A stretch of 64,000 nt of DNA from Microbacterium sp. (lineage in GTDB: Bacteria; Actinomycetota; Actinomycetes; Actinomycetales; Microbacteriaceae), in assembly GCA_017306415.1 (NCBI GenBank), contig JAFKIL010000003.1, forward strand, positions 62,001 to 126,000, given 5' to 3'. The notes beneath the pieces are model-generated. The model saw nothing but the letters and a program-made list of their open reading frames with translations. It searched no databases and had not been told where the DNA came from. Both the position numbers and the translations under genes were made by a program. Shown piece by piece: positions 1 through 64,000 of this stretch (its first letter is position 1; each line of letters opens with the position of its first letter).

Positions 1-111
1 CAGCGCCGCGAGCCGCGTGACCGTCGCGGACGCGAGCCGGTCGGCGAGCATCCGCGTCGAGGACGGGTTCGAGAGGCCCGCCGATACGACGGCGATGCGA
101 CGAGCGGTCAT
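1..111 (-). CDS. FMN reductase, CE1759-like (5' part only)
   Basis: Only the first 37 codons are inside the window; the gene runs off the left edge. The visible N-terminus contains VVSAGLSNPSSTRMLAD, the first beta strand and phosphate-binding loop of NADPH-dependent FMN reductases of the flavodoxin-like fold. Its ATG overlaps the stop of the upstream luciferase-like gene (TGATG), so the two are translationally coupled. In actinobacteria this pairing is the CE1758/CE1759 arrangement, in which the reductase is expected to supply reduced flavin to the monooxygenase. The assignment rests on a short fragment plus this context. Confidence 0.7.
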   Translation of the reverse strand, partial: MTARRIAVVSAGLSNPSSTRMLADRLASATVTRLAAL

Positions 112-1358
112 CACAGCACCTTCCGGGTGGCGGCGGCGCCGAACGCGGCGCCCGGCCGCGACGCGTCGACGGCCTCGGTGTCCTGATAGGGGGAGCCCCC
201 GGTGACGTTGTCGCCGCGGTTCGCATTAGGGCGCGGCTCGCGGACCGGTCCGTCGCCGTACTTCGCCGCCACGAGGTTGGCGTGGGTCGGCGCGTCGGGG
301 ACCTCCGCCGGACGGCCCTTCGCCAGCTCGCGACGCAGCACCGGCACGACCTCGCCACCCAGGATGTCGAGCTGCTCCAGCACGACCTTCAGAGGCAGAC
401 CGGCGTGGTCGATGAGGAACAGCTGGCGCTGGTAGTCGCCGAAGTGGTCGCGCATCGCGGCGTAGCGGTCGATGACCTGCTGCGGGGAGCCGACGGTGAG
501 AGGGGTCATCTCCGAGAAGTCCTCGAGCGACGGACCGTGACCGTAGACCGGCGCGTTGTCGAAGTACGGACGGAACTCGTTCACCGCGTCCTGCGAGCTC
601 GCCCGCATGAACACCTGGCCGCCGAGGCCGACGATCGCCTGCTCGGGCGTCCCGTGGCCGTAGTGCGCGAACCGCTGCCGGTACAGGTGGATGAGCCTCT
701 GGAAGTGCTCGGTCGGCCAGAAGATGTTGTTGGCGAAGAAGCCGTCACCGTAATAGGCCGCCTGCTCGGCGATCTCCGGCGTGCGGATCGAGCCGTGCCA
801 GACGAACGGCGGCACGTCGTTCAGCGGTCGCGGCGTGGAGGTGAAGCCCTGGAGAGGAGTGCGGAACTTCCCTTCCCAGTCGACCACGTCCTCGCGCCAC
901 AGGCGATGCAGCAGCGCGTAGTTCTCGACGGCGAGCGGCAGACCCTGGCGGATGTCCTTGCCGAACCACGGGTAGACGGGTCCGGTGTTGCCGCGGCCGA
1001 GCATGAGGTCGGCGCGGCCGCCCGAGACGTGCTGCAGCATCGCGAAGTCCTCGGCGATCTTCACCGGATCGTTCGTCGTGATGAGGGTCGTCGCGGTCGA
1101 GAGCACCAGGCGCTCGGTCTGCGCGGCGATGTAGGCGAGCGTCGTCGTGGGCGACGACGACCAGAACGGCGGATTGTGGTGCTCACCGAGCGCGAAGACG
1201 TCGAGTCCGACCTCCTCGGCGTGCTTGGCGATCGTCAGGGTCGCCTTGATGCGCTCCGCCTCACTGGGCGTGGTCCCGCTCACCGGGTCGCCGGTGATGT
1301 CGCTCACCGTGAAGATGCCGAACTGCATCCCCGGCCACGTGCTGCTGTTGTCGCTCAC
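111..1358 (-). CDS. Luciferase-like FMN-dependent monooxygenase (LLM class, CE1758-like)
   Basis: A 415-residue flavin-dependent oxidoreductase of the bacterial luciferase-like TIM-barrel superfamily. Typical family segments are visible: GLDVFALGEHHNPPF near residue 52, a middle region GGRADLMLGRGNTGP, and a late segment LTVGSPQQVIDRYAAM. The start is GTG, preceded by GGGAAG at suitable distance. The C-terminal 60 residues are polar and low in complexity. The gene overlaps the downstream flavin reductase by one base, so the pair forms a two-component monooxygenase. The substrate cannot be read from sequence. A strong promoter and a palindrome lie upstream at 1394-1432. Confidence 0.85.
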   Translation of the reverse strand: MSDNSSTWPGMQFGIFTVSDITGDPVSGTTPSEAERIKATLTIAKHAEEVGLDVFALGEHHNPPFWSSSPTTTLAYIAAQTERLVLSTATTLITTNDPVKIAEDFAMLQHVSGGRADLMLGRGNTGPVYPWFGKDIRQGLPLAVENYALLHRLWREDVVDWEGKFRTPLQGFTSTPRPLNDVPPFVWHGSIRTPEIAEQAAYYGDGFFANNIFWPTEHFQRLIHLYRQRFAHYGHGTPEQAIVGLGGQVFMRASSQDAVNEFRPYFDNAPVYGHGPSLEDFSEMTPLTVGSPQQVIDRYAAMRDHFGDYQRQLFLIDHAGLPLKVVLEQLDILGGEVVPVLRRELAKGRPAEVPDAPTHANLVAAKYGDGPVREPRPNANRGDNVTGGSPYQDTEAVDASRPGAAFGAAATRKVL

Positions 1359-1393
1359 GATCGCTTCCCGCTTCTCGGATGTCGGACATCCGG

Positions 1394-1423
1394 TTTATAT
1401 GCAAGTGAATGTAATTCGTACAA
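1394..1423 (-). promoter_or_regulatory. Sigma70-type promoter of the luciferase-like operon
   Basis: On the minus strand, TTGTAC (1423-1418) and TATAAA (1399-1394) are separated by 18 bp. These are close to the -35 and -10 consensus. The patch is much richer in A and T than its surroundings and lies 36 bp before the GTG start. It is the best-matching classical promoter I see in the window. Confidence 0.65.
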
Positions 1424-1432
1424 CACGTGCAT
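1399..1432. promoter_or_regulatory. Inverted repeat over the luciferase-like promoter (operator candidate)
   Basis: ATGCAAGTG (1399-1407) and CACGTGCAT (1424-1432) form an inverted repeat with one mismatch around a 16-bp centre. The repeat spans the -35/-10 spacer of the promoter at 1394-1423, a usual position for a repressor operator. No regulator gene sits next to it in the window. Confidence 0.45.
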
Positions 1433-1469
1433 CGCCAGGCTATTCCCGCGCCGCGTCGGGACGCGATCG

Positions 1470-2348
1470 TCAGACCGCGCCGAAGTGCCGGACGAGGTCG
1501 CGCGTCAGCTGGTGCGGGGCGGTCTCGGTCGGCGAGTGACCCACCGGGTACACCCGCACGTCCGCTCGGATGCGCTCCGCGAACTCGCGGTACTGGGCGA
1601 GCGGCCACAGGTCGCGCTCGCCCACGGCGATGAGGGTGGGGACCTCGAGCGCCGCGAGATCCGCGCGCACGTCGGGCATCGTCATCATGAGCCCCACCAC
1701 GTCGTCGATGACGGGCCGCGGCGTCGCCGCCATCCGCTCCCGCACGAACTCGATGCGTCGGGCGGGTTCGCGGTTGAGGTTGTAGCGGATGCCCCAGAGG
1801 ATGAGGCCCGCAGCCCTGTGGGGGCTCATGTCCGAGATGGGTCCGATGTGCTTCACCCCGCGGAAGACCTGACCGACGGCCGGCGGCGCGGAGGCCAGAA
1901 CCATGCTCCGGAACAGGTCCGGGCGACGCACGGCGGCGAGCTCGATGACGAGGCCCGCGAAGCTGTGCCCGAGCACATGGGCCGGGCCGCCGTCCTCCAG
2001 GAGGGCGATCAGGTCGTCGACGAAGAGCGCGAAGTCGTAGCGCTCGCGCGGTGGGACGAGCGCGTGCGGCCCGGCAGCGGCCGACTCGTAGTGGCCCGCC
2101 AGGTCGAAAGACTCGACCCGGAAACCCGCCGCCGCGATCAACGGGAAGATGCGGAGGAAGTCCTCCTTGGACCCGGCGACTCCCGGCACGAGCACGACGC
2201 GCTCCGCGTCGGCGTCCCCGAGTCGCACCCGCGCGAGAGAACCGCTGGGCGCGGCGAAGCGATCGTGCTCGGTTCCCTCCGGGAACGCGTGCCAGTCGAT
2301 GTCGTCGATCGCGCGGTCCCGCGCCAGCTCATCGTCGATGGTCGTCAT
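1470..2348 (-). CDS. Alpha/beta-fold hydrolase
   Basis: A 292-residue cytoplasmic alpha/beta hydrolase. After the first strand there is an oxyanion region VLVPGVAGSKEDF, then the nucleophile elbow LGHSFAGLV (Ser), an acidic residue in VGERDLWPL, and a late His in VYPVGHSPTE, so the Ser-Asp-His triad is complete. I start at the ATG at 2348 because GGTGAGG lies just upstream; an earlier in-frame start would add a poor N-terminus. The gene is divergent from the acyltransferase gene at 2431. The substrate is unknown. Confidence 0.8.
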   Translation of the reverse strand: MTTIDDELARDRAIDDIDWHAFPEGTEHDRFAAPSGSLARVRLGDADAERVVLVPGVAGSKEDFLRIFPLIAAAGFRVESFDLAGHYESAAAGPHALVPPRERYDFALFVDDLIALLEDGGPAHVLGHSFAGLVIELAAVRRPDLFRSMVLASAPPAVGQVFRGVKHIGPISDMSPHRAAGLILWGIRYNLNREPARRIEFVRERMAATPRPVIDDVVGLMMTMPDVRADLAALEVPTLIAVGERDLWPLAQYREFAERIRADVRVYPVGHSPTETAPHQLTRDLVRHFGAV

Positions 2349-2430
2349 GCGTGCCTCACCCCGGATGCAGACACTACCGCGACCACGCCCCGGTGGGACG
2401 CAGGGACCGCCACGATAGTCTGACGACGCG

Positions 2431-3606
2431 ATGAGCCACTCCACCACGCCCCCGCCCGCGGCATCTGCGAAGCCGCGTCGACGGGTGCCGCTCTGGGACA
2501 ACGCGCGCTTCGCGTGCATCGTCCTCGTCGTCCTCGGTCATGCCACGCAGCGGCTCACCTACGACTCCGACATCGCGCAGAGCCTGTACCTGCTGATCTA
2601 CGCCTTCCACATGCCGGCCTTCGCCATCATCTCGGGCTACTTCTCGAAGGGCGGCCCGCCCGCGAAGCGGCAGATGGCGCGGCTGATCACCGACATCGTC
2701 CTGCCGTATCTCATCTTCGAGAGCCTGTGGACGCTGACGAAGTACATCGTCGAGGGGCAGGCCGACCCCAACCTCACCAAGCCCTCCTGGACGCTGTGGT
2801 TCCTCCTGGCGCTGGGCATCTTCCGCCTCGTCCTCCCCTATCTGGCGGTGGTGCGCTGGCCGCTCCTGTGGACGATCGTGATCTCGGTCGGAGCGGGCTA
2901 CCTCCCCAACATCGACTCGACGCTGTCGCTGTCGCGCACGCTCGGGCTGCTGCCCTTCTTCACGCTCGGATGGTGGCTGAACGAGCACGACGTGGTCGAA
3001 CGACTCGGGCTGCTGCGACGCCGCCCGTGGTGGAGCTTCGCGGCGGCGGTCGCCGCCTTCGCCGCCGCGGGGTGGATCGCATGGTTCTTCGTGGATCCCT
3101 GGCGCGACGTCAACCTCAGCCAGTGGATGTTCTACGACGACGCCTATTCGGCGCTGGGCGGGACGCAGTGGTGGGCGGGCGGCGTCCGGCTCGCGCTGAT
3201 GGCCGTCGCCCTCGTGCTGTGCGCCGCCTTCTTCGTGCTCGTCCCCCGGCGGATGCGATGGTGGACGCACTTCGGTCAGTACACGATGTACGTCTACCTG
3301 CTGCACTCGTTCGTGCTGTACCCGTTCCGCGAGTCAGGGCTGCTCCGGGGGCTCGACCCGACCTGGATCTGGCTGCCGATCGTGATCATCGCCTCGGTGC
3401 TCATCGCCCTGGGGCTGGCGACCAAGCCCGTCCGGTGGCTGTTCCGCCCCCTGGTGGAACCGCGCCCGCGATGGCTCTTCGCGGACCCCGAGCTCGCCGG
3501 AGCCGAGACCCGGCGCGACGACCCGACGGGCTCGCGGCGGCCGCGCGAGATCCCGCGACCGGCCGAACCCATCCCGCCAGGGCTCACTCTGCCCCCGCGC
3601 ACCTGA
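2431..3606 (+). CDS. Acyltransferase family (acyltransferase_3) membrane protein
   Basis: A 391-residue polytopic membrane protein of the acyltransferase-3 family, which O-acylates cell-surface glycans, lipids or small molecules. The family's first-helix signature is clear: WDNARFACIVLVVLGHATQR (the His is catalytic in the family), followed by FHMPAFAIISGYF. About ten hydrophobic segments follow, and the C-terminal 55 residues are proline- and arginine-rich and cytoplasmic. A TAGTCT hexamer lies 9 bp before the ATG. The acceptor cannot be deduced; it stands alone between a hydrolase gene and the efe operon. Confidence 0.8.
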   Translation: MSHSTTPPPAASAKPRRRVPLWDNARFACIVLVVLGHATQRLTYDSDIAQSLYLLIYAFHMPAFAIISGYFSKGGPPAKRQMARLITDIVLPYLIFESLWTLTKYIVEGQADPNLTKPSWTLWFLLALGIFRLVLPYLAVVRWPLLWTIVISVGAGYLPNIDSTLSLSRTLGLLPFFTLGWWLNEHDVVERLGLLRRRPWWSFAAAVAAFAAAGWIAWFFVDPWRDVNLSQWMFYDDAYSALGGTQWWAGGVRLALMAVALVLCAAFFVLVPRRMRWWTHFGQYTMYVYLLHSFVLYPFRESGLLRGLDPTWIWLPIVIIASVLIALGLATKPVRWLFRPLVEPRPRWLFADPELAGAETRRDDPTGSRRPREIPRPAEPIPPGLTLPPRT

Positions 3607-3611
3607 CCGGT

Positions 3612-4904
3612 TCAGGCGAACAGTCCGGCGCCGACGTACGATCCGTCCTTCGCACCGGGCGGGACAGCGAAGACGGCCGACCCGACGTGGACGAGATACT
3701 CCGACAGCAGATCCTTCGCGAGAGCGCGCTGGACGGTCACGAATCGCTCCGGCGAACGCTGGTACGAGAGGAAGAAGAGCCCGGCGGACAGCGACCCGAG
3801 CTGATCGTTGCCGTCGACGAAGTTGTAGCCACGACGCAGCAGGCGGATGCCATGGTTGAAATCGGGATGCGCCATCCGCACGTGCGACCGCACATCGATC
3901 GCGGTCGCGCCGTCCTTCTTCGTGCGGAAATCGGGCGCGGTGAACTCGGTGCCGCCCGAGAGGGGCGCACCCTCCCCCTTGTCCCGCCCGATCGTGCGCT
4001 CCTGCTCGGCCAGCCGCAGCCGGTCCCACGTCTCGATCGTCTGGCGGATCTTGCGCGCGACCAGGTACGTGCCGCCGGCCAGCCACGCGGGAGCGGCGTC
4101 GCCGGAGACCCACACGTGCTCGCGCAGCGCGGCCGGGTCGTCGGCGAGGATGTTGGCGGTGCCGTCCTTGAAGCCGAAGAGGTTGCGCGGCGTGGACTGG
4201 TCGACGGTCGTCTTCGATGTGCGACCGAATCCCAGCTGAGACCAACGGATCTGAGCGCGGCCGAAGGCGATCCGACTGAGGTTGCGCACCGCGTGCACAG
4301 CGACCTGGGGGTCGTCGGCGCATGCCTGGATGCAGAGATCGCCCGCCGAACCGAGGGCATCCAGCTGGTCGCCGACGAACGGCGGAAGATCCCGGAGCGC
4401 CGAAGGACGGCGACTGGCGATGCCGTAGCGGTCGACCCCGTCCCGCTCGAACAGCCCCGGGCCGAATCCGAACGTGATCGTCAGGGCGCTGGGCGGCAGT
4501 CCGAGTGCCTCGCCCGTGTCGTCCGGCGGGGCCTGGGGCGACCCTCCGACAGCGCCCGTCGCGCTCACGTCCAGCCCCCGGGTCATGCGGGATGCCGCGT
4601 AGGACCAGTCCTTCAGCAGCGAGACGAGGTCGTCGCGCGTCGTGCCGTCGGCCATGTCGAAGGCGGCGAAATGCAGATGCTCCTGCACGGGCGTGGTGAT
4701 GCCGGCCTGGTGCTCACCGAAGAACGCGTGGACCGTGCCACCCGTCGACGAGTGCGCGGAGGACGCCACCGCGGACGCGATGCCCGCGCCGGCGAGCCCT
4801 CCCACCGCGAGGCCGCCCGCGCCTGCGCCGAGCAGCCCCAGGAGCCCGCGGCGGCTGAGGCCGCCCGCGGACCCCTCGTCCTGGGAGTCGTCCGACGTCG
4901 TCAT
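3612..4904 (-). CDS. efeB: Iron uptake system deferrochelatase/peroxidase EfeB (Dyp-type)
   Basis: A 430-residue DyP-type heme peroxidase exported by the Tat pathway; the N-terminus carries SRRGLLGLLGAGAGGLAVGG with the twin arginine. The family motif GFKDGTAN (distal Asp) is near the middle and the GYNFVDGN segment is near the end. EfeB works with EfeO and the EfeU permease in iron acquisition and may release iron from heme. The ATG overlaps the efeO stop by four bases (ATGA), which fixes the start. Third gene of the efeUOB operon. Confidence 0.92.
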   Translation of the reverse strand: MTTSDDSQDEGSAGGLSRRGLLGLLGAGAGGLAVGGLAGAGIASAVASSAHSSTGGTVHAFFGEHQAGITTPVQEHLHFAAFDMADGTTRDDLVSLLKDWSYAASRMTRGLDVSATGAVGGSPQAPPDDTGEALGLPPSALTITFGFGPGLFERDGVDRYGIASRRPSALRDLPPFVGDQLDALGSAGDLCIQACADDPQVAVHAVRNLSRIAFGRAQIRWSQLGFGRTSKTTVDQSTPRNLFGFKDGTANILADDPAALREHVWVSGDAAPAWLAGGTYLVARKIRQTIETWDRLRLAEQERTIGRDKGEGAPLSGGTEFTAPDFRTKKDGATAIDVRSHVRMAHPDFNHGIRLLRRGYNFVDGNDQLGSLSAGLFFLSYQRSPERFVTVQRALAKDLLSEYLVHVGSAVFAVPPGAKDGSYVGAGLFA

Positions 4905-6130
4905 TCCAGGATGGTGGAGGTGAGGCGCGAGAGCGGCTCCGCCAGCGCGTTGATGAGGTTGGTCAGGTCGCGGCGATCGGCCTCGGTCAGCGTGCTGTAT
5001 GCCGGGAAGCCCTTCTCCAGGCTGCCGTACGTGGCGAGCTTGGCCTCGAGGTCCGTGTAGCCCTTGTCGATCCTGGCGGCGAGGTCCTTCCCGGACGCGC
5101 CCTGCGACACGGCGAAGTCCTTCACGAGCGAGAACGCCAGCTTGGAGCCCTCCACGTTCGCGGCGAAGTCGTAGAGGTCGGTGCCGGACCACCAGTCCTC
5201 CTCACCGGTGATCTTGCTCTTCGCGACCTCGTCCAGCAGTCCGATCGCGCCGTTGGAGAGCCCGGCGACGCCCTGACCTTCGAGGGCCTTGGTGAAGTCC
5301 GCACCGTGCACGTAGTCGTACAGCTGCTGCACGTTCGCCTCGAGTCCGTCGCCCATCGTCTTGCGCTCGGCGGGCGTCGAGGGGGTCCAGTCCTTCCAGG
5401 CCGGCGTGGAGCCGTCCGAGTTCACCGCATCGCGCGCGGGCACCCACAGATCCTTCTCGATGCGATGGAATCCGGTCCACGGAATGCCTTCGGCGACCGC
5501 GTCGAGCTCGCGGAAATCGATCTTCGGATCGAGGTCGCCGAGCGACTCGGCGATCGGTTCGATCCGCTCGTAGAACGATCGCACCTGGGGGAACTGGGCC
5601 CTCGCCGCCGCGTCGTCGCCCGCGGCGTACGCGGCGGTGAACACCTTCACCCGGGGCAGGAGCTGCTCGACCTGGTCCTTGACGAACGAGGCGTAGAGGT
5701 CGACCGCCTGCTTCTTCTGCGCGGCATCCGCACCCGACGCGGCGACCTTCTCGCCCGACACCGTGAACGCACGCCGGCCCACACCCTCGCCCACCATCCC
5801 GGGCTTGCAGAGGGTGAAGTAGTCGCCGGGCTGCGCGACGACCGTGAGGCTGCGCTGAGTGCCCGGCGCGATGTTCTCCACCTCGCCGACGATCCGCAGG
5901 CCGTCCTTCGCCAGAAGGTAGAACTCGGTCACCTGCGAGCCCTTGTTCGTCACGTCGAACGCGAGTGTTCCGCTCGCCGCGGTGCCGGTGGACACATCGC
6001 ACGACGTGTCGGTCGACGTGACGGTGAGGGCGCCGGATGCGGCGACGTCGCTCTTGGCGACGCAGCCGGTGAGGGCGAGCGCGACTATTCCGACGGCCGC
6101 CAAGGCGCCGATCGTCCGGGGGGCGGTCAT
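4901..6130 (-). CDS. efeO: Iron uptake system protein EfeO (cupredoxin plus M75 domain)
   Basis: A 409-residue exported protein. The N-terminus ends in LALTGC, a lipobox, so it is probably a lipoprotein. Residues ~30-125 form the cupredoxin-like domain with a pair of Cys (DTSCDV and YFTLCKPG). The remainder is the imelysin-like M75 domain, with the HxxE motif as HRIE in WTGFHRIEKDLW. It binds iron outside the membrane and passes it to EfeU. It starts inside the efeU stop codon (ATGA) and ends inside the efeB start. Confidence 0.92.
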   Translation of the reverse strand: MTAPRTIGALAAVGIVALALTGCVAKSDVAASGALTVTSTDTSCDVSTGTAASGTLAFDVTNKGSQVTEFYLLAKDGLRIVGEVENIAPGTQRSLTVVAQPGDYFTLCKPGMVGEGVGRRAFTVSGEKVAASGADAAQKKQAVDLYASFVKDQVEQLLPRVKVFTAAYAAGDDAAARAQFPQVRSFYERIEPIAESLGDLDPKIDFRELDAVAEGIPWTGFHRIEKDLWVPARDAVNSDGSTPAWKDWTPSTPAERKTMGDGLEANVQQLYDYVHGADFTKALEGQGVAGLSNGAIGLLDEVAKSKITGEEDWWSGTDLYDFAANVEGSKLAFSLVKDFAVSQGASGKDLAARIDKGYTDLEAKLATYGSLEKGFPAYSTLTEADRRDLTNLINALAEPLSRLTSTILE

Positions 6131-7098
6131 TGTGCTCCTTGTTTCGGGTGGCCAGCGACAGGCTCGAGGGTCGGGACGGGGATGTTCGCCGCCGCGGCAT
6201 CTGGAGTGCGCACCGGGGTGGACGCGGCACGCGCGGGGCGGACACCGCGAAGGAAGAAGGCGCCGACGATGCCGACGTAGAGCACCCAGGCGATGACCTG
6301 GAACCAGGTCATCTGGGGCATGAAGCCCACGAGGGCCTGCAGGATCACCGCCAGGGGGCCGCCCGGGGCGATCGTGGTGCTGACGTCGAACGCCCACCCC
6401 AGCGGGAACCCGGCCCAGCCCACGAGCACGTTCCCCGCGGCGTCGACGGGCGCGGCCGCTGTGAAGGGCCCCGGGAGGACGCCGGCCTCCTGCAGGTCGT
6501 GCATCGAATAGGCGAGGACGCCCGCGGCGACCACGACGAGGAACGCACCGGTCCACAGGAAGAACACGCGAAGATCGACGCGGACCATGCCACGCGCGAG
6601 CAGCCATCCGAGGACGACCGCCGCGAGGATGCCGAGCAGCGCGCCCAGGAGGGATGCCGGCGTATCGCCGAAGGACTGCACCATCGACCACAGCAGCAGC
6701 GTCGTCTCGATCCCCTCGCGGGCGACCGAGACGAAACCGATGATGACGATGCCCCACATGCCACCCCGCGCGAGCGCCCTGTCGATGCCGCCTTCGAGGG
6801 TCTTCTTCATCGTCCGCGACGTCTTCTGCATCCAGAAGATCATCCAGGTCACCAGACCCACGGCGAGGAGGGACATCAGCCCGCCGATGATCTCCTGCCC
6901 CTGGAAGGTCAGCGAATACGCGCCGAACGTGAGGAACGCGCCGATCCCCACCGCGAGCGCGACGGCGAGTCCGACTCCCGTCCAGACGCGAGGCAGGACG
7001 TCACGGCGATCGATGCGGGTGAGGTAGGCGACGAGGATGCCGACGACGAGAGCGGCCTCGAGGCCTTCGCGGAGGCCGATCAGGAAGGTGGCGAGCAC
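6127..7098 (-). CDS. efeU: Ferrous iron permease EfeU (FTR1 family)
   Basis: A 323-residue integral membrane permease. Both REGxE iron-translocation motifs are present: LREGLEAALV at the N-terminus and AREGIETTLLL near residue 140, with about seven hydrophobic helices. I chose the GTG at 7098 because the protein then begins MLATFLIGLREGLEAAL, as usual for the family; an earlier start would add an unlikely soluble tail. First gene of efeUOB, preceded by a DtxR/IdeR-like operator at 7166-7184. Confidence 0.92.
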   Translation of the reverse strand: MLATFLIGLREGLEAALVVGILVAYLTRIDRRDVLPRVWTGVGLAVALAVGIGAFLTFGAYSLTFQGQEIIGGLMSLLAVGLVTWMIFWMQKTSRTMKKTLEGGIDRALARGGMWGIVIIGFVSVAREGIETTLLLWSMVQSFGDTPASLLGALLGILAAVVLGWLLARGMVRVDLRVFFLWTGAFLVVVAAGVLAYSMHDLQEAGVLPGPFTAAAPVDAAGNVLVGWAGFPLGWAFDVSTTIAPGGPLAVILQALVGFMPQMTWFQVIAWVLYVGIVGAFFLRGVRPARAASTPVRTPDAAAANIPVPTLEPVAGHPKQGAQ

Positions 7099-7165
7099 AG
7101 GTGACTCTCGGGTGGAGGACGTTGGGGGGAGGTATCGTGCCACCGATCGGGGCGGGGCCACCGGG

Positions 7166-7184
7166 TCAGGTAAGGCGAACCTCA
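7166..7184. promoter_or_regulatory. DtxR/IdeR iron-box upstream of efeUOB
   Basis: The 19-mer TCAGGTAAGGCGAACCTCA matches the DtxR/IdeR consensus TTAGGTTAGGCTAACCTAA at 15 of 19 positions, with both AGGT and ACCT arms intact. It lies 68 bp before the efeU start. DtxR/IdeR with Fe(II) represses iron uptake genes in actinobacteria, which agrees with the operon behind it. Confidence 0.75.
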
Positions 7185-7201
7185 GTAAGTGCAACCTTAC
7201 T
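7184..7201. promoter_or_regulatory. Second palindrome next to the iron-box
   Basis: AGTAAG (7184-7189) and CTTACT (7196-7201) are a perfect inverted repeat around TGCAAC. It abuts the iron-box and is only a weak match to the same consensus. It could be a second, lower-affinity site or part of the promoter. Confidence 0.4.
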
Positions 7202-7310
7202 CCAGCGCCGAGCGCCGCTCAAGCCGAGGAGGTCCACCGACGCCGGGACGGACGGGTAACCGACGGTAATGAACCCCGCGGGCCACGGCGTCGGGACGTA
7301 CTCTCGGGGC

Positions 7311-8330
7311 ATGTCAGACCTGACCCTCCCCGTGCTCGATCTGTCCCGACTGGATGCCGGCCCCGAGGAGGCCGCGCGGTTCCGCGACGATCTGCGTGCC
7401 GCGACCCACGACGTCGGCTTCTTCTATCTCACCGGGACGGGCGTCTCCGCCGAGCTGGAGGGACGGCTGCACCGTGCCGCCCGCGACTTCTTCGCCCTTC
7501 CCGAGGCGGACAAGCTCGCGATCGAGAACGTCCAGAGCCCGCATTTCCGCGGGTACACGCGGGTCGGCGGCGAGCGGACGCAGGGCAAGGTGGACTGGCG
7601 CGAGCAGATCGACATCGGACCCGAACGCGACGCGGTGTCGGATCCCGGCGCCCCCGACTTCGCCCGCCTGATCGGACCCAATCTCTGGCCGGAGGCGCAG
7701 CCCGAGCTCCGCGACGTCGTCGCCGAGTGGCACGACCATCTGTCGGGGGTGGCCCGCAAACTCCTCCGCGCGTGGGCACTCGCCCTCGGGGCGCCGGAGA
7801 CCTACTTCGACGAGCACTTCGGCGAGCCGTCGACCCTCATCAAGATCGTCCGCTATCCGGGGAAGGACGATCCGACGCCGCAGCAGGGCGTCGGCGCCCA
7901 TAAGGACTCCGGCGTCCTGACCCTCCTGTGGGTCGAGCCGGGCAAGGGCGGGCTCCAGGTGCAGCGGGACGGCGAGTGGGTCGACGCGCCGGCCGTCCCC
8001 GGCGCGTTCGTCGTGAACATCGGCGAGCTCCTCGAGTACGCGACGCAGGGCTATCTCATCGCCACCAATCATCGGGTGGTGTCTCCACGCTGGCCCGATG
8101 ACCGGATCTCCGTGCCCTTCTTCTTCAACCCGCAGCTCGACCGTCGCCTGCCGCTCATCGAGCTGCCGCCGGAACTCGCCGCCGAGGCGCGGGGGGTCAC
8201 ACAGGATCCCGCGAACCCCATCCACGCGCTGTACGGCGAGAACGCGCTCAAGTCGCGGCTGCGCGCGCACCCGGACGTCGCCGAGAAGTGGCACGCCGAC
8301 CTCGTCGCCGCCCGAACCGCGGCATCCTGA
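7311..8330 (+). CDS. Fe(II)/2-oxoglutarate-dependent dioxygenase, isopenicillin N synthase family
   Basis: A 339-residue enzyme of the IPNS-like non-heme iron oxygenase family. The DIOX_N region is seen in LDLSRLDAGPEEAARFRDDL and DVGFFYLTGTGVS. The iron-binding facial triad is HKDSG (His and Asp) and the later His in IATNHRVVSPRWPDDRIS, whose RVVSP-like context also supplies the 2-oxoglutarate-binding Arg and Ser. Start at 7311: TACTCT (7299-7304) ends 6 bp before the ATG, so translation is probably leaderless. The substrate is unknown; such standalone proteins are common in actinobacteria. Confidence 0.85.
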   Translation: MSDLTLPVLDLSRLDAGPEEAARFRDDLRAATHDVGFFYLTGTGVSAELEGRLHRAARDFFALPEADKLAIENVQSPHFRGYTRVGGERTQGKVDWREQIDIGPERDAVSDPGAPDFARLIGPNLWPEAQPELRDVVAEWHDHLSGVARKLLRAWALALGAPETYFDEHFGEPSTLIKIVRYPGKDDPTPQQGVGAHKDSGVLTLLWVEPGKGGLQVQRDGEWVDAPAVPGAFVVNIGELLEYATQGYLIATNHRVVSPRWPDDRISVPFFFNPQLDRRLPLIELPPELAAEARGVTQDPANPIHALYGENALKSRLRAHPDVAEKWHADLVAARTAAS

Positions 8331-8446
8331 CCCGGGGCGTACGCGCCCCCTCAGCCGAACCCCCGAGACATGCCTCGGCGCGTCGGACGCCGGTGAGTCC
8401 AGCGTGCGAAGGCAGTTCTCGGCCGCTCTCGGTCCCGGACGTACGT

Positions 8447-8478
8447 CGAGGGCCGCCCCACACCTGGGACGGCCCTCG
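8447..8478. terminator. Bidirectional hairpin between the dioxygenase gene and rpsO
   Basis: CGAGGGCCG (8447-8455) pairs perfectly with CGGCCCTCG (8470-8478), and CCCA/TGGG extends the stem inward after one mismatch. It sits between two convergent genes and probably serves both. There is no clear T-run, as is usual in high-GC actinobacteria. Confidence 0.65.
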
Positions 8479-8507
8479 GAAGAAGTGCGATATACGCCGG
8501 GTTGCGA

Positions 8508-8777
8508 CTAGCGGCGCAGTCCCAGGCGCTCGATCAGCGACCGGTAGCGGTTGATGTCGATGTCCTGGAGGTAGCCGAGCAGACGACGGCGCTGACCGAC
8601 CATCAGGAACAGACCACGACGCGAGTGGTGGTCGTGCTTGTGCTCCTTCAGGTGCTCTGTGAGGTCCTTGATGCGCTGCGTCAGCATCGCGACCTGCACC
8701 TCGGGGGATCCGGTGTCACCGGGGTGCGTCGCGTACTCTTCGATGATCGCCTTCTTGGCGTCGGACTCGAGTGCCAT
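8508..8777 (-). CDS. rpsO: 30S ribosomal protein S15
   Basis: An 89-residue protein, the standard length of S15, which binds the central domain of 16S rRNA during 30S assembly. Family segments [20 protein letters not shown] and [11 protein letters not shown] are intact and it ends LIERLGLRR. The ATG at 8777 follows AAAGGGGA. The gene is monocistronic here: in most bacteria rpsO precedes pnp, but downstream on this strand there is only a hairpin and a convergent dioxygenase gene. Confidence 0.97.
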
Positions 8778-8868
8778 AGATGGGATCCCCTTTCTCGTCG
8801 TTGCGCGGTGCCCGACGCCTTCTGCGTGAGCTCTCTTTATCCGCGGCCGTTCACACGGCAACCTCGGA

Positions 8869-8874
8869 AGTCTA
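8869..8874 (-). promoter_or_regulatory. Possible -10 element for rpsO
   Basis: TAGACT on the minus strand fits the actinobacterial TANNNT -10 pattern and lies about 90 bp before the rpsO start, leaving a leader long enough for S15 autoregulation. No convincing -35 is visible. Confidence 0.35.
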
Positions 8875-8962
8875 CCAGCGGCGACCGGGAGACTGCGCCA
8901 CGGGCGGGCGTCCCGCCGGACGGCCGCGCCGGGTGGCCGCGTCACCCCGATACGCTCGAGAC

Positions 8963-9028
8963 GTGGAGTGCGCTGCGAGGGTCGAGGCATTCGACCCCGG
9001 TGCACCCTCTCCCGAGGCGAGCGGATGA
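8963..9028 (+). CDS. Short upstream ORF coupled to the MFS gene
   Basis: TACGCT (8951-8956) is followed after 6 bp by a GTG that opens a 21-codon frame ending [14 protein letters not shown]. Its TGA overlaps the next gene's ATG as ATGA. Spacing and overlap look like a leaderless leader peptide that feeds ribosomes into the transporter gene. No run of a single regulatory codon stands out. It may simply be the transcript start followed by an accidental frame. Confidence 0.4.
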
Positions 9029-10335
9029 TGGCGCGGCTCGCGCGCTCGCACTTCGTCGATCTGCGCCCCTTCACGACGTCGCCCGCGTTCGCGCGGATGT
9101 GGTTCGGGTCGACGCTCTCCGGTCTCGGCGGGCAGTTGACGATCGTCGCGGTGATGCTCCACGTGTACGCGCTGACCGGCGACACGTTCGCGGTCTCGAT
9201 GATCGCGGTCGCGGGCCTGGTCCCGATGGTCTTCGCCGGCCTCTACGGCGGGATGCTGGCCGACGCCTTCGACCGACGGGTCGTGGCTCTCGCCGCGGCA
9301 TCCGTGACGTTCGCCTCGACCCTCCTGCTCGCGATCCTCGCGTGGGGGCAGCTGGAGACGGTGTGGTGGCTCTACGCCCTGAGCATCGTGAACTCGTCGG
9401 CGAACTCGATCGTGATGTCCGCGCGCGCGGCGATCGTGCCCCGCCTGATCGCGCGCGAGCTCCTGCCCGCGGCGGCGGCTCTGCAGGGGATCACCGTCGG
9501 GATCATGGTGATGGCCGGACCCGCACTCGCCGGCGTGCTCGTCGCGTACGCCGGCTATGCCTGGACCTACTCGATCGACGTCGTCCTGATGACATCGCTC
9601 TTCCTCGGGCTGTGGACGCTGCCGAGCATCCGTCCCGAGGGGGAGATCGTGCGTCCGGGGCTGAAGTCCCTCGCCGACGGCTGGCGGTTCCTGCGCCGGG
9701 CGTCGAACATCCGGCTGCAGTACGTCCTCGACATCATCGCGATGACGTTCGGGCAGCCGCTCGCGCTCTTCCCCGCCATCGGTGCGGTGCTGCTCGGAGG
9801 AGGCCCGATCACCACCGGCGTGCTCACGGCGGCGATCGCGCTCGGCGCCTTCCTCTCGAGCCTGTTCTCCGGCCCGGTGGGGCGGGTGCGGCATCACGGG
9901 ATCGGGATCGAACGGGCGATCATCGTGTACGGCGCATCGATCGCCCTGTTCGGCCTGGTCCTCGTCGCGGGGGCGCTGCGCTGGTTCGCCCCCGCCCACC
10001 TCGACACGCACTCCGCGAACGTCGTCCTGATCGCGGCGGCCGTCGTGGCGCTCGCGATCTCCGGCGCCGCCGACAACGTGAGCGCGATCTACCGCTCGAC
10101 GATGATGCAGGCCGCCGTGCCGGACAGCGTGCGCGGACGGCTCCAGGGCATCTTCACCGTCGTCGTCGCCGGCGGGCCGCGTGTCGGCGCGCTCTACGCA
10201 GGGACCCTGGCCACCTTCACCACGCTGTGGTTCCCTCCGCTCATCGGAGGGTTCATCATCATCGGCCTGGTGGCGCTGCTCGTCCGGCGCAGCCCGCGCT
10301 TCCGGGCATACGACGCCGAGCACCCGGTCCCGTAG
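9025..10335 (+). CDS. MFS transporter
   Basis: A 436-residue major facilitator with about twelve membrane segments, of the group with a short cytoplasmic N-terminus ([20 protein letters not shown]), resembling EntS and macrolide-efflux-like permeases. The loop 2-3 motif is [14 protein letters not shown]. Start chosen at 9025, where GAGG lies 7 bp upstream and the ATG overlaps the stop of a short upstream frame; a GTG at 8968 is possible but gives a Cys- and Arg-rich, less plausible N-terminus. The substrate is not evident. Confidence 0.8.
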
Positions 10336-10428
10336 CGCGACGTCGGTTTCCGGTCGCACATCGGCGGATTCCGGACGTCGTACTGCGCGAGCACGCGGCG
10401 GAGCATGCCCCGCGGCTAGAGTCGGCGG

Positions 10429-11382
10429 ATGCCCGACACCGACGCCTCCGCCCCGCGGCTCGCCGCCGAGAGATCGCGTGCGGGTGCGATCACCGTCGTG
10501 CAGTTCGTCCTCCTGGGAATCGTGTGGGGTTCGAGCTTCCTGTTCATCAAGGTCGGGCTCGGCGGCCTGTCACCCGTCCAGGTGGTCTGGGGCCGGCTCG
10601 TCCTGGGGGCGATCACCCTCGGGCTGTTCGCGCTCGCGCGGCGGGAGCACCTCCCCCGGTCCCTCCGCATCTGGGGGCACATGAGTGTCCTCGCCCTCTC
10701 CTTCTGCGTCGCGCCGTACCTGCTGTTCGCGTGGGCGGAGCAGCACGTGAGCTCGGGGCTCGGCAGCATCTACAACGCGACGACGCCGATCATGACCGCG
10801 ATCATGGCCGGCCTGCTCTTCCGGGTGGAGCGCCTCAGGCCGGTCCAGCTCGTGGGCATCGCGGTGGGCATCGCGGGAGTGGTCGTCATCGTCGGACCGT
10901 GGAACGGCATCGACCTCGGCCAGAGCCTGGTCGCGCAGCTCGCCCTCCTCGGCGCCACCGCGTGCTACGGCTTCAGCCTCGCGTACATGCGTCGGTTCGT
11001 CGCCCACTCGGGCATGAGCGCCCTGACCTTCTCGTTCCTCAACATCGGCATCGCCGCGGCGATCATGGTCGTCGCGACGCCGTTCGTCGCCCTCTCCCCC
11101 GTCCGCCTGGACCCGTGGATCGTCCTCTCGATCGTGCTTCTGGGCGCCCTCGGAACGGGCGTGGCCTACATCTGGAACCAGAACACGCTGCGGGCCTGGG
11201 GGCCGACCGGCGCGTCGACCGTCACCTACATCACGCCCGTGGTCGGGGTCGCGCTCGGCGTCGCGATCCTGGGCGAACGGGTGAGCTGGAACGAGCCGGT
11301 GGGGGCGCTCGTCGTCTTCCTCGGCATCCTGCTGGCCCAGGATCGGCTCCGGCGCCGGTCGCGCCGTGCCGCCCGCACCTGA
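10429..11382 (+). CDS. EamA/DMT-family transporter
   Basis: A 317-residue drug/metabolite transporter with ten predicted helices in two EamA repeats. The first begins LLGIVWGSSFLFIKVGL; the second contains YGFSLAYMRRF and ends at ILGERVSWNEPVGALVVFLG, the usual terminal signature. TAGAGT (10417-10422) lies 6 bp before the ATG, consistent with a leaderless transcript. Small-molecule or amino-acid efflux is typical for the family; no specific substrate can be given. Confidence 0.85.
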   Translation: MPDTDASAPRLAAERSRAGAITVVQFVLLGIVWGSSFLFIKVGLGGLSPVQVVWGRLVLGAITLGLFALARREHLPRSLRIWGHMSVLALSFCVAPYLLFAWAEQHVSSGLGSIYNATTPIMTAIMAGLLFRVERLRPVQLVGIAVGIAGVVVIVGPWNGIDLGQSLVAQLALLGATACYGFSLAYMRRFVAHSGMSALTFSFLNIGIAAAIMVVATPFVALSPVRLDPWIVLSIVLLGALGTGVAYIWNQNTLRAWGPTGASTVTYITPVVGVALGVAILGERVSWNEPVGALVVFLGILLAQDRLRRRSRRAART

Positions 11383-11427
11383 ACCCCGCATGACTCGGAT
11401 GTCGGACGGTCGCGGCATGATCGCGGC

Positions 11428-12324
11428 ATGAGCGCAGAGACCCCTCCGACGAGGACCGCCGTCATCGCCCTCCGTGGGCCGTACGACCTCCGCGAGGTGG
11501 CCCTGATGGGATTCGGCCACCGCGACGAGACGTCGTTCGACGGCGTGATGCGGCTCGCGTTCCGGGTGGACGGCCTCGACGACCACGCGGGGGTCGAGGT
11601 CCGGCAGCGCGACGGGGAGCTCGCGCTCACGGTGCACGGCGACGCCCCGCTCGATGCGGTCTCGCGCCAGGTCGCTCGCGTGGTGTCGGCTGATCACGAC
11701 GGCGATGCCTGGGCGGCGGTGTGCGCGGCGGATCCGGTGCTCGAGCGGGTGCACGCGGCGGCCCCGGGCTTCCGTCCATCCAACTTCTACAGCCCCTACG
11801 AGGCGGCCGTCTGGGCGGTGCTCTCGGCGCGACGCTCGCGTGTGCAGGCGATCGCCCTGCGCCGGCGTTTCAGCGAGGCGCACGGCGTGATGTTCTCCCT
11901 CGCGGGGCGGACGGAGGCGGCCGTTCCCGCGCCGCAGCGGCTGCTCGAGATCGACGGGTTCCCCGGTCTCCCCGCAGATCGGATCCCTCGGCTCCACGCG
12001 ATCGCCACCGCCGCCCTCGACGGCTCGCTCGACGTCGACCGCCTCACGGGCATGGAGCCCGCCGAGGCCATGGCGGCGCTGCAGCGTCTGCCGGGCATCG
12101 GTCCGTTCTACAGCGCCCTCATCGTGATCAGGGCCTGCGGCCTGACGGACGTCCTGTCGACGGAGGAGGGGCATACGCGCGAAGCGGTGCGCGCGCTGTA
12201 CGGGCTCGACCACGAGCCGTCCGGCACCGAACTGACGCGGATCGCGGAGAATTGGCGCCCGTTCCGCACCTGGGCCGCGGTGGCCCTGCGGGCGGTGGGC
12301 TCGCGACTCGCACTCGCCTCGTGA
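11428..12324 (+). CDS. DNA-3-methyladenine glycosylase 2 family protein (AlkA-like)
   Basis: A 298-residue protein with an N-terminal AlkA-like domain (~1-105) and a C-terminal HhH-GPD domain. The helix-hairpin-helix LPGIGPFYSALIVIRACG is well kept. Where AlkA-type glycosylases carry the catalytic Asp I read VLSTEEGHTREAV, so the acidic residue seems to be Glu, or activity may be altered. The predicted role is base excision of alkylated purines. It converges on the FKBP gene across a shared hairpin. Confidence 0.75.
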   Translation: MSAETPPTRTAVIALRGPYDLREVALMGFGHRDETSFDGVMRLAFRVDGLDDHAGVEVRQRDGELALTVHGDAPLDAVSRQVARVVSADHDGDAWAAVCAADPVLERVHAAAPGFRPSNFYSPYEAAVWAVLSARRSRVQAIALRRRFSEAHGVMFSLAGRTEAAVPAPQRLLEIDGFPGLPADRIPRLHAIATAALDGSLDVDRLTGMEPAEAMAALQRLPGIGPFYSALIVIRACGLTDVLSTEEGHTREAVRALYGLDHEPSGTELTRIAENWRPFRTWAAVALRAVGSRLALAS

Positions 12325-12340
12325 ACCCCGATCGCATGAC

Positions 12341-12370
12341 GAAGGGCGGATGCCGCAGCATCCGCCCTTC
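12341..12370. terminator. Bidirectional terminator between the glycosylase and FKBP genes
   Basis: GAAGGGCGGATGC (12341-12353) and GCATCCGCCCTTC (12358-12370) form a perfect 13-bp stem with a 4-base loop, lying between two convergent genes. Confidence 0.85.
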
Positions 12371-12386
12371 GACCCGGGATGGGTCG

Positions 12387-12755
12387 TCAGCCGACGGCGA
12401 TGAGGTCGATGACGAAGACGAGGGTCTTTCCGCCGAGGAAGTGGCCGCCGGCCGGCCCGTAGGCGAGGTGCGGCGGGATGACGAGCTCGCGTCGGCCGCC
12501 GACCTTCATGCCCGGGATGCCGTCCTGCCAGCCCTGGATCAGCCCGCGGAGCGGGAACTGGATGCTCTCGCCGCGGCTCCACGACGAGTCGAACTCCTCC
12601 CCCGTGTCGTACTCGACGCCGAGGTAGTGCACCTCCACGGTGTCTCCGGGGTTGGCCTCGGGGCCATCCCCGACGATGATGTCGCGGATCACCAGGTCGG
12701 CCGGTGCGGGGCCCTCGGGAGCGTCGATCTCGGGCTTGGTTCGATTGTCGGTCAT
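12387..12755 (-). CDS. FKBP-type peptidyl-prolyl cis-trans isomerase
   Basis: A 122-residue single-domain cytoplasmic FKBP. Active-site elements are visible: VEVHYLGVEYDTGEEFDSSW, LIQGWQDGIPGMKVGGRREL and PPHLAYG, ending LVFVIDLIAVG. There is no signal peptide. I start at ATG 12755; an in-frame TTG four codons earlier is less likely. It should help protein folding by catalysing prolyl isomerisation. A second, exported FKBP gene lies at the right end of the window. Confidence 0.9.
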   Translation of the reverse strand: MTDNRTKPEIDAPEGPAPADLVIRDIIVGDGPEANPGDTVEVHYLGVEYDTGEEFDSSWSRGESIQFPLRGLIQGWQDGIPGMKVGGRRELVIPPHLAYGPAGGHFLGGKTLVFVIDLIAVG

Positions 12756-12830
12756 GAGTCCATCCAACCCGACGGTCCCGAACCGGTCAACGCGACGTCG
12801 GCTGCCGCGTGCGACCTCTCACGGACGCCC

Positions 12831-12866
12831 TTGACGCACTCGGGTGCGTTTGGCACTCTGGAGGCA
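12831..12866 (+). promoter_or_regulatory. Promoter-like element without a plus-strand gene
   Basis: TTGACG (12831-12836) overlaps a perfect inverted repeat, ACGCAC-TCGG-GTGCGT (12834-12849), and is followed by TTTGGCACTCTGGAGGC. The -10 is poor (CACTCT at 17-bp spacing). The TTGGCACTC string resembles half of a CIRCE heat-shock operator, but the second half is missing. Only the hairpin at 12870-12918 lies downstream, so any transcript would be a short RNA. Confidence 0.35.
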
Positions 12867-12869
12867 GAG

Positions 12870-12918
12870 CTCAGCGCCCGGTCGGCACGCAGGCATCGCC
12901 GCGGCACCGGGCGCTGAG
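12870..12918. terminator. Long hairpin downstream of the PrsW gene
   Basis: CTCAGCGCCCGGT (12870-12882) pairs perfectly over 13 bp with ACCGGGCGCTGAG (12906-12918) around a 23-base loop in which CGGC and GCCG can also pair. It lies 21 bp past the stop of the PrsW gene, so termination of that gene is the simplest role. Confidence 0.6.
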
Positions 12919-12939
12919 TCCGTCTGCGGGCGGTCACGC

Positions 12940-14109
12940 TCACACCGAGAAGAGCGCCTGCCGCGCCGCCACCGTCCGCGCGAGGAGGACGCGCTCGTCG
13001 TCCACGGCGGCGGGATCGCGTCCCGTGAGAGCACGTTGCCGGGCCATTGCGAGGGCGGTGGCGTCGGAGATGAAGGTCTTCATCTCCGAGGTGCGGTCGC
13101 GGGGCAGCGAGGTGGCCCAGGCGCGAGCCGCCCGCCGGCCCCGGCCGGTCGCGAGCAGGTCGACCTCCTGCGCCGTGAACCACCCGGCGGCGGCGTATTC
13201 GCCCAGCCGCGCGCGGGTCAGCCGCGCCTCCTCGCGCCGAAGCGCCAGGACACCGAGCACGAACAGGACGAAGAGCGGCACCTGCAGGGTCGCGTACAGG
13301 GCGAAGAAGTCGAAGAACTGAGCGGACGCGTTCCACAGGGCGTGGAGCACGACCGCGCCGGCGAGCCCCAGCAGCCACGGGCCGATCACACGCCCGGCCG
13401 TCGCCCCGCGGCGCGCGGCGAGCCCGAGCGCGAACCCGGTGACGGCGGTGAACATCGCGTGCGCGAACGGCGACAGGATGCCGCGCAGCAGGAAGGTGGT
13501 CGTCACCTCCGGCGCGCCGCCGTCGACGAAGCTGATGGCGAAGTACTGGATGTTCTCCGTGAACGCGAAGCCCGCGCCCACGAGCGCCCCGTAGACGATG
13601 CCGTCGACGGGGCCGTCGAACGCGCGACGCGCGCTGACGAAGATGATGAGCACCCCGAGTCCCTTCGCGAACTCCTCGACGATGGGCGCCTGCACGACGG
13701 TGCGGAACGCGTCCCGGGCATGGGTGTCGCCCACGCCGATCGCGAGCGTCAGGAGCAGATCGACCCCCAGGGCGATCGCGACGGCGGCCACCGCACCCCA
13801 CGCGACCGCCAGCACGACGAGGCTCCGCGGCTCCGGCTCCCAGCGATCGATCGCGCGGACGGTGAGCAGGACGATGGTGAGCGGGACGAGGGCCAGCACC
13901 ATGCCCACGATGGACGCGGCGGCGCCGATGGCCGAGAGGAAGTAGGCGACGAGGGCCAGCAGCACGACGGCGAGCACGGCGAACAGCCACACGGAGCCTC
14001 GACGGCCGCGTGACGGGAGCGACGGGATCGCGGCAGGCGGGGCAGACGGGGGCACGATGGATGCGGGCGCCGCTCCGTGGGGCTGGGAGAACGGAGACGG
14101 GAAGCTCAT
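12940..14109 (-). CDS. PrsW-family intramembrane metalloprotease
   Basis: A 389-residue membrane protein. After a Pro-rich cytoplasmic N-terminus (~45 residues) come about eight helices holding the PrsW motifs: VEEFAKGLG (EExxK), FAFTENIQYF and LSPFAHAMFT, plus a late VLHALWN His. The soluble C-terminus is Ala/Arg-rich. PrsW-family proteases of the CPBP superfamily cut membrane proteins such as anti-sigma factors; the substrate here is unknown. TAGGCT lies 7 bp before the ATG, suggesting a leaderless mRNA. Confidence 0.85.
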   Translation of the reverse strand: MSFPSPFSQPHGAAPASIVPPSAPPAAIPSLPSRGRRGSVWLFAVLAVVLLALVAYFLSAIGAAASIVGMVLALVPLTIVLLTVRAIDRWEPEPRSLVVLAVAWGAVAAVAIALGVDLLLTLAIGVGDTHARDAFRTVVQAPIVEEFAKGLGVLIIFVSARRAFDGPVDGIVYGALVGAGFAFTENIQYFAISFVDGGAPEVTTTFLLRGILSPFAHAMFTAVTGFALGLAARRGATAGRVIGPWLLGLAGAVVLHALWNASAQFFDFFALYATLQVPLFVLFVLGVLALRREEARLTRARLGEYAAAGWFTAQEVDLLATGRGRRAARAWATSLPRDRTSEMKTFISDATALAMARQRALTGRDPAAVDDERVLLARTVAARQALFSV

Positions 14110-14182
14110 GCGGATCAGCCTAGGGGCCCCGCTCCGCCGTCTCCGCGAGACGCCCGGACCGGCCGGACGGTAGCGTGGAGGG

Positions 14183-15049
14183 ATGCGCTTCGCCCATGTC
14201 ATCGTCCCGGGAAGCGCCGATCCGGCACTGGCCGTGATCCGCGACGGCGAGGCCCTGCTCGTCCGTGAGCTGATTCCCGGCGGCCCGCAGTTCCTCGAGG
14301 AGCTCATCGCCGGCGGCGACGACCTCCTCGACCGGGTCCGGGATGCCGTCGCCGACGCCGGTCGCGGCCGAGCGCTGGAGGGACTCGCCTACGCGTCCGC
14401 GGTACTCACGCCCCCCGTCGTCCTCGCGATCGGGCTCAACTACGCGGCCCACTCCAGCGAGCTCGGACTCAAGGCGGACACCGCCCCGACCGTCTTCGTC
14501 CTCTGGCCGAACTCCCTGAGCGGTCACGAGGCGACCACGAGCTGGCCGCGCCGCCTGAGCGAGTCGGTCGACTACGAGGCCGAGCTCGGCGTGATCATCG
14601 GCCGCGACGCCAAGGACGTCCCGATCGAAGACGCACTGGACCACGTCTGGGGCTACACCGTGGTCAACGACATCACCGCTCGCGACATCCAGTTCTCCGA
14701 GGCGCAGTGGTCGCGCTGCAAGTCGTTCGACGGCTTCACCCCGACCGGGCCGTTCGTGGTGACGGCGGACGAGATCCCGGACCCGCAGGCTCTCCATATC
14801 TGGGCGGTGGTCGACGGCCACACCGTGCAGGACGCCACCACCGGCCAGATGATCCGCCCGGTGGCGACGCTCGTGTCCCACCTCTCGCAGTCGGCGACCC
14901 TCCTGCCCGGCACCCTCATCTCCACGGGATCCCCCGGCGGCGCCGGCTACTCGCGCGATCCCCAGATCTTCCTGCGCGACCGCTCCACCGTCACCGTCGG
15001 CATCGACGGCATCGGCGAGCTCACGACGCACTGCCGCATCCTGGACTGA
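14183..15049 (+). CDS. Fumarylacetoacetate hydrolase family protein
   Basis: A 288-residue FAH-superfamily enzyme. The metal-binding acidic residues appear as VDYEAELGVIIGRDAK (ExE), followed by GYTVVNDITARDIQ and KSFDGFTPTGPFVV, all standard for the hydrolase/isomerase/decarboxylase group acting on 2-oxo acids in aromatic catabolism. The N-terminal ~75 residues are the usual variable cap. TAGCGT (14171-14176) stands 6 bp before the ATG. No other catabolic genes are adjacent, so the exact reaction is open. Confidence 0.85.
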   Translation: MRFAHVIVPGSADPALAVIRDGEALLVRELIPGGPQFLEELIAGGDDLLDRVRDAVADAGRGRALEGLAYASAVLTPPVVLAIGLNYAAHSSELGLKADTAPTVFVLWPNSLSGHEATTSWPRRLSESVDYEAELGVIIGRDAKDVPIEDALDHVWGYTVVNDITARDIQFSEAQWSRCKSFDGFTPTGPFVVTADEIPDPQALHIWAVVDGHTVQDATTGQMIRPVATLVSHLSQSATLLPGTLISTGSPGGAGYSRDPQIFLRDRSTVTVGIDGIGELTTHCRILD

Positions 15050-15074
15050 TCCCGGGGCCGACGCTCTCGCACGA

Positions 15075-15118
15075 GACGCCGGTGGCGCGGATCCCGAAGG
15101 GTCCGCGCCACCGGCGTC
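15075..15118. terminator. Bidirectional terminator after the FAH-family gene
   Basis: A perfect 17-bp stem (15075-15091 with 15102-15118, starting GACGCCGGTGGC), extended inside by CCC-GAA-GGG, between two convergent genes. It is the longest perfect hairpin I found in the window. Confidence 0.85.
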
Positions 15119-15130
15119 GAGGGATGCAGG

Positions 15131-15619
15131 TCAGTTGCTGCCGGTGTCGATCTGGTCGCAGGGGATCTGCTGACCCCAGAACTCGACGATGCCGGATCCG
15201 CCGGGGCTGCAGTTCTGAACGACCTGGCTGCCGAGGCTCGCGAACTGCGTCGCCACCACGATCGTGACGATGATGCCGATCACCATGAACACGATGCTGA
15301 GGATGATCGCGGCGACCGCGAAGCCGTTCTTCTGACCGGCCTTGCGGCTCTGCACGAGCGCGATGATGCCGAGGATCAGGCCGACCAGCGCGATGAAGAA
15401 CGACACGATGAAGGCGACGATGCCCAGGGTCTTCCCGGGGTTCGTCGGCACCGGCGCGCCATAGGGCGCCGGGGGCGCAGGGGCGTAGCCGGGCTGCGGT
15501 GCCGCGGCGTACGCGGGGGGCTGGGTGTACGCGGGGGGCTGCGTGTACGCCGGCTCCGGCGCCGGCGGCGGCGTCTCGGCGGGCGGCTCGGCTCCCTGGG
15601 GAGCGTGGGGGTCGGTCAT
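15131..15619 (-). CDS. Proline-rich DUF4190-like membrane protein
   Basis: A 162-residue protein with a Pro/Ala/Tyr-rich cytoplasmic N-terminus (~1-65) containing short repeats of AYTQPP, then two hydrophobic helices (IVAFIVSFFIALVGLILGII and ILSIVFMVIGIIVTIVV) separated by a basic loop, as in DUF4190-type proteins, and a small extracytoplasmic C-terminus with two Cys (VQNCSPGG, IPCDQ). The start is the ATG at 15619. The function is unknown. Confidence 0.75.
   Translation of the reverse strand: MTDPHAPQGAEPPAETPPPAPEPAYTQPPAYTQPPAYAAAPQPGYAPAPPAPYGAPVPTNPGKTLGIVAFIVSFFIALVGLILGIIALVQSRKAGQKNGFAVAAIILSIVFMVIGIIVTIVVATQFASLGSQVVQNCSPGGSGIVEFWGQQIPCDQIDTGSN
15507..15560. repeat. Short tandem repeats in the proline-rich tail
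   Basis: The 18-base unit around GTACGCGGGGGGCTG recurs two to three times in tandem and encodes the repeated AYTQPP of the membrane protein above. Confidence 0.7.
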
Positions 15620-15729
15620 CGTGGCGCCTCTCTGTGCAGGGTCGGGATGACGATTCGCTATGAAAGTACCCCGCGCGGCCACGGGACGACAGCCCCCGCG
15701 CCGACCGACGACGGCTCCAGCCGCGTGGC

Positions 15730-17208
15730 TCAGCTCTCGCGCGGCTCGTCCGCCACGACGTTCTCGGCGGGCTGGACGATCGGGATCGCCGCGGTGACGG
15801 CCTCAAGGCCCGACAGCCGCGCGGGCGAGAGCTGCTTCATCACTTCGTCGCGGGACATCAGCCCCGCCTCCACGACGAGGTCGGCGACGTTGCGCCCCGT
15901 CAGGAGCGCCGTCTTCGCCAGCGCGGCGGCGGCGGCGTAGCCGATGAACGGGGTCAGCGCGGTCACGACGCCGACCGAGGCGCCGACCATCGCGCCGAGC
16001 CGCGCGCGGTTCGCGGTGATGCCTTCGACGCAGTTCACCCGCAGCGTCCACATCGCCTGACGCATCCACGTGATCGACTGGAAGATCGAGTGCGCGATCA
16101 CGGGCTCGAAGGCGTTGAGCTGCAGCTGCCCTCCCTCGACGGCCATCGTGACGGTCAAGTCGGCGCCGGCGACCGAGAACGCGACCTGGTTCACGACCTC
16201 CGGGATCACCGGGTTCACCTTGCCGGGCATGATGCTCGAGCCCGCCTGGCGCGGCGGGAGGTTGATCTCGCCGAAACCGGCCTGCGGGCCACTGGAGAGC
16301 AGCCGCAGGTCGTTGCAGATCTTGGAGAGCTTGATCGCATTGCGCTTGAGAGAGGACGAGAACGACATGAACGCCCCCGTGTCGCTCGTCGACTCCACCA
16401 GATCGTCGGCGGTCTCGAGGTCGAGTTCCGTGATCTGTCGCAGGTGTCGCAGCACCGCCGGCGCGTAGTCGGGATGGGTCGTGATCCCGGTGCCGATCGC
16501 GGTCGCACCCATGTTGATCTCGAACAGCAGGTAGCGGTTCTCGAGGAGCCGGTGGTAGTCCTCCCCCAGCGTCGTGGCGAATCCGTGGAACTCCTGGCCG
16601 AGGGTCATCGGCACCGCGTCCTGGAGCTGCGTGCGCCCGACTTTGAGCACGTCGTGGAACTCGACCGCCTTCGCGAGGAACGCCTTCCGCAGGAGGTCGA
16701 GCTCCTCGAGCAGGCTCTGCAGCGTCAGCGAGAGGCCGATCTTGACCGCCGTCGGGTACACGTCGTTCGTCGACTGGCTGCGGTTCGTGTCGTCGATCGG
16801 CGACAGGAAGGCGTAGTCGCCCTTCTCACGCCCGGCCAGCTCGAGCGCGATGTTCGTGATGACCTCGTTCGCGTTCATGTTGGTCGAGGTGCCGGCGCCG
16901 CCCTGCATGACGCCGACCGCGAATTGGTCGTGGTGCTCGCCGTCGATGACCAGCTGCGCGGCACGATCGATGAGCTCGGCCTTCTCGGGCGAGAGCACGC
17001 CGATCTCGCGGTTGGCCCGCGCGGACGCCTGCTTGACCATCGCGAGAGCGATCACGAGATCGGGGTACACCGAGATCGGGCGCTTCGCGATCGGGAAGTT
17101 CTCCATGGCGCGCGCCGTGTGGATCCCCCAATACGCGTCTGACGGGATCTCCATGGATCCCAGGGAATCGGTCTCGGTGCGCGTGCGCGTCATTGCGTCC
17201 AGTGCCAT
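15730..17208 (-). CDS. aspA: Aspartate ammonia-lyase (aspartase)
   Basis: A 492-residue member of the fumarase/aspartase superfamily that converts L-aspartate to fumarate and ammonia. The catalytic loop signature GSSIMPGKVNP is intact, as are GGAGTSTNMNANEVITN and SQSTNDVYPTA. Aspartase is favoured over class II fumarase by SLGSMEIPSDAYWGIHTARA at the N-terminus. AGGA lies 8 bp before ATG 17208. It stands alone between two unrelated genes. Confidence 0.88.
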   Translation of the reverse strand: MALDAMTRTRTETDSLGSMEIPSDAYWGIHTARAMENFPIAKRPISVYPDLVIALAMVKQASARANREIGVLSPEKAELIDRAAQLVIDGEHHDQFAVGVMQGGAGTSTNMNANEVITNIALELAGREKGDYAFLSPIDDTNRSQSTNDVYPTAVKIGLSLTLQSLLEELDLLRKAFLAKAVEFHDVLKVGRTQLQDAVPMTLGQEFHGFATTLGEDYHRLLENRYLLFEINMGATAIGTGITTHPDYAPAVLRHLRQITELDLETADDLVESTSDTGAFMSFSSSLKRNAIKLSKICNDLRLLSSGPQAGFGEINLPPRQAGSSIMPGKVNPVIPEVVNQVAFSVAGADLTVTMAVEGGQLQLNAFEPVIAHSIFQSITWMRQAMWTLRVNCVEGITANRARLGAMVGASVGVVTALTPFIGYAAAAALAKTALLTGRNVADLVVEAGLMSRDEVMKQLSPARLSGLEAVTAAIPIVQPAENVVADEPRES

Positions 17209-17326
17209 GTGTGGTGTTCCTCGTAGGTCGATCACGGCTGAGTGGGGATCTTTCGAGCCTACCCGCGGTCCTCTTCCGCGGGCATGGACGCCGCGTACAG
17301 TCGGGTGGCCGTCGCTGTACCCGATG

Positions 17327-18238
17327 TCAGCGGATCGGTTTGCGAGAGAACGCCTCGAGGCGCTCCTCCGGCGTGAGCCGGGACATCCGCTCCAGCCAGG
17401 CCGCATCGAAGTACTCGCCGGTGGGCGCATCGACGACCGGCACCACGGAATGGGTGATCGTGTCGTCGTAGACGTGGACCAGATGGAACGACTGGCCCGC
17501 GTCCATCCCGTTCACGTCGGCGGGCGGACGCGCGAGATTCATCGTGTAGCACGTCGCGGCCGCGACGCTCACCGGGATGCCGGCGAACGTGCCGCTCGTG
17601 GAGTAGTGCAGGTGACCGGCAAGGATGCCGCGGACGTCGGTTCCCGAGAGGATCTCGGCCAGGGCGTCCTGATGCCGCAGCTCCAGGATGTCGAACAGCG
17701 GCACGTGACTGGGGAGCGGGGGGTGGTGCAGCGCGATCAGCGTCCCGAGCGGGGCCGGCGCGGCGAGCGTGTCGCGGAGCCACGAGAGCTGCCGCTCGTC
17801 GATGTCGCCGTGATGCCACCCGGGCACGCTGGAGTCGAGGGCGATGAGCCGCAGACCGCCCAGGTCCCACACGCCGGTGACGGGCTCCTGCGTCGCAGCG
17901 TCACCCAGCAGGGCCTGCCGGAGCGCCGGTCGCTCGTCGTGATTGCCCGCGACCCAGACGATCGGGGCGCCCAGGCGAACGGCGACGGGATCCACCACGG
18001 CACGGAGCCGGTCGTACGCCTCCGGCTCCCCCAGGTCGGTGAGGTCGCCCGTGAAGACGATCGCATCGGGTCGGATCCCCAGCCGCTCGACCGCGCGCAG
18101 CGTCTGGACCAGGTGGCCGGTGGAATCGTAGTGGCCGCCCAGCAGCCGGTCCCCCGCGAGCAGGTGCGTGTCGCTCACATGCACGATCACCCGGCGCGCC
18201 GGTGGATGGATGCCGAACTGCACGGATGCCGCGACCAT
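17327..18238 (-). CDS. Metallophosphoesterase, CpdA-like
   Basis: A 303-residue calcineurin-like phosphoesterase with the full set of metal-binding motifs: VSDTHLL, FTGDLTDLGEPEAY, VAGNHDERP, ALHHPPLPSH and LAGHLHYS. The pattern is that of CpdA/Rv0805-type cyclic nucleotide phosphodiesterases, so cAMP hydrolysis is a reasonable guess, though other phosphodiesters are possible. TAGGCT lies 6 bp before the ATG on the minus strand. Confidence 0.82.
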   Translation of the reverse strand: MVAASVQFGIHPPARRVIVHVSDTHLLAGDRLLGGHYDSTGHLVQTLRAVERLGIRPDAIVFTGDLTDLGEPEAYDRLRAVVDPVAVRLGAPIVWVAGNHDERPALRQALLGDAATQEPVTGVWDLGGLRLIALDSSVPGWHHGDIDERQLSWLRDTLAAPAPLGTLIALHHPPLPSHVPLFDILELRHQDALAEILSGTDVRGILAGHLHYSTSGTFAGIPVSVAAATCYTMNLARPPADVNGMDAGQSFHLVHVYDDTITHSVVPVVDAPTGEYFDAAWLERMSRLTPEERLEAFSRKPIR

Positions 18239-18288
18239 GCCACCAGCCTAGACAGCGGCTCCGTCATCGCGACGCCGGCGACACCCGA

Positions 18289-18621
18289 TCAGCGATTGAG
18301 GACGATGACCAGAAGGCCGCCGAGGACGGCGAGCCCGCACAGGACGAAGGAGGCGTACGCGCCGATCAGCGCCACCCGCTTCTGCGCATCGGACAACGGG
18401 CTCTTGCGCGCCGCCTTGGCCGCCGCCTTCGTGGCCCGCGCGGCCTCCTTCGGGGTGATCACGGTGATCGCGTCCGTGAACTCCGCGGGGGCGACCACCG
18501 GCGGGCGGCCGGCGCGCACGAGCAGTCGGAGCCCGACCGAGTAGAAGCCGACGACCAGCACGGCCCCGAGGAGCGCAGCGACGAAGACCTTGAGGAACGC
18601 GAGCCATTCGATCTCGATCAC
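18289..18621 (-). CDS. Small membrane protein coupled to the Pit transporter
   Basis: A 110-residue protein with one N-terminal helix (AFLKVFVAALLGAVLVVGFY) and one C-terminal helix (YASFVLCGLAVLGGLLVIVL), joined by a ~50-residue loop rich in Ala and Lys. Its GTG overlaps the pit stop as GTGA, so it is made together with the transporter. I do not recognise a named family. The fixed coupling suggests an accessory or stabilising partner for Pit (inference). Confidence 0.7.
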   Translation of the reverse strand: MIEIEWLAFLKVFVAALLGAVLVVGFYSVGLRLLVRAGRPPVVAPAEFTDAITVITPKEAARATKAAAKAARKSPLSDAQKRVALIGAYASFVLCGLAVLGGLLVIVLNR

Positions 18622-19961
18622 TTCCGCCCCTTCCCCTCGGTGCGCGCGGCGGCATCCTTCTTCTGCTGCTCCAGCTCGCGGGCCACGCGCTTGGCGTCCG
18701 CCTTCGCCTGCGCCTTGCGCTCTGCCCGGACGCGCGCCTCCTCCTCGGCACGCCGCCGCGCCTCCTCGCGCTCGATCTCGCGCTGGCGCCGGGTGGGGGG
18801 TGGGTTGCGCTTGACCTTCACGGCGCGACCCGACTCGGCCACCTCGCTCATCGCGTTGCTCGCGGTGACGCGGTTGCGGCGGGACTGGAGGAAGAGCGCG
18901 ACGATGATGGCCAGTGCCAGAAGCGCGTCGATGAAGATGCCCCACGTGCCGAGACCGTGCACGATCAGCGCCGCGACCGCACCCACGGCGCCGGCAGCCG
19001 GGAGGGTGAGGAGCCAGCCGATCGCGATGCGCCCGACCGTGCGCCAGCGGACCTTGGAGCCGCGACGGCCGAGCCCCGATCCGATCACCGACCCGGAGGC
19101 GACCTGGGTCGTCGACAGGGCGAAGCCGAGGGCGCTCGACGCCAGGATGGTCGCCGCCGTCGACGTCTCGGCCGAGAAGCCCTGTGCCGGCTTCACGTCG
19201 GTGAGGCCCTTGCCGAGGGTGCGGATGATGCGCCACCCGCCCATGTACGTGCCGAGCGCGATCGTGAACGCGCAGGCGAGGATGACCCAGATGTGCGGGT
19301 CGTCCTGCGCGGGGTCCTGCCATCCGGCGAGGATGAGCGTCAGCGTGATGACGCCCATCGTCTTCTGCGCGTCGTTGGTGCCGTGCGCGAGCGCGACGAG
19401 CGACGAGGTGAAGATCTGCCCCCAGCGGAAGCCGTCCCGTCCATCCGGTTTGCCGTCGTATCTCCGGGTCAGCGCGTAGGCGAGCTTGGTGACCGCGAAC
19501 GCGATCAGGCCGGCCGTCAGCGGCGAGATGACCGCGGGGAGGATGACCTTGCTCAGCACGACGCCGAAATCGACCGCCATGACGCCGGCGCCCACGAGGG
19601 TCGCGCCGATGAGGCCGCCGAACAGCGCGTGCGACGAACTCGACGGGAGCCCCAGCAGCCACGTCAGCATGTTCCAGGTGATGGCACCGATGAGCCCCGC
19701 GAAGATCAGGGGCAGGAAGGTCGATGAGGTGATCTGGTCCTCGCGGATGATGCCGTGCGAGATGGTCTTGGACACCTCGGTGGAGAGGAACGCGCCCACG
19801 AGGTTCAGCCCCGCGGCGAGCAGCACGGCGACCTTCGGCTTGAGCGCACCGGTCGCGATGGGCGTCGCCATCGCGTTGGCCGTGTCGTGGAAGCCGTTCG
19901 TGAAGTCGAAGAACAACGCCAACGCGACGACGAGGACGACGATCAGGGCTGCGGATTCCAC
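18618..19961 (-). CDS. pitA: Low-affinity inorganic phosphate transporter, Pit family
   Basis: A 447-residue PHO4/Pit-family permease. Both family signatures are present: GFHDTANAMATPIATGAL at the N-terminus and ALAHGTNDAQKTMGVITL in the second half, with about ten helices. The C-terminal ~80 residues form a highly charged, probably helical cytoplasmic tail (REIEREEARRRAEEEARVRA). Pit carries metal-phosphate by proton symport. It is divergent from oligopeptidase B, and a PHO-box-like repeat lies in the shared upstream region. Confidence 0.92.
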   Translation of the reverse strand: MESAALIVVLVVALALFFDFTNGFHDTANAMATPIATGALKPKVAVLLAAGLNLVGAFLSTEVSKTISHGIIREDQITSSTFLPLIFAGLIGAITWNMLTWLLGLPSSSSHALFGGLIGATLVGAGVMAVDFGVVLSKVILPAVISPLTAGLIAFAVTKLAYALTRRYDGKPDGRDGFRWGQIFTSSLVALAHGTNDAQKTMGVITLTLILAGWQDPAQDDPHIWVILACAFTIALGTYMGGWRIIRTLGKGLTDVKPAQGFSAETSTAATILASSALGFALSTTQVASGSVIGSGLGRRGSKVRWRTVGRIAIGWLLTLPAAGAVGAVAALIVHGLGTWGIFIDALLALAIIVALFLQSRRNRVTASNAMSEVAESGRAVKVKRNPPPTRRQREIEREEARRRAEEEARVRAERKAQAKADAKRVARELEQQKKDAAARTEGKGRK

Positions 19962-20023
19962 CGTTCGCTCTCCGGAAGAGGGGTCTCGAGGTATACCGAC
20001 GATGTCGGCGTCGCGAACGAAGA

Positions 20024-20045
20024 GTTCACGGTGAGTTCATGCACC
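20024..20045 (+). promoter_or_regulatory. PHO-box-like direct repeat
   Basis: GTTCACGGTGA followed by GTTCATGCACC makes two 11-base units starting at 20024 and 20035. This is the period and core (GTTCAC) of the PhoP-binding PHO box known from Streptomyces. It lies 62 bp upstream of the pit start and 115 bp before ptrB. Confidence 0.5.
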
Positions 20046-20159
20046 GGCAACCGGCCAGGAGAAATCCTCGCACACCGATCGCGCTGCGGTAACCACTCGA
20101 ACCAGGGGATTGCTCGCTCAGACAGGCGCCGCTCTCATCCGGGCGACTAGCGTGGATGC

Positions 20160-22322
20160 GTGACCGACCGATCCACCGCCGACGCGGCATCCCTCGTCCC
20201 ACCCGCCCCTGAGCGCCGTCCCGCCGCCCGTACGCACCACGGCGACACGTTCGACGACCCGTACGAATGGATGCGCGACAAGGACGACACCGCCGTCATC
20301 GCGCACCTGGAGGCCGAGAACGCGTACACCCAGGCACGCACCGCGCACCTGGAGGGACTGCGGGAACGGATCTTCCAGGAGATCAAGGGCCGGACGCAGG
20401 AGACCGACCTCTCGGTGCCGAGTCGGCGCGGCGAATGGTGGTACTACGGCCGGACGGTCGAGGGCAAGCAGTACGGCATCCAGTGCCGGGCTCCGCTCGC
20501 CTCGCCCGATGACTGGACGCCTCCGGTCCTGTCGCCCGAGTCCGAGGTCCCCGGGGAGCAGGTGCTGCTCGACGGGAATGTGGAAGCCGAAGGGCACGAG
20601 TTCTTCTCGCTCGGCAGCTTCGAGGTCTCCAACGACGGCACGCTGATGCTCTACGGGGTCGACGTCGCCGGCGACGAGCGCTACACGTTGCGGGTGCGCG
20701 ATCTGCGGACCGGCGAGAACCTTCCCGACGAGATCCCCGGTACGGGCGCGGGCGCGTCCTTCTCCCCCGACGGCCGGCACATCGTCTACACGACGATGGA
20801 TGACGCGTGGCGACCCGACACCGTGTGGCTCCACGAGCTCGGGACCGACGTGGCCGCCGACGCCACGCTGTTCCACGAGGCGGACGAGCGCTACTGGGTG
20901 GGAGCCGGCTTCACCCGCAGCGACCGCTACCTCGTCATCGGGGTCGGCTCGTCCATCACCTCCGAGGAATGGCTCGTCGACGCCGACGACCTCCGCTCCG
21001 AGCCGCGCGTGGTGTGGCCGCGGCGGGAGGGCGTCGAGTACGACAGCGACCACGCCGTCGTCGACGGCACCGACGTGCTGTTCATCCTGCACAACGATGA
21101 CGCCCTCGACTTCGAGCTCGTCCAGGTCGCGGCCTCCGATCCCTCCGGCGAGCGCCGGGTCGTGATCCCGCACCGGCCGGGGGTCCGGCTCCTGGGGCTG
21201 TCCACCTTCCGCGACTGGGGAGTCCTGGGCTACCGGCGCGGCGGGCTCGCGCGGCTGGGCATCCTCGATTACGCGGACGGCGACGTGCGGGAGCTGGAGT
21301 TCGACGAACCGCTGTACGCGGTCGGGACGGCGGGCAACCCGGAATGGGCGCCGCCGGTCGTCCGCATCGGCTATGCCTCGTTCACGACACCCGGGACGGT
21401 GTACGACTACGAGATCGCGAGCGGCGACCTCCTGCTGCGCAAGCAGCAGCCCGTCCTCGGCGGATACGACCCGAGCGACTACGGGCAGGCGCGGGTGTGG
21501 GCGCGGGCCGCCGACGGCACGCCGATCCCCGTCTCGCTCGTCTGGAAGCGCTCGTTCGGCGAGCCGGGCGGTTCCCCCCGGCCCGTGCACCTCTACGGGT
21601 ACGGCTCCTACGAGCACTCCATCGAGCCCGGGTTCTCGGTCGCGCGGCTGTCCGAGCTCGACCGCGGCGTGATCTTCGCGGTGGCGCACGTGCGCGGCGG
21701 CGGCGAGATGGGCCGGCAGTGGTACGAGGACGGCAAGCTCCTCGCCAAGCGCAACACCTTCACGGACTTCGTCGACTGTGCGCGCCACCTCGTCGCCGAG
21801 GGGTACACGACCCCTGCGGCCCTCGTCGCCGAGGGCGGCTCGGCCGGCGGCCTGCTGATGGGCGCCGTCGCCAACCTCGCACCCGAGCTGTTCGCGGGGA
21901 TCCTCGCGGACGTCCCGTTCGTGGACGCGCTCACCACCATCCTCGACCCCTCGCTCCCCCTCACCGTCATCGAGTGGGACGAGTGGGGAGATCCCCTCCA
22001 TGACGCCGGCGTCTACGCGTACATGAAGGGGTATACCCCGTACGAGAACGTGCGCCCCGACGCGGCCTATCCCCGCATCCTCGCGGTGACGTCCCTCAAC
22101 GACACACGCGTGCTGTACGTCGAGCCCGCCAAGTGGGTCGCGCGCCTGCGCGAGGTGGGAGCCGATGCCCTCCTCAAGTGCGAGATGGTCGCCGGCCACG
22201 GCGGGGTGAGCGGACGCTACAACGCGTGGCGCGAGCGCGCGTTCGAACTCGCGTGGCTGCTCGACGTGCTCGGCGTGGCCGACACGGACGATCAGCCGAA
22301 GAGCGCGGCGGCCTCTTCGTAA
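20160..22322 (+). CDS. ptrB: Oligopeptidase B (S9 family serine peptidase)
   Basis: A 720-residue cytoplasmic prolyl-oligopeptidase-family enzyme. The beta-propeller half (~1-410) includes DPYEWMRDKDD; the catalytic half begins with HLYGYGSYEHSIEP and VAHVRGGGEMGRQWYEDGK. The nucleophile is in EGGSAGGLLMGA and the His in AGHGGVSGR. Oligopeptidase B cuts short peptides after basic residues. The GTG start lies 6 bp after TAGCGT (20148-20153). Its last 31 bases overlap the convergent pfkA gene. Confidence 0.9.
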   Translation: MTDRSTADAASLVPPAPERRPAARTHHGDTFDDPYEWMRDKDDTAVIAHLEAENAYTQARTAHLEGLRERIFQEIKGRTQETDLSVPSRRGEWWYYGRTVEGKQYGIQCRAPLASPDDWTPPVLSPESEVPGEQVLLDGNVEAEGHEFFSLGSFEVSNDGTLMLYGVDVAGDERYTLRVRDLRTGENLPDEIPGTGAGASFSPDGRHIVYTTMDDAWRPDTVWLHELGTDVAADATLFHEADERYWVGAGFTRSDRYLVIGVGSSITSEEWLVDADDLRSEPRVVWPRREGVEYDSDHAVVDGTDVLFILHNDDALDFELVQVAASDPSGERRVVIPHRPGVRLLGLSTFRDWGVLGYRRGGLARLGILDYADGDVRELEFDEPLYAVGTAGNPEWAPPVVRIGYASFTTPGTVYDYEIASGDLLLRKQQPVLGGYDPSDYGQARVWARAADGTPIPVSLVWKRSFGEPGGSPRPVHLYGYGSYEHSIEPGFSVARLSELDRGVIFAVAHVRGGGEMGRQWYEDGKLLAKRNTFTDFVDCARHLVAEGYTTPAALVAEGGSAGGLLMGAVANLAPELFAGILADVPFVDALTTILDPSLPLTVIEWDEWGDPLHDAGVYAYMKGYTPYENVRPDAAYPRILAVTSLNDTRVLYVEPAKWVARLREVGADALLKCEMVAGHGGVSGRYNAWRERAFELAWLLDVLGVADTDDQPKSAAASS

Positions 22323-23320
22323 CGGTAGAGCGGCACGGTGTTGAGCTCGCCGAGCGCATCGGCGAACGGCACCCGCACGATGTCTGTGCCGCGCAGCGCC
22401 ACCATCTGCCCCCACGCGCCGGCCACGACGGCATCGGCCGCGTGCAGGCCGAGGCGCGTGGCCAGGACGCGGTCGAAGCCCGACGGGGAGCCGCCGCGCT
22501 GGATGTGACCGAGCACCGTCGCGCGCGTCTCGATCCCCGTGATCCGCTCGATCTCCGGCGCGAGGACCTCGCTGATGCCTCCCAGCCGGGGGCGGTTGAA
22601 GGCATCGAGCCCCTTGTCGCTGAACGCCTCCTCCATCCCGGTCAGGGTGAATCCCTCGGACACCACGATGAGCGGGGCGCGTCCGCGATCGTGTGCACGT
22701 GACACGAGCTGCGTGATCTCGTCGATCGACATCGGGACCTCGGGGATGCAGATGGCGTGCGCCCCGGCCGCGATGCCGGCGTGCAGAGCGATCCAGCCCA
22801 CGTGCCGCCCCATGACCTCGGCCACCATGCAGCGCTGGTGGGAGTCGCCCGTCGTCCGCAGGCGGTCCATCGCATCGGTCGCGATGTTCACCGCGGTGTC
22901 GAAGCCGAACGAGTAGTCCGTGGCGCGGAGGTCGTTGTCGATCGTCTTGGGGACGCCGAGGACGTTGATGCCGTCCTTCGAGAGCCGGTCGGCGGCGGCG
23001 AGCGTGCCCTCACCGCCGATCGCGATGATCCCGTCGATGCGGTGACCGTAGAGCGTCTTGGCGATGTTCTCGGCCCCGCCCCTGGCCCCCTCGTAGGGGT
23101 TGGTGCGGCTCGTGCCGAGGATCGTGCCGCCGACCTTGGACAGGCCCTTCACCTCGTGCCGGGTGAGCGGGAAGAAGTCGCCGTCCACGACGCCCCGCCA
23201 TCCGTCGCGGATCCCGACGAACTCGAGGTCGTACGCCGTCGTGCCCTTCAGCACGACGCCGCGGATGACCGCGTTGAGGCCCGGGCAGTCGCCGCCGCTG
23301 GTCAGGATGCCGATCTTCAT
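22292..23320 (-). CDS. pfkA: 6-phosphofructokinase
   Basis: A 342-residue PfkA-family enzyme that phosphorylates fructose 6-phosphate in glycolysis. Visible motifs: GILTSGGDCPGLNAVIRG (phosphate donor site), GGEGTLAAA, PKTIDNDL with the catalytic Asp, and LGHIQRGGSPSGFDR. Gly rather than Asp in GGEGT suggests ATP, not pyrophosphate, as donor, as in other actinobacterial enzymes of this subgroup, even though the nearby Lys of PKTIDND is shared with PPi-dependent forms. AGGACCTCC lies before the ATG. Confidence 0.92.
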   Translation of the reverse strand: MKIGILTSGGDCPGLNAVIRGVVLKGTTAYDLEFVGIRDGWRGVVDGDFFPLTRHEVKGLSKVGGTILGTSRTNPYEGARGGAENIAKTLYGHRIDGIIAIGGEGTLAAADRLSKDGINVLGVPKTIDNDLRATDYSFGFDTAVNIATDAMDRLRTTGDSHQRCMVAEVMGRHVGWIALHAGIAAGAHAICIPEVPMSIDEITQLVSRAHDRGRAPLIVVSEGFTLTGMEEAFSDKGLDAFNRPRLGGISEVLAPEIERITGIETRATVLGHIQRGGSPSGFDRVLATRLGLHAADAVVAGAWGQMVALRGTDIVRVPFADALGELNTVPLYRYEEAAALFG

Positions 23321-23392
23321 GGGGAGGTCCTTGCTGTCCGGGTGAAGGAATGCCGATACGGCGACGCTGCCACGGACGACACTATCGCCGGT

Positions 23393-23426
23393 TGCCGGGG
23401 ACCTGCCACACGGGCCGCCCCCGGCA
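23393..23426. terminator. Terminator hairpin after the SNF2 gene
   Basis: TGCCGGGG (23393-23400) pairs with CCCCGGCA (23419-23426). It lies 11 bp beyond the stop of the helicase gene and before pfkA reads away. Confidence 0.55.
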
Positions 23427-23437
23427 GGGGCGACGAC

Positions 23438-25591
23438 CTACGCCGCGCCCAGCGCCTGCCGGGTGAGGTGCATCAGCGCCGAGAGCTGCACGGAATCGCT
23501 CGACTGCGGGTCGACCGCGTCTCCGTCCAGCGCACGGGCGGCGAGACCCTGCTTCGAGTCGATGAGCTCCGCGATCTTCGTGTCGATGGTGTGCGCGGCG
23601 ATGATGCGCCACGCCGTGACAGGCTCGCCCTGCCCGATGCGGTGGACGCGATCGATCGCCTGCGTCTGCTCCGCCGCCGTCCAGCTCAGCTCGGCGAGCA
23701 CGACGTTGGACGCCGCCTGCATGTTCAGGCCGACCCCGGCGGCCGTCAGCGAGCAGACCGCGATGCCGACCTCGGGATCGGTGTTGAACGCGTCGATCGC
23801 GAGCTGCCGGGCGGGCGTGGTCTGGTCGCCGCGGATCGAGACGGTGCGGATGCCGGCGCCGGCGAAGTGGGCCTCCGCGGCATCCATCACGTCGATGTGC
23901 TTCGCGAAGAACACCACCTTGCCGACCGACCGCTGCAGCTGGGCCGTGTAGTCGGCGGCGAGGAGGGCCTTCGCCTGACCGATGCGGCGGACCATCGTGA
24001 AGACGTTCTCCGAGCCCGTGCCGGCCGCCTTCGACTCGTCGAGCTCGTTCTGGGCGACGAGACGGACGATGTCGTCGTCCACCTCTCCCGCCTCGACCGC
24101 GCGGCCGCGCGCGTCGACGATGCGCCGGTAGCGGGCCGCGAGCCGCTCGCCCAGCTCACGCTCGGCCTGGCGGATGGACCGCCCGTACTCGTCGTCGAGC
24201 TCGACAGGGAGATCGGCGATGAGCTTGTCGGGGAGATCCGCCGCGACGTCCTTCTTCTTGCGACGGACGATGCCCATCGAGATGACCGCGCTGCGCGCCT
24301 CGGGGTAGAAGGCCTTGTCCGCGGGGGTGAGTCCCGTCGCGTCGAGGCGCTCCATCAGGGCGGGACCCGGCTTCTCCCCCGTCGTCCAGCCGAGGAACCG
24401 CCAGATCGCGTCGAAGTCCTCGACGTCGTTGATGAGCGGCGTTCCCGTCAGCGCGAGAAGGAGCGGATTGCGCACCTGCTCCCGGATGCGCGCACCGAGC
24501 GCGAGCACGTTCTGCGAGCGCTGCGAGGTGAGGTTCTTGATGAAGTGCGCCTCGTCGACGACCATGCCCTTGAGCCCGAGCGAGCCGAGCCAGGAGAGGT
24601 GGCGATCGAGGATCTCGTAGTTCACGATGAAGACGTCCGCGAAGGCATCCACATCCTCCCCGTCGCCGGAGATGACCGTCGCGCGGCGCTGCGGCGTCCA
24701 CCGCTCGACCTCGCGGGCCCAGTTCATCTTCACGACGTTGGGGACCACGGCCAGCAGCGGATAGGCATCGGCGACCGACGCCGCGAGGACGGACTCGGCC
24801 GTCTTGCCGAGCCCCGGCTCGTCGGCGAGGAGGAAGGTGCGATGGCCCTCGCGCACGGCCTCCAGGAACCGCGACTGGTGCACCATGATCTCGCGGCCCT
24901 TGGGCGACAGCCGGTCGAACTCCGGGACGGGAGGCAGCTCCATGGTCGCCGCACCCCCGCCCGCGCCGGTCTCGAACGCCTTGTAGAGAGGACCCATCAG
25001 CTCCCAGCCGTCCAGCCGGCGACGCGGGGTCGGGGTGGCGACGCGGGCGGTCAGGTCCGGTGCGAGGAACGGGTTCGCCTCGCGCCGGGACTCCACCTGC
25101 GGGGGGATGACCTGGCGCGATGCCATCGCCGGCGGGACGACGGATGCCGCCACCGGGGCGACGTCGGTGATGATCAGCTCGTCCGGCGGCAGCTCCGCCC
25201 CGGACTCCAGCAGCCAGTCGCGACGCATCCGCTTGGCGACCGGCGACGTCGCCTGGTCCACCTCCAGCAGCTGGATCAGCGACGTGTCGCGGGCTGCGGT
25301 CTTGGCGAGGATGGTCGCGACGCCGTCGAGCCGCTTCAGCAGCTCGGCCCGCGTGGCGTCCGCGAGGTCGGCGTCGGCCTTCACCCGGGCGCGCTCCTCG
25401 CGCACCAGGAAGGCGATCACCTGGAACTTGACGCGGTTGGTCGGCCCCAGCTTGCCGCGCTGGGCCTTGGCCTCGACCTCGCGGACCTTGCGGGCGAGGA
25501 TCGGGATGATGGGCGCTTCGTCGTCGCGGCGCGCGGAAGAGGTCTTCCGACGTCGCTGCGTCGTCTTGGCGGCAGGTGCCGTGGTCGGCAT
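23438..25591 (-). CDS. SNF2-family DEAD/DEAH-box helicase
   Basis: A 717-residue DNA-dependent ATPase. A basic N-terminus and a ~200-residue unassigned region precede the motor. Motif I is LLADEPGLGKT, motif II DEAH (VVDEAHFIKN), motif III LALTGTP and motif VI RVHRIGQG in the C-terminal lobe, the standard SNF2 order. AGGAGG stands 4 bp before ATG 25591, which fixes the start. It probably remodels protein-DNA complexes in repair or transcription; no partner gene is adjacent. Confidence 0.85.
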   Translation of the reverse strand: MPTTAPAAKTTQRRRKTSSARRDDEAPIIPILARKVREVEAKAQRGKLGPTNRVKFQVIAFLVREERARVKADADLADATRAELLKRLDGVATILAKTAARDTSLIQLLEVDQATSPVAKRMRRDWLLESGAELPPDELIITDVAPVAASVVPPAMASRQVIPPQVESRREANPFLAPDLTARVATPTPRRRLDGWELMGPLYKAFETGAGGGAATMELPPVPEFDRLSPKGREIMVHQSRFLEAVREGHRTFLLADEPGLGKTAESVLAASVADAYPLLAVVPNVVKMNWAREVERWTPQRRATVISGDGEDVDAFADVFIVNYEILDRHLSWLGSLGLKGMVVDEAHFIKNLTSQRSQNVLALGARIREQVRNPLLLALTGTPLINDVEDFDAIWRFLGWTTGEKPGPALMERLDATGLTPADKAFYPEARSAVISMGIVRRKKKDVAADLPDKLIADLPVELDDEYGRSIRQAERELGERLAARYRRIVDARGRAVEAGEVDDDIVRLVAQNELDESKAAGTGSENVFTMVRRIGQAKALLAADYTAQLQRSVGKVVFFAKHIDVMDAAEAHFAGAGIRTVSIRGDQTTPARQLAIDAFNTDPEVGIAVCSLTAAGVGLNMQAASNVVLAELSWTAAEQTQAIDRVHRIGQGEPVTAWRIIAAHTIDTKIAELIDSKQGLAARALDGDAVDPQSSDSVQLSALMHLTRQALGAA

Positions 25592-25789
25592 GCTCCTCCT
25601 GAGCGTAGAGCCGGATGCTCCGGCGTCGACCGGTTCGGTGCCGGTCAGGGCTGCGATGCTCCGCGCGCGGCTCGACCTGCCGGGACGGACGCGGATCGGG
25701 GTCGTGCGCGCGGCAATCCGTGATTCGGCCAGCCGCCGGCGACGTTCCCCGCCACCCATTCTATGCCATGCCGTCGCCGCAGCCCTCGC

Positions 25790-25818
25790 AGGAACCGCGG
25801 CGACGTGCCGCGGTTCCT
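25790..25818. terminator. copA terminator
   Basis: AGGAACCGCGG (25790-25800) and CCGCGGTTCCT (25808-25818) form a perfect 11-bp stem with a 7-base loop. The stem includes two bases of the copA stop codon. Confidence 0.75.
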
Positions 25819-28096
25819 AGCGGAACGAGCGCAGCCGGAGACTGTTGAGCACCACGAAGACGCTGGAGAACGCCATCGCAGCTCCGGCGATCATCGGATT
25901 GAGCAGCCCGAGCGCCGCCAGCGGGAGGGCGGCGACGTTGTAGGCGAACGCCCAGAACAGGTTGCCACGGATGATGCGCATGGTGCGACGGCTCAGCCGG
26001 ATCGCGTCGACGGCGGCGCTGAGGTCGCCGCGGACGAGCGTGATGTCGCTCGCATGCATGGCCGCATCGGCACCCCCGCCCATCGCGATCCCGAGATCGG
26101 CGGTGGCGAGCGCTGCGGCGTCGTTCACGCCGTCGCCGATCATGGCGACGCGCCCGCCGCGCGCCCGCAGCCGCTCGACCTCGGCGACCTTCCCCTCGGG
26201 GAACACCCCCGCGATCACCTCGTCGATGCCGACCTCGTCGGCGACCGCCGCCGCCACGCCCGCATTGTCTCCGGTCAGCAGCACCGCGCGAAGGCCCAGG
26301 CTCTGCAGCCGGGCGACGGCATCCGCACTGTCCGGGCGCACGGCATCCGCGACCGCGAAGACGGCGCGGGCGACCGGCGCCCCGCCAGGATCCGCCCAGC
26401 CGGCCACGACGACCGTCCCCCGCTCCTCTCCGGCGACGACCGCGCCGACGAGCTCGGGCGGAACCATCGCCCCCTGCTCCCCGGCGAACGCGGGGCGGCC
26501 CGCGAAGACCGGCATCCCCTCGACCACTCCCGTGACTCCGCGACCGGCGTGGCTGCGGAAGTCGCGTACGGGCACCGCCTCCGTCATCGCCGCGGCGATC
26601 GCACGCGCGACCGGGTGCTCGGACGCGGACTCGACGGCGCCCACGATGCGCAGGGCGTCCGCTGAGGTGACGCCGGACGCGACGGTCACTCCGCTGAGCG
26701 TCATCCGGCCGCTCGTGACGGTCCCCGTCTTGTCGAGCACGACCGTGTCGATGCGCTCCGCCTGCTCGAGCGCCTCGGGGCCGGTGATCAGGATTCCGCG
26801 CTGCGCACCGCGGCCCGTGCCCACGAGGATCGCGATGGGGGTCGCGAGTCCGAGCGCACACGGGCACGCGATGATGAGGACGGCGACCGCCGCGGTGAAC
26901 CCTGCAGCAACCGGCTGTCCGGCCAGGAGCCATCCGACGAGCGTGAGCGCCGCCAGGACGATCACGATCGGGACGAAGACGGCCGAGATCCGGTCGGCGA
27001 GTCGCTGTACGCGGCTCTTGCCCGACTGTGCGTCCTCGACGAGACGCGCGATGCGGGCGAGGCGCGTGTCGGCGCCGACCGAGGACGCCTCGACCACGAG
27101 CCTGCCGTCGGTCGCGATCGTGCCGCCGGTCACGACGGCACCCGGCTCGACGTCGACGGGGACCGACTCCCCGGTGAGCATGCTCTCGTCGACGGACGCG
27201 ACGCCGTCGATCACACGGCCGTCGGTGGCGACCTTCTGGCCCGGTCGCACCACGAACGCGTCGCCGACGCGCAGTCGCTCGATCGGGATCGTGGTGCCGT
27301 CGACGAGCTCGACGTCCTTCGCCCCGAGCTCCATCAGCGCGCGCAGGGCACTGCCCGCGCGACGCTTCGACCGCTGTTCGACGAACCGGCCGAGCAGGAG
27401 GAAGACCGTGACGGCCGAGGCGACCTCGAAGTACACGAGCGAGGATGCCTCGCCCGCCGCACCGACCGGCTCGAAGCCGTGCGTCATGCCGATCCGCCCG
27501 GCCGTGCCGAACACGAGTGCCCAGACGCTCCACAGATACGCGGCCCCCGTGCCCAGCGTGATCAGCGTGTCCATCGTCATCGCGCCGTGGCGCGCGTTGA
27601 CGAACGTGGCGCGGTGGAACGGCCATCCGCCCCACAGCACGACCGGCGTGGCCAGCACGAGGGACACCCACTGCCAGCCGGGGAACTGCCACGCCGGCAC
27701 CATGCCGAGCGCGACGACCGGCACTGCGAGGACGGCGCTCACGATCGTCCGGGTGCGCAGGCTGACCGAACCCGGGCGGTCTTCGAGATCGTGCACGTGC
27801 CCGCCGTGCTCGGCGTGACCGTGCTCGGCGTGACCGTGTTCCGGCGTCCCGCCCACCGCATCGTCCGGGCCGGCGGTGCGCCGCACGCGCGCGTCGTAGC
27901 CGGCCTCGCGGATGGCCGCCACCAATCGCGCCTCGTCCAGGTCGCCGGGGTAGGACACCCTGGCCGACTCGGTGGCCAGGTTGACGCTCGCCGAGACGCC
28001 GTCCACGGCCTGCAGCCGCTTCTCGACCCGCGCGACGCAGCTCGCGCAGGTCATGCCCTCGATGTCGAGCGTCGCCTGCCGCGTGCCGTCGTCCAT
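25817..28096 (-). CDS. copA: Copper-translocating P1B-type ATPase
   Basis: A 759-residue heavy-metal exporter. Domains in order: one HMA metal-binding domain with GMTCASCVARVE (~residues 12-80), a His-rich stretch of HGHAE repeats (~85-105), membrane helices including the Cu(I)-specific CPC motif in ACPCALGLATP (~410), the phosphorylation site DKTGT (~453), and GDGVNDAAALA near the end. The combination indicates Cu(I)/Ag(I) efflux. The ATG overlaps the copZ stop (TGATG), so the chaperone and pump are co-translated. Confidence 0.92.
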   Translation of the reverse strand: MDDGTRQATLDIEGMTCASCVARVEKRLQAVDGVSASVNLATESARVSYPGDLDEARLVAAIREAGYDARVRRTAGPDDAVGGTPEHGHAEHGHAEHGGHVHDLEDRPGSVSLRTRTIVSAVLAVPVVALGMVPAWQFPGWQWVSLVLATPVVLWGGWPFHRATFVNARHGAMTMDTLITLGTGAAYLWSVWALVFGTAGRIGMTHGFEPVGAAGEASSLVYFEVASAVTVFLLLGRFVEQRSKRRAGSALRALMELGAKDVELVDGTTIPIERLRVGDAFVVRPGQKVATDGRVIDGVASVDESMLTGESVPVDVEPGAVVTGGTIATDGRLVVEASSVGADTRLARIARLVEDAQSGKSRVQRLADRISAVFVPIVIVLAALTLVGWLLAGQPVAAGFTAAVAVLIIACPCALGLATPIAILVGTGRGAQRGILITGPEALEQAERIDTVVLDKTGTVTSGRMTLSGVTVASGVTSADALRIVGAVESASEHPVARAIAAAMTEAVPVRDFRSHAGRGVTGVVEGMPVFAGRPAFAGEQGAMVPPELVGAVVAGEERGTVVVAGWADPGGAPVARAVFAVADAVRPDSADAVARLQSLGLRAVLLTGDNAGVAAAVADEVGIDEVIAGVFPEGKVAEVERLRARGGRVAMIGDGVNDAAALATADLGIAMGGGADAAMHASDITLVRGDLSAAVDAIRLSRRTMRIIRGNLFWAFAYNVAALPLAALGLLNPMIAGAAMAFSSVFVVLNSLRLRSFR
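27806..27835. repeat. 15-bp tandem repeat in copA
   Basis: GTGCTCGGCGTGACC occurs twice in tandem and encodes the repeated HGHAE of the His-rich linker in the copper ATPase. Confidence 0.8.
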
Positions 28097-28302
28097 CACG
28101 CGCGCCCGGTCAGCGCGTATCCCGCCTCGGCCACGGCTCCCGCGACGTCCGCCTCTGCGGCGTCGCCGGTGACGACGATCCGGCCGGCGGGAAGGTCGAC
28201 GGCGACGTCCTCGACCCCGGTCAGCCCCCCGACCTCGCGCGTGACCGCCGCGACGCAGTGGTTGCAGGTCATTCCCTCGACGGCGTAGGTGACAGTGCTC
28301 AT
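28096..28302 (-). CDS. copZ: Copper chaperone CopZ (HMA domain)
   Basis: A 68-residue single heavy-metal-associated domain with VEGMTCNHCVAAV holding the CxxC copper site; the length is normal for CopZ. It should carry Cu(I) in the cytoplasm to the CopA pump encoded next to it. GGAGG lies 6 bp before the ATG. First gene of the copZ-copA operon, 37 bp downstream of a CsoR-like operator. Confidence 0.92.
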   Translation of the reverse strand: MSTVTYAVEGMTCNHCVAAVTREVGGLTGVEDVAVDLPAGRIVVTGDAAEADVAGAVAEAGYALTGRA

Positions 28303-28339
28303 ATGATCCTCCGATGTTCCTCGATCGTCACCAACGAGG

Positions 28340-28356
28340 ATACCCCCCCTGGGTAT
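28340..28356. promoter_or_regulatory. CsoR-type copper operator
   Basis: ATACCC and GGGTAT form a perfect inverted repeat around CCCCT. A/T-flanked G-tracts of this kind (TACCC-N-GGGTA) are the signature of CsoR binding sites, where apo-CsoR represses copper efflux genes. It lies in the divergent region between copZ and the DHA2 exporter and may serve both. No csoR gene is in the window. Confidence 0.75.
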
Positions 28357-28399
28357 TCCCGCGACCCCGGTGTCCCCGCGGCGCGCTATCGTGACCGAG

Positions 28400-29884
28400 A
28401 TGAGCGACGCCGCACGCAGGGAGCCGATGAGCCGATCTCAGCGGCTCGTCCTGCTGATCGCGATCCTCGCGTCGTTCGTCTCGTTCCTGGACGGAACCGT
28501 GGTGACCGTCGCCCTCCCCGCGATCCAGCGCGATCTCGGCGGGGGTCTCGTCACACAGCAGTGGGTGGTCGACGCCTACCTGATCACGCTCGGCGCGCTC
28601 ATCCTGGTGGCCGGCTCGCTCAGCGACGTCTTCGGTCGTCTGGTGATCCTGCGGATCGGCCTGGTGGGCTTCGCGATCACCTCGATCGCGATCGCGGCCG
28701 CCCCCGACCCGCTCTTCCTCGTCATCGCACGAGGGGTGCAGGGGATCGCCGGCGCCTTCCTCGTCCCCAGCTCGCTGGCACTCATCACCTCGACCTTCCG
28801 GGGCCCCGCGCAGGGCCGCGCGATCGGCATCTGGACGGGAGCGACCACGGGGGCGATGCTGATCGGCCCCGTCGTGGGCGGCGTGTTCGTCGATCTGCTC
28901 TCGTGGCGGCTGGTGTTTCTCATCAACGTCATCCCCATCGCGGTCACGCTGTGGCTCCTCGTCGTCCTCAAGCACCGGGACGAGCGCCGGCCCGGGGCGA
29001 CGGTCGACTGGGCCGGTGCGGTCCTGTGCACGGTGGGCCTGGGCGGCGCCGTCTTCGCCCTGATCGAGCAGCAGAACCTGGGCTGGGCCTCGCCCGCGAT
29101 CTGGGGATCGCTCACGATCGGGGTCCTCGCCTTCGCCGGGTTCCTGGTACGGCAGGCGACGGCGCGGCAGCCGATGATGCCCCTCGACCTCTTCCGCTCG
29201 CGGAATTTCTGGAGCGGCAACGTCGCGACGGCGTTCATCTACGGCGCGCTGTCGCTGAACGGCCTGGTGGTCGGCGTCTACCTGCAGCAGGGCGCCGGGC
29301 TCCCGGCGACCCTCGCGGGACTCGCGAGCCTTCCTGCCACGATCATCTCCATCCTGTTCAGCTCCCGGGTGGGCACGTGGGCGGGCAGGATCGGTCCGCG
29401 CCTGTTCATGACGGTGGGCCCACTCGTGATGGCTGTCGGAGCGGCGCTCCTGCTCATGGTCTCGCCCCGGTTCGACTACTGGACGCAGGTCCTCCCCTCG
29501 GTGCTCGTCTTCGGCATCGGCGTCACGCTCACGGTGGCTCCCCTGACCTCGGCCATCCTCGGGGCGATCGACGCGAGCCGGAGCGGCATCGCGTCCGCCG
29601 TCAACAACGCCGTCGCGCGTGTGGCCGGACTCATCGCCGTGGCGATGCTCGGCGTCATCGTCGGCGGTTCGCTGGATCTGTCGGGCTTCCACCGCGCGGC
29701 GCTCGTCACCGCGACCCTCCTCGTCGCGGGCGGCGTCGTCTCGTTCCTGGGCATCCGCAATGCGCTGCATCGCCCGACCGGCGACACGGGCGCGATCGCG
29801 ACCACGGGCGCACCCGCGCATGGACCGGGAACGGCGGCCGCGCCGACGGCGCCGGACGACGGCGAGCAGGCCTCCAGAGACTGA
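28400..29884 (+). CDS. DHA2-family MFS exporter (14 TM, EmrB/QacA type)
   Basis: A 494-residue drug:H+ antiporter-like permease. The N-terminal SFLDGTVVTVALPAI is the D1 motif of 14-helix DHA2 exporters, followed by WVVDAYLITLGALILVAGSL and GSLSDVFGRLVIL (motif A) and the motif C-like GPVVGGVFVDLLSWRLVFLI. The C-terminal ~35 residues are disordered and Pro/Ala/Thr-rich. The start could be ATG 28400 or 28427; AGGGAG precedes the latter. It is divergent from copZ; the export substrate is unknown. Confidence 0.85.
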   Translation: MSDAARREPMSRSQRLVLLIAILASFVSFLDGTVVTVALPAIQRDLGGGLVTQQWVVDAYLITLGALILVAGSLSDVFGRLVILRIGLVGFAITSIAIAAAPDPLFLVIARGVQGIAGAFLVPSSLALITSTFRGPAQGRAIGIWTGATTGAMLIGPVVGGVFVDLLSWRLVFLINVIPIAVTLWLLVVLKHRDERRPGATVDWAGAVLCTVGLGGAVFALIEQQNLGWASPAIWGSLTIGVLAFAGFLVRQATARQPMMPLDLFRSRNFWSGNVATAFIYGALSLNGLVVGVYLQQGAGLPATLAGLASLPATIISILFSSRVGTWAGRIGPRLFMTVGPLVMAVGAALLLMVSPRFDYWTQVLPSVLVFGIGVTLTVAPLTSAILGAIDASRSGIASAVNNAVARVAGLIAVAMLGVIVGGSLDLSGFHRAALVTATLLVAGGVVSFLGIRNALHRPTGDTGAIATTGAPAHGPGTAAAPTAPDDGEQASRD

Positions 29885-29907
29885 GCGACGGGGCGCCCTG
29901 AGCTCAG
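29881..29907. terminator. Symmetric hairpin holding two stop codons
   Basis: CTGAGC (29881-29886) pairs with GCTCAG (29902-29907). The TGA of the exporter gene and the TGA of the convergent short aldehyde dehydrogenase gene both lie inside the stem arms. It is a weak, 6-bp shared terminator candidate. Confidence 0.4.
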
Positions 29908-30767
29908 ACGAGGCTCTTGGTGTGCCAGACGGTCTTGATCTCGGTGAAGGCCGTGATCCGCTGCAAGCTCGGGGCGGCGGCATCCGGACCCTGCTCGGGC
30001 GGGAGGACGCGCGTGAGCGTCTCGGCCGCCGCGATCTGCAGGTCGATCCAGTCGAGATCGCCGGCACCCACGAGGTCGAGCGCGTGCACGTCGGGGTGGG
30101 ACGCAAGCCACGGCGCGAGCTCGGCCGGGGAGCCCGTGAGCACGTTCACCACCCCCGCCGGGAGGTCGCTCGTAGCGAGCACCTCCGCGAGACTGATGGC
30201 CGAGAGCGGATGCGGCTGCGACGCGATCACCACGACCGTGTTGCCCGCCACGAGTGCCGGCGCGATCGCCGACACGATGCCGAGGAGCGCGGTGTCCTGC
30301 GGCGCGACGACCGCGACCACACCGGTCGGCTCGGGCACGGAGATGTCGAAGTACGGCCCCGCCACGGGGTTGGCGCCGCCGGAGACCTGGGCGAACTTGT
30401 CGCACCACCCGGCGTACCAGACCCAGCGGTCGATCGCCTCGTCGACCTCCGCCGCCGCCGCGGTCGCCGAGGCGCCGGTCTGCCGGGAGATCTCATCGAT
30501 GAACTGCGCGCGCCGGCCCTCCAGCACCTCGGCCACGCGGTAGAGCACCTGCCCGCGGTTGTACGCGGTCGCGCCGGACCAGCCCTTCACAGCACCCGCC
30601 GCGGCCTTCACCGCGTCGCGGGCGTCCTTGCGGGAGGCGAGGGCGGCGTTCGCCAGGAACTCCCCCTTGCGGGAGACGACCTCGTAGGTACGTCCGGACT
30701 CGCTGCGGAGGAACGCCCCGCCGACGAAGAGCTTGTACGTCTTCGGCACGCTCAGTCGCTTGCTCAT
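29904..30767 (-). CDS. Short aldehyde dehydrogenase-family protein lacking the catalytic core
   Basis: A 287-residue ALDH homologue. Residues ~1-265 follow the N-terminal NAD-binding half: LFVGGAFLRSESGRTYEVVS, WVWYAGWCDKFAQV and a degenerate VVAVVAPQDTALLGIVSAIA. It then jumps to ITAFTEIKTVWHTK, which matches the extreme C-terminal oligomerisation tail of full ALDHs. The catalytic Cys and the Glu of LELGGK are absent. It overlaps the full-length ALDH gene by ATGA. It is probably a non-catalytic partner subunit rather than a pseudogene, since the frame is intact and coupled. Confidence 0.8.
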   Translation of the reverse strand: MSKRLSVPKTYKLFVGGAFLRSESGRTYEVVSRKGEFLANAALASRKDARDAVKAAAGAVKGWSGATAYNRGQVLYRVAEVLEGRRAQFIDEISRQTGASATAAAAEVDEAIDRWVWYAGWCDKFAQVSGGANPVAGPYFDISVPEPTGVVAVVAPQDTALLGIVSAIAPALVAGNTVVVIASQPHPLSAISLAEVLATSDLPAGVVNVLTGSPAELAPWLASHPDVHALDLVGAGDLDWIDLQIAAAETLTRVLPPEQGPDAAAPSLQRITAFTEIKTVWHTKSLV

Positions 30768-32206
30768 GCCGCCGCTCCCTTCAGGTACGCGAGCAGTCCG
30801 TGCCGGCCGCCCTCCCGGCCGTAGCCGGACTCCTTGTAGCCGCCGAACGGGCTGGACGGGTCGAAGCGGTTGAACGTGTTCGCCCAGATCACTCCCGCAC
30901 GCAGCCGGTCGGCGACGGCGAGGATGCGGGACCCCTTGTCGGACCAGATGCCCGCGGAGAGACCGTACGGCGTGTTGTTCGCCTTCTCGATCGCCTCGGC
31001 CGGGGTGCGGAAGGTGAGCACAGACAGCACCGGGCCGAAGATCTCATCCCGCGCGATGCGGTGGCTCGCCTGCACGTTCGTGAAGATCGTCGGCGGGAAC
31101 CAGAATCCCTTGTCCGGGATCGCACAGTCGGCGCTCCAGCGCTCCGCGCCTTCGTCCTCGCCGATCCGGCTGAGTTCGCGGATGCGCTGCAGCTGCTCGG
31201 CCGAGTTGATCGCGCCGATGTCGGTGTTCTTGTCGAGCGGATCGCCGAGGCGCAGCGTGGACAGACGCGTCTTGAGTCGATCGACGACGTCGTCGTGGAT
31301 CGACTCCTGCACGAGCAGACGACTGCCGGCGCAGCAGACGTGCCCCTGGTTGAAGAAGATCCCATTGACGATGCCCTCGATCGCCTGGTCGATCGGGGCG
31401 TCCTCGAACACGATGTTCGCGGCCTTGCCGCCGAGTTCGAGGGTGAGCTTCTTCGGGGTGCCGGCGACGGCCTTCGCGATCTCGCGGCCGACGCCGGTCG
31501 ATCCCGTGAAGGCGACCTTGTCGACGTCGGGGTGCCGCACGATGGCCGCGCCGGTCGCGCCGGCACCGGTGACGATGTTGACGACACCGGGCGGGAGGTC
31601 GGCCTGCTGGAGGATCTCGGCGAAGACCAGTGCAGACAGGGGCGTGGTCTCGGCCGGCTTGATCACGACGGTGTTGCCGGCGGCGAGGGCGGGCGCGACC
31701 TTCCAGGCGAGCATGAGCAGCGGGAAGTTCCACGGGATGACCTGACCGGCGACGCCGAGGGCGCGGGGATTCGCCCCGTAGCCGGCGTGGTCGAGCTTGT
31801 CCGCCCAGCCCGCGTAGTAGAAGAACCACGCCGCCACCAGGGGGACGTCGACGTCGCGCGACTCCTTGATGGGCTTTCCGTTGTCGAGGCTCTCCGCGAC
31901 GGCGAGCTCCCGCGCGCGCTCCTGCACGAGCCTGGCGATCCGGAAGAGGTACTTGCCCCGGTCGCGGCCGCTCATCCTCGACCACGTCCGGTCGTAGGCG
32001 CGCCGAGCCGCGGCGACGGCCGCGTCGACGTCGGCATCCGATGCGGCGGCCACGGTGGCGATGTGCGACTCGTCGGCCGGCGAGATCGTGGCGAAGCTCT
32101 CCCCCGATCCGGGGCGGAACTCCCCGTCGATGAAGAGGCCGTACTCGTCGCGCAGGTGCAGGACCGACCGCGACTCGGGCGCGGGGGCGTATTCCAGGAA
32201 GCTCAT
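30764..32206 (-). CDS. NAD(P)-dependent aldehyde dehydrogenase
   Basis: A 480-residue full-length ALDH. NAD-binding and catalytic elements are complete: IPWNFPLLMLAWKVAPALAA, FTGSTGVGREIA, the general base in LELGGK, the nucleophile in NQGHVCCAGSR, and the late EIFGPVLSV. It sits 9 bp downstream of deoC, so oxidation of acetaldehyde (a product of deoxyribose-phosphate cleavage) is a natural guess (inference). It is followed, with overlap, by the truncated ALDH paralogue. Confidence 0.9.
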   Translation of the reverse strand: MSFLEYAPAPESRSVLHLRDEYGLFIDGEFRPGSGESFATISPADESHIATVAAASDADVDAAVAAARRAYDRTWSRMSGRDRGKYLFRIARLVQERARELAVAESLDNGKPIKESRDVDVPLVAAWFFYYAGWADKLDHAGYGANPRALGVAGQVIPWNFPLLMLAWKVAPALAAGNTVVIKPAETTPLSALVFAEILQQADLPPGVVNIVTGAGATGAAIVRHPDVDKVAFTGSTGVGREIAKAVAGTPKKLTLELGGKAANIVFEDAPIDQAIEGIVNGIFFNQGHVCCAGSRLLVQESIHDDVVDRLKTRLSTLRLGDPLDKNTDIGAINSAEQLQRIRELSRIGEDEGAERWSADCAIPDKGFWFPPTIFTNVQASHRIARDEIFGPVLSVLTFRTPAEAIEKANNTPYGLSAGIWSDKGSRILAVADRLRAGVIWANTFNRFDPSSPFGGYKESGYGREGGRHGLLAYLKGAAA

Positions 32207-32215
32207 CGTCCGTCC

Positions 32216-33223
32216 TCAGTCGATCGTCACGTAGTCGGCGCCGGTGTAGTGCCCGGTCGTCAGCTTCTGCCGCTGCAGCAGCACGTCGTTCAGGAGGCTC
32301 GAGGCGCCGAAGCGGAACAGGTGCGGCTGCAACCACTCCTCGCCCACCGTCTCGGCGACCGCCACCAGGTACTTGATCGCATCCTTCGACGCGCGGATCC
32401 CCCCCGCCGGCTTCACGCCGATCCGCTCGCCGGTCGTGCGGTGCCAGTCACGTACGACCTCGAGCATCAGGAGGGTCACGGGCAGCGTCGCGGCCGGCGA
32501 CACCTTGCCCGTGGAGGTCTTGATGAAGTCGCCGCCCGCGAGGATCGCGAGCCACGACGCCCGCTTGACGTTGTCGTAGGTGTTCAGCTCGCCGGTCTCC
32601 AGGATCACCTTGAGCGAGGCGTACGAGCCGTCCGCCCGACGGCACGCCTGCTTCACGCGCGCGATCTGGTCGAAGACCACGCCGTAGCGCCCGGAGAGGA
32701 AGGCGCCCCGGTCGATCACCATGTCGATCTCGTCCGCGCCGTTCGCAACGGCGTCCGCCGTGTCGGCGAGCTTCACGTCGAGCGACGCCCGACCGCTCGG
32801 GAAGGCCGTCGCCACGGCAGCGACCGAGACGAGCTTGTCGTCGGGGTCGCCATGCGCGGCGCCCAGCGCCTCCACGGCGTAGGGGACCATGTCCCCGTAG
32901 ACGCACACGGCCGCGACCCGCGGGCACGTCGGATCCGAGGCATCCGGATTGAGCGCCTTGGCGACCAGTGAGCGCACCTTTCCGGGCGTGTCGGCGCCTT
33001 CGAGCGTGGTGAGGTCGATGAGCTCGATGATCTTGTCGAGCGCCCAGGCCTTCGATGCGGTCTTGATCGACCGCGTGCCCAGACCCGCGGCCCGCTGCTC
33101 GAGCCCGACCGCGTCGACACCGGGGAGACCGTGCAGATAGCGGCGCAGCGTCGTGTCGTCGGGCACACCTCCGAGCAGCTCCATCGCGCGCTCGGGCAGC
33201 GTCTGCAGATCCGTCCTGCTCAT
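32216..33223 (-). CDS. deoC: Deoxyribose-phosphate aldolase
   Basis: A 335-residue DeoC, longer than the ~220-260-residue bacterial forms because of a ~60-residue N-terminal extension. It splits 2-deoxyribose 5-phosphate to glyceraldehyde 3-phosphate and acetaldehyde. The Schiff-base Lys is in GGDFIKTSTGKV; other family segments are DEIDMVIDRGAFLSG and VKPAGGIR with the second catalytic Lys. First gene of a deoC-aldehyde dehydrogenase operon for deoxynucleoside use. Confidence 0.92.
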   Translation of the reverse strand: MSRTDLQTLPERAMELLGGVPDDTTLRRYLHGLPGVDAVGLEQRAAGLGTRSIKTASKAWALDKIIELIDLTTLEGADTPGKVRSLVAKALNPDASDPTCPRVAAVCVYGDMVPYAVEALGAAHGDPDDKLVSVAAVATAFPSGRASLDVKLADTADAVANGADEIDMVIDRGAFLSGRYGVVFDQIARVKQACRRADGSYASLKVILETGELNTYDNVKRASWLAILAGGDFIKTSTGKVSPAATLPVTLLMLEVVRDWHRTTGERIGVKPAGGIRASKDAIKYLVAVAETVGEEWLQPHLFRFGASSLLNDVLLQRQKLTTGHYTGADYVTID

Positions 33224-33463
33224 CGCAGTCCCTCCATGTCGAATGCTCTCCCGCCCGCGTCCCGCGTTCAGCCGTGCGGAGCCGGACGCGTCGTGCGGCG
33301 ACTATCGCGGGCCGCGCCCGCGAATCGTTCGGATGGCGACCGACGGCACCGTCGATGCGCGCCCCGCGGCGATTCCGAGACGGTCGAGCCGAACATCCAG
33401 CCTACCCCGGCCTTCCGGAGGCCGCCGGGTCGGCGTCGCGCGGTCCCGGCCGCGGCGGCGGAC
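33224..33463. other. Intergenic region upstream of deoC
   Basis: 240 bp without a convincing gene. On the minus strand TAGGCT (plus positions 33399-33404) could be a -10 for deoC. Two hairpins are present: 33408-33424, 39 bp after the membrane-protein gene at 33464, and a tight CGCGGGC-CGC-GCCCGCG at 33306-33322 in what would be the deoC leader. Confidence 0.45.
33408..33424. terminator. Hairpin after the ribF-operon membrane protein
   Basis: CGGCCT (33408-33413) and AGGCCG (33419-33424) with a 5-base loop, 39 bp past the stop at 33464. It is a short but stable terminator candidate. Confidence 0.4.
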
Positions 33464-34192
33464 TCAAGAAGCCGGGGGAAGCCCGTCCCGCGTCCCGAGG
33501 ACGGGGGCGACGAGCTCGTCCACCGTGATCCCGCGCCGCTCCGCCTCCGCGACCAGCCGCTCCGACAGGCGGGCCCCGATGACGGCGGCGCGCCGATCCG
33601 GAAGCAGCAGCGACAGCACCGGCACCACGATCGCGCCGAGCGCGGCGAGGATCGCCACGATCCCGTACAGGCGGGCGAACTCTTCGCCGAGATCGCTGCC
33701 CCACACCAGCCAGACGGTCAGCGCCAGGAGGACCGCGAGCAGCCCCAGGGTGACGATCAGACCGATCCGCACCGCGGTACGGCGTCGGTCGGCGAGCAGC
33801 AGGAGCAGCGAGGCCAGGGCGAAGGCGGACGTCGCCGCGACGCCTGTCCACAGCGTGCGCAGGAGGGGCTCCCACCCGTCGCCTGCGAGCGGACTCGCCC
33901 ACACGACATATACCGCGAGAGCCGCGGTGAGAATCGAGACGAGTACGCCGACGGCACCCACCGCCTGCGCGCGCCGGCCGATGAGCGCCGCCCCGCAGAG
34001 CACAGCGACGCTGAACGATCCGACGATGGCCGTGGTGGCGAGGACCCGACCGGCCACCTCGCCCATCTCGGCACCCAGGAGGACGACGATGCCGAGGACC
34101 GCCGCGAGGCCGAAGGAGACGACGATGACGCCGACGATCACCCGCCGCGCCCACGTCAGCCGACGGGTCCGGAGGCGATCGTCACCGGTCAT
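33464..34192 (-). CDS. Membrane protein of unknown function, last gene of the truB-ribF operon
   Basis: A 242-residue protein with about six hydrophobic segments, starting after a basic N-terminus (DRLRTRRLTWARRV). The C-terminal ~45 residues are soluble, with RRGITVDELVAPVLGTRDG, which looks like a small helical motif. Its ATG overlaps the ribF stop (ATGA). I do not recognise a family. The position is the only clue, and riboflavin chemistry is not implied by anything in the protein itself. Confidence 0.7.
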   Translation of the reverse strand: MTGDDRLRTRRLTWARRVIVGVIVVSFGLAAVLGIVVLLGAEMGEVAGRVLATTAIVGSFSVAVLCGAALIGRRAQAVGAVGVLVSILTAALAVYVVWASPLAGDGWEPLLRTLWTGVAATSAFALASLLLLLADRRRTAVRIGLIVTLGLLAVLLALTVWLVWGSDLGEEFARLYGIVAILAALGAIVVPVLSLLLPDRRAAVIGARLSERLVAEAERRGITVDELVAPVLGTRDGLPPAS

Positions 34193-35148
34193 GTCAACAG
34201 CCTCCGCACCTGCGCGACGTCGTCGTTCATCCGGGCGATGAGCGCATCGACGCTGTCGAACGCGACCATACCGCGTACGCGCGCGACGAACTGGATCTCC
34301 ACATGATGTCCGTAGAGGTCGAGGTCCGTCTCGTCCAGGACGTACGCCTCGACGACCCGCGCATCGACGTCGTCGAAGGTCGGATTGGTGCCGACGCTGA
34401 TCGCCGCAGGATACCGACGCCCGGGGTGCAGCCCGCCCGCGGACGGCTCGTCGACGAGCCATCCGGCATAGACGCCGTCGGCGGGCACGAATCCCTCGAG
34501 ATCCGGCGCGAGGTTCGCGGTGGGGAAGCCGAGCGCGCGCCCGCGCTGCAGCCCGCGCACGACCTCGCCCCAGACGGCGGGGGGCCGGCCGAGCAGCTTC
34601 GCGGTCCCGACCACATCCCCGGCGGTCAGCAGTTCCCGGATCCAGGTCGACGACACGCGACGCTCGGAGCCGATCTCGCGGACGTCGTCGACGATGTCGA
34701 CCCGGAATCCGTGGGTCGCGCCGAGCCGATCGAGGAGATCGGGCGTGCCCGCGCCGCCCCGGCCGAACCGGAAATCGCGTCCGACGAGCACCGCGCGCGC
34801 GTCCAGCGCATCCACCAGGATGCGCGTCACGAACTCCTCCGCGGGAACCGCGGCCAGCTCCTGGTCGAATCGCAGCATCAGCGTCGCGTCGATGCCGGTC
34901 TCCTCCAGCAGCCGGAGCTTCTGGTGCATGCCGATGACGCTCTCGGGGCACGCCTCCGGTCGCAGGATGCTGAGCGGGTTGCGGTCGAAGGTGACGGCGA
35001 CGACCTTCGCGCCGCCGGTGGCGGCATCCACGCGCGCCCGTTCGAGCACCGCCCGATGTCCTGCGTGCACGCCGTCGAACTTTCCGATGGCGACCACCGA
35101 CGGACCGAAGCCGTCCGGAACCTCGGCGGGATCGTGGAAGACGATCAT
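34189..35148 (-). CDS. ribF: Bifunctional riboflavin kinase/FAD synthetase
   Basis: A 319-residue protein that makes FMN and FAD. The N-terminal adenylyltransferase domain has GKFDGVHAGHRAVLERA and VGRDFRFGRGGAGT, and SSTWIRELLTAGDV at its end. The C-terminal riboflavin kinase domain has GRALGFPTANL and a YAGWL segment. Start at ATG 35148, which overlaps the upstream membrane-protein stop by four bases. Part of the udk-truB-ribF transcription unit. Confidence 0.93.
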   Translation of the reverse strand: MIVFHDPAEVPDGFGPSVVAIGKFDGVHAGHRAVLERARVDAATGGAKVVAVTFDRNPLSILRPEACPESVIGMHQKLRLLEETGIDATLMLRFDQELAAVPAEEFVTRILVDALDARAVLVGRDFRFGRGGAGTPDLLDRLGATHGFRVDIVDDVREIGSERRVSSTWIRELLTAGDVVGTAKLLGRPPAVWGEVVRGLQRGRALGFPTANLAPDLEGFVPADGVYAGWLVDEPSAGGLHPGRRYPAAISVGTNPTFDDVDARVVEAYVLDETDLDLYGHHVEIQFVARVRGMVAFDSVDALIARMNDDVAQVRRLLT

Positions 35149-35594
35149 CGCTCCGCCGCGGACAGCACCGGGTCCGCCGGCGTGTCCGCCGAGAGCGGAG
35201 GGTGCGTGGCGAGCCACCAGATGCCGCAGAACGGCAGCAGCAGCGGCACGAAGAGGTAGCCGATGCCGAAGAACGACCACACCGTCGCCTCCGGGAACAG
35301 CTCCGGGCGCACGAGGCTGAGGGTGCCGATGGCGAGGACGCCGACGAGCTCGAAGCCGATCGCCGCCCATGCGACCCGGTACCAGACGCGGGATCCGGCG
35401 AACACGAGCGCCAGCGTGGCGACGATGTACACGACGGCCGACAGCGCCGACAGCGTGAAGGCGAGCGGCGCGTGGTCGAAGCGCTCGACGATCTGGACGA
35501 GCGAGCGTCCCGTCGCCCCCAGGGCGAGGATCGCGTAGACGACGACCAGGACGCGACCGATTCCGGTCATACGGCGGCGAGGGGACGAAGACAT
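35145..35594 (-). CDS. Four-helix membrane protein between truB and ribF
   Basis: A 149-residue integral membrane protein with four predicted helices and a short cytoplasmic basic N-terminus (SSSPRRRMTGIG). It is overlapped by ribF at ATGA. A TAGGAT hexamer lies 9 bp before the ATG on the minus strand. Small membrane proteins at this place are common in Microbacteriaceae-type operons, but I do not know a function. Confidence 0.7.
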   Translation of the reverse strand: MSSSPRRRMTGIGRVLVVVYAILALGATGRSLVQIVERFDHAPLAFTLSALSAVVYIVATLALVFAGSRVWYRVAWAAIGFELVGVLAIGTLSLVRPELFPEATVWSFFGIGYLFVPLLLPFCGIWWLATHPPLSADTPADPVLSAAER

Positions 35595-35638
35595 GGCGTC
35601 ACCATCCTAGAGCGCGAGCCTGGCGCGGGACGCGGGCG

Positions 35639-36007
35639 TCAGGCCAGCTGGATCGTCCAGATCACCTGCATCCGCCACACCATCACGGCGACCGCGAGCG
35701 CCGCGACGCCCATGATGACGGTGCTCCATCTGCTGCGCTCCAGCAGCGCCCAGGCGGCACCCGCGGGCGGGAGCAGGGCCGCCGAGACGAGGTACACCCA
35801 GAACTCGAGGAGGCTCCCGGTCGGCGGATTGCCCGCGAACGGCGCGATGATCGCGATGACGATCTGGGCGATCAGGAGCACCTCGAGCAGGGCGAGCGCG
35901 CCGACGCTCAGATCGCTCGGGCGCCGCCCGGCCAGCCCCAGGACGACGCACATGACACCGCCCACGGCGGCGACCGCCACCTGGACGTAGGTGAACCACA
36001 GGATCAT
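35639..36007 (-). CDS. Small membrane protein downstream of truB
   Basis: A 122-residue protein with four hydrophobic helices, almost no soluble part, starting ILWFTYVQVAVAAVGGV. Its ATG overlaps the truB stop (ATGA). It is similar in size and topology to the next gene but not obviously a duplicate. The family is not recognised. Confidence 0.68.
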   Translation of the reverse strand: MILWFTYVQVAVAAVGGVMCVVLGLAGRRPSDLSVGALALLEVLLIAQIVIAIIAPFAGNPPTGSLLEFWVYLVSAALLPPAGAAWALLERSRWSTVIMGVAALAVAVMVWRMQVIWTIQLA

Positions 36008-36909
36008 CCCTCGAGCCCCTCCGGCATGTTCATGACGCTCTTGACCTCAGCACCCCGCCGTTCGACGATCCCGACCAGGGCGCCCGCCGGATCCACCGCG
36101 GCCGCACGTTCTCCTTCGAACCTCGCGCCGATGCCCGCGACGCGCTTTCCGTGGCGGAGGTCGCGCGCGTGGTCGTCGTCGACGTCGAGGACGGGCAGGA
36201 CGGATGCCGCGACCCGGGCGGGCGCGAGGAGCCCCGACGCGGAGATGTCCTCGGTCGCGCAGGCGTCGGACACGGCGAACGGGCCGACGCGCGTGCGGCG
36301 CAGTGCGGTGAGGTGGCCCCCGACCGCCAGGTCGTGGCCGAGGTCGCGCGCGAGCGCGCGGATGTACGTGCCGCTCGAGCAGTCCACGATGACGTCCAGG
36401 TCGAGGTGGCCCGGCGACGGGTGGGTGGCCACCACGTCGAACCGGGACACGACGACCTCCCGGGCGCGAAGCTCGACCTCCTCGCCGGCGCGGGCGAGGT
36501 CGTAGGCGCGGCGGCCGTTCACCTTGATCGCCGACATGGTGCTCGGCACCTGCGAGATCGACCCGGTCAGGCGTGCGACGGATGCCGCGATCCGATCCCT
36601 CCCCAGGGACGCGACGTCGGCGTGGTCGGCCGCGGCCGTGACCACCCCGTCGGCGTCATCCGAGTCCGTGCTCGCGCCGAGCCGGATGGTGGCCTCGTAC
36701 GTCTTGTCGAGGCCCACCAGGTAGGTGAGGAGCCGCGTGGCGGGACCCACGCCCAGGAGCAGGAGCCCCGTGGCCATCGGGTCGAGCGTGCCGGCGTGGC
36801 CGATCTTGCGCGTGCCCAGCGCGCGCCGGGCCCGCGAGACGACGTCATGGCTGGTCATCCCGCCCGGCTTGTCCACGAGGAGGACGCCGGACGGGTCGCG
36901 CGGAGGCAT
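36004..36909 (-). CDS. truB: tRNA pseudouridine(55) synthase
   Basis: A 301-residue TruB that converts U55 of the tRNA T-loop to pseudouridine. The catalytic Asp is in GHAGTLDPMATGLLLLG; other motifs are LLVDKPGGMTSHDVV, DKTYEATIRLG and CSSGTYIRALARDLG. The ATG at 36909 overlaps the stop of the upstream kinase (TGATG). In many bacteria truB follows rbfA directly; here rbfA is 2.4 kb away, behind mutY and a lipoprotein gene. Confidence 0.93.
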   Translation of the reverse strand: MPPRDPSGVLLVDKPGGMTSHDVVSRARRALGTRKIGHAGTLDPMATGLLLLGVGPATRLLTYLVGLDKTYEATIRLGASTDSDDADGVVTAAADHADVASLGRDRIAASVARLTGSISQVPSTMSAIKVNGRRAYDLARAGEEVELRAREVVVSRFDVVATHPSPGHLDLDVIVDCSSGTYIRALARDLGHDLAVGGHLTALRRTRVGPFAVSDACATEDISASGLLAPARVAASVLPVLDVDDDHARDLRHGKRVAGIGARFEGERAAAVDPAGALVGIVERRGAEVKSVMNMPEGLEG

Positions 36910-37595
36910 CAGCAGAAGTCCCGGTAGTCGCGACGCGGCGCGGCGGGGTCGGTGTTGTCGACCACGACGGAGGCGACGCGATCGGGCCGCACCTCGCGCA
37001 GATACCGCTCCTGTCCCTCGCGGTATCGATCGTTCGACGGCGCCCAAGGATCGGGATCGGCGCCGTCGCGCACGGCCATCCGCGCGTAGGCGACCTCGAA
37101 CGGAACCTCGAGCCAGACCGACCAGTTCCAGAGCCCCCGCAGCTCGGGCCGGTGCAGGAAGATGCCGTCGACGATCAGCACGGCATCGGCGGGGCCGGTG
37201 ACCCAGCGGGCCTCGACCGCAGCGTCGCGCCGCACATCGAAGGCGGCGAGCTGGAATCCCGTCGTCCCGGAGGTCTGTGCGCCGTCCCGGAACGGATCGA
37301 TCAGGACGCGACGGAAGGTGGCGTAGTCGTAGGAATCGAGGTAGAAGCCGTCGGGATCGTCGCGACCGCGTGCGTAGCGTTCGGCGCGCGGGCGGTGGAA
37401 GTCGTCGATGCTCGCGCGATAGACCGCGGCGTCGTCCTCGGCGAAGACATCGGCCAGGCCGTCCGCGAACGTGCTCTTCCCCGCACCATCGATGCCGTCC
37501 ACAGCGAGGACGATGCGTCCACCGCGGTTGTGCTGCCGCACCTCGTCCCGCAGCTGACGCTGCAGCGTGGTCATCGGGGTGGTGGGCAGCCGCAT
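36909..37595 (-). CDS. udk: Uridine kinase-like P-loop kinase
   Basis: A 228-residue nucleoside-kinase-fold protein. Walker A is DGIDGAGKSTFADGLA, followed by YRASIDDFHRPRAERY and a lid-like arginine-rich stretch, with ILIVDGIFLHRPEL as the second acidic strand. The fold matches uridine/cytidine kinases and related small kinases; the exact substrate is uncertain. TAGGCT (plus 37602-37607) lies 6 bp before the ATG, so this is probably the leaderless start of the truB-ribF operon. Confidence 0.78.
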   Translation of the reverse strand: MRLPTTPMTTLQRQLRDEVRQHNRGGRIVLAVDGIDGAGKSTFADGLADVFAEDDAAVYRASIDDFHRPRAERYARGRDDPDGFYLDSYDYATFRRVLIDPFRDGAQTSGTTGFQLAAFDVRRDAAVEARWVTGPADAVLIVDGIFLHRPELRGLWNWSVWLEVPFEVAYARMAVRDGADPDPWAPSNDRYREGQERYLREVRPDRVASVVVDNTDPAAPRRDYRDFC

Positions 37596-37645
37596 GCATC
37601 CAGCCTACGACTGCGGCGCCGCGGCATCCGTCTACGCTGAAACCC

Positions 37646-38536
37646 ATGCCGGACCTCGCCGCGCCCCTCATCGCGTGGTATCGCGAGAACGCCCGCGACC
37701 TCCCGTGGCGGCGCGACGGGTACGGCGCGTGGGGTGTGCTGGTGAGCGAGTTCATGCTGCAGCAGACGCCCGTGAACCGCGTCATCCCGCACCTGGAGGC
37801 GTGGCTCGAGCGATGGCCGTCGCCCGCCGACCTCGCCGGCGACGCACCGGCCGAGGCGGTTCGCCAGTGGGCGAACCTCGGCTACCCGCGTCGTGCACTG
37901 TGGCTCCACCGCGCGGCCGTCGAGATCCGGGACCGGCACGCGGGGCGCGTCCCGCGCGAGGTCGAGGACCTCCTCGCGCTCACCGGGATCGGCGACTACA
38001 CGGCGCGCGCCGTCGCGGTCTTCGCCTACGGCGATCGCCATCCGGTCGTCGACACCAACACGCGGCGCGTGCTCGCCCGCGCGGTCGAAGGCCGCTCGCA
38101 GCCTGGACCGCCGTCGCGGCGCGACCTCGAGGACATGGCCGCGATCCTCCCCGTCGACCACTCCGCCGCGGCGATCGTGAACGCGGCGGCGATGGAGCTC
38201 GGCGCGACGGTGTGCACGTCGCGCGCGCCGCGATGCGACGCGTGCCCCATCGCGCACGCCTGCGCGTGGCGCGCGGCGGGATATCCCGACACCGGCGATG
38301 CCCGCCGCAAGCAGGCGACGTACGAGGGCAGCGACCGGCAGGCGCGCGGCGCCGTCCTGCGCGCGCTTCGCGATGCGGACGGCGACGACCTGCCGCTGGA
38401 CCGCGTGATCGCCGACTGGCCGGACCCGCGGCAGCGGGATCGCGCGATCGACTCGCTGATCACGGACGGTCTCGCGGAAGCCGTCGACGGTGCACTCCGC
38501 CTCCCCCGCGGCTCCGAGACGACCACGAGCGGGTGA
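37646..38536 (+). CDS. mutY: A/G-specific adenine glycosylase
   Basis: A 296-residue MutY that removes adenine mispaired with 8-oxoguanine. The catalytic Glu is in SEFMLQQTPVNRV, the HhH is LTGIGDYTARAVA and the catalytic Asp is in VVDTNTRRV. A [4Fe-4S] cluster is bound by a C-x6-C-x2-C-x5-C cluster near residue 190. After it there is only a short tail, so the C-terminal NUDIX-like domain seen in E. coli is missing, as usual in actinobacteria. TACGCT lies 7 bp before the ATG. Confidence 0.92.
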   Translation: MPDLAAPLIAWYRENARDLPWRRDGYGAWGVLVSEFMLQQTPVNRVIPHLEAWLERWPSPADLAGDAPAEAVRQWANLGYPRRALWLHRAAVEIRDRHAGRVPREVEDLLALTGIGDYTARAVAVFAYGDRHPVVDTNTRRVLARAVEGRSQPGPPSRRDLEDMAAILPVDHSAAAIVNAAAMELGATVCTSRAPRCDACPIAHACAWRAAGYPDTGDARRKQATYEGSDRQARGAVLRALRDADGDDLPLDRVIADWPDPRQRDRAIDSLITDGLAEAVDGALRLPRGSETTTSG

Positions 38537-38581
38537 GCGACCGACACGACGACGTCCGAGTCTCCCCCGCCGCGGGCAGGA

Positions 38582-39208
38582 TCAGCCGCAGTATTCGGAC
38601 GGATTCTCCGCGTTCGCCGGGAGCACCTTGATCGCCTGCACGACGCCGTCCCGTCCTTCGAAGACGATGGAACCGTCGCCCTCCGTGTAGCGCAGCGCGA
38701 AGTCGACGTCGGCGGCGTCCACGCCCACTGCTGTCGGGTAGGCCGCGCGGACTGCGGCCTCGGTGGAGCCCAGGCCGATGCCCGACGCCGTCTTCGGCGC
38801 GCCCGTCGGGGCGGCGGCGAGGCCCGAGGAGTCGATCGCGATCAGCGCGATGGTGTCGGTCGGGTCGGCGGCATCCGGATCGGCGAGGAGCCACGTCTCC
38901 CACGCACTGCGGGCGGTGAACGCCCACGGGCAGCTCGCCCCCGCCACCTCGGCACCGAGGCTCCGCGCCGCCGCGGTGAGCGGGCTCCCGAGCGCGTACC
39001 CGCCGAGACTCTGCGCGGTGATGCCCGGCTGCGCCGAGGCGGACGGGCTCGCCACGGGGGCATCGGACGCGGTGGCGTCACCGCGGGGCGACGATGAACC
39101 CGTCGGCACAGGCGTCGAGGTCGGCCGGTCCGGCGCGCAGGCCGCGACCGAGACGAGAAGCACCGCGGACGCGCCGACGACGAGCGCTCGGGACAGGAGG
39201 GCGGGCAT
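38582..39208 (-). CDS. Putative lipoprotein
   Basis: A 208-residue exported protein. The signal sequence ends in the lipobox VSVAAC, so it is probably anchored by lipid. A ~45-residue Ser/Thr/Pro linker is followed by a domain with a conserved-looking ASCPWAFTA and a terminal SEYCG, probably a disulfide pair, and GIGLGSTEAAVRAAYP, a pattern seen in small secreted actinobacterial domains. The function is unknown. It sits between rbfA and mutY. Confidence 0.72.
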   Translation of the reverse strand: MPALLSRALVVGASAVLLVSVAACAPDRPTSTPVPTGSSSPRGDATASDAPVASPSASAQPGITAQSLGGYALGSPLTAAARSLGAEVAGASCPWAFTARSAWETWLLADPDAADPTDTIALIAIDSSGLAAAPTGAPKTASGIGLGSTEAAVRAAYPTAVGVDAADVDFALRYTEGDGSIVFEGRDGVVQAIKVLPANAENPSEYCG

Positions 39209-39290
39209 CACGAGGATCCTCTCGACGGGTTCCCACGATCGTGTCACACGGCGCCGGGCGGACGACCCCCCTTGACGCCGCCGGGTGCCG

Positions 39291-39722
39291 CTACTCTCCG
39301 TCGTCTTCGCGGGGCTTCACGTAGGGGTCGGCGTCGCCCGCGAACGATGCGGATGCGGCGATCCCGGCCACGGCCTCATCGCGCTCGCGCGCCTCGCGGA
39401 GAAGGTCCTCGATGTGGACGGCGTTCTCCGGGATCGCGTCGGGGATGAACTCGAGCGTCGGCGTGAGGCGGATGCCGAGTCGGCGTCCCACCTCGCTGCG
39501 CAGCATCCCGGTGGCGGCACGCAGCGCCTCGGCGGAGTCGGCCCGCTCCTGCTCACTGCCCAGCACCGTGTAGAAGACCGATGCATGCTGGAGGTCGCCG
39601 GTCACGCGGACATCCGTGATCGTGACGAACCCGAGCCGCGGGTCGCGCAGCCCCTTCTCGAGGCGCTCCGCGATGAGGACGCGGATGCGGTCGGCGAGAC
39701 GTGCCTGACGTTCCGAAGACAT
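39291..39722 (-). CDS. rbfA: Ribosome-binding factor A
   Basis: A 143-residue KH-fold protein that helps mature the 5' end of 16S rRNA in the 30S subunit. Family segments: RLADRIRVLIAERLEKGLRD, GFVTITDVRVTGDLQHASVF and RLTPTLEFIPD. It follows infB after 54 bp that hold a strong hairpin, and GGAGGGAG precedes its ATG. It has a ~25-residue acidic tail. Confidence 0.93.
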   Translation of the reverse strand: MSSERQARLADRIRVLIAERLEKGLRDPRLGFVTITDVRVTGDLQHASVFYTVLGSEQERADSAEALRAATGMLRSEVGRRLGIRLTPTLEFIPDAIPENAVHIEDLLREARERDEAVAGIAASASFAGDADPYVKPREDDGE

Positions 39723-39740
39723 GGTTACTCCCTCCGAGTG

Positions 39741-39768
39741 GTGAGGGGCGCCCGGAGGCGCCCCTCAC
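39741..39768. terminator. Hairpin between infB and rbfA
   Basis: GTGAGGGGCGCC (39741-39752) and GGCGCCCCTCAC (39757-39768) form a perfect 12-bp stem with the tetraloop CGGA. It starts 9 bp past the infB stop and should terminate or attenuate transcription before rbfA. Confidence 0.75.
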
Positions 39769-39776
39769 TCCTGCGA

Positions 39777-42542
39777 TCAACCGCGCGGCTTCTCCACCAG
39801 CTCGGTCGTCTCGATCTCGTCGCCGATCTGGATGTCGTTGTACTTCCCGAGGCCGATACCGGCTTCGAAGTCGGTACGGACCTCCGTGACGTCGTCCTTG
39901 AAGCGACGCAGCGACTCGATGGCCAGGCCATCGGCGATGACGACGCCGTCGCGGATGACGCGCGCCTTCGCGTTGCGCGTGATCGTGCCCGAGCGGACGA
40001 TGACACCGGCGATGTTGCCGAACTTCGAGGAGCGGAACACCTCGCGGATCTCGGCCACACCCGACTGGACCTCTTCGTACTCCGGCTTGAGCAGGCCCTT
40101 GAGCGACTGCTCGACATCGTCGATCGCGTTGTAGATGACGGAGTAGAACCGCGTGTCGACGCCCTCACGGGACGCCCGCTCGCGGGCCTTCGCATCCGGC
40201 CGCACGTTGAAGCCGATGATGATCGCGTTGTCGATCGTCGCCAGGTTCACGTCGGACTCCGTGATCGCACCGACGCCGCGGTGGATGATCCGCAGCTGGA
40301 CGGAGTCGTCGACCTCGATCTTGAGGAGCGACTCCTCGAGGGCCTCCACGGCACCCGACACGTCGCCCTTGATGATGAGGTTGAGCGACTCGACCTTGCC
40401 CTCTTCGAGAGCGCGGGTGAAGTCCTCGAGCGAGATGCGCTTGCGCGCCTTCGCCAGCTGGGCGTTGCGCTCGGCGGCCTCACGCTTCTCGGCGATCTGA
40501 CGGGCCGTGCGGTCCTCCTCGGTGACGATGAAGGTGTCACCGGCGCGGGGCACCGAATTGAGACCCTGCACCTGGACGGGGCGCGACGGAGCGGCCTCGT
40601 CGACCGCGTCGCCGTTCTCGTCGACCATCGCGCGCACACGGCCGTAGGCCGTGCCTGCCACGATCGCGTCGCCGACCCGCAGCGTCCCGGACTGGATGAG
40701 GACGGTGGCCACGGAACCGCGGCCCTTGTCGAGCTTCGCCTCGATCGCGACGCCTCGTGCCGCCTTGTTCGGGTTCGCGCGCAGGTCGAGTCCGGCATCC
40801 GCGGTGAGCAGCACGGCGTCCAGAAGCTCCTGGATGCCGATGTTCTCGCGAGCCGAGACGTCGACGAAGATCACGTCGCCGCCGTACTCCTCGGCGACCA
40901 GGCCGTACTCGGTGAGCTGCTGGCGCACCTTGGCGGGGTTCGCGTCCGGCTTGTCGATCTTGTTCACCGCGACCACGATCGGCACCTCGGCCGCCTGGGC
41001 GTGGTTCAGCGCCTCCACCGTCTGCGGCATGATGCCGTCGTCGGCCGCGACCACCAGGATCGCCAGGTCGGTGACCTGCGCACCGCGGGCACGCATGGCG
41101 GTGAACGCCTCGTGACCCGGGGTGTCGATGAAGGTGATGGCCCGCTCGACGCCCTCGTGCTCGGTCCAGACCTGGTAGGCACCGATGTGCTGGGTGATGC
41201 CGCCGGCCTCGCCCGCGACCACGTTGGTCTGACGGATCGCATCGAGCAGCCGCGTCTTTCCGTGGTCGACGTGGCCCATGACGGTGACCACGGGGGGACG
41301 GATCTCGAGGTCGTCCTCGTCCTCGTCCTCGAGCTCCTGCTCGAGGTCCAGGCCGAAGCCCTCGAGGAGCTCCTTGTCCTCGTCCTCGGGGGACACCATC
41401 TGGATCTTGTAGCCGAGCTCGGCGCCGAGCACCTCGAACGTCGCCTCGTCGAGCGACTCGGTTGCCGTCGCCATCTCGCCCAGGTTGAAGAGGATCGTCA
41501 CGAGCGTGCCGGGCTGGACCGTGTAGCCGTTGAGGGCCTCCAGCTTGTCGGCGAAGTCGGCGATCGACGCCCCGCGACGCAGGCGGATGATCTCGCCGTT
41601 GCCCTTCTGGACGTTGACGCCGCCGACGACCGGCGCCGACCGCATCTCGAATTCCTGCCTCTTGGCACGACGCGACTTGCGCTGCTTCGACTTGCCGCCG
41701 CCCTTGCCGAAGGCGCCAGCGGTCCCTCCGCCGGGGCCGCGGCCGCGGCCGCCACCGCCGCCGGGACGACCCGCGAATCCGCCGGGCGCGCCGGCGCCCG
41801 CACCGCCGGGACGCTGGAACCCGCCGCCTGCGCCGCCGGGACGACCGGGGCCGCCGGGACGCTGCTGGAACGGCGCGCCGCCGGGACGACCGCCGCCACC
41901 GGGACGACCGGCGCCACCCGGACGCGGCGCGCCGGGACGAGGTGCGCCGGGACGCGGAGCCTGCGGGCGGGGGATGTTGCCGGGACTGGGGCGCTGCCCC
42001 ATGCCCTGCGCGGACGCGAACGGGTTGTTACCCGGACGGGGGCCGGCGGGGCGCTGCCCCATGCCCTGCGCCGAGGCGAAGGGGTTGTTGCCGGGCCGGG
42101 GAGCGCCACCGGGACGGGGGGCGGCGGGCGTCGGCGCGCCGCCGTCGGCTGCCGGGGCGGCGGCCTCGGCCGGCGCAGCCTGCGGGGCGGGTGCGGCGGC
42201 AGCTGTCGCCGGGGCCGCGGGTGCGGGGGCCGCAGGCGCCGCGGGTGCCGCAGCGGCCGATGCAGCCGCCGGGGCGGGAGCGGGGGTCGCCGCCGGCGCG
42301 GCCGGGCGTGCGGGGCCGGGGCGACCGGCAGGGCGCGCCGAAGGCGCGGCCGCCGCGTCGGACGCCGGCTTGGCCCCGTCCGCCTCGAGGGCGGCACGGA
42401 GCTTGCGGGCCACGGGGGGCTCGATGGTCGACGAAGGGCTCTTGACGAACTCGCCGAGCTCCTTCAGCTTTGCGAGCGCGAGCTTGCTGTCGACGCCCAG
42501 TTCGGACGCGATCTCGTGCACGCGTGGTTTTGCGTTTGCCAC
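39777..42542 (-). CDS. infB: Translation initiation factor IF-2
   Basis: A 921-residue IF-2, which brings fMet-tRNA to the 30S subunit. IF2_N domain at ~1-55 ([14 protein letters not shown]), then a very long Ala/Pro/Gly/Arg-rich linker (~60-290) with an [14 protein letters not shown] repeat, the G domain from ~415 ([33 protein letters not shown]), then domains II-IV. I start at the GTG at 42542 behind AGGAGAACT; the family N-terminus begins right there. It follows ylxR. Confidence 0.95.
41991..42100. repeat. 60-bp direct repeat in the infB linker
   Basis: Copies at 41991-42040 and 42051-42100, both starting GCGCTGCCCCATGCCCTGCG, encode the same 16-17 residues ([15 protein letters not shown]). 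A run of PGAPRP and RPGG repeats lies next to it. The region is a likely hotspot for length variation. Confidence 0.8.
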
Positions 42543-42635
42543 AGTTCTCCTGTCTTGGGGTCTACCCAGGACAGGGCAGACCATTAGTCGCGGACGGGAC
42601 TCATTTCGAGCCGTTCACTTCGTGTCCATAGCCGT

Positions 42636-42887
42636 TCAGCCGTTTCGCTGGAGGTGGTGTTCGATGGTCTGTGCGTCGAGCGGACCCGGCACACGCAATG
42701 CTCGTACGAAGGCGCGGCGCCGGATCGCGGCATCCACGCACTCGATGGTCTCGTGCACCCACGCGCCCCGTCCCGGCATCGCCTTCTTCTCATCGACGAT
42801 GAGGGAGGAGTCGACAGCCACGACTCGGAGGAGTGTGGACCGGGGGGCACGCGCGCGGCATCCGACGCACGTCCGTACGGCTTCCAT
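42636..42887 (-). CDS. ylxR: YlxR family RNA-binding protein
   Basis: An 83-residue DUF448/YlxR protein with the diagnostic RTCVGCRARAPRSTLLR and GRGAWVHETIEC (GRGAY/W). It is nearly always found between nusA and infB, as here, and is thought to bind RNA. Gaps to nusA and infB are 62 and 93 bp with no strong hairpin, so they are probably co-transcribed. Confidence 0.92.
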   Translation of the reverse strand: MEAVRTCVGCRARAPRSTLLRVVAVDSSLIVDEKKAMPGRGAWVHETIECVDAAIRRRAFVRALRVPGPLDAQTIEHHLQRNG

Positions 42888-42949
42888 CCTACACTCCCCC
42901 CGCGCCGGCTCGTCGCCCGCCCCGGGACTCCCGCACGCTGGCGCAGGGC

Positions 42950-43936
42950 CTAGGACTCAAGGATGCTGTCCGGCTGGATGTCGATCTTCGCGCCGGTCAG
43001 CTTCGCTGCGAGACGGGCGTTCTGCCCCTCCTTGCCGATCGCGAGGGACAGCTGGTAGTCCGGCACGAGGGCCCGGACGGCCTTGCTCGAGGCATCCAGG
43101 ATGAAGCTGGAGGTCACCTTCGCGGGCGACAGCGCGTTGGCGACGAACTTCGCCAGTTCCGGGTCGTAGTCGACGATGTCGATCTTCTCCCCGCCGAGCT
43201 CCTCGGTCACGGCCCGGACCCGGCGCCCGAGCTCGCCGATGCACGCTCCCTTCGCGTTGATCGACGGGTCGTTGGCCTTGACCGCGATCTTGGTGCGGTG
43301 TCCGGCCTCGCGGGCCAACGCGACGATCTCGACCAGGCCGTTCGCGATCTCGGGGACCTCGAGGGCGAACAGCTTGCGGACGAGTCCCGGGTGGGTGCGC
43401 GACACCGTGATCGAAGGCCCCTTCGCGCCCTTGGCGACCGACGTGACGTAGACGCGGAGGCGCGATCCGTGCGGATACTCCTCCCCCGCGACCTGTTCCT
43501 CGGGCGGGAGGATCGCCTCGACCGAGCCGAGGTCGACGTGCACCATGCGGGGATTCGGCCCCTGCTGGACGACCCCCGCGACGATGTCGCCGTCCTTGCC
43601 CCGGAACTCACCGAGCACGGCGTCGTCGGCGATGTCCCGCAAGCGCTGGCTGATCACCTGCTTCGCGGCGAACGCGGCGATGCGACCGAAGTCCTCCGGG
43701 GTGCTCTCCTCCTCGCCGATGACGGCCCCCTCATCGTCGAGGAGCGGCACGAAGACCGCGACGTGGCCGGTCTTGCGGTCGAGCTCGGCGCGGGCACCGT
43801 CCGGGAGGGTGCCGGTCGGCGAGGTGTGCTTGGCGTAGGCGGTCAGGATCGCCTGCTCGATGATCTCCACGAGCTCCTCGAAAGGGATCTCCCTCTCGCG
43901 CTCGACCGTTCGCAGCAGTCCCAGATCGATATCCAC
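42950..43936 (-). CDS. nusA: Transcription termination/antitermination factor NusA
   Basis: A 328-residue NusA with the N-terminal RNA polymerase-binding domain ([14 protein letters not shown]), S1 domain (~110-190), KH1 ([17 protein letters not shown]) and KH2 ([18 protein letters not shown]). The C-terminal AR2 repeats of E. coli are absent, as normal in actinobacteria. The GTG start follows GGGAGGTCATC. No rimP precedes it; the next gene upstream encodes a LOG-family protein reading the same way. Confidence 0.95.
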
Positions 43937-43992
43937 GATGACCTCCCATATTCAGCTCTCGCGGGCGCGCAGCACGCCCCCGCATCCCCACG

Positions 43993-43998
43993 ACTTTA
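43993..43998 (-). promoter_or_regulatory. Possible -10 of the nusA operon
   Basis: TAAAGT on the minus strand, ~57 bp before the nusA start and just after the hairpin at 44037-44058. It fits TANNNT; no good -35 is visible. Confidence 0.35.
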
Positions 43999-44036
43999 CC
44001 GGATCATCGCGCTCTTCGACCGGGAGCGGCCCGCGG

Positions 44037-44058
44037 CGGCCCCACCCGGGCGGGGCCG
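44037..44058. terminator. Hairpin after the LOG-family gene
   Basis: CGGCCCC (44037-44043) pairs with GGGGCCG (44052-44058) around an 8-base loop. It lies right behind the stop of the LOG-family gene and before nusA. Confidence 0.55.
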
Positions 44059-44060
44059 GG

Positions 44061-45098
44061 TCAGACCGTCGCCGAGCCGAGGGCGTTCACGGCGCGGATG
44101 AGGCGGTGCAGTTCACCCACGCGGAACTGGTTCATCCGGAGGACCAGGCGCGGGAGATCCAGCACGTCGTCGTCGTCGCGCTCGGCGCGAAGCGGACCGC
44201 GGTGCTCGATGCGCCCGTCGGCGAGCAGTCCCGCGAATTCGTCCGATAGGGCGTCGACCTCGGCCTCCGTGGGCGCCGTGCGCAACCGCAGCACGAGACG
44301 CCTTCCCACCCATCGCAGTGAGTGGTAGTTGCGCCAGAAACCGAGGATCTCCGTCGTCGCCTCGTCGACCGAGTCGGTGACCAGCACCCGATCGAAGTCA
44401 CCGGGCGAGATCACCCCGCTCGGGATGAGATGGTCCTCCACGAAGCCGCGCAGACCGGACCAGAAGGTCCCGCCCGGCGCATCGAGCAGGACGATCGGCG
44501 TCGGCTCCGCCTTTCCGGTCTGCTGCAGCGTCAGCAGCTCGAACATCTCGTCGAGCGTGCCGAAACCGCCGGGGAGGCAGACGAAGCCCTTCGACTCCTT
44601 CACCAGCATCAGCTTGCGGGTGAAGAAGTACTTCATCGCGACGCTGCGCTCCTGGGCCGCGATGACGGCGTTTGGCTTCTCCTCGAACGGCAGCCGGATC
44701 GACACGCCCAGCGAGTGGTCGGGGCCGGCGCCCTCGGCCGCCGCCTGCATGATCCCCGGGCCGGCGCCGGTGACGACCATCCAGCCGTGGGCGGCGAGCG
44801 ACTCGGCGACCCGCACCGTCTGGTGGTACAGCGCATCCTCCGACCGCGTGCGCGCGGAGCCGAAGATCGTCACCTTCGAGACCGTCTCGTACGGCGCGAA
44901 GAGGCGGAACGCGGCACGCATCTCCGTGAGGGCGGCCGACGTGATCTTCAGATCCAGCCGGTCGGTCTCGTCGAGCCCCATCCCGACCCCCGTCGCCAGG
45001 ATCCGGGCGACGAGGTCGATGTTCTCGTCGATGCCGGCGGCATCGATGGTCGCCCGGAGCTCATCGGTGACCTCGTGCGGGATGTGGTGCCCTGCCAT
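44061..45098 (-). CDS. LOG family (TIGR00730) Rossmann-fold protein
   Basis: A 345-residue protein with the lysine-decarboxylase-like LOG fold. The diagnostic PGGFGTLDEMFELLTLQQTG is present, with the nucleotide-binding SKVTIFGSARTRSED and VVTGAGPGIMQAAAEGA. LOG proteins release free cytokinin-type bases or nucleobases from nucleoside monophosphates; in bacteria the physiological role is often unclear. The C-terminal ~90 residues exceed the core fold. It sits where rimP usually lies. Confidence 0.85.
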   Translation of the reverse strand: MAGHHIPHEVTDELRATIDAAGIDENIDLVARILATGVGMGLDETDRLDLKITSAALTEMRAAFRLFAPYETVSKVTIFGSARTRSEDALYHQTVRVAESLAAHGWMVVTGAGPGIMQAAAEGAGPDHSLGVSIRLPFEEKPNAVIAAQERSVAMKYFFTRKLMLVKESKGFVCLPGGFGTLDEMFELLTLQQTGKAEPTPIVLLDAPGGTFWSGLRGFVEDHLIPSGVISPGDFDRVLVTDSVDEATTEILGFWRNYHSLRWVGRRLVLRLRTAPTEAEVDALSDEFAGLLADGRIEHRGPLRAERDDDDVLDLPRLVLRMNQFRVGELHRLIRAVNALGSATV

Positions 45099-45142
45099 GC
45101 CCTCAGCCTGTCACGTCGGCACGGCGCACGGGACGGATCGGG

Positions 45143-46903
45143 TCAGGGCCGCTCCGTCAGGCGCACGAGCGCCTGATCCACCGGCAGCACGTCCCTGTCC
45201 CCGGTGCGGCGGTCCCACAGCTCGACCTCGCCGTCTGCCGCGCCGCGTCCGACGATCACGATCTGCGGCACGCCGATCAGCTCGGCATCGCCGAACTTCA
45301 CCCCGGGCGACACCTTGGGACGGTCGTCGTAGAGCACATCGAGTCCGGCCGCCTCGAGCCGGGCCGCGATCGCATCCGCGAGGCCGTACGCGACCTCGTC
45401 CTTCCCGGTGGCCACCACGTGCACGTCGAACGGCGCCACGGCGGACGGCCAGACCAGGCCCTTCTCGTCGTTGTTGAGCTCGGCGATGATCGCGAGGATG
45501 CGGGTGATCCCGATCCCGTACGAACCCATCGTCACGGTGACGAGCTTGCCGTTCTCGTCGAGGACCTTGAGCCCGAGCGCGTCCGCGTACTTGCGGCCGA
45601 GCTGGAAGACGTGGCCGATCTCCATGCCGCGTGCGAGTTCGACCGGCCCCGAGCCATCCGGGGCGGGGTCTCCGGCGCGCACGGTGGCGACCTCGATGAA
45701 CCCGTCCGCCGCGAAGTCGCGGCCGGCCACGAGGGAGTGGACGTGCTTCTGGTCGATGTTCGCGCCCGTGATCCATGCGGTGCCGTCGACGACCCGGGGA
45801 TCCAGGAGGTAGCGGATGCCGGTCGCCGATTCCTCGCCGAGGATCGCACCGGTCTCCGACCACGGTCCGATGTAGCCCTTCACCAGCAGCGGGTTCTTCT
45901 CGAAGTCGTCCTCCGTCGCCGGCTCGACCTCGGCCGGTGCGAACGCGACCTCGACGCGCTTGTCGTCGACGTCACGATCGCCGGGCAGCCCCACGACGAC
46001 GAGCTCGCGGCGGCCGTCGAGGTGCGTGAGGGCGAGGACGACGTTCTTGAGCGTGTCCGCCGCGGAGTACTCCCCACCGAGGACCGCGTTGGCGTGGTCG
46101 ACGAGCGTTTGGATGGTGGGGGTGTTCGGCGAATCGAAGATCACCGGATCGGGCAATCCGTCGAACGGGACGGCGGCGGGGATCGTCGTGGTGAACGCCT
46201 CGACGTTCGCGGCGTAGCCGCCCTCCGAGCGGACGAAGGTGTCCTCGCCGATGGGAGTCGGATGCAGGAACTCCTCGCTGCGGGAGCCGCCCATCGCGCC
46301 GGCATCCGCCTGCACGATGACGTACTCGAGCCCCAGCCGCCGGAAGATGCGCTCGTAGGCGTCGCGCTGCGCCATGTACGAGGCATCCAGGCCCTCGTCG
46401 GTGTAGTCGAACGAATACGCGTCCTTCATCGTGAACTCGCGCCCGCGCAGGAGACCGGCCCGAGGGCGGGCCTCATCTCGGTACTTGTCCTGGATCTGGT
46501 AGATCGTCAGCGGCAGATCCTTGTACGAGGAGTACAGATCCTTCACGAGGAGCGTGAACATCTCCTCGTGGGTGGGCGCGAGCAGGTAGTCGGCGCCTTT
46601 CCGGTCCTGGAGCCGGAAGATGCCGTCGCCGTACTCCGTCCAGCGATTGGTCACCTCGTACGGCTCACGGGGCAGGAGCGCGGGGAAGTGCACCTCGAAC
46701 GCACCGGCGGCGGCCATCTCCTCGCGCACGATCGTCTCGATCCGTGCCTTCACGCGCAGCCCCAGCGGGAGCCACGCGAAGATGCCCGGCGCCTGCCGGC
46801 GGATGTAGCCGGCGCGCACGAGCAGCCGATGGCTCGCGACCTCCGCATCGGCGGGGTCTTCGCGGAGCGTGCGGAGGAAGAAGTTCGAGAGACGGGTCAC
46901 CAC
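45143..46903 (-). CDS. proS: Proline--tRNA ligase
   Basis: A 586-residue bacterial-type ProRS that charges tRNA-Pro. Class II motifs: motif 1 around [15 protein letters not shown], motif 2 in [20 protein letters not shown], motif 3 near [12 protein letters not shown]. The inserted editing domain (~220-400) and the C-terminal anticodon-binding domain are both there. The GTG at 46903 gives [22 protein letters not shown] (plus 46912-46917) lies 8 bp before it, so the message is probably leaderless. A second GTG is one codon later. Confidence 0.94.
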
Positions 46904-46955
46904 GAGGGTCAAGTCTAGGGACCGGCCGGCGCCCGCTCGTCCGACGGGTCGCGCG

Positions 46956-47996
46956 TCACCGCGCGTCGAGCTGGGCGAGCACGGCCGTCGCGACGTCGGC
47001 GAGCGATGTGGCGGCTGACCCCAGCACACCGGTCACGCTGAGACGGTTCTCCCCGGACACCGCCACGATCCGCGCGTTCCCCTCGGCACCGGACGGGATG
47101 GCGAACGCCGCCGACGCACCGCCGACGGAGGCGGGGACCGCGCCCGCTGAGGCGAGCTGATCGGGAGTAGGAGTGCCGAGCCCGGGCTGAACGGACAGCT
47201 CGATCAGCGTGAGGGCGTTCGCTTCGCCATACGCGTACCAGGAACACCACTGCTCGACGCCGCCAGCGACCGCGATCTCCCATGCCGTGCCGGACGGGAT
47301 CGCATCACCGGGGAACCCGACGGTGAGCGCGCTCTGCCCGGCTGCGTGGGCGACGGTCGCGTCGAACGCGCTGCACGGAGGGATCATCCACCGACCCGGC
47401 TCGCGAGACGCCGCGCGCGACCTGAGATCTGCCGGATCCGCGGAGCGGACGACAGCGAGGAGTGCCGTGACCTTCTGTTCCCGTTCACGACGCTCGGTCT
47501 CCGTCGGGTCGGCCGCGATGGATCTCTGCGCCACACTCGCGTTGATCCAGGTACCCTGGGCGCCCTCTGCCCGCGAGCAGTAGCCCGATCCCAGGCAGGT
47601 AAACGAGGTGAGGCGATCCGCGATGTCGGCGGGGACGATGTCCTCCGGGAAGAGTTCGACCATCGCGGTCCCCCCGGCGCCGGTCCACGTGCACACCAGA
47701 CCGCCGATCAGCGCCTGGCTCGCGGCGCGATCCGGTTCGACCGCGGTGAGATCGTCCGCCGACGGACTCACTGCCACCGTCCCCCCGAGGATGCGGCCGA
47801 CATCGCTCGCGGACAGCGCGCGCGCGCAATCGCCGCCGAACGGGATCAGAGCCGGCGTCTCCTGATCCGATGCCGAGGAGGTCGAGACGTCCGGAGTCGC
47901 CGACACGCTCGTCCCCGCCACGGGGCCGCCCGCGCATCCGGTGAGAAGCACGCCGAGGATCATCGTTTCGACGCCGACCCGCATCCCGTTGGCCAT
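46956..47996 (-). CDS. Putative lipoprotein with two DUF3558-like halves
   Basis: A 346-residue exported protein with a lipobox (LLTGC at ~20). The N-terminal half has [16 protein letters not shown] and paired Cys ([15 protein letters not shown]). The C-terminal half has [27 protein letters not shown] and a late [14 protein letters not shown]. The CxW and W-tyrosine pattern resembles secreted DUF3558-type proteins. Codon use is a little more relaxed than in neighbours. The function is unknown. Confidence 0.7.
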
Positions 47997-48075
47997 GAGG
48001 CGGAGCTTACAAGCAGGACGCGAACATGCTCGACTCCCCGGCCTGGCGCGGACGGGGCGTGCCTACACTGAGCGG

Positions 48076-49527
48076 ATGCCCACCCACCGCCCGCGCCTGG
48101 TCAGGATCTCGGCGAACGACGCACTCATCGCGTCCCTCGCCGCGCTGCGCGAGGAGCTCGCGCTGCCGACGCGGTTCCCCGCGGACGTCGAGGCCGAGGC
48201 TCACGCCGCAGCCGAATCCGTGCCGGTCGATCCGACGACGGCAGGGCTCGACGACCTGCGCGACATCGAGTTCCTCACCATCGACCCGGAGGGCTCCCGG
48301 GATCTGGACCAGGCGCTCCACCTCCAGCGGACGGCGACGGGCGCGGTGCTGCACTACGCGATCGCCGATGTGCCCGCGTTCGTCGCCCCCGGCGGGGCTG
48401 TCGACGACGAGACCCGCCGCCGCGGCCAGACCCTCTACGCGGCCGACGGGCACATTCCGCTGCATCCTGTCACACTGAGCGAGGACGCCGCATCGCTTCT
48501 GCCCGACCGCGATCGCCGGGCGTTCGTGTGGCGATTCGTGCTCGACGACGGAGCACGGCCGATCGAGACGACCCTGCGCAGGGCGGTGATCCGCTCACGG
48601 GCGCAGTGGAACTACGTCGACGCTCAGCGCGCCGTCGACGACCACGCCGGCCCCGAGAGCCTCAGGGCGCTGGCCTGGTTCGGACCCCTGCGATCGGAAC
48701 GGGAGGCGGAGCGCGGGGGCGCGAGCCTCAACGTCGCCGAGACGAAGGTCGTCGAAGAACGGGGGCGCTACCGCCTCGAGCGCGATGCTCCGTTGCCGAT
48801 CGAGGACTGGAACGCGCAAGTGTCGCTGCTCACCGGCATGGCCGCCGCCGACATCATGCTGCGCGGCGGGGTCGGGATCCTCCGGACGATGCCTGCGGCA
48901 GCGCCGGACGACGTCGCCGCCTTCCGTGCGCGGACCGCGGCGCTCGGCATCCCCTGGCCCGAGAGCGTCTCCTACGGCGACTACCTGCGCGGTCTGCACC
49001 GGGATTCGCCCGCGGCGCTCGCGATCCTGGATGCCGCGGCCGGGCTCTTCCGCGGCGCCGGGTACGTCGCATTCGACGGCACGCCCCCGGCCGACCCGAT
49101 CCAGTCGGCGATCGGCGCACCGTACGCCCACACCACCGCTCCTCTTCGTCGCCTGGTCGATCGCTGGTCGCTGGTCGTGTGCGAGGCACTGGCCAACGGC
49201 CACGACATCCCCGGCTGGGCACGGGAGGGCCTCCCCGCGCTCCCCAGGATCATGGGGCGCAGCGATACGTTGGCGGCGCGCCTCGACGCCGCGGCGGTCG
49301 ATCGCGTCGAGGCCGCCCTCCTGACGGGTCGGGAGGGCGACGAGTTCTCTGCCGTCGTCGTAGGTCACCGCGGGGACGGCGCGCGCGTGCAGATCGCCCA
49401 CCCCCCGGTGGCGATCAAGGTGGCCGGTGTCACGGCACGTCCGGGGGCGACGGTGCGTCTGCGACTCGTCCGCACCGACATCGGCTCGGGAACGATCGAC
49501 CTCGACCAGGTCGCATCCGCCTCCTGA
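48076..49527 (+). CDS. RNB-domain exoribonuclease (RNase II/R family)
   Basis: A 483-residue protein consisting almost wholly of the RNB catalytic domain: FLTIDPEGSRDLDQALHL with the metal-binding aspartates, YAIADVPAFV, HPVTLSEDAASLLPDRDR and YAHTTAPLRRLVDRW. There is no separate cold-shock or full S1 domain, as in the short actinobacterial RNB proteins. It should degrade RNA 3' to 5'. TACACT (48064-48069) lies 6 bp before the ATG, suggesting a leaderless mRNA. Confidence 0.87.
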   Translation: MPTHRPRLVRISANDALIASLAALREELALPTRFPADVEAEAHAAAESVPVDPTTAGLDDLRDIEFLTIDPEGSRDLDQALHLQRTATGAVLHYAIADVPAFVAPGGAVDDETRRRGQTLYAADGHIPLHPVTLSEDAASLLPDRDRRAFVWRFVLDDGARPIETTLRRAVIRSRAQWNYVDAQRAVDDHAGPESLRALAWFGPLRSEREAERGGASLNVAETKVVEERGRYRLERDAPLPIEDWNAQVSLLTGMAAADIMLRGGVGILRTMPAAAPDDVAAFRARTAALGIPWPESVSYGDYLRGLHRDSPAALAILDAAAGLFRGAGYVAFDGTPPADPIQSAIGAPYAHTTAPLRRLVDRWSLVVCEALANGHDIPGWAREGLPALPRIMGRSDTLAARLDAAAVDRVEAALLTGREGDEFSAVVVGHRGDGARVQIAHPPVAIKVAGVTARPGATVRLRLVRTDIGSGTIDLDQVASAS

Positions 49528-49557
49528 CGCTCGTACCGGGCGACGCTCCGAGCGTCA
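49525..49557. terminator. Shared hairpin holding both convergent stop codons
   Basis: TGACGCTCG (49525-49533) pairs perfectly with CGAGCGTCA (49549-49557). The first three bases are the stop of the RNB gene and the last three are the stop of the SRPBCC gene on the other strand. Confidence 0.65.
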
Positions 49558-50001
49558 GTCGCCGACCAGGCGTCGCGCGAGCACAGCGGGTCGTCCCTGC
49601 TGGACGGCACGGGCACGCGAGGCCGCGAACCTGGTCAGGCCGAACGGCGTGTGGAGGGTCACCACGTCGACGACGCGGCATCCCGCGCCCTCGTCCGCGA
49701 TGTCGTACCGGTAGTCGACGTGCACGCCGCCGTTGCTCGCGACACCGCCGTGCACGACGAACGGCCCGTCCCCGTCACCGAAGAGCGTGATCCGGAGCGG
49801 GTTGTCGTAGGTCCACCGTCCGACGATCGGCACTCGCTCGACCGCGCGGTAGCGGAAGCCTCCGTCGAGAGGCTCGATGTCGCTCACCGCGATCACGAGT
49901 GGTGACAGGCCGACGTAGCTGCGCGGATCCCGCACGTGGTCGAAGACGGCGCGCGCCGGCACCGGGAGTGTGAACTCGTTGCGCAGCGTCCGCGTCGGCA
50001 T
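49555..50001 (-). CDS. SRPBCC family protein
   Basis: A 148-residue START/Bet-v1-like (SRPBCC) protein: a first strand NEFTLPVPARAVFDHVRDPRSY typical of polyketide cyclase/dehydrase-like members, alternating beta strands, and a C-terminal helix rich in Arg. Such proteins bind hydrophobic ligands; none can be named here. It converges on the RNB gene and lies 3 bp downstream of ispG on the same strand, so it is probably co-transcribed with ispG. Confidence 0.75.
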   Translation of the reverse strand: MPTRTLRNEFTLPVPARAVFDHVRDPRSYVGLSPLVIAVSDIEPLDGGFRYRAVERVPIVGRWTYDNPLRITLFGDGDGPFVVHGGVASNGGVHVDYRYDIADEGAGCRVVDVVTLHTPFGLTRFAASRARAVQQGRPAVLARRLVGD

Positions 50002-50004
50002 GAC

Positions 50005-51156
50005 TCAGGACGTGACGACCTGGGCGGTCCCGACCGCGGCGTCCGGCCCCATCTCGTCGGCGATCCGGCGCGCCTCCTCGATCAGGGTGGCGACGATCTC
50101 CGACTCGGGCACCGTCTTGATGACCTCGCCCTTCACGAAGATCTGGCCCTTGCCGTTGCCGGATGCCACGCCGAGATCGGCCTCGCGGGCCTCACCGGGT
50201 CCGTTGACGACGCATCCCATCACCGCGACCCGCAGCGGCACGGTCATGTCCTTGAGTCCCTCGGTGACGTTGTCGGCGAGGGTGTAGACGTCCACCTGCG
50301 CGCGCCCGCACGACGGGCACGACACGATCTCGAGCTTGCGCTCGCGGAGGTTCAGCGACTGCAGGATCTGGTGGCCGACCTTGACCTCCTCCGCCGGCGG
50401 GGCGGAGAGAGAGACGCGGATCGTGTCGCCGATGCCCTCGCCGAGGAGGATTCCGAACGCGGTGGCGCTCTTGATCGTGCCCTGGAAGGCCGGGCCCGCC
50501 TCGGTGACGCCCAGGTGCAGCGGCCAGTCGCCCATCGCGGCGAGCAGCCGGTAGGCCTTCACCATGACGACGGGGTCGTTGTGCTTCACGGAGATCTTGA
50601 AGTCGTGGAAGTCGTGCTCCTCGAACAGCGACGCCTCCCAGCGCGCGCTCTCGGCGAGCGCCTCAGGCGTAGCCTTGCCGTACTTCTCGAGGAGGCGGCG
50701 GTCGAGGGATCCCGCGTTCACGCCGATGCGGAGCGACACGCCTGCCGCCTTCGCGGCGGCCGCGATCTCCCCCACCTTGTCGTCGAACTGGCGGATGTTC
50801 CCCGGGTTGACGCGCACCGCGGCGCAGCCGGCGTCGATCGCCTGGAAGACGTACTTGGGCTGGAAGTGGATGTCGGCGATGACCGGGATCTGGCTCTTCT
50901 TCGCGATGATGTGCAGCACATCGGCATCGTCCTGCGAGGGCACCGCCACGCGCACGATCTCGCAGCCCGACGCCGTCAGCTCGGCGATCTGCTGCAGGGT
51001 CGCGTTGATGTTGGTGGTCGGCGTCGTGGTCATCGACTGGACGCTGATGGGGGCGTCGCCACCGACGAGGACCTTGCCGACCTTGATCTGGCGCGACTTC
51101 CGCCGCGGGGCGAGGACGTCCGGCACACGCGGCATCCCGAGATTCACTGCTGGCAC
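50005..51156 (-). CDS. ispG: 4-hydroxy-3-methylbut-2-enyl diphosphate synthase (flavodoxin)
   Basis: A 383-residue IspG (GcpE), an iron-sulfur enzyme of the MEP isoprenoid pathway. Segments [34 protein letters not shown] and [15 protein letters not shown] are diagnostic. The [4Fe-4S] ligands are the Cys pair in SCPSCGR and the Cys in [12 protein letters not shown], with the later Glu. Start GTG 51156; TAGGCT lies 7 bp upstream and a GGAG is also there. dxr, another MEP-pathway gene, is 12 kb away. Confidence 0.94.
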
Positions 51157-51265
51157 GCGCTCCAGCCTACGCCGGGGGTGACTCCACCGGCCGGAGGATG
51201 CCTGGGCGGATGCCGAGACCCTTCGCCTCGGCCCCGACCATCGGACGTCATCTGTGCTGTGTACG

Positions 51266-51610
51266 ATGTTCGCCACGTCGCGCGAACGACGTGCCCGCCA
51301 CCCGTCGGTCGCGTGCACCGCGGTCTCGATGGCTGGCGCCGCCGCAGCGGCTCCCCCACGACGGGGACCGTGCACGGAACGCCGACCTTCCTGGACGGCT
51401 CGCTCATCCCCGGAGGCGTGAGCACGGACGGCGACAGCTATTTCGTGTCGCTTCGCCGACGCCCTGACAGGCGCACCGCTCGCAGGTGCAGTCGGCGGGC
51501 CGCTGTATCTGGCCTCGACCTCGTGCATTCCGACAGCGGCGGCCGCCGGAATCTGGAATGGCGGAACGGTCGGTCTCTGGCTGATCGGCGGAACCGGTGT
51601 TCTCGACTAA
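51266..51610 (+). pseudogene. Decayed cell-wall-binding (CWB2) gene remnant
   Basis: From 51452 the plus strand reads [12 protein letters not shown], then [20 protein letters not shown] and [12 protein letters not shown] before TAA at 51608-51610, a recognisable CWB2 (PF04122) repeat. Upstream in the same frame are ARTATAIS (like the repeat start RYATA) and a TGA at 51419. DNA at 51358-51380 resembles the signal-peptide/first-domain junction of the intact gene downstream, in another frame. So it is a deleted, frameshifted paralogue of the surface protein at 51815. Left boundary approximate. Confidence 0.65.
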
Positions 51611-51683
51611 CGCGTCAGTCGTCTCGAGGTCTGCGGATACTGAACCCGCACTTCGGGCCACGATTCTGAGCCACTCCGTCGGC

Positions 51684-51712
51684 CGGACGGATGCCGGTAA
51701 GGCATGCGTCCG
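51684..51712. terminator. Hairpin before the surface-protein gene
   Basis: CGGACG-G-ATGC pairs with GCAT-G-CGTCCG (one G/G mismatch) around a 7-base loop. It may be the old terminator of the decayed gene or a leader structure. Confidence 0.4.
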
Positions 51713-51814
51713 TTCGGCAACGTGGAAGTCGAAGGGAGTTGCCACTTCCCTGCACCCGCGCACGACCCTAGACTCACGCTGGACCGGCACCGCCCGTGCC
51801 GGAAGGACACTCGA

Positions 51815-54094
51815 ATGCTCGATGATCGCCCCCGTCGAATCGTGGTCGGACTCGCAGCACTGGCGGCGATCGTCGCCGGCATCTCGATGCCGGCCGCGGC
51901 CCACGCCGCAGCTGCGACGGGGGCCGTACACGGCATCGTCACGGGCGCGCACGGCGAGCCGATCCACGGCTGGGTGACCGTGAGATCCCGCGACTTCCCC
52001 GACTCGGAGGTCGGCTCGGCGATCCTGGGTTCCGACGGATCTTTCGCGGTGACCGGACTTGTCCCCAGCGTCTACGCCATCTCAGTGAGGCCCGACGACG
52101 CGTCATCGCCGAACGGCACGTATCCCGGGCAGTACCTGGGCGGAGTGAAGGATCTCGCAAGTTCGCGAACGGTGACCGTCGCCGCGGGATCGAACGTGGA
52201 CCAGGACGTCCGACTCGTCGCCGGCGTGCACCTCGTCGGCACGCTCAGTGCGGACCCGTCCGCACACGGTGTGAGCCCTGCCGATGCGACCGTCAGGTCG
52301 TTCAACCCGTCGTCATCGAGCCCCGCGGCGACGTGGGATGTCGGTGCCGGCGGATCGGTGACCGTCACCGGAACCACCTACCGCTCAGCGCCCTTCCTGG
52401 CCGGTCACGCCGACAGTGCGACATTCTCAGCGTATCCCGAATGGCTACCGACGAGCGTCTCGTACCCCGCCTCCGCCCCTGGAAGTGATGTCTTCGCCGA
52501 CGTGCACTTCTCGGCGGCCGGATGGATTTCGGGAACCATCACCAAAGACGTCGACACCCCCGGATTCCCGGACGTGTACATCTACGCCGTAGGAGGCTGG
52601 GCCGGAGACCCGCGAAACACCAGCGGATCACCCGATGCCAGCGGCCACTTCGCGATCGGGGGTCTGACGCCCGGGGCCTACACCGTCGAGTTCCCTGCTA
52701 GTCCGAGCGTCGACACCTACACGTCCTTCTGGCCGAACGCCCAGCACTTGTCCGGCGCGCAACCGGTCACCGTCACGCCCGGGACATCGACCGAGATCAC
52801 CGCCGAGCTGCACGTCGGCGCTCGCCTCGACGGCAGCGTGTCGATCATCGGGTGGGACGGATCGCACCGACCCGTCGCCACCAGTGTGGAGATCTACTCC
52901 CGCAATGACGACGGATCCCTGTCCGATCCGATCGGGTGGGGCGTGGGAGACTACACAGGCTCGTGGCATGCGAGCACACTCCTGGCGCCAGGCGACTACG
53001 TCGAGCGGTTCACGCCTGTGAGCGCCGGGGCGGGCACCTTCCCGCCCCAGTTCCTCGGCGGCCTCACCGCCTCCGAGGCCACCACCGTCCACGCGTCACT
53101 CGGCACGACCACCACCGAGCTGGTGCTCAAGCCCGCGGTCTTCTCGTCCACACGGCTGGGCGGCGCCGACCGGTATGCCACGGCGGCCGCCGTGGCGGAC
53201 GCCGTGATCCCGGCCGGTCAACATCCGGCCGTCGTCTATCTCGCAAGCGGTGAGAACTTCGCGGATTCGCTGTCCGCGGGGCCTGCGGCCGCATTCGATC
53301 ACACTGTCGTGCTCACCACCAGGGCAGCCACGCTCCCGGCCTCGACTGCAGCGGAGCTCGCTCGGCTGCATCCATCGGAGGTTCGCATCGTCGGAGGACT
53401 CGGCGCCATCAGCGCATTCGTGGCCGCGCGCGCCGGCGCACTGACCCACGCCAAGGTCACGCGCATCGCCGGCGCGGACCGGTACGAGACCTCCCGCAAA
53501 CTCGCCCAGGCGGTGTTCCCCCTCGATGCCAGCGCCTCCGCGCTCCTCGCCACAGGACGCGACTACCCGGACGCGCTTGCGGCCGGCGGTGTCGCCGCGG
53601 TGACACAGGAGCCGGTGATCCTGATCGATGGTCGCGCTGCGATAGTCGACGCGGCGACCCGGCGGCTCCTCGCTGCGTTGAGTCCGGGCGCCATCCAGCT
53701 CGTCGGCGGGACAGGCGCGATATCGGCCGGCATAGAGGCTTCCTTCAACGGCTACGCGGTCCGCTACGCAGGCGCCGACCGCTACGCAACTGCCACAGCA
53801 CTCAACGACGCGCACTCCTCGTCGTTCGACCCGCAGACGCGAGCCACCGTGGTGAGCGGCGCCACGTTCGCCGACGCCACCGTCGTCGCCCCCCTCGCTC
53901 TTGCCCGCCATACCCCGATCGAGCTCTCCGCACCGACATGCATCCCGGTTGTTACCATGTCCTCGATCATCGCGACAGACGGCCTGGCGCTGACGCTCGT
54001 GGGAGGTCCGGGCGCACTGAATGCCGATGTCGCGAAGGCCCACGCCTGCTCAGGGCCGTACCAGACGGGAATATACGACCCGACCTCGCCCTGA
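51815..54094 (+). CDS. Secreted surface protein with carboxypeptidase-regulatory-like domains and three CWB2 repeats
   Basis: A 759-residue exported protein. Signal peptide ~1-33 (VVGLAALAAIVAGISMPAAA). Residues ~35-440 hold about four beta-rich domains of the carboxypeptidase-regulatory type (GSFAVTGLVPSVYAISV; GHFAIGGLTPGAYTVEF). Residues ~441-759 carry three CWB2 repeats, each with (A/G)GADRY and a FADxL/YPDAL element, for non-covalent wall attachment. GGAAGGA precedes the ATG. Codon use is more relaxed than in neighbours (more A/T at third positions), suggesting accessory or transferred DNA. A decayed paralogue lies upstream. Confidence 0.85.
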   Translation: MLDDRPRRIVVGLAALAAIVAGISMPAAAHAAAATGAVHGIVTGAHGEPIHGWVTVRSRDFPDSEVGSAILGSDGSFAVTGLVPSVYAISVRPDDASSPNGTYPGQYLGGVKDLASSRTVTVAAGSNVDQDVRLVAGVHLVGTLSADPSAHGVSPADATVRSFNPSSSSPAATWDVGAGGSVTVTGTTYRSAPFLAGHADSATFSAYPEWLPTSVSYPASAPGSDVFADVHFSAAGWISGTITKDVDTPGFPDVYIYAVGGWAGDPRNTSGSPDASGHFAIGGLTPGAYTVEFPASPSVDTYTSFWPNAQHLSGAQPVTVTPGTSTEITAELHVGARLDGSVSIIGWDGSHRPVATSVEIYSRNDDGSLSDPIGWGVGDYTGSWHASTLLAPGDYVERFTPVSAGAGTFPPQFLGGLTASEATTVHASLGTTTTELVLKPAVFSSTRLGGADRYATAAAVADAVIPAGQHPAVVYLASGENFADSLSAGPAAAFDHTVVLTTRAATLPASTAAELARLHPSEVRIVGGLGAISAFVAARAGALTHAKVTRIAGADRYETSRKLAQAVFPLDASASALLATGRDYPDALAAGGVAAVTQEPVILIDGRAAIVDAATRRLLAALSPGAIQLVGGTGAISAGIEASFNGYAVRYAGADRYATATALNDAHSSSFDPQTRATVVSGATFADATVVAPLALARHTPIELSAPTCIPVVTMSSIIATDGLALTLVGGPGALNADVAKAHACSGPYQTGIYDPTSP

Positions 54095-54157
54095 GGATCC
54101 GCGCGGGCGCCGTCCTCTCGATCGCTGCCCCCGGAAGGCGACCGGACGCGGTTGTGG

Positions 54158-54163
54158 TAGTTT
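54158..54163 (+). promoter_or_regulatory. Extended -10 of the trp leader
   Basis: TGGTAGTTT: TAGTTT lies 6 bp before the leader-peptide ATG at 54170, with an upstream TGG like an extended -10. Transcription should begin at or beside the ATG, making the leader peptide leaderless. Confidence 0.5.
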
Positions 54164-54169
54164 CGCCCC

Positions 54170-54205
54170 ATGATCGCGAACCGCACCTGGTGGCACACCC
54201 GCTGA
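54170..54205 (+). CDS. trpL: trp operon leader peptide
   Basis: An 11-codon frame reading MIANRTWWHTR and ending in TGA, with two adjacent Trp codons (54188-54193). It precedes an anthranilate synthase gene and a T-tailed hairpin. This is the arrangement of a tryptophan attenuator: ribosome stalling at the Trp codons when charged tRNA-Trp is short would prevent the terminator from forming. Confidence 0.8.
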   Translation: MIANRTWWHTR

Positions 54206-54222
54206 GCGGTGTGTTCGCGATC
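54172..54222 (+). promoter_or_regulatory. trp attenuator stem across the leader peptide
   Basis: GATCGCGAAC (54172-54181, inside the leader ORF) and GTTCGCGATC (54213-54222) form a perfect 10-bp inverted repeat enclosing the Trp codons and the leader stop; CACACC/GGTGTG can form an inner stem. This is the expected 1:2 type structure whose state depends on the ribosome position. Confidence 0.7.
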
Positions 54223-54229
54223 CGACGAC

Positions 54230-54255
54230 AGACCGCCCGCGTGGCGGTCTTTGTC
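54230..54255 (+). terminator. trp attenuator terminator
   Basis: AGACCGCC (54230-54237) pairs with GGCGGTCT (54243-54250) around CGCGT and is followed by TTGTC, giving a T-rich end, unusual in this GC-rich genome. It lies 25 bp after the leader stop and 37 bp before the anthranilate synthase gene. Confidence 0.75.
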
Positions 54256-54286
54256 ATGAGGCCGCCCGACCGATGAAAGGCCGGCG

Positions 54287-56200
54287 ATGACACCGCCCTC
54301 TCCCTCCTCTGCCGCGCTGGCGGACGTCCTCGACGCCCATGTCCCGTTCGCCCTCATCGCACGGGATCCCGGCACGGTCGAAGTCCTGACCGGTGAGACG
54401 GTCGACGTGGACCTCCTCGCGGACATCCCGCTGGCGGATGCCGCGGGCACCGCCCGGGAGGTGCTCGCACTGGTGCCGTTCCGCCAGGTGACCGAGCGCG
54501 GGTTCGAGTGCCACGACGATCACGCGCCCCTGCGCTGCCTCGTCGTCGACGCGCATGCCACCCTCCCCCGCGACGAAGTGATCGCCGCACTGCCGGCAGC
54601 ACCGGTCGGACTCCGCGGGGCCGGGTTCGACGTCGCCGACGAGGAGTACGCCGAGACCGTCCGGACCGTGATCGCCGACGAGATCGGACGCGGCGAGGGC
54701 GCGAACTTCGTCATCCGCCGCGACTTCACCGCCGACGTGGACGGCGACGCGATCACCGCGGCGCTGACCTGGTTCCGCGCACTCCTCGAGCACGAGCGCG
54801 GGGCGTACTGGACGTTCCTGGTCTCGACACCCGGGCACATCGCGGTCGGCGCCAGCCCCGAGGCCCACGTCAGCGCGCGCGACGGCGTCGTGACGATGAA
54901 TCCGATCTCCGGCACGTTCCGCCACCCCGCCGGAGGTGCCACCGTCGAGACCCTGACCACGTTCCTCGAGTCGACCAAGGAGACCGAGGAGCTGTTCATG
55001 GTCGTCGACGAGGAGCTCAAGATGATGAGCGCCGTCTGCTCGGACGGCGGACGGATCACGGGTCCGCACCTCAAGGAGATGTCGCGACTCACGCACACCG
55101 AGTACGTGCTGCGCGGGCGGAGCCGGCTCGACCCGCGCGACATCCTGCGGGAGACCATGTTCGCGCCGACGGTCACCGGGTCGCCCATGCAGAACGCGTG
55201 CACCGTCATCACGCGTCACGAGCGAACGCCGCGCGGGTACTACTCCGGAGTCGCTGCGCTCTTCACGCCATCCGCGGGCGGCGAACCCGGCGCGCCGACG
55301 CACGATCTCGATGCCCCGATCCTCATCCGGACGGCCTACCTCGTCGACGGCCGGCTCCGCGTCCCGGTCGGCGCAACCCTCGTGCGGCACTCCGACCCCG
55401 ACGGCGAGGTGAGCGAGACGCACGGGAAGGCCGCCGGCGTGCTCGGGGCCATCGGCGCCGTCCCGCGCGACCGCGACGCCGAGGCTGCCGCGGATCCGGA
55501 TGCGCCCGCGGCGGCACGCCGTCCGCTCGCGGAGGATCCCGGGATCTCCGCGCTGCTCGCGTCGCGCAACGGGCGTCTCGCGCAGTTCTGGCTGAACCCG
55601 CAGGAGCCCGCCGGGCACGGACCGTTCGCCGGACGCAGCGCTCTGGTGGTCGATGCGGAGGACAGATTCACGACCATGCTCGCCCATCAGCTCCGCCACC
55701 TGGGGCTGGACGCGGCCATCGTGCCCTGGAACGCGGTCACCGACGCCCAGCTCGACGCCGCCGAGCTCGTCGTGGCGGGGCCCGGCCCGGGCGACCCCGC
55801 GGACGAGACCTCGCCGCGGATGCGGCGCATGCGCGAGGTCGTCGGCCGCCGGCGGGCGAGCGGACGTCCGCTGCTGGCCGTCTGCCTCAGCAACCAGATC
55901 CTCGCCGGCTCGCTCGGGATCGGTCTCGGCCCGCTCGCACGCCCGCACCAGGGGCTGCAGAAGATCGTCGACGTGTTCGGCGAGGATGCATCCATCGGCT
56001 TCTACAACACGTTCACGGCGCGCGTCGCGCCAGGCACGACCCGCGTGGGAGTGGCCGAGGTCGCCGCGGACCCGGTGTCCGGTGACGTCTACGCGCTGCG
56101 CGGTCCCGGCTTCGCGTCGGTGCAGGGTCACCTCGAGTCGATCCTGTCGCGCGACGGCATGACGACCCTGGAGCGCCTCGTCGGACACGCGCTGGCGTGA
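54287..56200 (+). CDS. Fused anthranilate synthase (TrpE-TrpG, PhzE-like)
   Basis: A 637-residue fusion. Residues ~1-430 form the chorismate-binding TrpE-like part (PISGTFRHPAGG, DEELKMMSAVCSDGG, LTHTEYVLRGR, GSPMQNACTVI, GYYSGVAALF). Residues ~445-637 form the glutamine amidotransferase, with the nucleophile in LLAVCLSNQIL (~531). Sequence alone resembles PhzE of phenazine synthesis, but the trp attenuator upstream argues for anthranilate, i.e. tryptophan synthesis. No other phz or trp genes are near. AAAGG lies 7 bp before the ATG. Confidence 0.85.
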   Translation: MTPPSPSSAALADVLDAHVPFALIARDPGTVEVLTGETVDVDLLADIPLADAAGTAREVLALVPFRQVTERGFECHDDHAPLRCLVVDAHATLPRDEVIAALPAAPVGLRGAGFDVADEEYAETVRTVIADEIGRGEGANFVIRRDFTADVDGDAITAALTWFRALLEHERGAYWTFLVSTPGHIAVGASPEAHVSARDGVVTMNPISGTFRHPAGGATVETLTTFLESTKETEELFMVVDEELKMMSAVCSDGGRITGPHLKEMSRLTHTEYVLRGRSRLDPRDILRETMFAPTVTGSPMQNACTVITRHERTPRGYYSGVAALFTPSAGGEPGAPTHDLDAPILIRTAYLVDGRLRVPVGATLVRHSDPDGEVSETHGKAAGVLGAIGAVPRDRDAEAAADPDAPAAARRPLAEDPGISALLASRNGRLAQFWLNPQEPAGHGPFAGRSALVVDAEDRFTTMLAHQLRHLGLDAAIVPWNAVTDAQLDAAELVVAGPGPGDPADETSPRMRRMREVVGRRRASGRPLLAVCLSNQILAGSLGIGLGPLARPHQGLQKIVDVFGEDASIGFYNTFTARVAPGTTRVGVAEVAADPVSGDVYALRGPGFASVQGHLESILSRDGMTTLERLVGHALA

Positions 56201-56230
56201 TCGCGCCGGGCTGACGCGCCGAACGCCGGA

Positions 56231-57481
56231 TCAGCGCCGCAGACGCGACTCGATGATCCGCCGCTCGGCGAGATTGGCGGTGAGCTCGAGCGCGCTCAGA
56301 TCCGCCGCAAGCGCCTCGACGTCGCGCCCGAGCTCACGCAGGACGTGCGCCCGCACGGCGTGCCACAGCCGGTAGTCGTGCAGCCGCGGTTCGAGGACGT
56401 CGATCTCGGCGAGCGCAGCCGCAGGCCCCTCCACGGCGGCGAGCGCGACCGCGCGATTGAGCCGCACGACGGGCGAGGCGTCGTACGCGAGCAGCATGTC
56501 GTACAGCGTCAGCAGTTGCAGCCAATCGGTCTCCGCCCAGGTGGCGGCATCCGAGTGGCACGCGGCGATGGCGGCGTGGAGCTGCCACCGCCCCGGATGC
56601 CGCAGCCGGGCGGCGCGGACGAGTGCCGCGTGCGCGCGCGCCGTGATCGCGGCGTCCCAGCGCGAGCGATCCTGGTCCGGCAGCAGGACGAGCTCGCCGT
56701 CGACGGCTCGCGCCCCCTCGCGGGCGCGGTGGAACAGGAGGAGGGCCAGCAGACCGTGGGCCTCGGCCTCCTGAGGCAGGGCGGCGACGACGACGCCGGC
56801 CAGCCACAGCGCGTCCTCCGCGACATCGCGATCGGCCGCCGCATCCCGCTCCGGCGTGAGGTGGGCCTCGCTGTACATCACCGACACCACGGCCAGCACG
56901 AGGTCGAGTCGCGCGACGCGCTCGGAGGGATCCGGGATCCGCAGCGGGATGCCCGCGGCCCCGATCTTGCGCTTCGCGCGGACGATGCGCTGCGCCACGG
57001 TGGACTCCGGGGTGAGCGTCGCGCGCGCGATCTGCGCCGTCGTCAGGCCGCAGACCGCCCGGAGGGTGAGAGCGAGCTGCGCCTCAGGCGACAGGGCGGG
57101 GTGGCAGCACCCGAACAGCAGCGGGATCCGCTCGTCGATGTCCGCGTCGGCGAGGGGCGCCTCGGCCGGGTCTGTGGACAGCAGGGCGAGCTTGTCGCGG
57201 TAGCGGCGCTCTCGACGGAGTCTGTCCACCGCGTTGTTGCGAGCCGCCCGGGTGAGCCACGCGCCGGCGTTCGGCGGTACGCCCCGCGTGCGCCACTCGT
57301 GCAGCGCCTCCACCACGGCCTCGGCGACCGCCTCCTCCGCGATGTCGAGACTCCCGAACGATCGCGTGAGCGCCGCGACGATGCGCGCGGACTCCTCGCG
57401 CACGGTCCGCTCGAGAAGGCGATCGGATGCCGCGCCCCCGCCGGTCGCGGGACCGCGGGGCGCGGCATCCGACGGAGTCAC
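56231..57481 (-). CDS. ECF sigma factor of the DGPF-linked group (ECF42-like)
   Basis: A 416-residue protein with sigma-70 region 2 (RSFGSLDIAEEAVAEAVVEA and AWLTRAARNNAVDRLRRE), region 4 (LTTAQIARATLTPESTVAQR) and a long C-terminal extension (~200 residues, DUF6596/TPR-like) with LLLFHRAREGARA. That extension, and the partner gene beside it, define the ECF42 type, which has no anti-sigma factor. The GTG overlaps the DGPF gene stop (GTGA). Confidence 0.88.
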   Translation of the reverse strand: MTPSDAAPRGPATGGGAASDRLLERTVREESARIVAALTRSFGSLDIAEEAVAEAVVEALHEWRTRGVPPNAGAWLTRAARNNAVDRLRRERRYRDKLALLSTDPAEAPLADADIDERIPLLFGCCHPALSPEAQLALTLRAVCGLTTAQIARATLTPESTVAQRIVRAKRKIGAAGIPLRIPDPSERVARLDLVLAVVSVMYSEAHLTPERDAAADRDVAEDALWLAGVVVAALPQEAEAHGLLALLLFHRAREGARAVDGELVLLPDQDRSRWDAAITARAHAALVRAARLRHPGRWQLHAAIAACHSDAATWAETDWLQLLTLYDMLLAYDASPVVRLNRAVALAAVEGPAAALAEIDVLEPRLHDYRLWHAVRAHVLRELGRDVEALAADLSALELTANLAERRIIESRLRR

Positions 57482-57846
57482 TGCTCCATGTGGCTGTAGT
57501 CGACGACCATCGGCCGGATCTCCACCGAGGTGCCCGGGAGGTCGAGCATGGGCCAGGTCTTCGCGATCGCGATCGCCTCGTCGAGGTCTGGGACGTCCAG
57601 CACGCTGAAGCCGCCGATGACCTCCTTCGCCTCGGAGAACGGCCCGTCGGCGACCACCGGCCCGCCCTCGCCGCGGGTGACCGTCGTCGCTGTCGTGACG
57701 GGCTGCAGCTCGGCGCCCGTGTCGGCGAACTTCTCGGCGTGCTCGCCGAACCACTCGTACACGCGCCGGTAGATCTCCTCGGCCCGCTCGGCGGGAACCG
57801 CCGCGTCGAGCTCGGGGGTCGAGGTGAACATGATGACGTACTTCAC
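57478..57846 (-). CDS. YCII-related (DGPF domain) protein
   Basis: A 122-residue dimeric alpha/beta-barrel protein of the YCII/DGPF family, starting MKYVIMFTSTPELDAAV, with the defining VVADGPFSEAKEVIGGFSVL. Such proteins are regularly encoded beside ECF42-type sigma factors and are probably controlled by them; their chemistry is not settled. First gene of the pair, overlapping the sigma factor gene by four bases. Confidence 0.88.
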   Translation of the reverse strand: MKYVIMFTSTPELDAAVPAERAEEIYRRVYEWFGEHAEKFADTGAELQPVTTATTVTRGEGGPVVADGPFSEAKEVIGGFSVLDVPDLDEAIAIAKTWPMLDLPGTSVEIRPMVVDYSHMEQ

Positions 57847-57929
57847 GGTCGTGTCCTTTCGTCATGGGAACCGTTTCATCCCCACAGCGAACGGACAAGC
57901 CCGTTCTCGACACCGCTGCCGAAACCTTC

Positions 57930-59216
57930 CTACGGATTGAGGATCGACAGCGGGTTGATGACGTCCGCGAGGATGAGGACGACACCCATCGCGATCAGCA
58001 GGACGACCACCACGAACGTCACGGGCACGAGCTTGGTCGCGTCGACCGGCTTCGGCGGCGGACGACGGAACAGCTTCGCCCACAGCCGCTTGACCCCCTC
58101 CCACAGCGCGACCACGACATGCCCGCCGTCGAGGGGAAGCAGCGGGATGAGGTTGAAGACGAAGAGCGCGATGTTGAGCGAGGCGAGCAGGCTCAGGAAG
58201 AACGCGACGCGATCGAGGATCGGCGCGGTCGAGGTGGCCGCCTCACCCGCCAGGACCCCGACCCCGACGATGCTCATCGGACTGTTCGGGTCGCGCTGAC
58301 CGCCGGTGATCGTGGATTCGATCACGCCGTAGAGCTTCTGCGGGAGCTGGACGACGATGGCGGCGACCTGTCCCACGTTCTGGAACGCGGCCTCCGGCCC
58401 CGCCCAGATCGGCTGCCGCACGTACTCCACGGTGGCGGTGAGGCCCGCGAAACCGACCTGCGTGCCGCTGACCGTTCGCGAGGCCGGCGTGAGGACGAGC
58501 GGCGTGCGCACGCCGTCGCGATCGACGACGACGTCGAGCTGCGTGCCCGGCGACTTCTGGATGATGGCAGATGCGTCGGCGAACGTCTTCACCGCGGCGC
58601 CGTCGATCGAGACGATGACGTCCCCGGAGCGGAATCCCGCCTTCTGCGCGGGCGAGGCGGGGTCGGAGGGCGCGCACGACGTCGCGGTGGCACTGGCCGG
58701 AACGCACGGGCTCACGGCCGCGACGGTCGCGGTGGCGGTCTGGATGCCGATGCCGCTGAACGCGATGGTGAACAGGACGATGGCCAGCAGCAGGTTCATG
58801 ATCGGGCCGCCGAGCATGATGACGACGCGCTTCCACACGGGCAGCCGGTAGAACACGCGGTCGTCATCGTCGCTGAGCAGCGTCTCGTCGTTCGCGGCGC
58901 GCGCGTCCTGCACCATCGTCGCGAAGAAGCCGCCTCCGGCGCGACCCTCGGCCGCACGCTCCTTCGGCGACGGCGGGTACATGCCGGCCATCGAGATGTA
59001 GCCGCCCGCGGGGATGAGCTTGAAGCCGTACTCCGTCTCGCCCTTGCGCCGCGACCACAGCGTCGGCCCGAAGCCGATCATGTACTGGCCGACGCGGACC
59101 CCGAACCGCTTGGCGGGAAGCAGGTGGCCCAGCTCGTGGAGGGCGATCGAGACGGCGAGTCCCACCAGGAGCAGGACGATGCCGATGACGAAGGCGAGGA
59201 CGGTCACGGCCCACAC
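57930..59216 (-). CDS. rip1: Site-2 protease, RseP/Rip1 family (M50)
   Basis: A 428-residue intramembrane zinc metalloprotease. HELGH is at residues 27-31 in the first helix, the second metal-ligand motif is in NLIPLLPLDGGHVV, and a PDZ domain lies around residues 170-260 (AGFRSGDVIVSIDGA). Such enzymes cut anti-sigma factors and other membrane proteins. The neighbouring genes ispG and dxr normally flank it directly in actinobacteria; here accessory genes separate all three. Confidence 0.92.
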   Translation of the reverse strand: MWAVTVLAFVIGIVLLLVGLAVSIALHELGHLLPAKRFGVRVGQYMIGFGPTLWSRRKGETEYGFKLIPAGGYISMAGMYPPSPKERAAEGRAGGGFFATMVQDARAANDETLLSDDDDRVFYRLPVWKRVVIMLGGPIMNLLLAIVLFTIAFSGIGIQTATATVAAVSPCVPASATATSCAPSDPASPAQKAGFRSGDVIVSIDGAAVKTFADASAIIQKSPGTQLDVVVDRDGVRTPLVLTPASRTVSGTQVGFAGLTATVEYVRQPIWAGPEAAFQNVGQVAAIVVQLPQKLYGVIESTITGGQRDPNSPMSIVGVGVLAGEAATSTAPILDRVAFFLSLLASLNIALFVFNLIPLLPLDGGHVVVALWEGVKRLWAKLFRRPPPKPVDATKLVPVTFVVVVLLIAMGVVLILADVINPLSILNP

Positions 59217-59265
59217 GCTATCGCGATCGCCTTTGAGTCCGCCGTACGGGGCCTACGCTGGTCGG

Positions 59266-59862
59266 GTGAGCCCCGTGACGGCGAGACAGATGCGCGCGGC
59301 GCGCGGCGTCGCGGCGGCGGCCGTGACCACGATCGTCGCGGCGACCGCCCACACGCTCGGCGGCGCGGGCGCCCCGTCTCCGCTCCTCCTCGCCGGAGCG
59401 ACGGTGATGGCCGCTCCGCTCGCGATAGCGCTCATCGGGCGCCGACCGTCGGTGGTGCGGACGTCCGCCGCCGTGCTCACCGCTCAGGCGGTGTTCCACG
59501 TCGTGTTCGCGCTCTTCGGCGACGGCGACGGGATCGTGTACGGTCCGATGGACCACGCCAGCCATCACGTCGCGATGTCGATGGCCCCGGGCGCGACGGC
59601 GGCCCACGGGCTGCTCCCGGATGCGCCGATGCTCGGCGCGCACCTCGTCGCGGCGCTGATCACGATCGCCCTGCTCCACCGGGGCGAGGGGCTGCTGCGT
59701 GCCCTCGCACGCGGGGTGCGGCGCCTGCTCCCTGCGATCGCGGTCGCCGCGGTCCCCCACCGCGCCGGAGCTGCCGTCGTTCGCGGCGAGAACCGCCATC
59801 TTCCCCTCTCGACCTTCCGCTCCGACCTCTCGCGGCGCGGTCCTCCGCTCTCCTTCGGCTGA
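59266..59862 (+). CDS. His/Met-rich membrane protein upstream of the YcnI gene
   Basis: A 198-residue protein with about four hydrophobic segments. Between helices 3 and 4 lies GPMDHASHHVAMSMAPG, a dense cluster of His and Met suited to binding copper. The C-terminal tail is basic and soluble. TACGCT (59254-59259) lies 6 bp before the GTG, so translation is probably leaderless. The next gene encodes a YcnI-type copper protein, which supports a role in copper handling (inference). I do not recognise a named family. Confidence 0.7.
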   Translation: MSPVTARQMRAARGVAAAAVTTIVAATAHTLGGAGAPSPLLLAGATVMAAPLAIALIGRRPSVVRTSAAVLTAQAVFHVVFALFGDGDGIVYGPMDHASHHVAMSMAPGATAAHGLLPDAPMLGAHLVAALITIALLHRGEGLLRALARGVRRLLPAIAVAAVPHRAGAAVVRGENRHLPLSTFRSDLSRRGPPLSFG

Positions 59863-59865
59863 GCC

Positions 59866-59891
59866 GACGTCGGCGCCACGGGCCCGACGTC
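59866..59891. terminator. Hairpin between the His/Met-rich gene and ycnI
   Basis: GACGTCGG (59866-59873) and CCGACGTC (59884-59891) form a perfect 8-bp stem with a 10-base loop, 3 bp after the stop codon. Confidence 0.5.
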
Positions 59892-59964
59892 GTCATCGCG
59901 CGTCCCGCGCGGCCGCATCCGCGGCTTTCCGACCGGTGGCCGCCGAACTCGACGAAGGAATCCC

Positions 59965-60738
59965 ATGTACGACATCTCCGCGCGCACGCGCACCCCCGCC
60001 CCGCTCACGACCCCCCGCAAGACGGTGAGTCCGGTCCGCCGCGGCGGCCGTCTCGCCGCCGGCGTACTCGCCGGACTCGCCCTGGCGATCGGTCTCCCCT
60101 TGGCCGCCTCCGCCCATGTCGAGGTCGGCCCCGACACGGCACCGGCCGGCGGCACGACCCGGCTCACCTTCCAGTTCCACCACGGCTGCGACGAGTCACC
60201 CACCACCGCGCTCGTCGTCACCATCCCCGCCGGCGTCGGGAACGCGATGCCGGTCTACCAGGGCGGCTGGACGATTCAGCGCACGCTGGGCGCGAACGGC
60301 GTCCCGACACGGATCACGTATACGGCCGCGCAGCCCATCGACAGCGGCGTCTCGGCGGGCGTGTCGATGGACGTGCTCTTCGACACGAAGGATGCGGGGA
60401 AGACGATCGCCTTCCCGGTCGTGCAGACCTGCGTCACCGGCTCGACGGAATGGACCCAGGTGCCGAAGGCGGGTCAAGACGAGTCGGCGCTCGACACTCC
60501 CGCGCCGGCCGTCGCCGTCGGCGCACCGGGCGCCGGTGACGAGGACGACGACGACACCACCCACGCCGGAGGCGGTCACGGGACGAGCGCCTCCCCCAGC
60601 CCGACCGCGGGGGCGGATACCTCGGGCGCGGGCGCGGATCCGGTCGCACGCGGGCTCGCTGCGGGCGGCCTGGTCCTCGGCGCCGCCGCGCTCGTGGTGG
60701 TCCTGGTCCGCGGACGTCGGGCATCCGGCTCCGACTGA
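59965..60738 (+). CDS. ycnI: YcnI/DUF1775-type copper-binding membrane protein
   Basis: A 257-residue exported protein. A signal peptide ends LPLAASA, so the mature chain would begin His-Val, as in YcnI, where this N-terminal His binds Cu(II). The DUF1775 domain follows (VEVGPDTAPAGGTTRLTF; CVTGSTEWTQVP with the conserved Trp). A His/Asp-rich and Ser/Pro linker leads to one C-terminal anchor helix (LAAGGLVLGAAALVVVLV) and a basic end. AAGGA precedes the ATG. Companion of the His/Met-rich protein gene upstream. Confidence 0.85.
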   Translation: MYDISARTRTPAPLTTPRKTVSPVRRGGRLAAGVLAGLALAIGLPLAASAHVEVGPDTAPAGGTTRLTFQFHHGCDESPTTALVVTIPAGVGNAMPVYQGGWTIQRTLGANGVPTRITYTAAQPIDSGVSAGVSMDVLFDTKDAGKTIAFPVVQTCVTGSTEWTQVPKAGQDESALDTPAPAVAVGAPGAGDEDDDDTTHAGGGHGTSASPSPTAGADTSGAGADPVARGLAAGGLVLGAAALVVVLVRGRRASGSD

Positions 60739-60745
60739 TCCCCCT

Positions 60746-60786
60746 CCGGTCCGCCCTCGCGTCCTCGCACGAGAAGGGCGGACCGG
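60746..60786. terminator. ycnI terminator
   Basis: CCGGTCCGCCCT (60746-60757) and AGGGCGGACCGG (60775-60786) form a perfect 12-bp stem; CTCG/CGAG can pair inside the loop. Confidence 0.75.
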
Positions 60787-60821
60787 GCTCACGGAGCCGG
60801 GGATGAGAGGATGGAGGGGCC

Positions 60822-62480
60822 ATGTCGACCCCTCCCGCAACCCCCTCGCACCTGCCGCCCGTGCTGCGACCGGAGCACCCGCCGGTGCGTTCGCTCGCCG
60901 ACCTCGCCGACCGGTTCGGGACGGATGTCCGCGGAGACGTCCGCGGGGTCTCGCTGAGCGGCGTGACGCTCGCGACCGCCGACCTGCGCCCCGGTGAGGC
61001 GTTCGTCGCGATCAGGGGCCTGAACCGGCATGGGGCGGAGTTCGCGACCGCCGCCGCCGAGAAGGGCGCGGTCGCCGTGGTCACCGACGAGGACGGTGCC
61101 AGGATCGCCGCCGACGCGGGACTTCCGATCGTCGTCGTCGACGACCCCCGAGGCCGGCTCGGCGCACTCTCCGCCTGGGTGTACGGCACCGGTGCCGGCG
61201 ATGCCCTCCCGCTCCTCTTCGGGACCACCGGCACCAACGGCAAGACGAGCGTCTCGCACCTCCTGGAGGGGATCCTCACGCAGCTGGGGGTGGTCACGGG
61301 CCTCTCATCCACGGCCGAGCGCCACATCGCGGGCCAGGTCATCGTGTCCCGCCTCACCACGCCCGAGGCATCCGAGTTCCACGCCCTGCTCGCTCTCATG
61401 CGCGAGCGCGGTGTCGAGGCCGTCGCCGTCGAGGTGAGCGCCCAGGCCCTCAGCCGCCATCGCGTCGACGGCCTGGTGTTCGACGTTGCGGGGTTCACGA
61501 ACCTGTCCCACGACCACCTCGACGACTATGCCGACATGCGCGAGTACTTCGAGGCGAAGCTGCCGCTGTTCCGCCCCGACCGCTCGCGCAGGGCCGTCAT
61601 CTCGCTCGACTCCGCGTCGGGTGCTGAGGTGGTCGCGCGCTGCGAGGTGCCGTACGTCACGGTGATCACTCCCGCGATCGCCGCCGACCCCGGCCTCGAC
61701 GCGGATTGGACGGTCGAGATCGTCGACGAGCGTCCGCAGGGCACCGAGTTCACCCTCACCGCTCGCGACGGCCGGACGCTCACGACCGTCGTGCCGGTGA
61801 TCGGCCGGCACATGGCAGCCAACGCCGGCCTCGCCGTCGTGATGCTCCTCGAGGGCGGCTACGCGTGGGACGATCTCGTCGCCGCGCTCGACGGGGGCCG
61901 TATCGAGGCCTTCCTCCCCGGCCGCACCCAGCTGGTGTCGGGCGCGCGCGGTCCGGCGGTGTACGTCGACTTCGGTCATTCGCCGGACGCATTCGAGAAG
62001 ACGCTGGCCGCCATCCGGAGGGTCACCCCGGGCCGGGTGCTGATGCTCTTCGGCGCCGACGGCGACCGTGACGCGACCAAGCGGCACGACATGGGCCGCA
62101 CGGCGGTGGAGGGCAGCGACATTCTCGTGATCACCGATCACCACCCGCGCTTCGAGGATCCCGACACGATCCGCGCCACCCTGATCGAGGGTGCCCGGCG
62201 CGCGCGGCCCGACGCCGAGATCCACGAGTACTCGCCGCCCGAGCGCGCGATCATCGAGGCGATCGCGCTGGTCGGCGACGGCGACGCCATCCTGTGGGCG
62301 GGCCCGGGGCATCAGGACTACCGCGACATCAGGGGGATGCGCACGCCGTACTCGGCGCGTGAGCTCGCCCGTCGCGCGCTTCGCGCGGCGGGGTGGCCCG
62401 TGCCCGACCCGCACTGGCCCGTCCCCTACCCGGACGACGAGACGCCGCTGTCGGACCCCTCCCGCGCCTGGTCGGACTGA
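60822..62480 (+). CDS. MurE-like Mur ligase
   Basis: A 552-residue UDP-MurNAc-tripeptide synthetase-like enzyme. N-terminal substrate domain (VSLSGVTLATADLRPGEAFV), central ATPase with GTTGTNGKTSVSHLL, and LSHDHLDDYADMREYFEAK with the carbamylated-Lys position. In the C-terminal domain the DNPR motif that selects diaminopimelate is replaced by TDHHPRFEDP. Microbacteriaceae have B-type peptidoglycan without diaminopimelate, so an altered amino acid pocket is expected. GGAGGGG precedes the ATG. It lies outside any division cluster visible here. Confidence 0.85.
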   Translation: MSTPPATPSHLPPVLRPEHPPVRSLADLADRFGTDVRGDVRGVSLSGVTLATADLRPGEAFVAIRGLNRHGAEFATAAAEKGAVAVVTDEDGARIAADAGLPIVVVDDPRGRLGALSAWVYGTGAGDALPLLFGTTGTNGKTSVSHLLEGILTQLGVVTGLSSTAERHIAGQVIVSRLTTPEASEFHALLALMRERGVEAVAVEVSAQALSRHRVDGLVFDVAGFTNLSHDHLDDYADMREYFEAKLPLFRPDRSRRAVISLDSASGAEVVARCEVPYVTVITPAIAADPGLDADWTVEIVDERPQGTEFTLTARDGRTLTTVVPVIGRHMAANAGLAVVMLLEGGYAWDDLVAALDGGRIEAFLPGRTQLVSGARGPAVYVDFGHSPDAFEKTLAAIRRVTPGRVLMLFGADGDRDATKRHDMGRTAVEGSDILVITDHHPRFEDPDTIRATLIEGARRARPDAEIHEYSPPERAIIEAIALVGDGDAILWAGPGHQDYRDIRGMRTPYSARELARRALRAAGWPVPDPHWPVPYPDDETPLSDPSRAWSD

Positions 62481-62495
62481 TCCGCGCGACCGGGC

Positions 62496-63575
62496 TCACG
62501 CCGCGGAGATCACCCGATCCGCCGCGTCGCGAGCCCACCGCTCCGCCTCGGCGAGCGACTCGCGGGTGAGGGCGGACGGCGCATCGTGCGCGTCCACGAC
62601 GCGTGCGACGACGTCCACGATGCCGAGGAACGACAGTCGGCCCTCGTGGAACGCATCGACGGCTTCCTCGTTGGCGGCGTTGAAGACGGCCGGGTACGTG
62701 CCGCCCGCCCTGCCGACCCGCTTGGCGAGGGCGACGGCCGGGAAGGCGTCCTCGTCGAGCGGCTCGAACGTCCAGGACGCGGCCGCGGTCCAGTCGAGCG
62801 GCCGGCCGACGCCGCCGACGCGATGGGGCCAGTCGAGGCCCAGGGAGATCGGCAGACGCATGTCCGGCGGGGACGCCTGCGCGATCGTGGAGCCGTCCAC
62901 GAACTCGACCATGGAGTGGACGATCGACTGCGGATGGACGACGACCTGGATCTGGTCGTACGGGACGTCGAACAGCAGATGCGCCTCGATGACCTCGAGT
63001 CCCTTGTTGACGAGCGTCGCGGAGTTGGTGGTCACCACCCTCCCCATGTCCCACGTCGGGTGCGCGAGCGCCTCGGCAGGGGTGACGGCCGCCAGCGCAT
63101 CGCGGCGGCGCCCGCGGAACGGACCGCCCGACGCGGTGAGGACGAGACGACGTACTTCAGACCTGTCGCCGGAGCGCAGGGCTTGCGCGATCGCGGAGTG
63201 CTCGGAGTCGACCGGCACGATCTGACCCGGCTCGGCGAGCGCAGTGACGAGGTCGCCGCCCACGATCAGCGATTCCTTGTTGGCCAGCGCGAGGGTCCGG
63301 CCGGTCTCGAGCGCGGCGAGCGTGGGACCGAGCCCCACCGACCCGGTGATCCCGTTGAGGACGACGTCCGCGTCGACGTCGCGCACCAGCTGCTCCGCCT
63401 CCGCGCCGAGGGCGACGTGCTCCACCCCGAACTCCGCGGCCTGCGCCTCGAGCGCCGCGCGGTTCGACCCGGCGGCGAGGCCGACGATCTCGAAGCGTTC
63501 GGGGTTCGCCCGCACGACATCCAGCGCCTGCGTGCCGATGGACCCGGTGGAGCCGAGGACGAGGACGCGGCGCAT
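62496..63575 (-). CDS. dxr: 1-deoxy-D-xylulose-5-phosphate reductoisomerase
   Basis: A 359-residue DXR, the second enzyme of the MEP pathway, NADPH-dependent. The N-terminal nucleotide site is [15 protein letters not shown]; metal and substrate residues are in [13 protein letters not shown] and [30 protein letters not shown] follows, with the second acidic site. TAGGCT lies 6 bp before the ATG. It converges on the MurE-like gene with a 15-bp gap and no strong hairpin. Confidence 0.94.
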
Positions 63576-63604
63576 CCCGTCAGCCTATCCGCCGCGTGCG
63601 CGGA

Positions 63605-64000
63605 CTACTGGGCGGTGCCGTGCTGCACACCGAGGATGTCGACGACGAAGACGAGCGTCTGGCCCTTGAGGTCCTTGTCGTTGATCGTCCCGGTCCCGTA
63701 CGCGACCGACGGCGGCAGCACCGCGAGCACCTGGGATCCCACCGTCTCGCCCTTCACGGCATCCGTGAAGCCCTGGACGACGCCGGAGCCGACCGTGAAC
63801 GAGAAGGGCTGCTTGCCCCAGCTCTTGTCGAACACCTTGCCCGAGTTCCACGAGACCCCGTAGTACTGCACGAGCACCCCGTCGCCGGCGGCGACCACCG
63901 GGCCGTCGCCCTTCTTGAGGGTCTCCTTCTCGAACGCGGTCGGGATGTCACCCTTGGGCAGCGTGACGGACGGGGTGCCGTCCTTGGCGAGCTTCACCTT
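63605..64000 (-). CDS. FKBP-type peptidyl-prolyl isomerase, probably exported (3' part)
   Basis: The gene continues past the right edge; only its last ~131 codons are inside. They encode a full FKBP domain: VLVQYYGVSWNSGKVFDKSW, GVVQGFTDAVKGETVGS and LPPSVAYGTG, ending TLVFVVDILGVQHGTAQ. The preceding TPSVTLPKGDIPTAFEKETL is a spacer typical of two-domain FKBP lipoproteins of actinobacteria, so an upstream signal peptide and possibly another FKBP domain are expected beyond the window. Confidence 0.82.
   Translation of the reverse strand, partial: KVKLAKDGTPSVTLPKGDIPTAFEKETLKKGDGPVVAAGDGVLVQYYGVSWNSGKVFDKSWGKQPFSFTVGSGVVQGFTDAVKGETVGSQVLAVLPPSVAYGTGTINDKDLKGQTLVFVVDILGVQHGTAQ

What the first reader, a model, noticed from the sequence alone, without database searches (positions are those of the whole stretch)
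54158..54255. Complete tryptophan attenuator in front of a fused anthranilate synthase
Seen: TAGTTT 6 bp before an 11-codon ORF with tandem Trp codons (MIANRTWWHTR), a perfect 10-bp inverted repeat enclosing those codons, then an 8-bp hairpin with a T-rich tail 37 bp before a TrpE-TrpG fusion gene. Known: ribosome-mediated attenuation controls trp genes in several bacteria. Inference: the leader is itself leaderless, so the ribosome loads at the transcript 5' end, an unusual start for attenuation.
Basis: partly seen in the sequence, partly recalled or inferred. Interest (0 to 1): 0.72.

Follow-up and report, generated by a model that had tools for sequence, protein, structure and literature searches.

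The report
Leaderless tryptophan attenuator in Microbacterium
A short tryptophan-sensing leader gene, which probably starts at the very first base of its transcript, appears to switch on the enzyme that begins tryptophan synthesis when tryptophan runs short; the mechanism is known from related bacteria, and here it seems to guard the only such enzyme the genome has.

Summary
The window is from a Microbacterium genome. An 11-codon leader ORF (MIANRTWWHTR) follows a TGTGgTAGTTT extended -10 by 6 nt; a 1:2 hairpin, a competing 2:3 helix and a 3:4 terminator precede a fused, PhzE-like TrpE-TrpG gene. The same layout lies upstream of the same gene in 112 of 114 loci surveyed (107 distinct; the two misses are cut by contig ends), in Microbacterium and ten other named genera, against 0 of 2240 shuffles. 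The Trp-to-strand-2 spacing is nearly constant (11-12 nt in 101 of 107). Ribosome-mediated attenuation is well supported, though without expression data. That a leaderless start is unusual is not supported: Streptomyces lividans trpL1 and Sinorhizobium meliloti trpL are reported leaderless. Beyond the finding: none of 35 genomes of the genus has a canonical trpE above cut-off, so this is probably the sole anthranilate synthase; in a tree the solved PhzE falls in a clade of copies without the leader, the window protein among copies with it. The leader is not universal in this gene family: 12 of 39 hand-picked regions have it. New member of a known kind.

The parts
54153..54163 (+). extended -10 promoter TGTGGTAGTTT (hexamer TAGTTT 54158-54163)
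   Evidence: among 107 distinct relatives TGn precedes the hexamer in 88, the conserved letters are TGTG-n-TAnnTT, and no other block within 50 nt upstream is comparably conserved. TA...T itself was a selection criterion in that set, where TANNNT was not required, it was found in 33 of 33.
54170..54170 (+). predicted transcription start = A of the leader ATG (leaderless)
   Evidence: inference from the spacing between hexamer and start codon (6 nt in 66 and 7 nt in 46 of 112, where 5 to 8 nt was allowed); none of six Shine-Dalgarno-like words upstream of 33 of 33 leaders
54170..54205 (+). leader peptide ORF MIANRTWWHTR*
   Evidence: 11 codons in 81 of 107 distinct relatives
54188..54193 (+). 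tandem Trp (regulatory) codons, codons 7-8
   Evidence: WW was a criterion of the survey, with a shuffled control of 0 of 2240
54172..54187 (+). strand 1 of the 1:2 protector hairpin (172-181, plus 184-187)
   Evidence: pair counts
54206..54222 (+). strand 2: pairs with strand 1 (208-211, 213-222) or with strand 3 (206-210 with 232-236; 212-214 with 228-230)
54228..54237 (+). strand 3 (antiterminator partner of strand 2, or terminator left arm 230-237)
54243..54257 (+). strand 4: terminator right arm 243-250 and weak T-rich tail
   Evidence: a strict scan finds no terminator here
54287..56200 (+). fused TrpE-TrpG-type, PhzE-like enzyme (637 aa): chorismate-binding domain plus class-I glutamine amidotransferase
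   Evidence: tree

Best explanation
It is a ribosome-mediated transcription attenuator. Transcription starts at or next to the A of the leader ATG from an extended -10 promoter, and a ribosome loads on the 5' end without a Shine-Dalgarno sequence. If charged tRNA-Trp is scarce, the ribosome stalls at codons 7-8. It then covers strand 1, and its leading edge stops just short of strand 2, about 11 nt after the last Trp codon. Strand 2 pairs with strand 3 before strand 4 is made, and transcription runs into the fused gene. If Trp is plentiful, the ribosome reaches the stop codon and covers the start of strand 2, or it leaves and 1:2 forms. Strands 3:4 then form the terminator. The fused enzyme is most likely the main or only anthranilate synthase of this genus. 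Shown: sequence anatomy, conservation, alternative pairings in silico, no canonical trpE above cut-off. Inferred: the start site, the stalling, the termination and the enzyme activity.
For: Anatomy. Layout present in 112 of 114 loci, 107 distinct, against 0 of 2240 shuffles; the two misses, L066 and L098, have 67 and 1 nt of upstream DNA. In one search, without the -10 as a criterion, 33 of the 34 same-genus loci fitted the 11-codon WW pattern and 33 of those 33 had TANNNT 6-7 nt before the ATG (the 34th, L045, has a GTG-start 11-codon leader with the Trp codons one place later). In 30 of 30 loci of the unnamed class genomes closest to P0002 a WW or WWW leader follows a hexamer by 6-8 nt under a looser rule. 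A terminator-like hairpin in 106 of 107. Spacing from the last Trp codon to strand 2: 11 nt in 87, 12 nt in 14, other or no motif in 6 of 107; 11 nt in the 4 Streptomyces-like loci examined. With a ribosome masked at Trp, 2:3 forms in 105 of 106; at the stop codon in 18 of 106, mostly weakly. The 1:2 stem has 27 cells changed on both sides against 12.7 shuffled, 0 of 500. In 3 of 3 genomes where both were examined (G165, G268, G325) one copy has the leader and an extra copy does not. No canonical TrpE over cut-off in 35 of 35 genomes of the genus; TrpD, TrpC, TrpB and TrpA are present. Tree.
Against: No expression data. Weak U-tract and no terminator by strict consensus. Rfam Trp_leader matches at only 20.1 bits (gathering 41), and 8 relatives give nothing at gathering. 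In the window RNA the terminator beats 2:3 at equilibrium even with the ribosome at Trp, so the switch must be kinetic. Without a ribosome 2:3 forms in 30 of 106, 1:2 in 77 of 106, and 3:4 in the full-length RNA in 92 of 106, so the default state may differ between species. Support for 1:2 is partial: 74.9% of cells paired; the 7 pairs with double changes were reached by 90 of 500 shuffles; and sliding the partner by -2 gives nearly the same covariation score (0.148 against 0.149). Outside the survey, G055 of the same order has the fused gene without a leader, and of 39 hand-picked regions only 12 have one.
Confidence: 0.9

Rival explanations
1. The leader is transcribed from a promoter further upstream and translated in the ordinary way, so it is not leaderless.
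For: No start-site data; no -35 box is recognisable.
Against: The only well-conserved block within 50 nt upstream is an extended -10 placed 6-7 nt before the start codon (33 of 33 where it was not required); none of six Shine-Dalgarno-like words in 33 of 33.
Confidence: 0.07
2. The leader controls the gene mainly by Rho or at translation, not by an intrinsic terminator.
For: Weak U-tract and no strict terminator; one relative (L127) has no terminator-like hairpin.
Against: GC-rich hairpins with T-containing tails in 106 of 107 relatives by a loose rule, and strand 2 is complementary to the terminator's left arm.
Confidence: 0.08
3. The gene is a PhzE-type ADIC synthase of a secondary pathway, and the leader only couples that pathway to Trp.
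For: Best solved relative is PhzE, 509 bits; the NCBIfam TrpE models shown are far below cut-off. PMC5958127 (passages seen) states that sequence does not indicate why PhzE stops at ADIC.
Against: No canonical TrpE above cut-off in 35 of 35 genomes of the genus, while the fused gene is in 35 of 35; the Trp pathway is otherwise present; the tree separates it from PhzE.
Confidence: 0.06
4. The main role of the leader RNA or peptide is in trans, as reported for S. meliloti rnTrpL and peTrpL.
For: A leaderless trpL with trans roles exists before trpE(G) in S. meliloti (PMC7298713, passages).
Against: Peptide letters outside WW vary among relatives, whereas the 2:3 and 3:4 strands and the spacing are kept; trans roles were not tested here.
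Confidence: 0.04

Closest known systems
Streptomyces trpL1-trpE attenuator (S. lividans; S. venezuelae attenuator of Lin et al., cited in PMC4833913 and PMC1262725)
   Same: Leaderless Trp leader (MFAHSTRNWWWTAHPAAH) before a monocistronic trpE (PMC8079986, passages).
   Different: Leader of about 18 codons with WWW, and strand 2 inside the ORF; here 11 codons with WW, and strand 2 at and after the stop codon. That the S. lividans trpE is this fused gene is inferred from the leader, not read from the paper.
Sinorhizobium meliloti trpL-trpE(G)
   Same: Leaderless trpL, transcription attenuation, trpE(G) as the regulated gene (PMC7298713, passages).
   Different: Another phylum; 14-aa leader; the window protein scores 133 bits against a cut-off of 739 for the TrpE-clade3 model (TIGR01815), which I recall as the model of such alphaproteobacterial fusions.
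Corynebacterium trp attenuators (Seliverstov et al. 2005, PMC1262725)
   Same: Leader with double or triple Trp codons and alternative hairpins (abstract and passages).
   Different: They precede trp operons; here a single fused gene away from trpCBA.
Polycysteine leaderless attenuators of mycobacteria
   Same: Leaderless short ORF sensing an amino acid (cited in PMC9031893, passages).
   Different: Cys instead of Trp; the review passage speaks of translation of downstream genes. The original paper was not held.
Rfam RF00513 Trp_leader
   Same: Best Rfam match over the leader.
   Different: 20.1 bits, under the gathering score of 41.

Membership tests
Ribosome-mediated trp attenuator | short ORF with tandem Trp codons upstream of a trp gene | tested here: met
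Ribosome-mediated trp attenuator | mutually exclusive 1:2 / 2:3 / 3:4 pairings, with 2:3 when the ribosome is at Trp | tested here: met
   in silico only: (2:3 in 105 of 106 before strand 4 is made; 1:2 in 77 of 106)
Ribosome-mediated trp attenuator | intrinsic terminator before the structural gene | tested here: inconclusive
   hairpin with T-containing tail in 106 of 107 by a loose rule; 0 by a strict scan of the window
Ribosome-mediated trp attenuator | read-through depends on Trp-tRNA | not testable with these tools
   no expression data
Leaderless leader peptide | transcript 5' end at the leader start codon | tested here: inconclusive
   hexamer 6-7 nt before the start codon (112 of 112, where a hexamer was required; 33 of 33, where it was not); no 5'-end data
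Rfam RF00513 Trp_leader | score at or above gathering | tested here: not met
   20.1 of 41 bits
Fused anthranilate synthase (TrpEG) | chorismate-binding plus glutamine amidotransferase domains in one protein | tested here: met
   PF00425 and PF00117 over cut-off
Fused anthranilate synthase (TrpEG) | makes anthranilate | not testable with these tools
   inferred from the tree and from the lack of another TrpE over cut-off
TIGR01815 TrpE-clade3 | score over the curated cut-off | tested here: not met
   133 of 739 bits
PhzE / ADIC synthase | groups with the solved PhzE 3r74 | tested here: not met
   3r74 falls inside the clade of 12 rows without leaders (100/99), the window protein outside it

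The most novel reading that the evidence does not exclude
A leaderless start is the old and constrained design of the attenuator of actinomycete fused anthranilate synthases. Start site, start codon and hairpin strand 1 coincide, so that ribosome loading itself competes with the protector hairpin, and a ruler of about 11 nt from the last Trp codon to strand 2 sets the switch wherever the stop codon lies. In Microbacterium this switch is the only valve into tryptophan, because canonical trpE was lost from the his-trp cluster.
Probability: 0.4. Interest if true: 0.55.

Novelty: new member of a known kind. Interest (0 to 1): 0.35.

Why it matters
It shows that leaderless Trp attenuation, reported in Streptomyces, extends through Microbacterium and several other actinomycete genera with a near-constant geometry. 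The presence of the leader may help to separate anthranilate synthases from PhzE-type ADIC synthases, which sequence is said not to do (PMC5958127, passages). It also points to a genus-wide replacement of canonical trpE. These are useful for annotation and testable, but they overturn nothing.

Tried and rejected
Rejected: (1) that the leader is a chance ORF (0 of 2240 shuffles; unique in the genome). (2) Membership of Rfam RF00513. (3) That a second trpE makes this one redundant: the own genome has three PF00425 matches. One is closest to PabB (313.1 of 328.4 bits, just below its cut-off), one passes the isochorismate synthase model, and the third is this gene. (4) That leaderless initiation is new for attenuators. 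(5) That the enzyme is a PhzE.

Led nowhere: comparing the neighbours of a canonical trpE in another genome of the order (L034). The two flanking ORFs gave no NCBIfam match, so the claim that trpE normally lies between hisI and trpC in actinomycetes rests on my own knowledge. The membrane ORF next to trpC in L049 also gave no match. Searches (listings only) showed no paper whose title concerns a Microbacterium trp attenuator; a 2015 paper by Korolev et al. on Trp attenuators in Actinobacteria is known to me only as a title in a reference list and may cover this genus.

Limits of counts. The survey required WW and TANNNT, so those features are not independent there; the controls are the shuffles. 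Its 114 loci are 34 same-genus ones (29 of the 30, and 5) and the 80. L021 (G023) was dropped beforehand because its contig begins inside the leader. Three carriers of the order outside the genus were looked at apart and are not in the 114: G049 has a 13-codon GTG-start leader whose hexamer is CATAGT, G055 has none, and in G048 the contig starts at the gene. One search reported 53 of 80 under a stricter test (11 codons with WW at 7-8). The 112 loci contain 5 duplicates. Seven of these 39 are extra copies (L200-L206) and none has a leader; that another copy in the same genome has one was seen only for G165, G268 and G325, while in G401 none of three copies has one. G371 (L187), counted as without, has a decayed leader with one Trp codon left. 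In one search two of 30 picks (L138, L162) rest on a loose hexamer at an earlier start codon. A2 holds the 65 of 106 leaders with 11 codons and GCGG directly after the stop codon; 50 were distinct. The tree had 20 rows taken from the regions, 20 rows with leaders and, PhzE.

Full report
What is there. The predicted RNA folds far better than shuffled sequence (z -5.3, 0 of 200). The arrangement is unique in the window and in the genome. The promoter looks like an extended -10 without a recognisable -35. The T-rich tail is weak, and a strict scan does not accept the terminator.

Whose it is. The genome has 13 contigs and 3.76 Mb. A scan of named genomes with the fused protein returned mainly Microbacterium, at up to 82% identity, and five same-genus loci are identical over promoter and leader to named Microbacterium records.

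Conservation. The fused gene is present in 35 of 35 genomes of the genus examined and in 38 of 58 overall. Upstream DNA was surveyed for 114 loci: 34 of the genus and 80 named ones. A leader ORF with WW and a TANNNT hexamer 6 or 7 nt before its start codon was found in 112; the two others (L066, L098) are cut off by the contig end. The same rule hit 0 of 2240 dinucleotide shuffles of those regions. When the hexamer was not required, 33 of 34 loci of the genus fitted the 11-codon pattern, and 33 of those 33 had the hexamer at that distance and none of six Shine-Dalgarno-like words. The named genera besides Microbacterium are Brachybacterium, Agromyces, Jiangella, Blastococcus, Embleya, Kutzneria, Kitasatospora, Yinghuangia, Streptacidiphilus and Scrofimicrobium. 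Of three carriers in the order outside the genus, G049 has a leader with hexamer CATAGT, G055 has none, and G048 cannot be judged.

The switch. A terminator-like hairpin lies downstream in 106 of 107 distinct sequences. Strand 2 begins at the stop codon as (A)GGCGGT in most Microbacterium and is complementary to the terminator's left arm ACCGCC(T). In two Kutzneria (L121, L129) both sides differ (GGCGGCC with GGCCGTC) and still pair. The distance from the last Trp codon to strand 2 is 11 nt in 87 and 12 nt in 14 of 107. In the four Streptomyces-like loci checked it is also 11 nt, although their leader runs on past that point. Taking a ribosome as masking 14 nt upstream to 15 nt downstream of the first P-site base (my assumption), and folding only up to strand 3, 2:3 forms in 105 of 106 with the ribosome at Trp, in 18 of 106 at the stop codon, and in 30 of 106 with none; 1:2 forms in 77 of 106 with none, and 3:4 in 92 of 106 in the full-length unmasked RNA. 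In the full-length window RNA the terminator is the more stable structure even with the ribosome at Trp, so antitermination must be kinetic. The 1:2 stem shows more double changes than shuffled pairs (27 cells against 12.7, 0 of 500), but only 74.9% of cells pair, pairs with a change on both sides are not unusual (90 of 500), and a slide by -2 columns gives a similar covariation score. The protector hairpin is thus likely in part of the genus and not universal.

The gene. The protein has the chorismate-binding and glutamine amidotransferase domains and is closest among solved structures to the ADIC synthase PhzE. The NCBIfam TrpE models shown are far below cut-off. In 35 of 35 genomes of the genus no match to trpE_most reaches its cut-off (best 291.8 of 517.7 bits; three of the genomes are under 90% complete), whereas 15 of the 23 other genomes of the order do. 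Of the three others with the fused gene, one (G049) has both. In the own genome the two other chorismate-binding proteins look like PabB and isochorismate synthase. TrpD, TrpC, TrpB and TrpA are present. Between hisI and the trpC-trpB-trpA-lgt run lie a CWB2-domain protein and a membrane protein, with no trpE; that trpE usually lies there is from my own knowledge. The fused enzyme is therefore probably the only anthranilate synthase.

Leader and family tree. The gene is in 145 of 394 genomes drawn from the class (28 of 137 genera). The 30 loci given by that search, all closest to the query P0002 and all of one family by their handles, have a WW or WWW leader in 30 of 30. Of 39 further upstream regions picked by hand, 12 have the leader; none of 10 from family f35 (first or only copies), none of 7 extra copies, and 2 of 8 from family f45 do. 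In three genomes (G165, G268, G325) one copy has the leader and an extra copy does not. In a tree of 40 proteins plus PhzE, 12 rows without leader and PhzE form one clade (100/99). All other rows have the leader except G100 and G371, the latter with a decayed one. The label needs 3 changes against 11.7 in shuffles (0 of 500). The split at the base of the tree is weakly supported (71/45), so whether the leader is ancestral is open.

What is known. S. lividans has eight leader peptides found by RNA-seq; trpL1 before trpE is leaderless and seems to have a Rho-independent terminator (PMC8079986, passages). Actinobacterial trp attenuators were predicted in 2005 (PMC1262725, abstract and passages), with experimental support cited for C. 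glutamicum and S. venezuelae (PMC4833913, passages). In S. meliloti the attenuator RNA before trpE(G) starts with the trpL ATG (PMC7298713, passages). A study of the fused anthranilate synthase of S. venezuelae was seen as a title in reference lists only. The present case is a new member of this known kind, with a compact leader and a notable genomic setting.

Noticed in passing
51704-54094: A gene for a protein with CWB2 cell-wall-binding domains (PF04122) lies between ispG and the attenuator in the window; within the 1.5-2 kb flanks held, no other of 110 loci shows it, while 78 of 110 show ispG near the leader.
   Followed up: partly
L049:4937-6940: Another CWB2 protein (40% identity to the one in the window over its match) sits between hisI and trpC, where I would expect trpE.
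   Followed up: partly
L187 (G371): A decayed leader: a -10-like hexamer and similar sequence, but TGGTGG has become TGGCGG, leaving one Trp codon (beside its relative L188).
   Followed up: partly
L170, L171, L174, L207 (family f45): The fused gene has no Trp leader and its own start codon follows a -10-like hexamer by 6-7 nt, as if the structural gene itself were leaderless (sequences).
   Followed up: no
L041 (G055): The fused gene without a Trp leader in a genome that also lacks canonical TrpE over cut-off: regulation there is unexplained.
   Followed up: no
L031 (G000:C1:456978-457733): The PabB-like protein scores just below its cut-off (313.1 of 328.4 bits); its role was not settled.
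   Followed up: no
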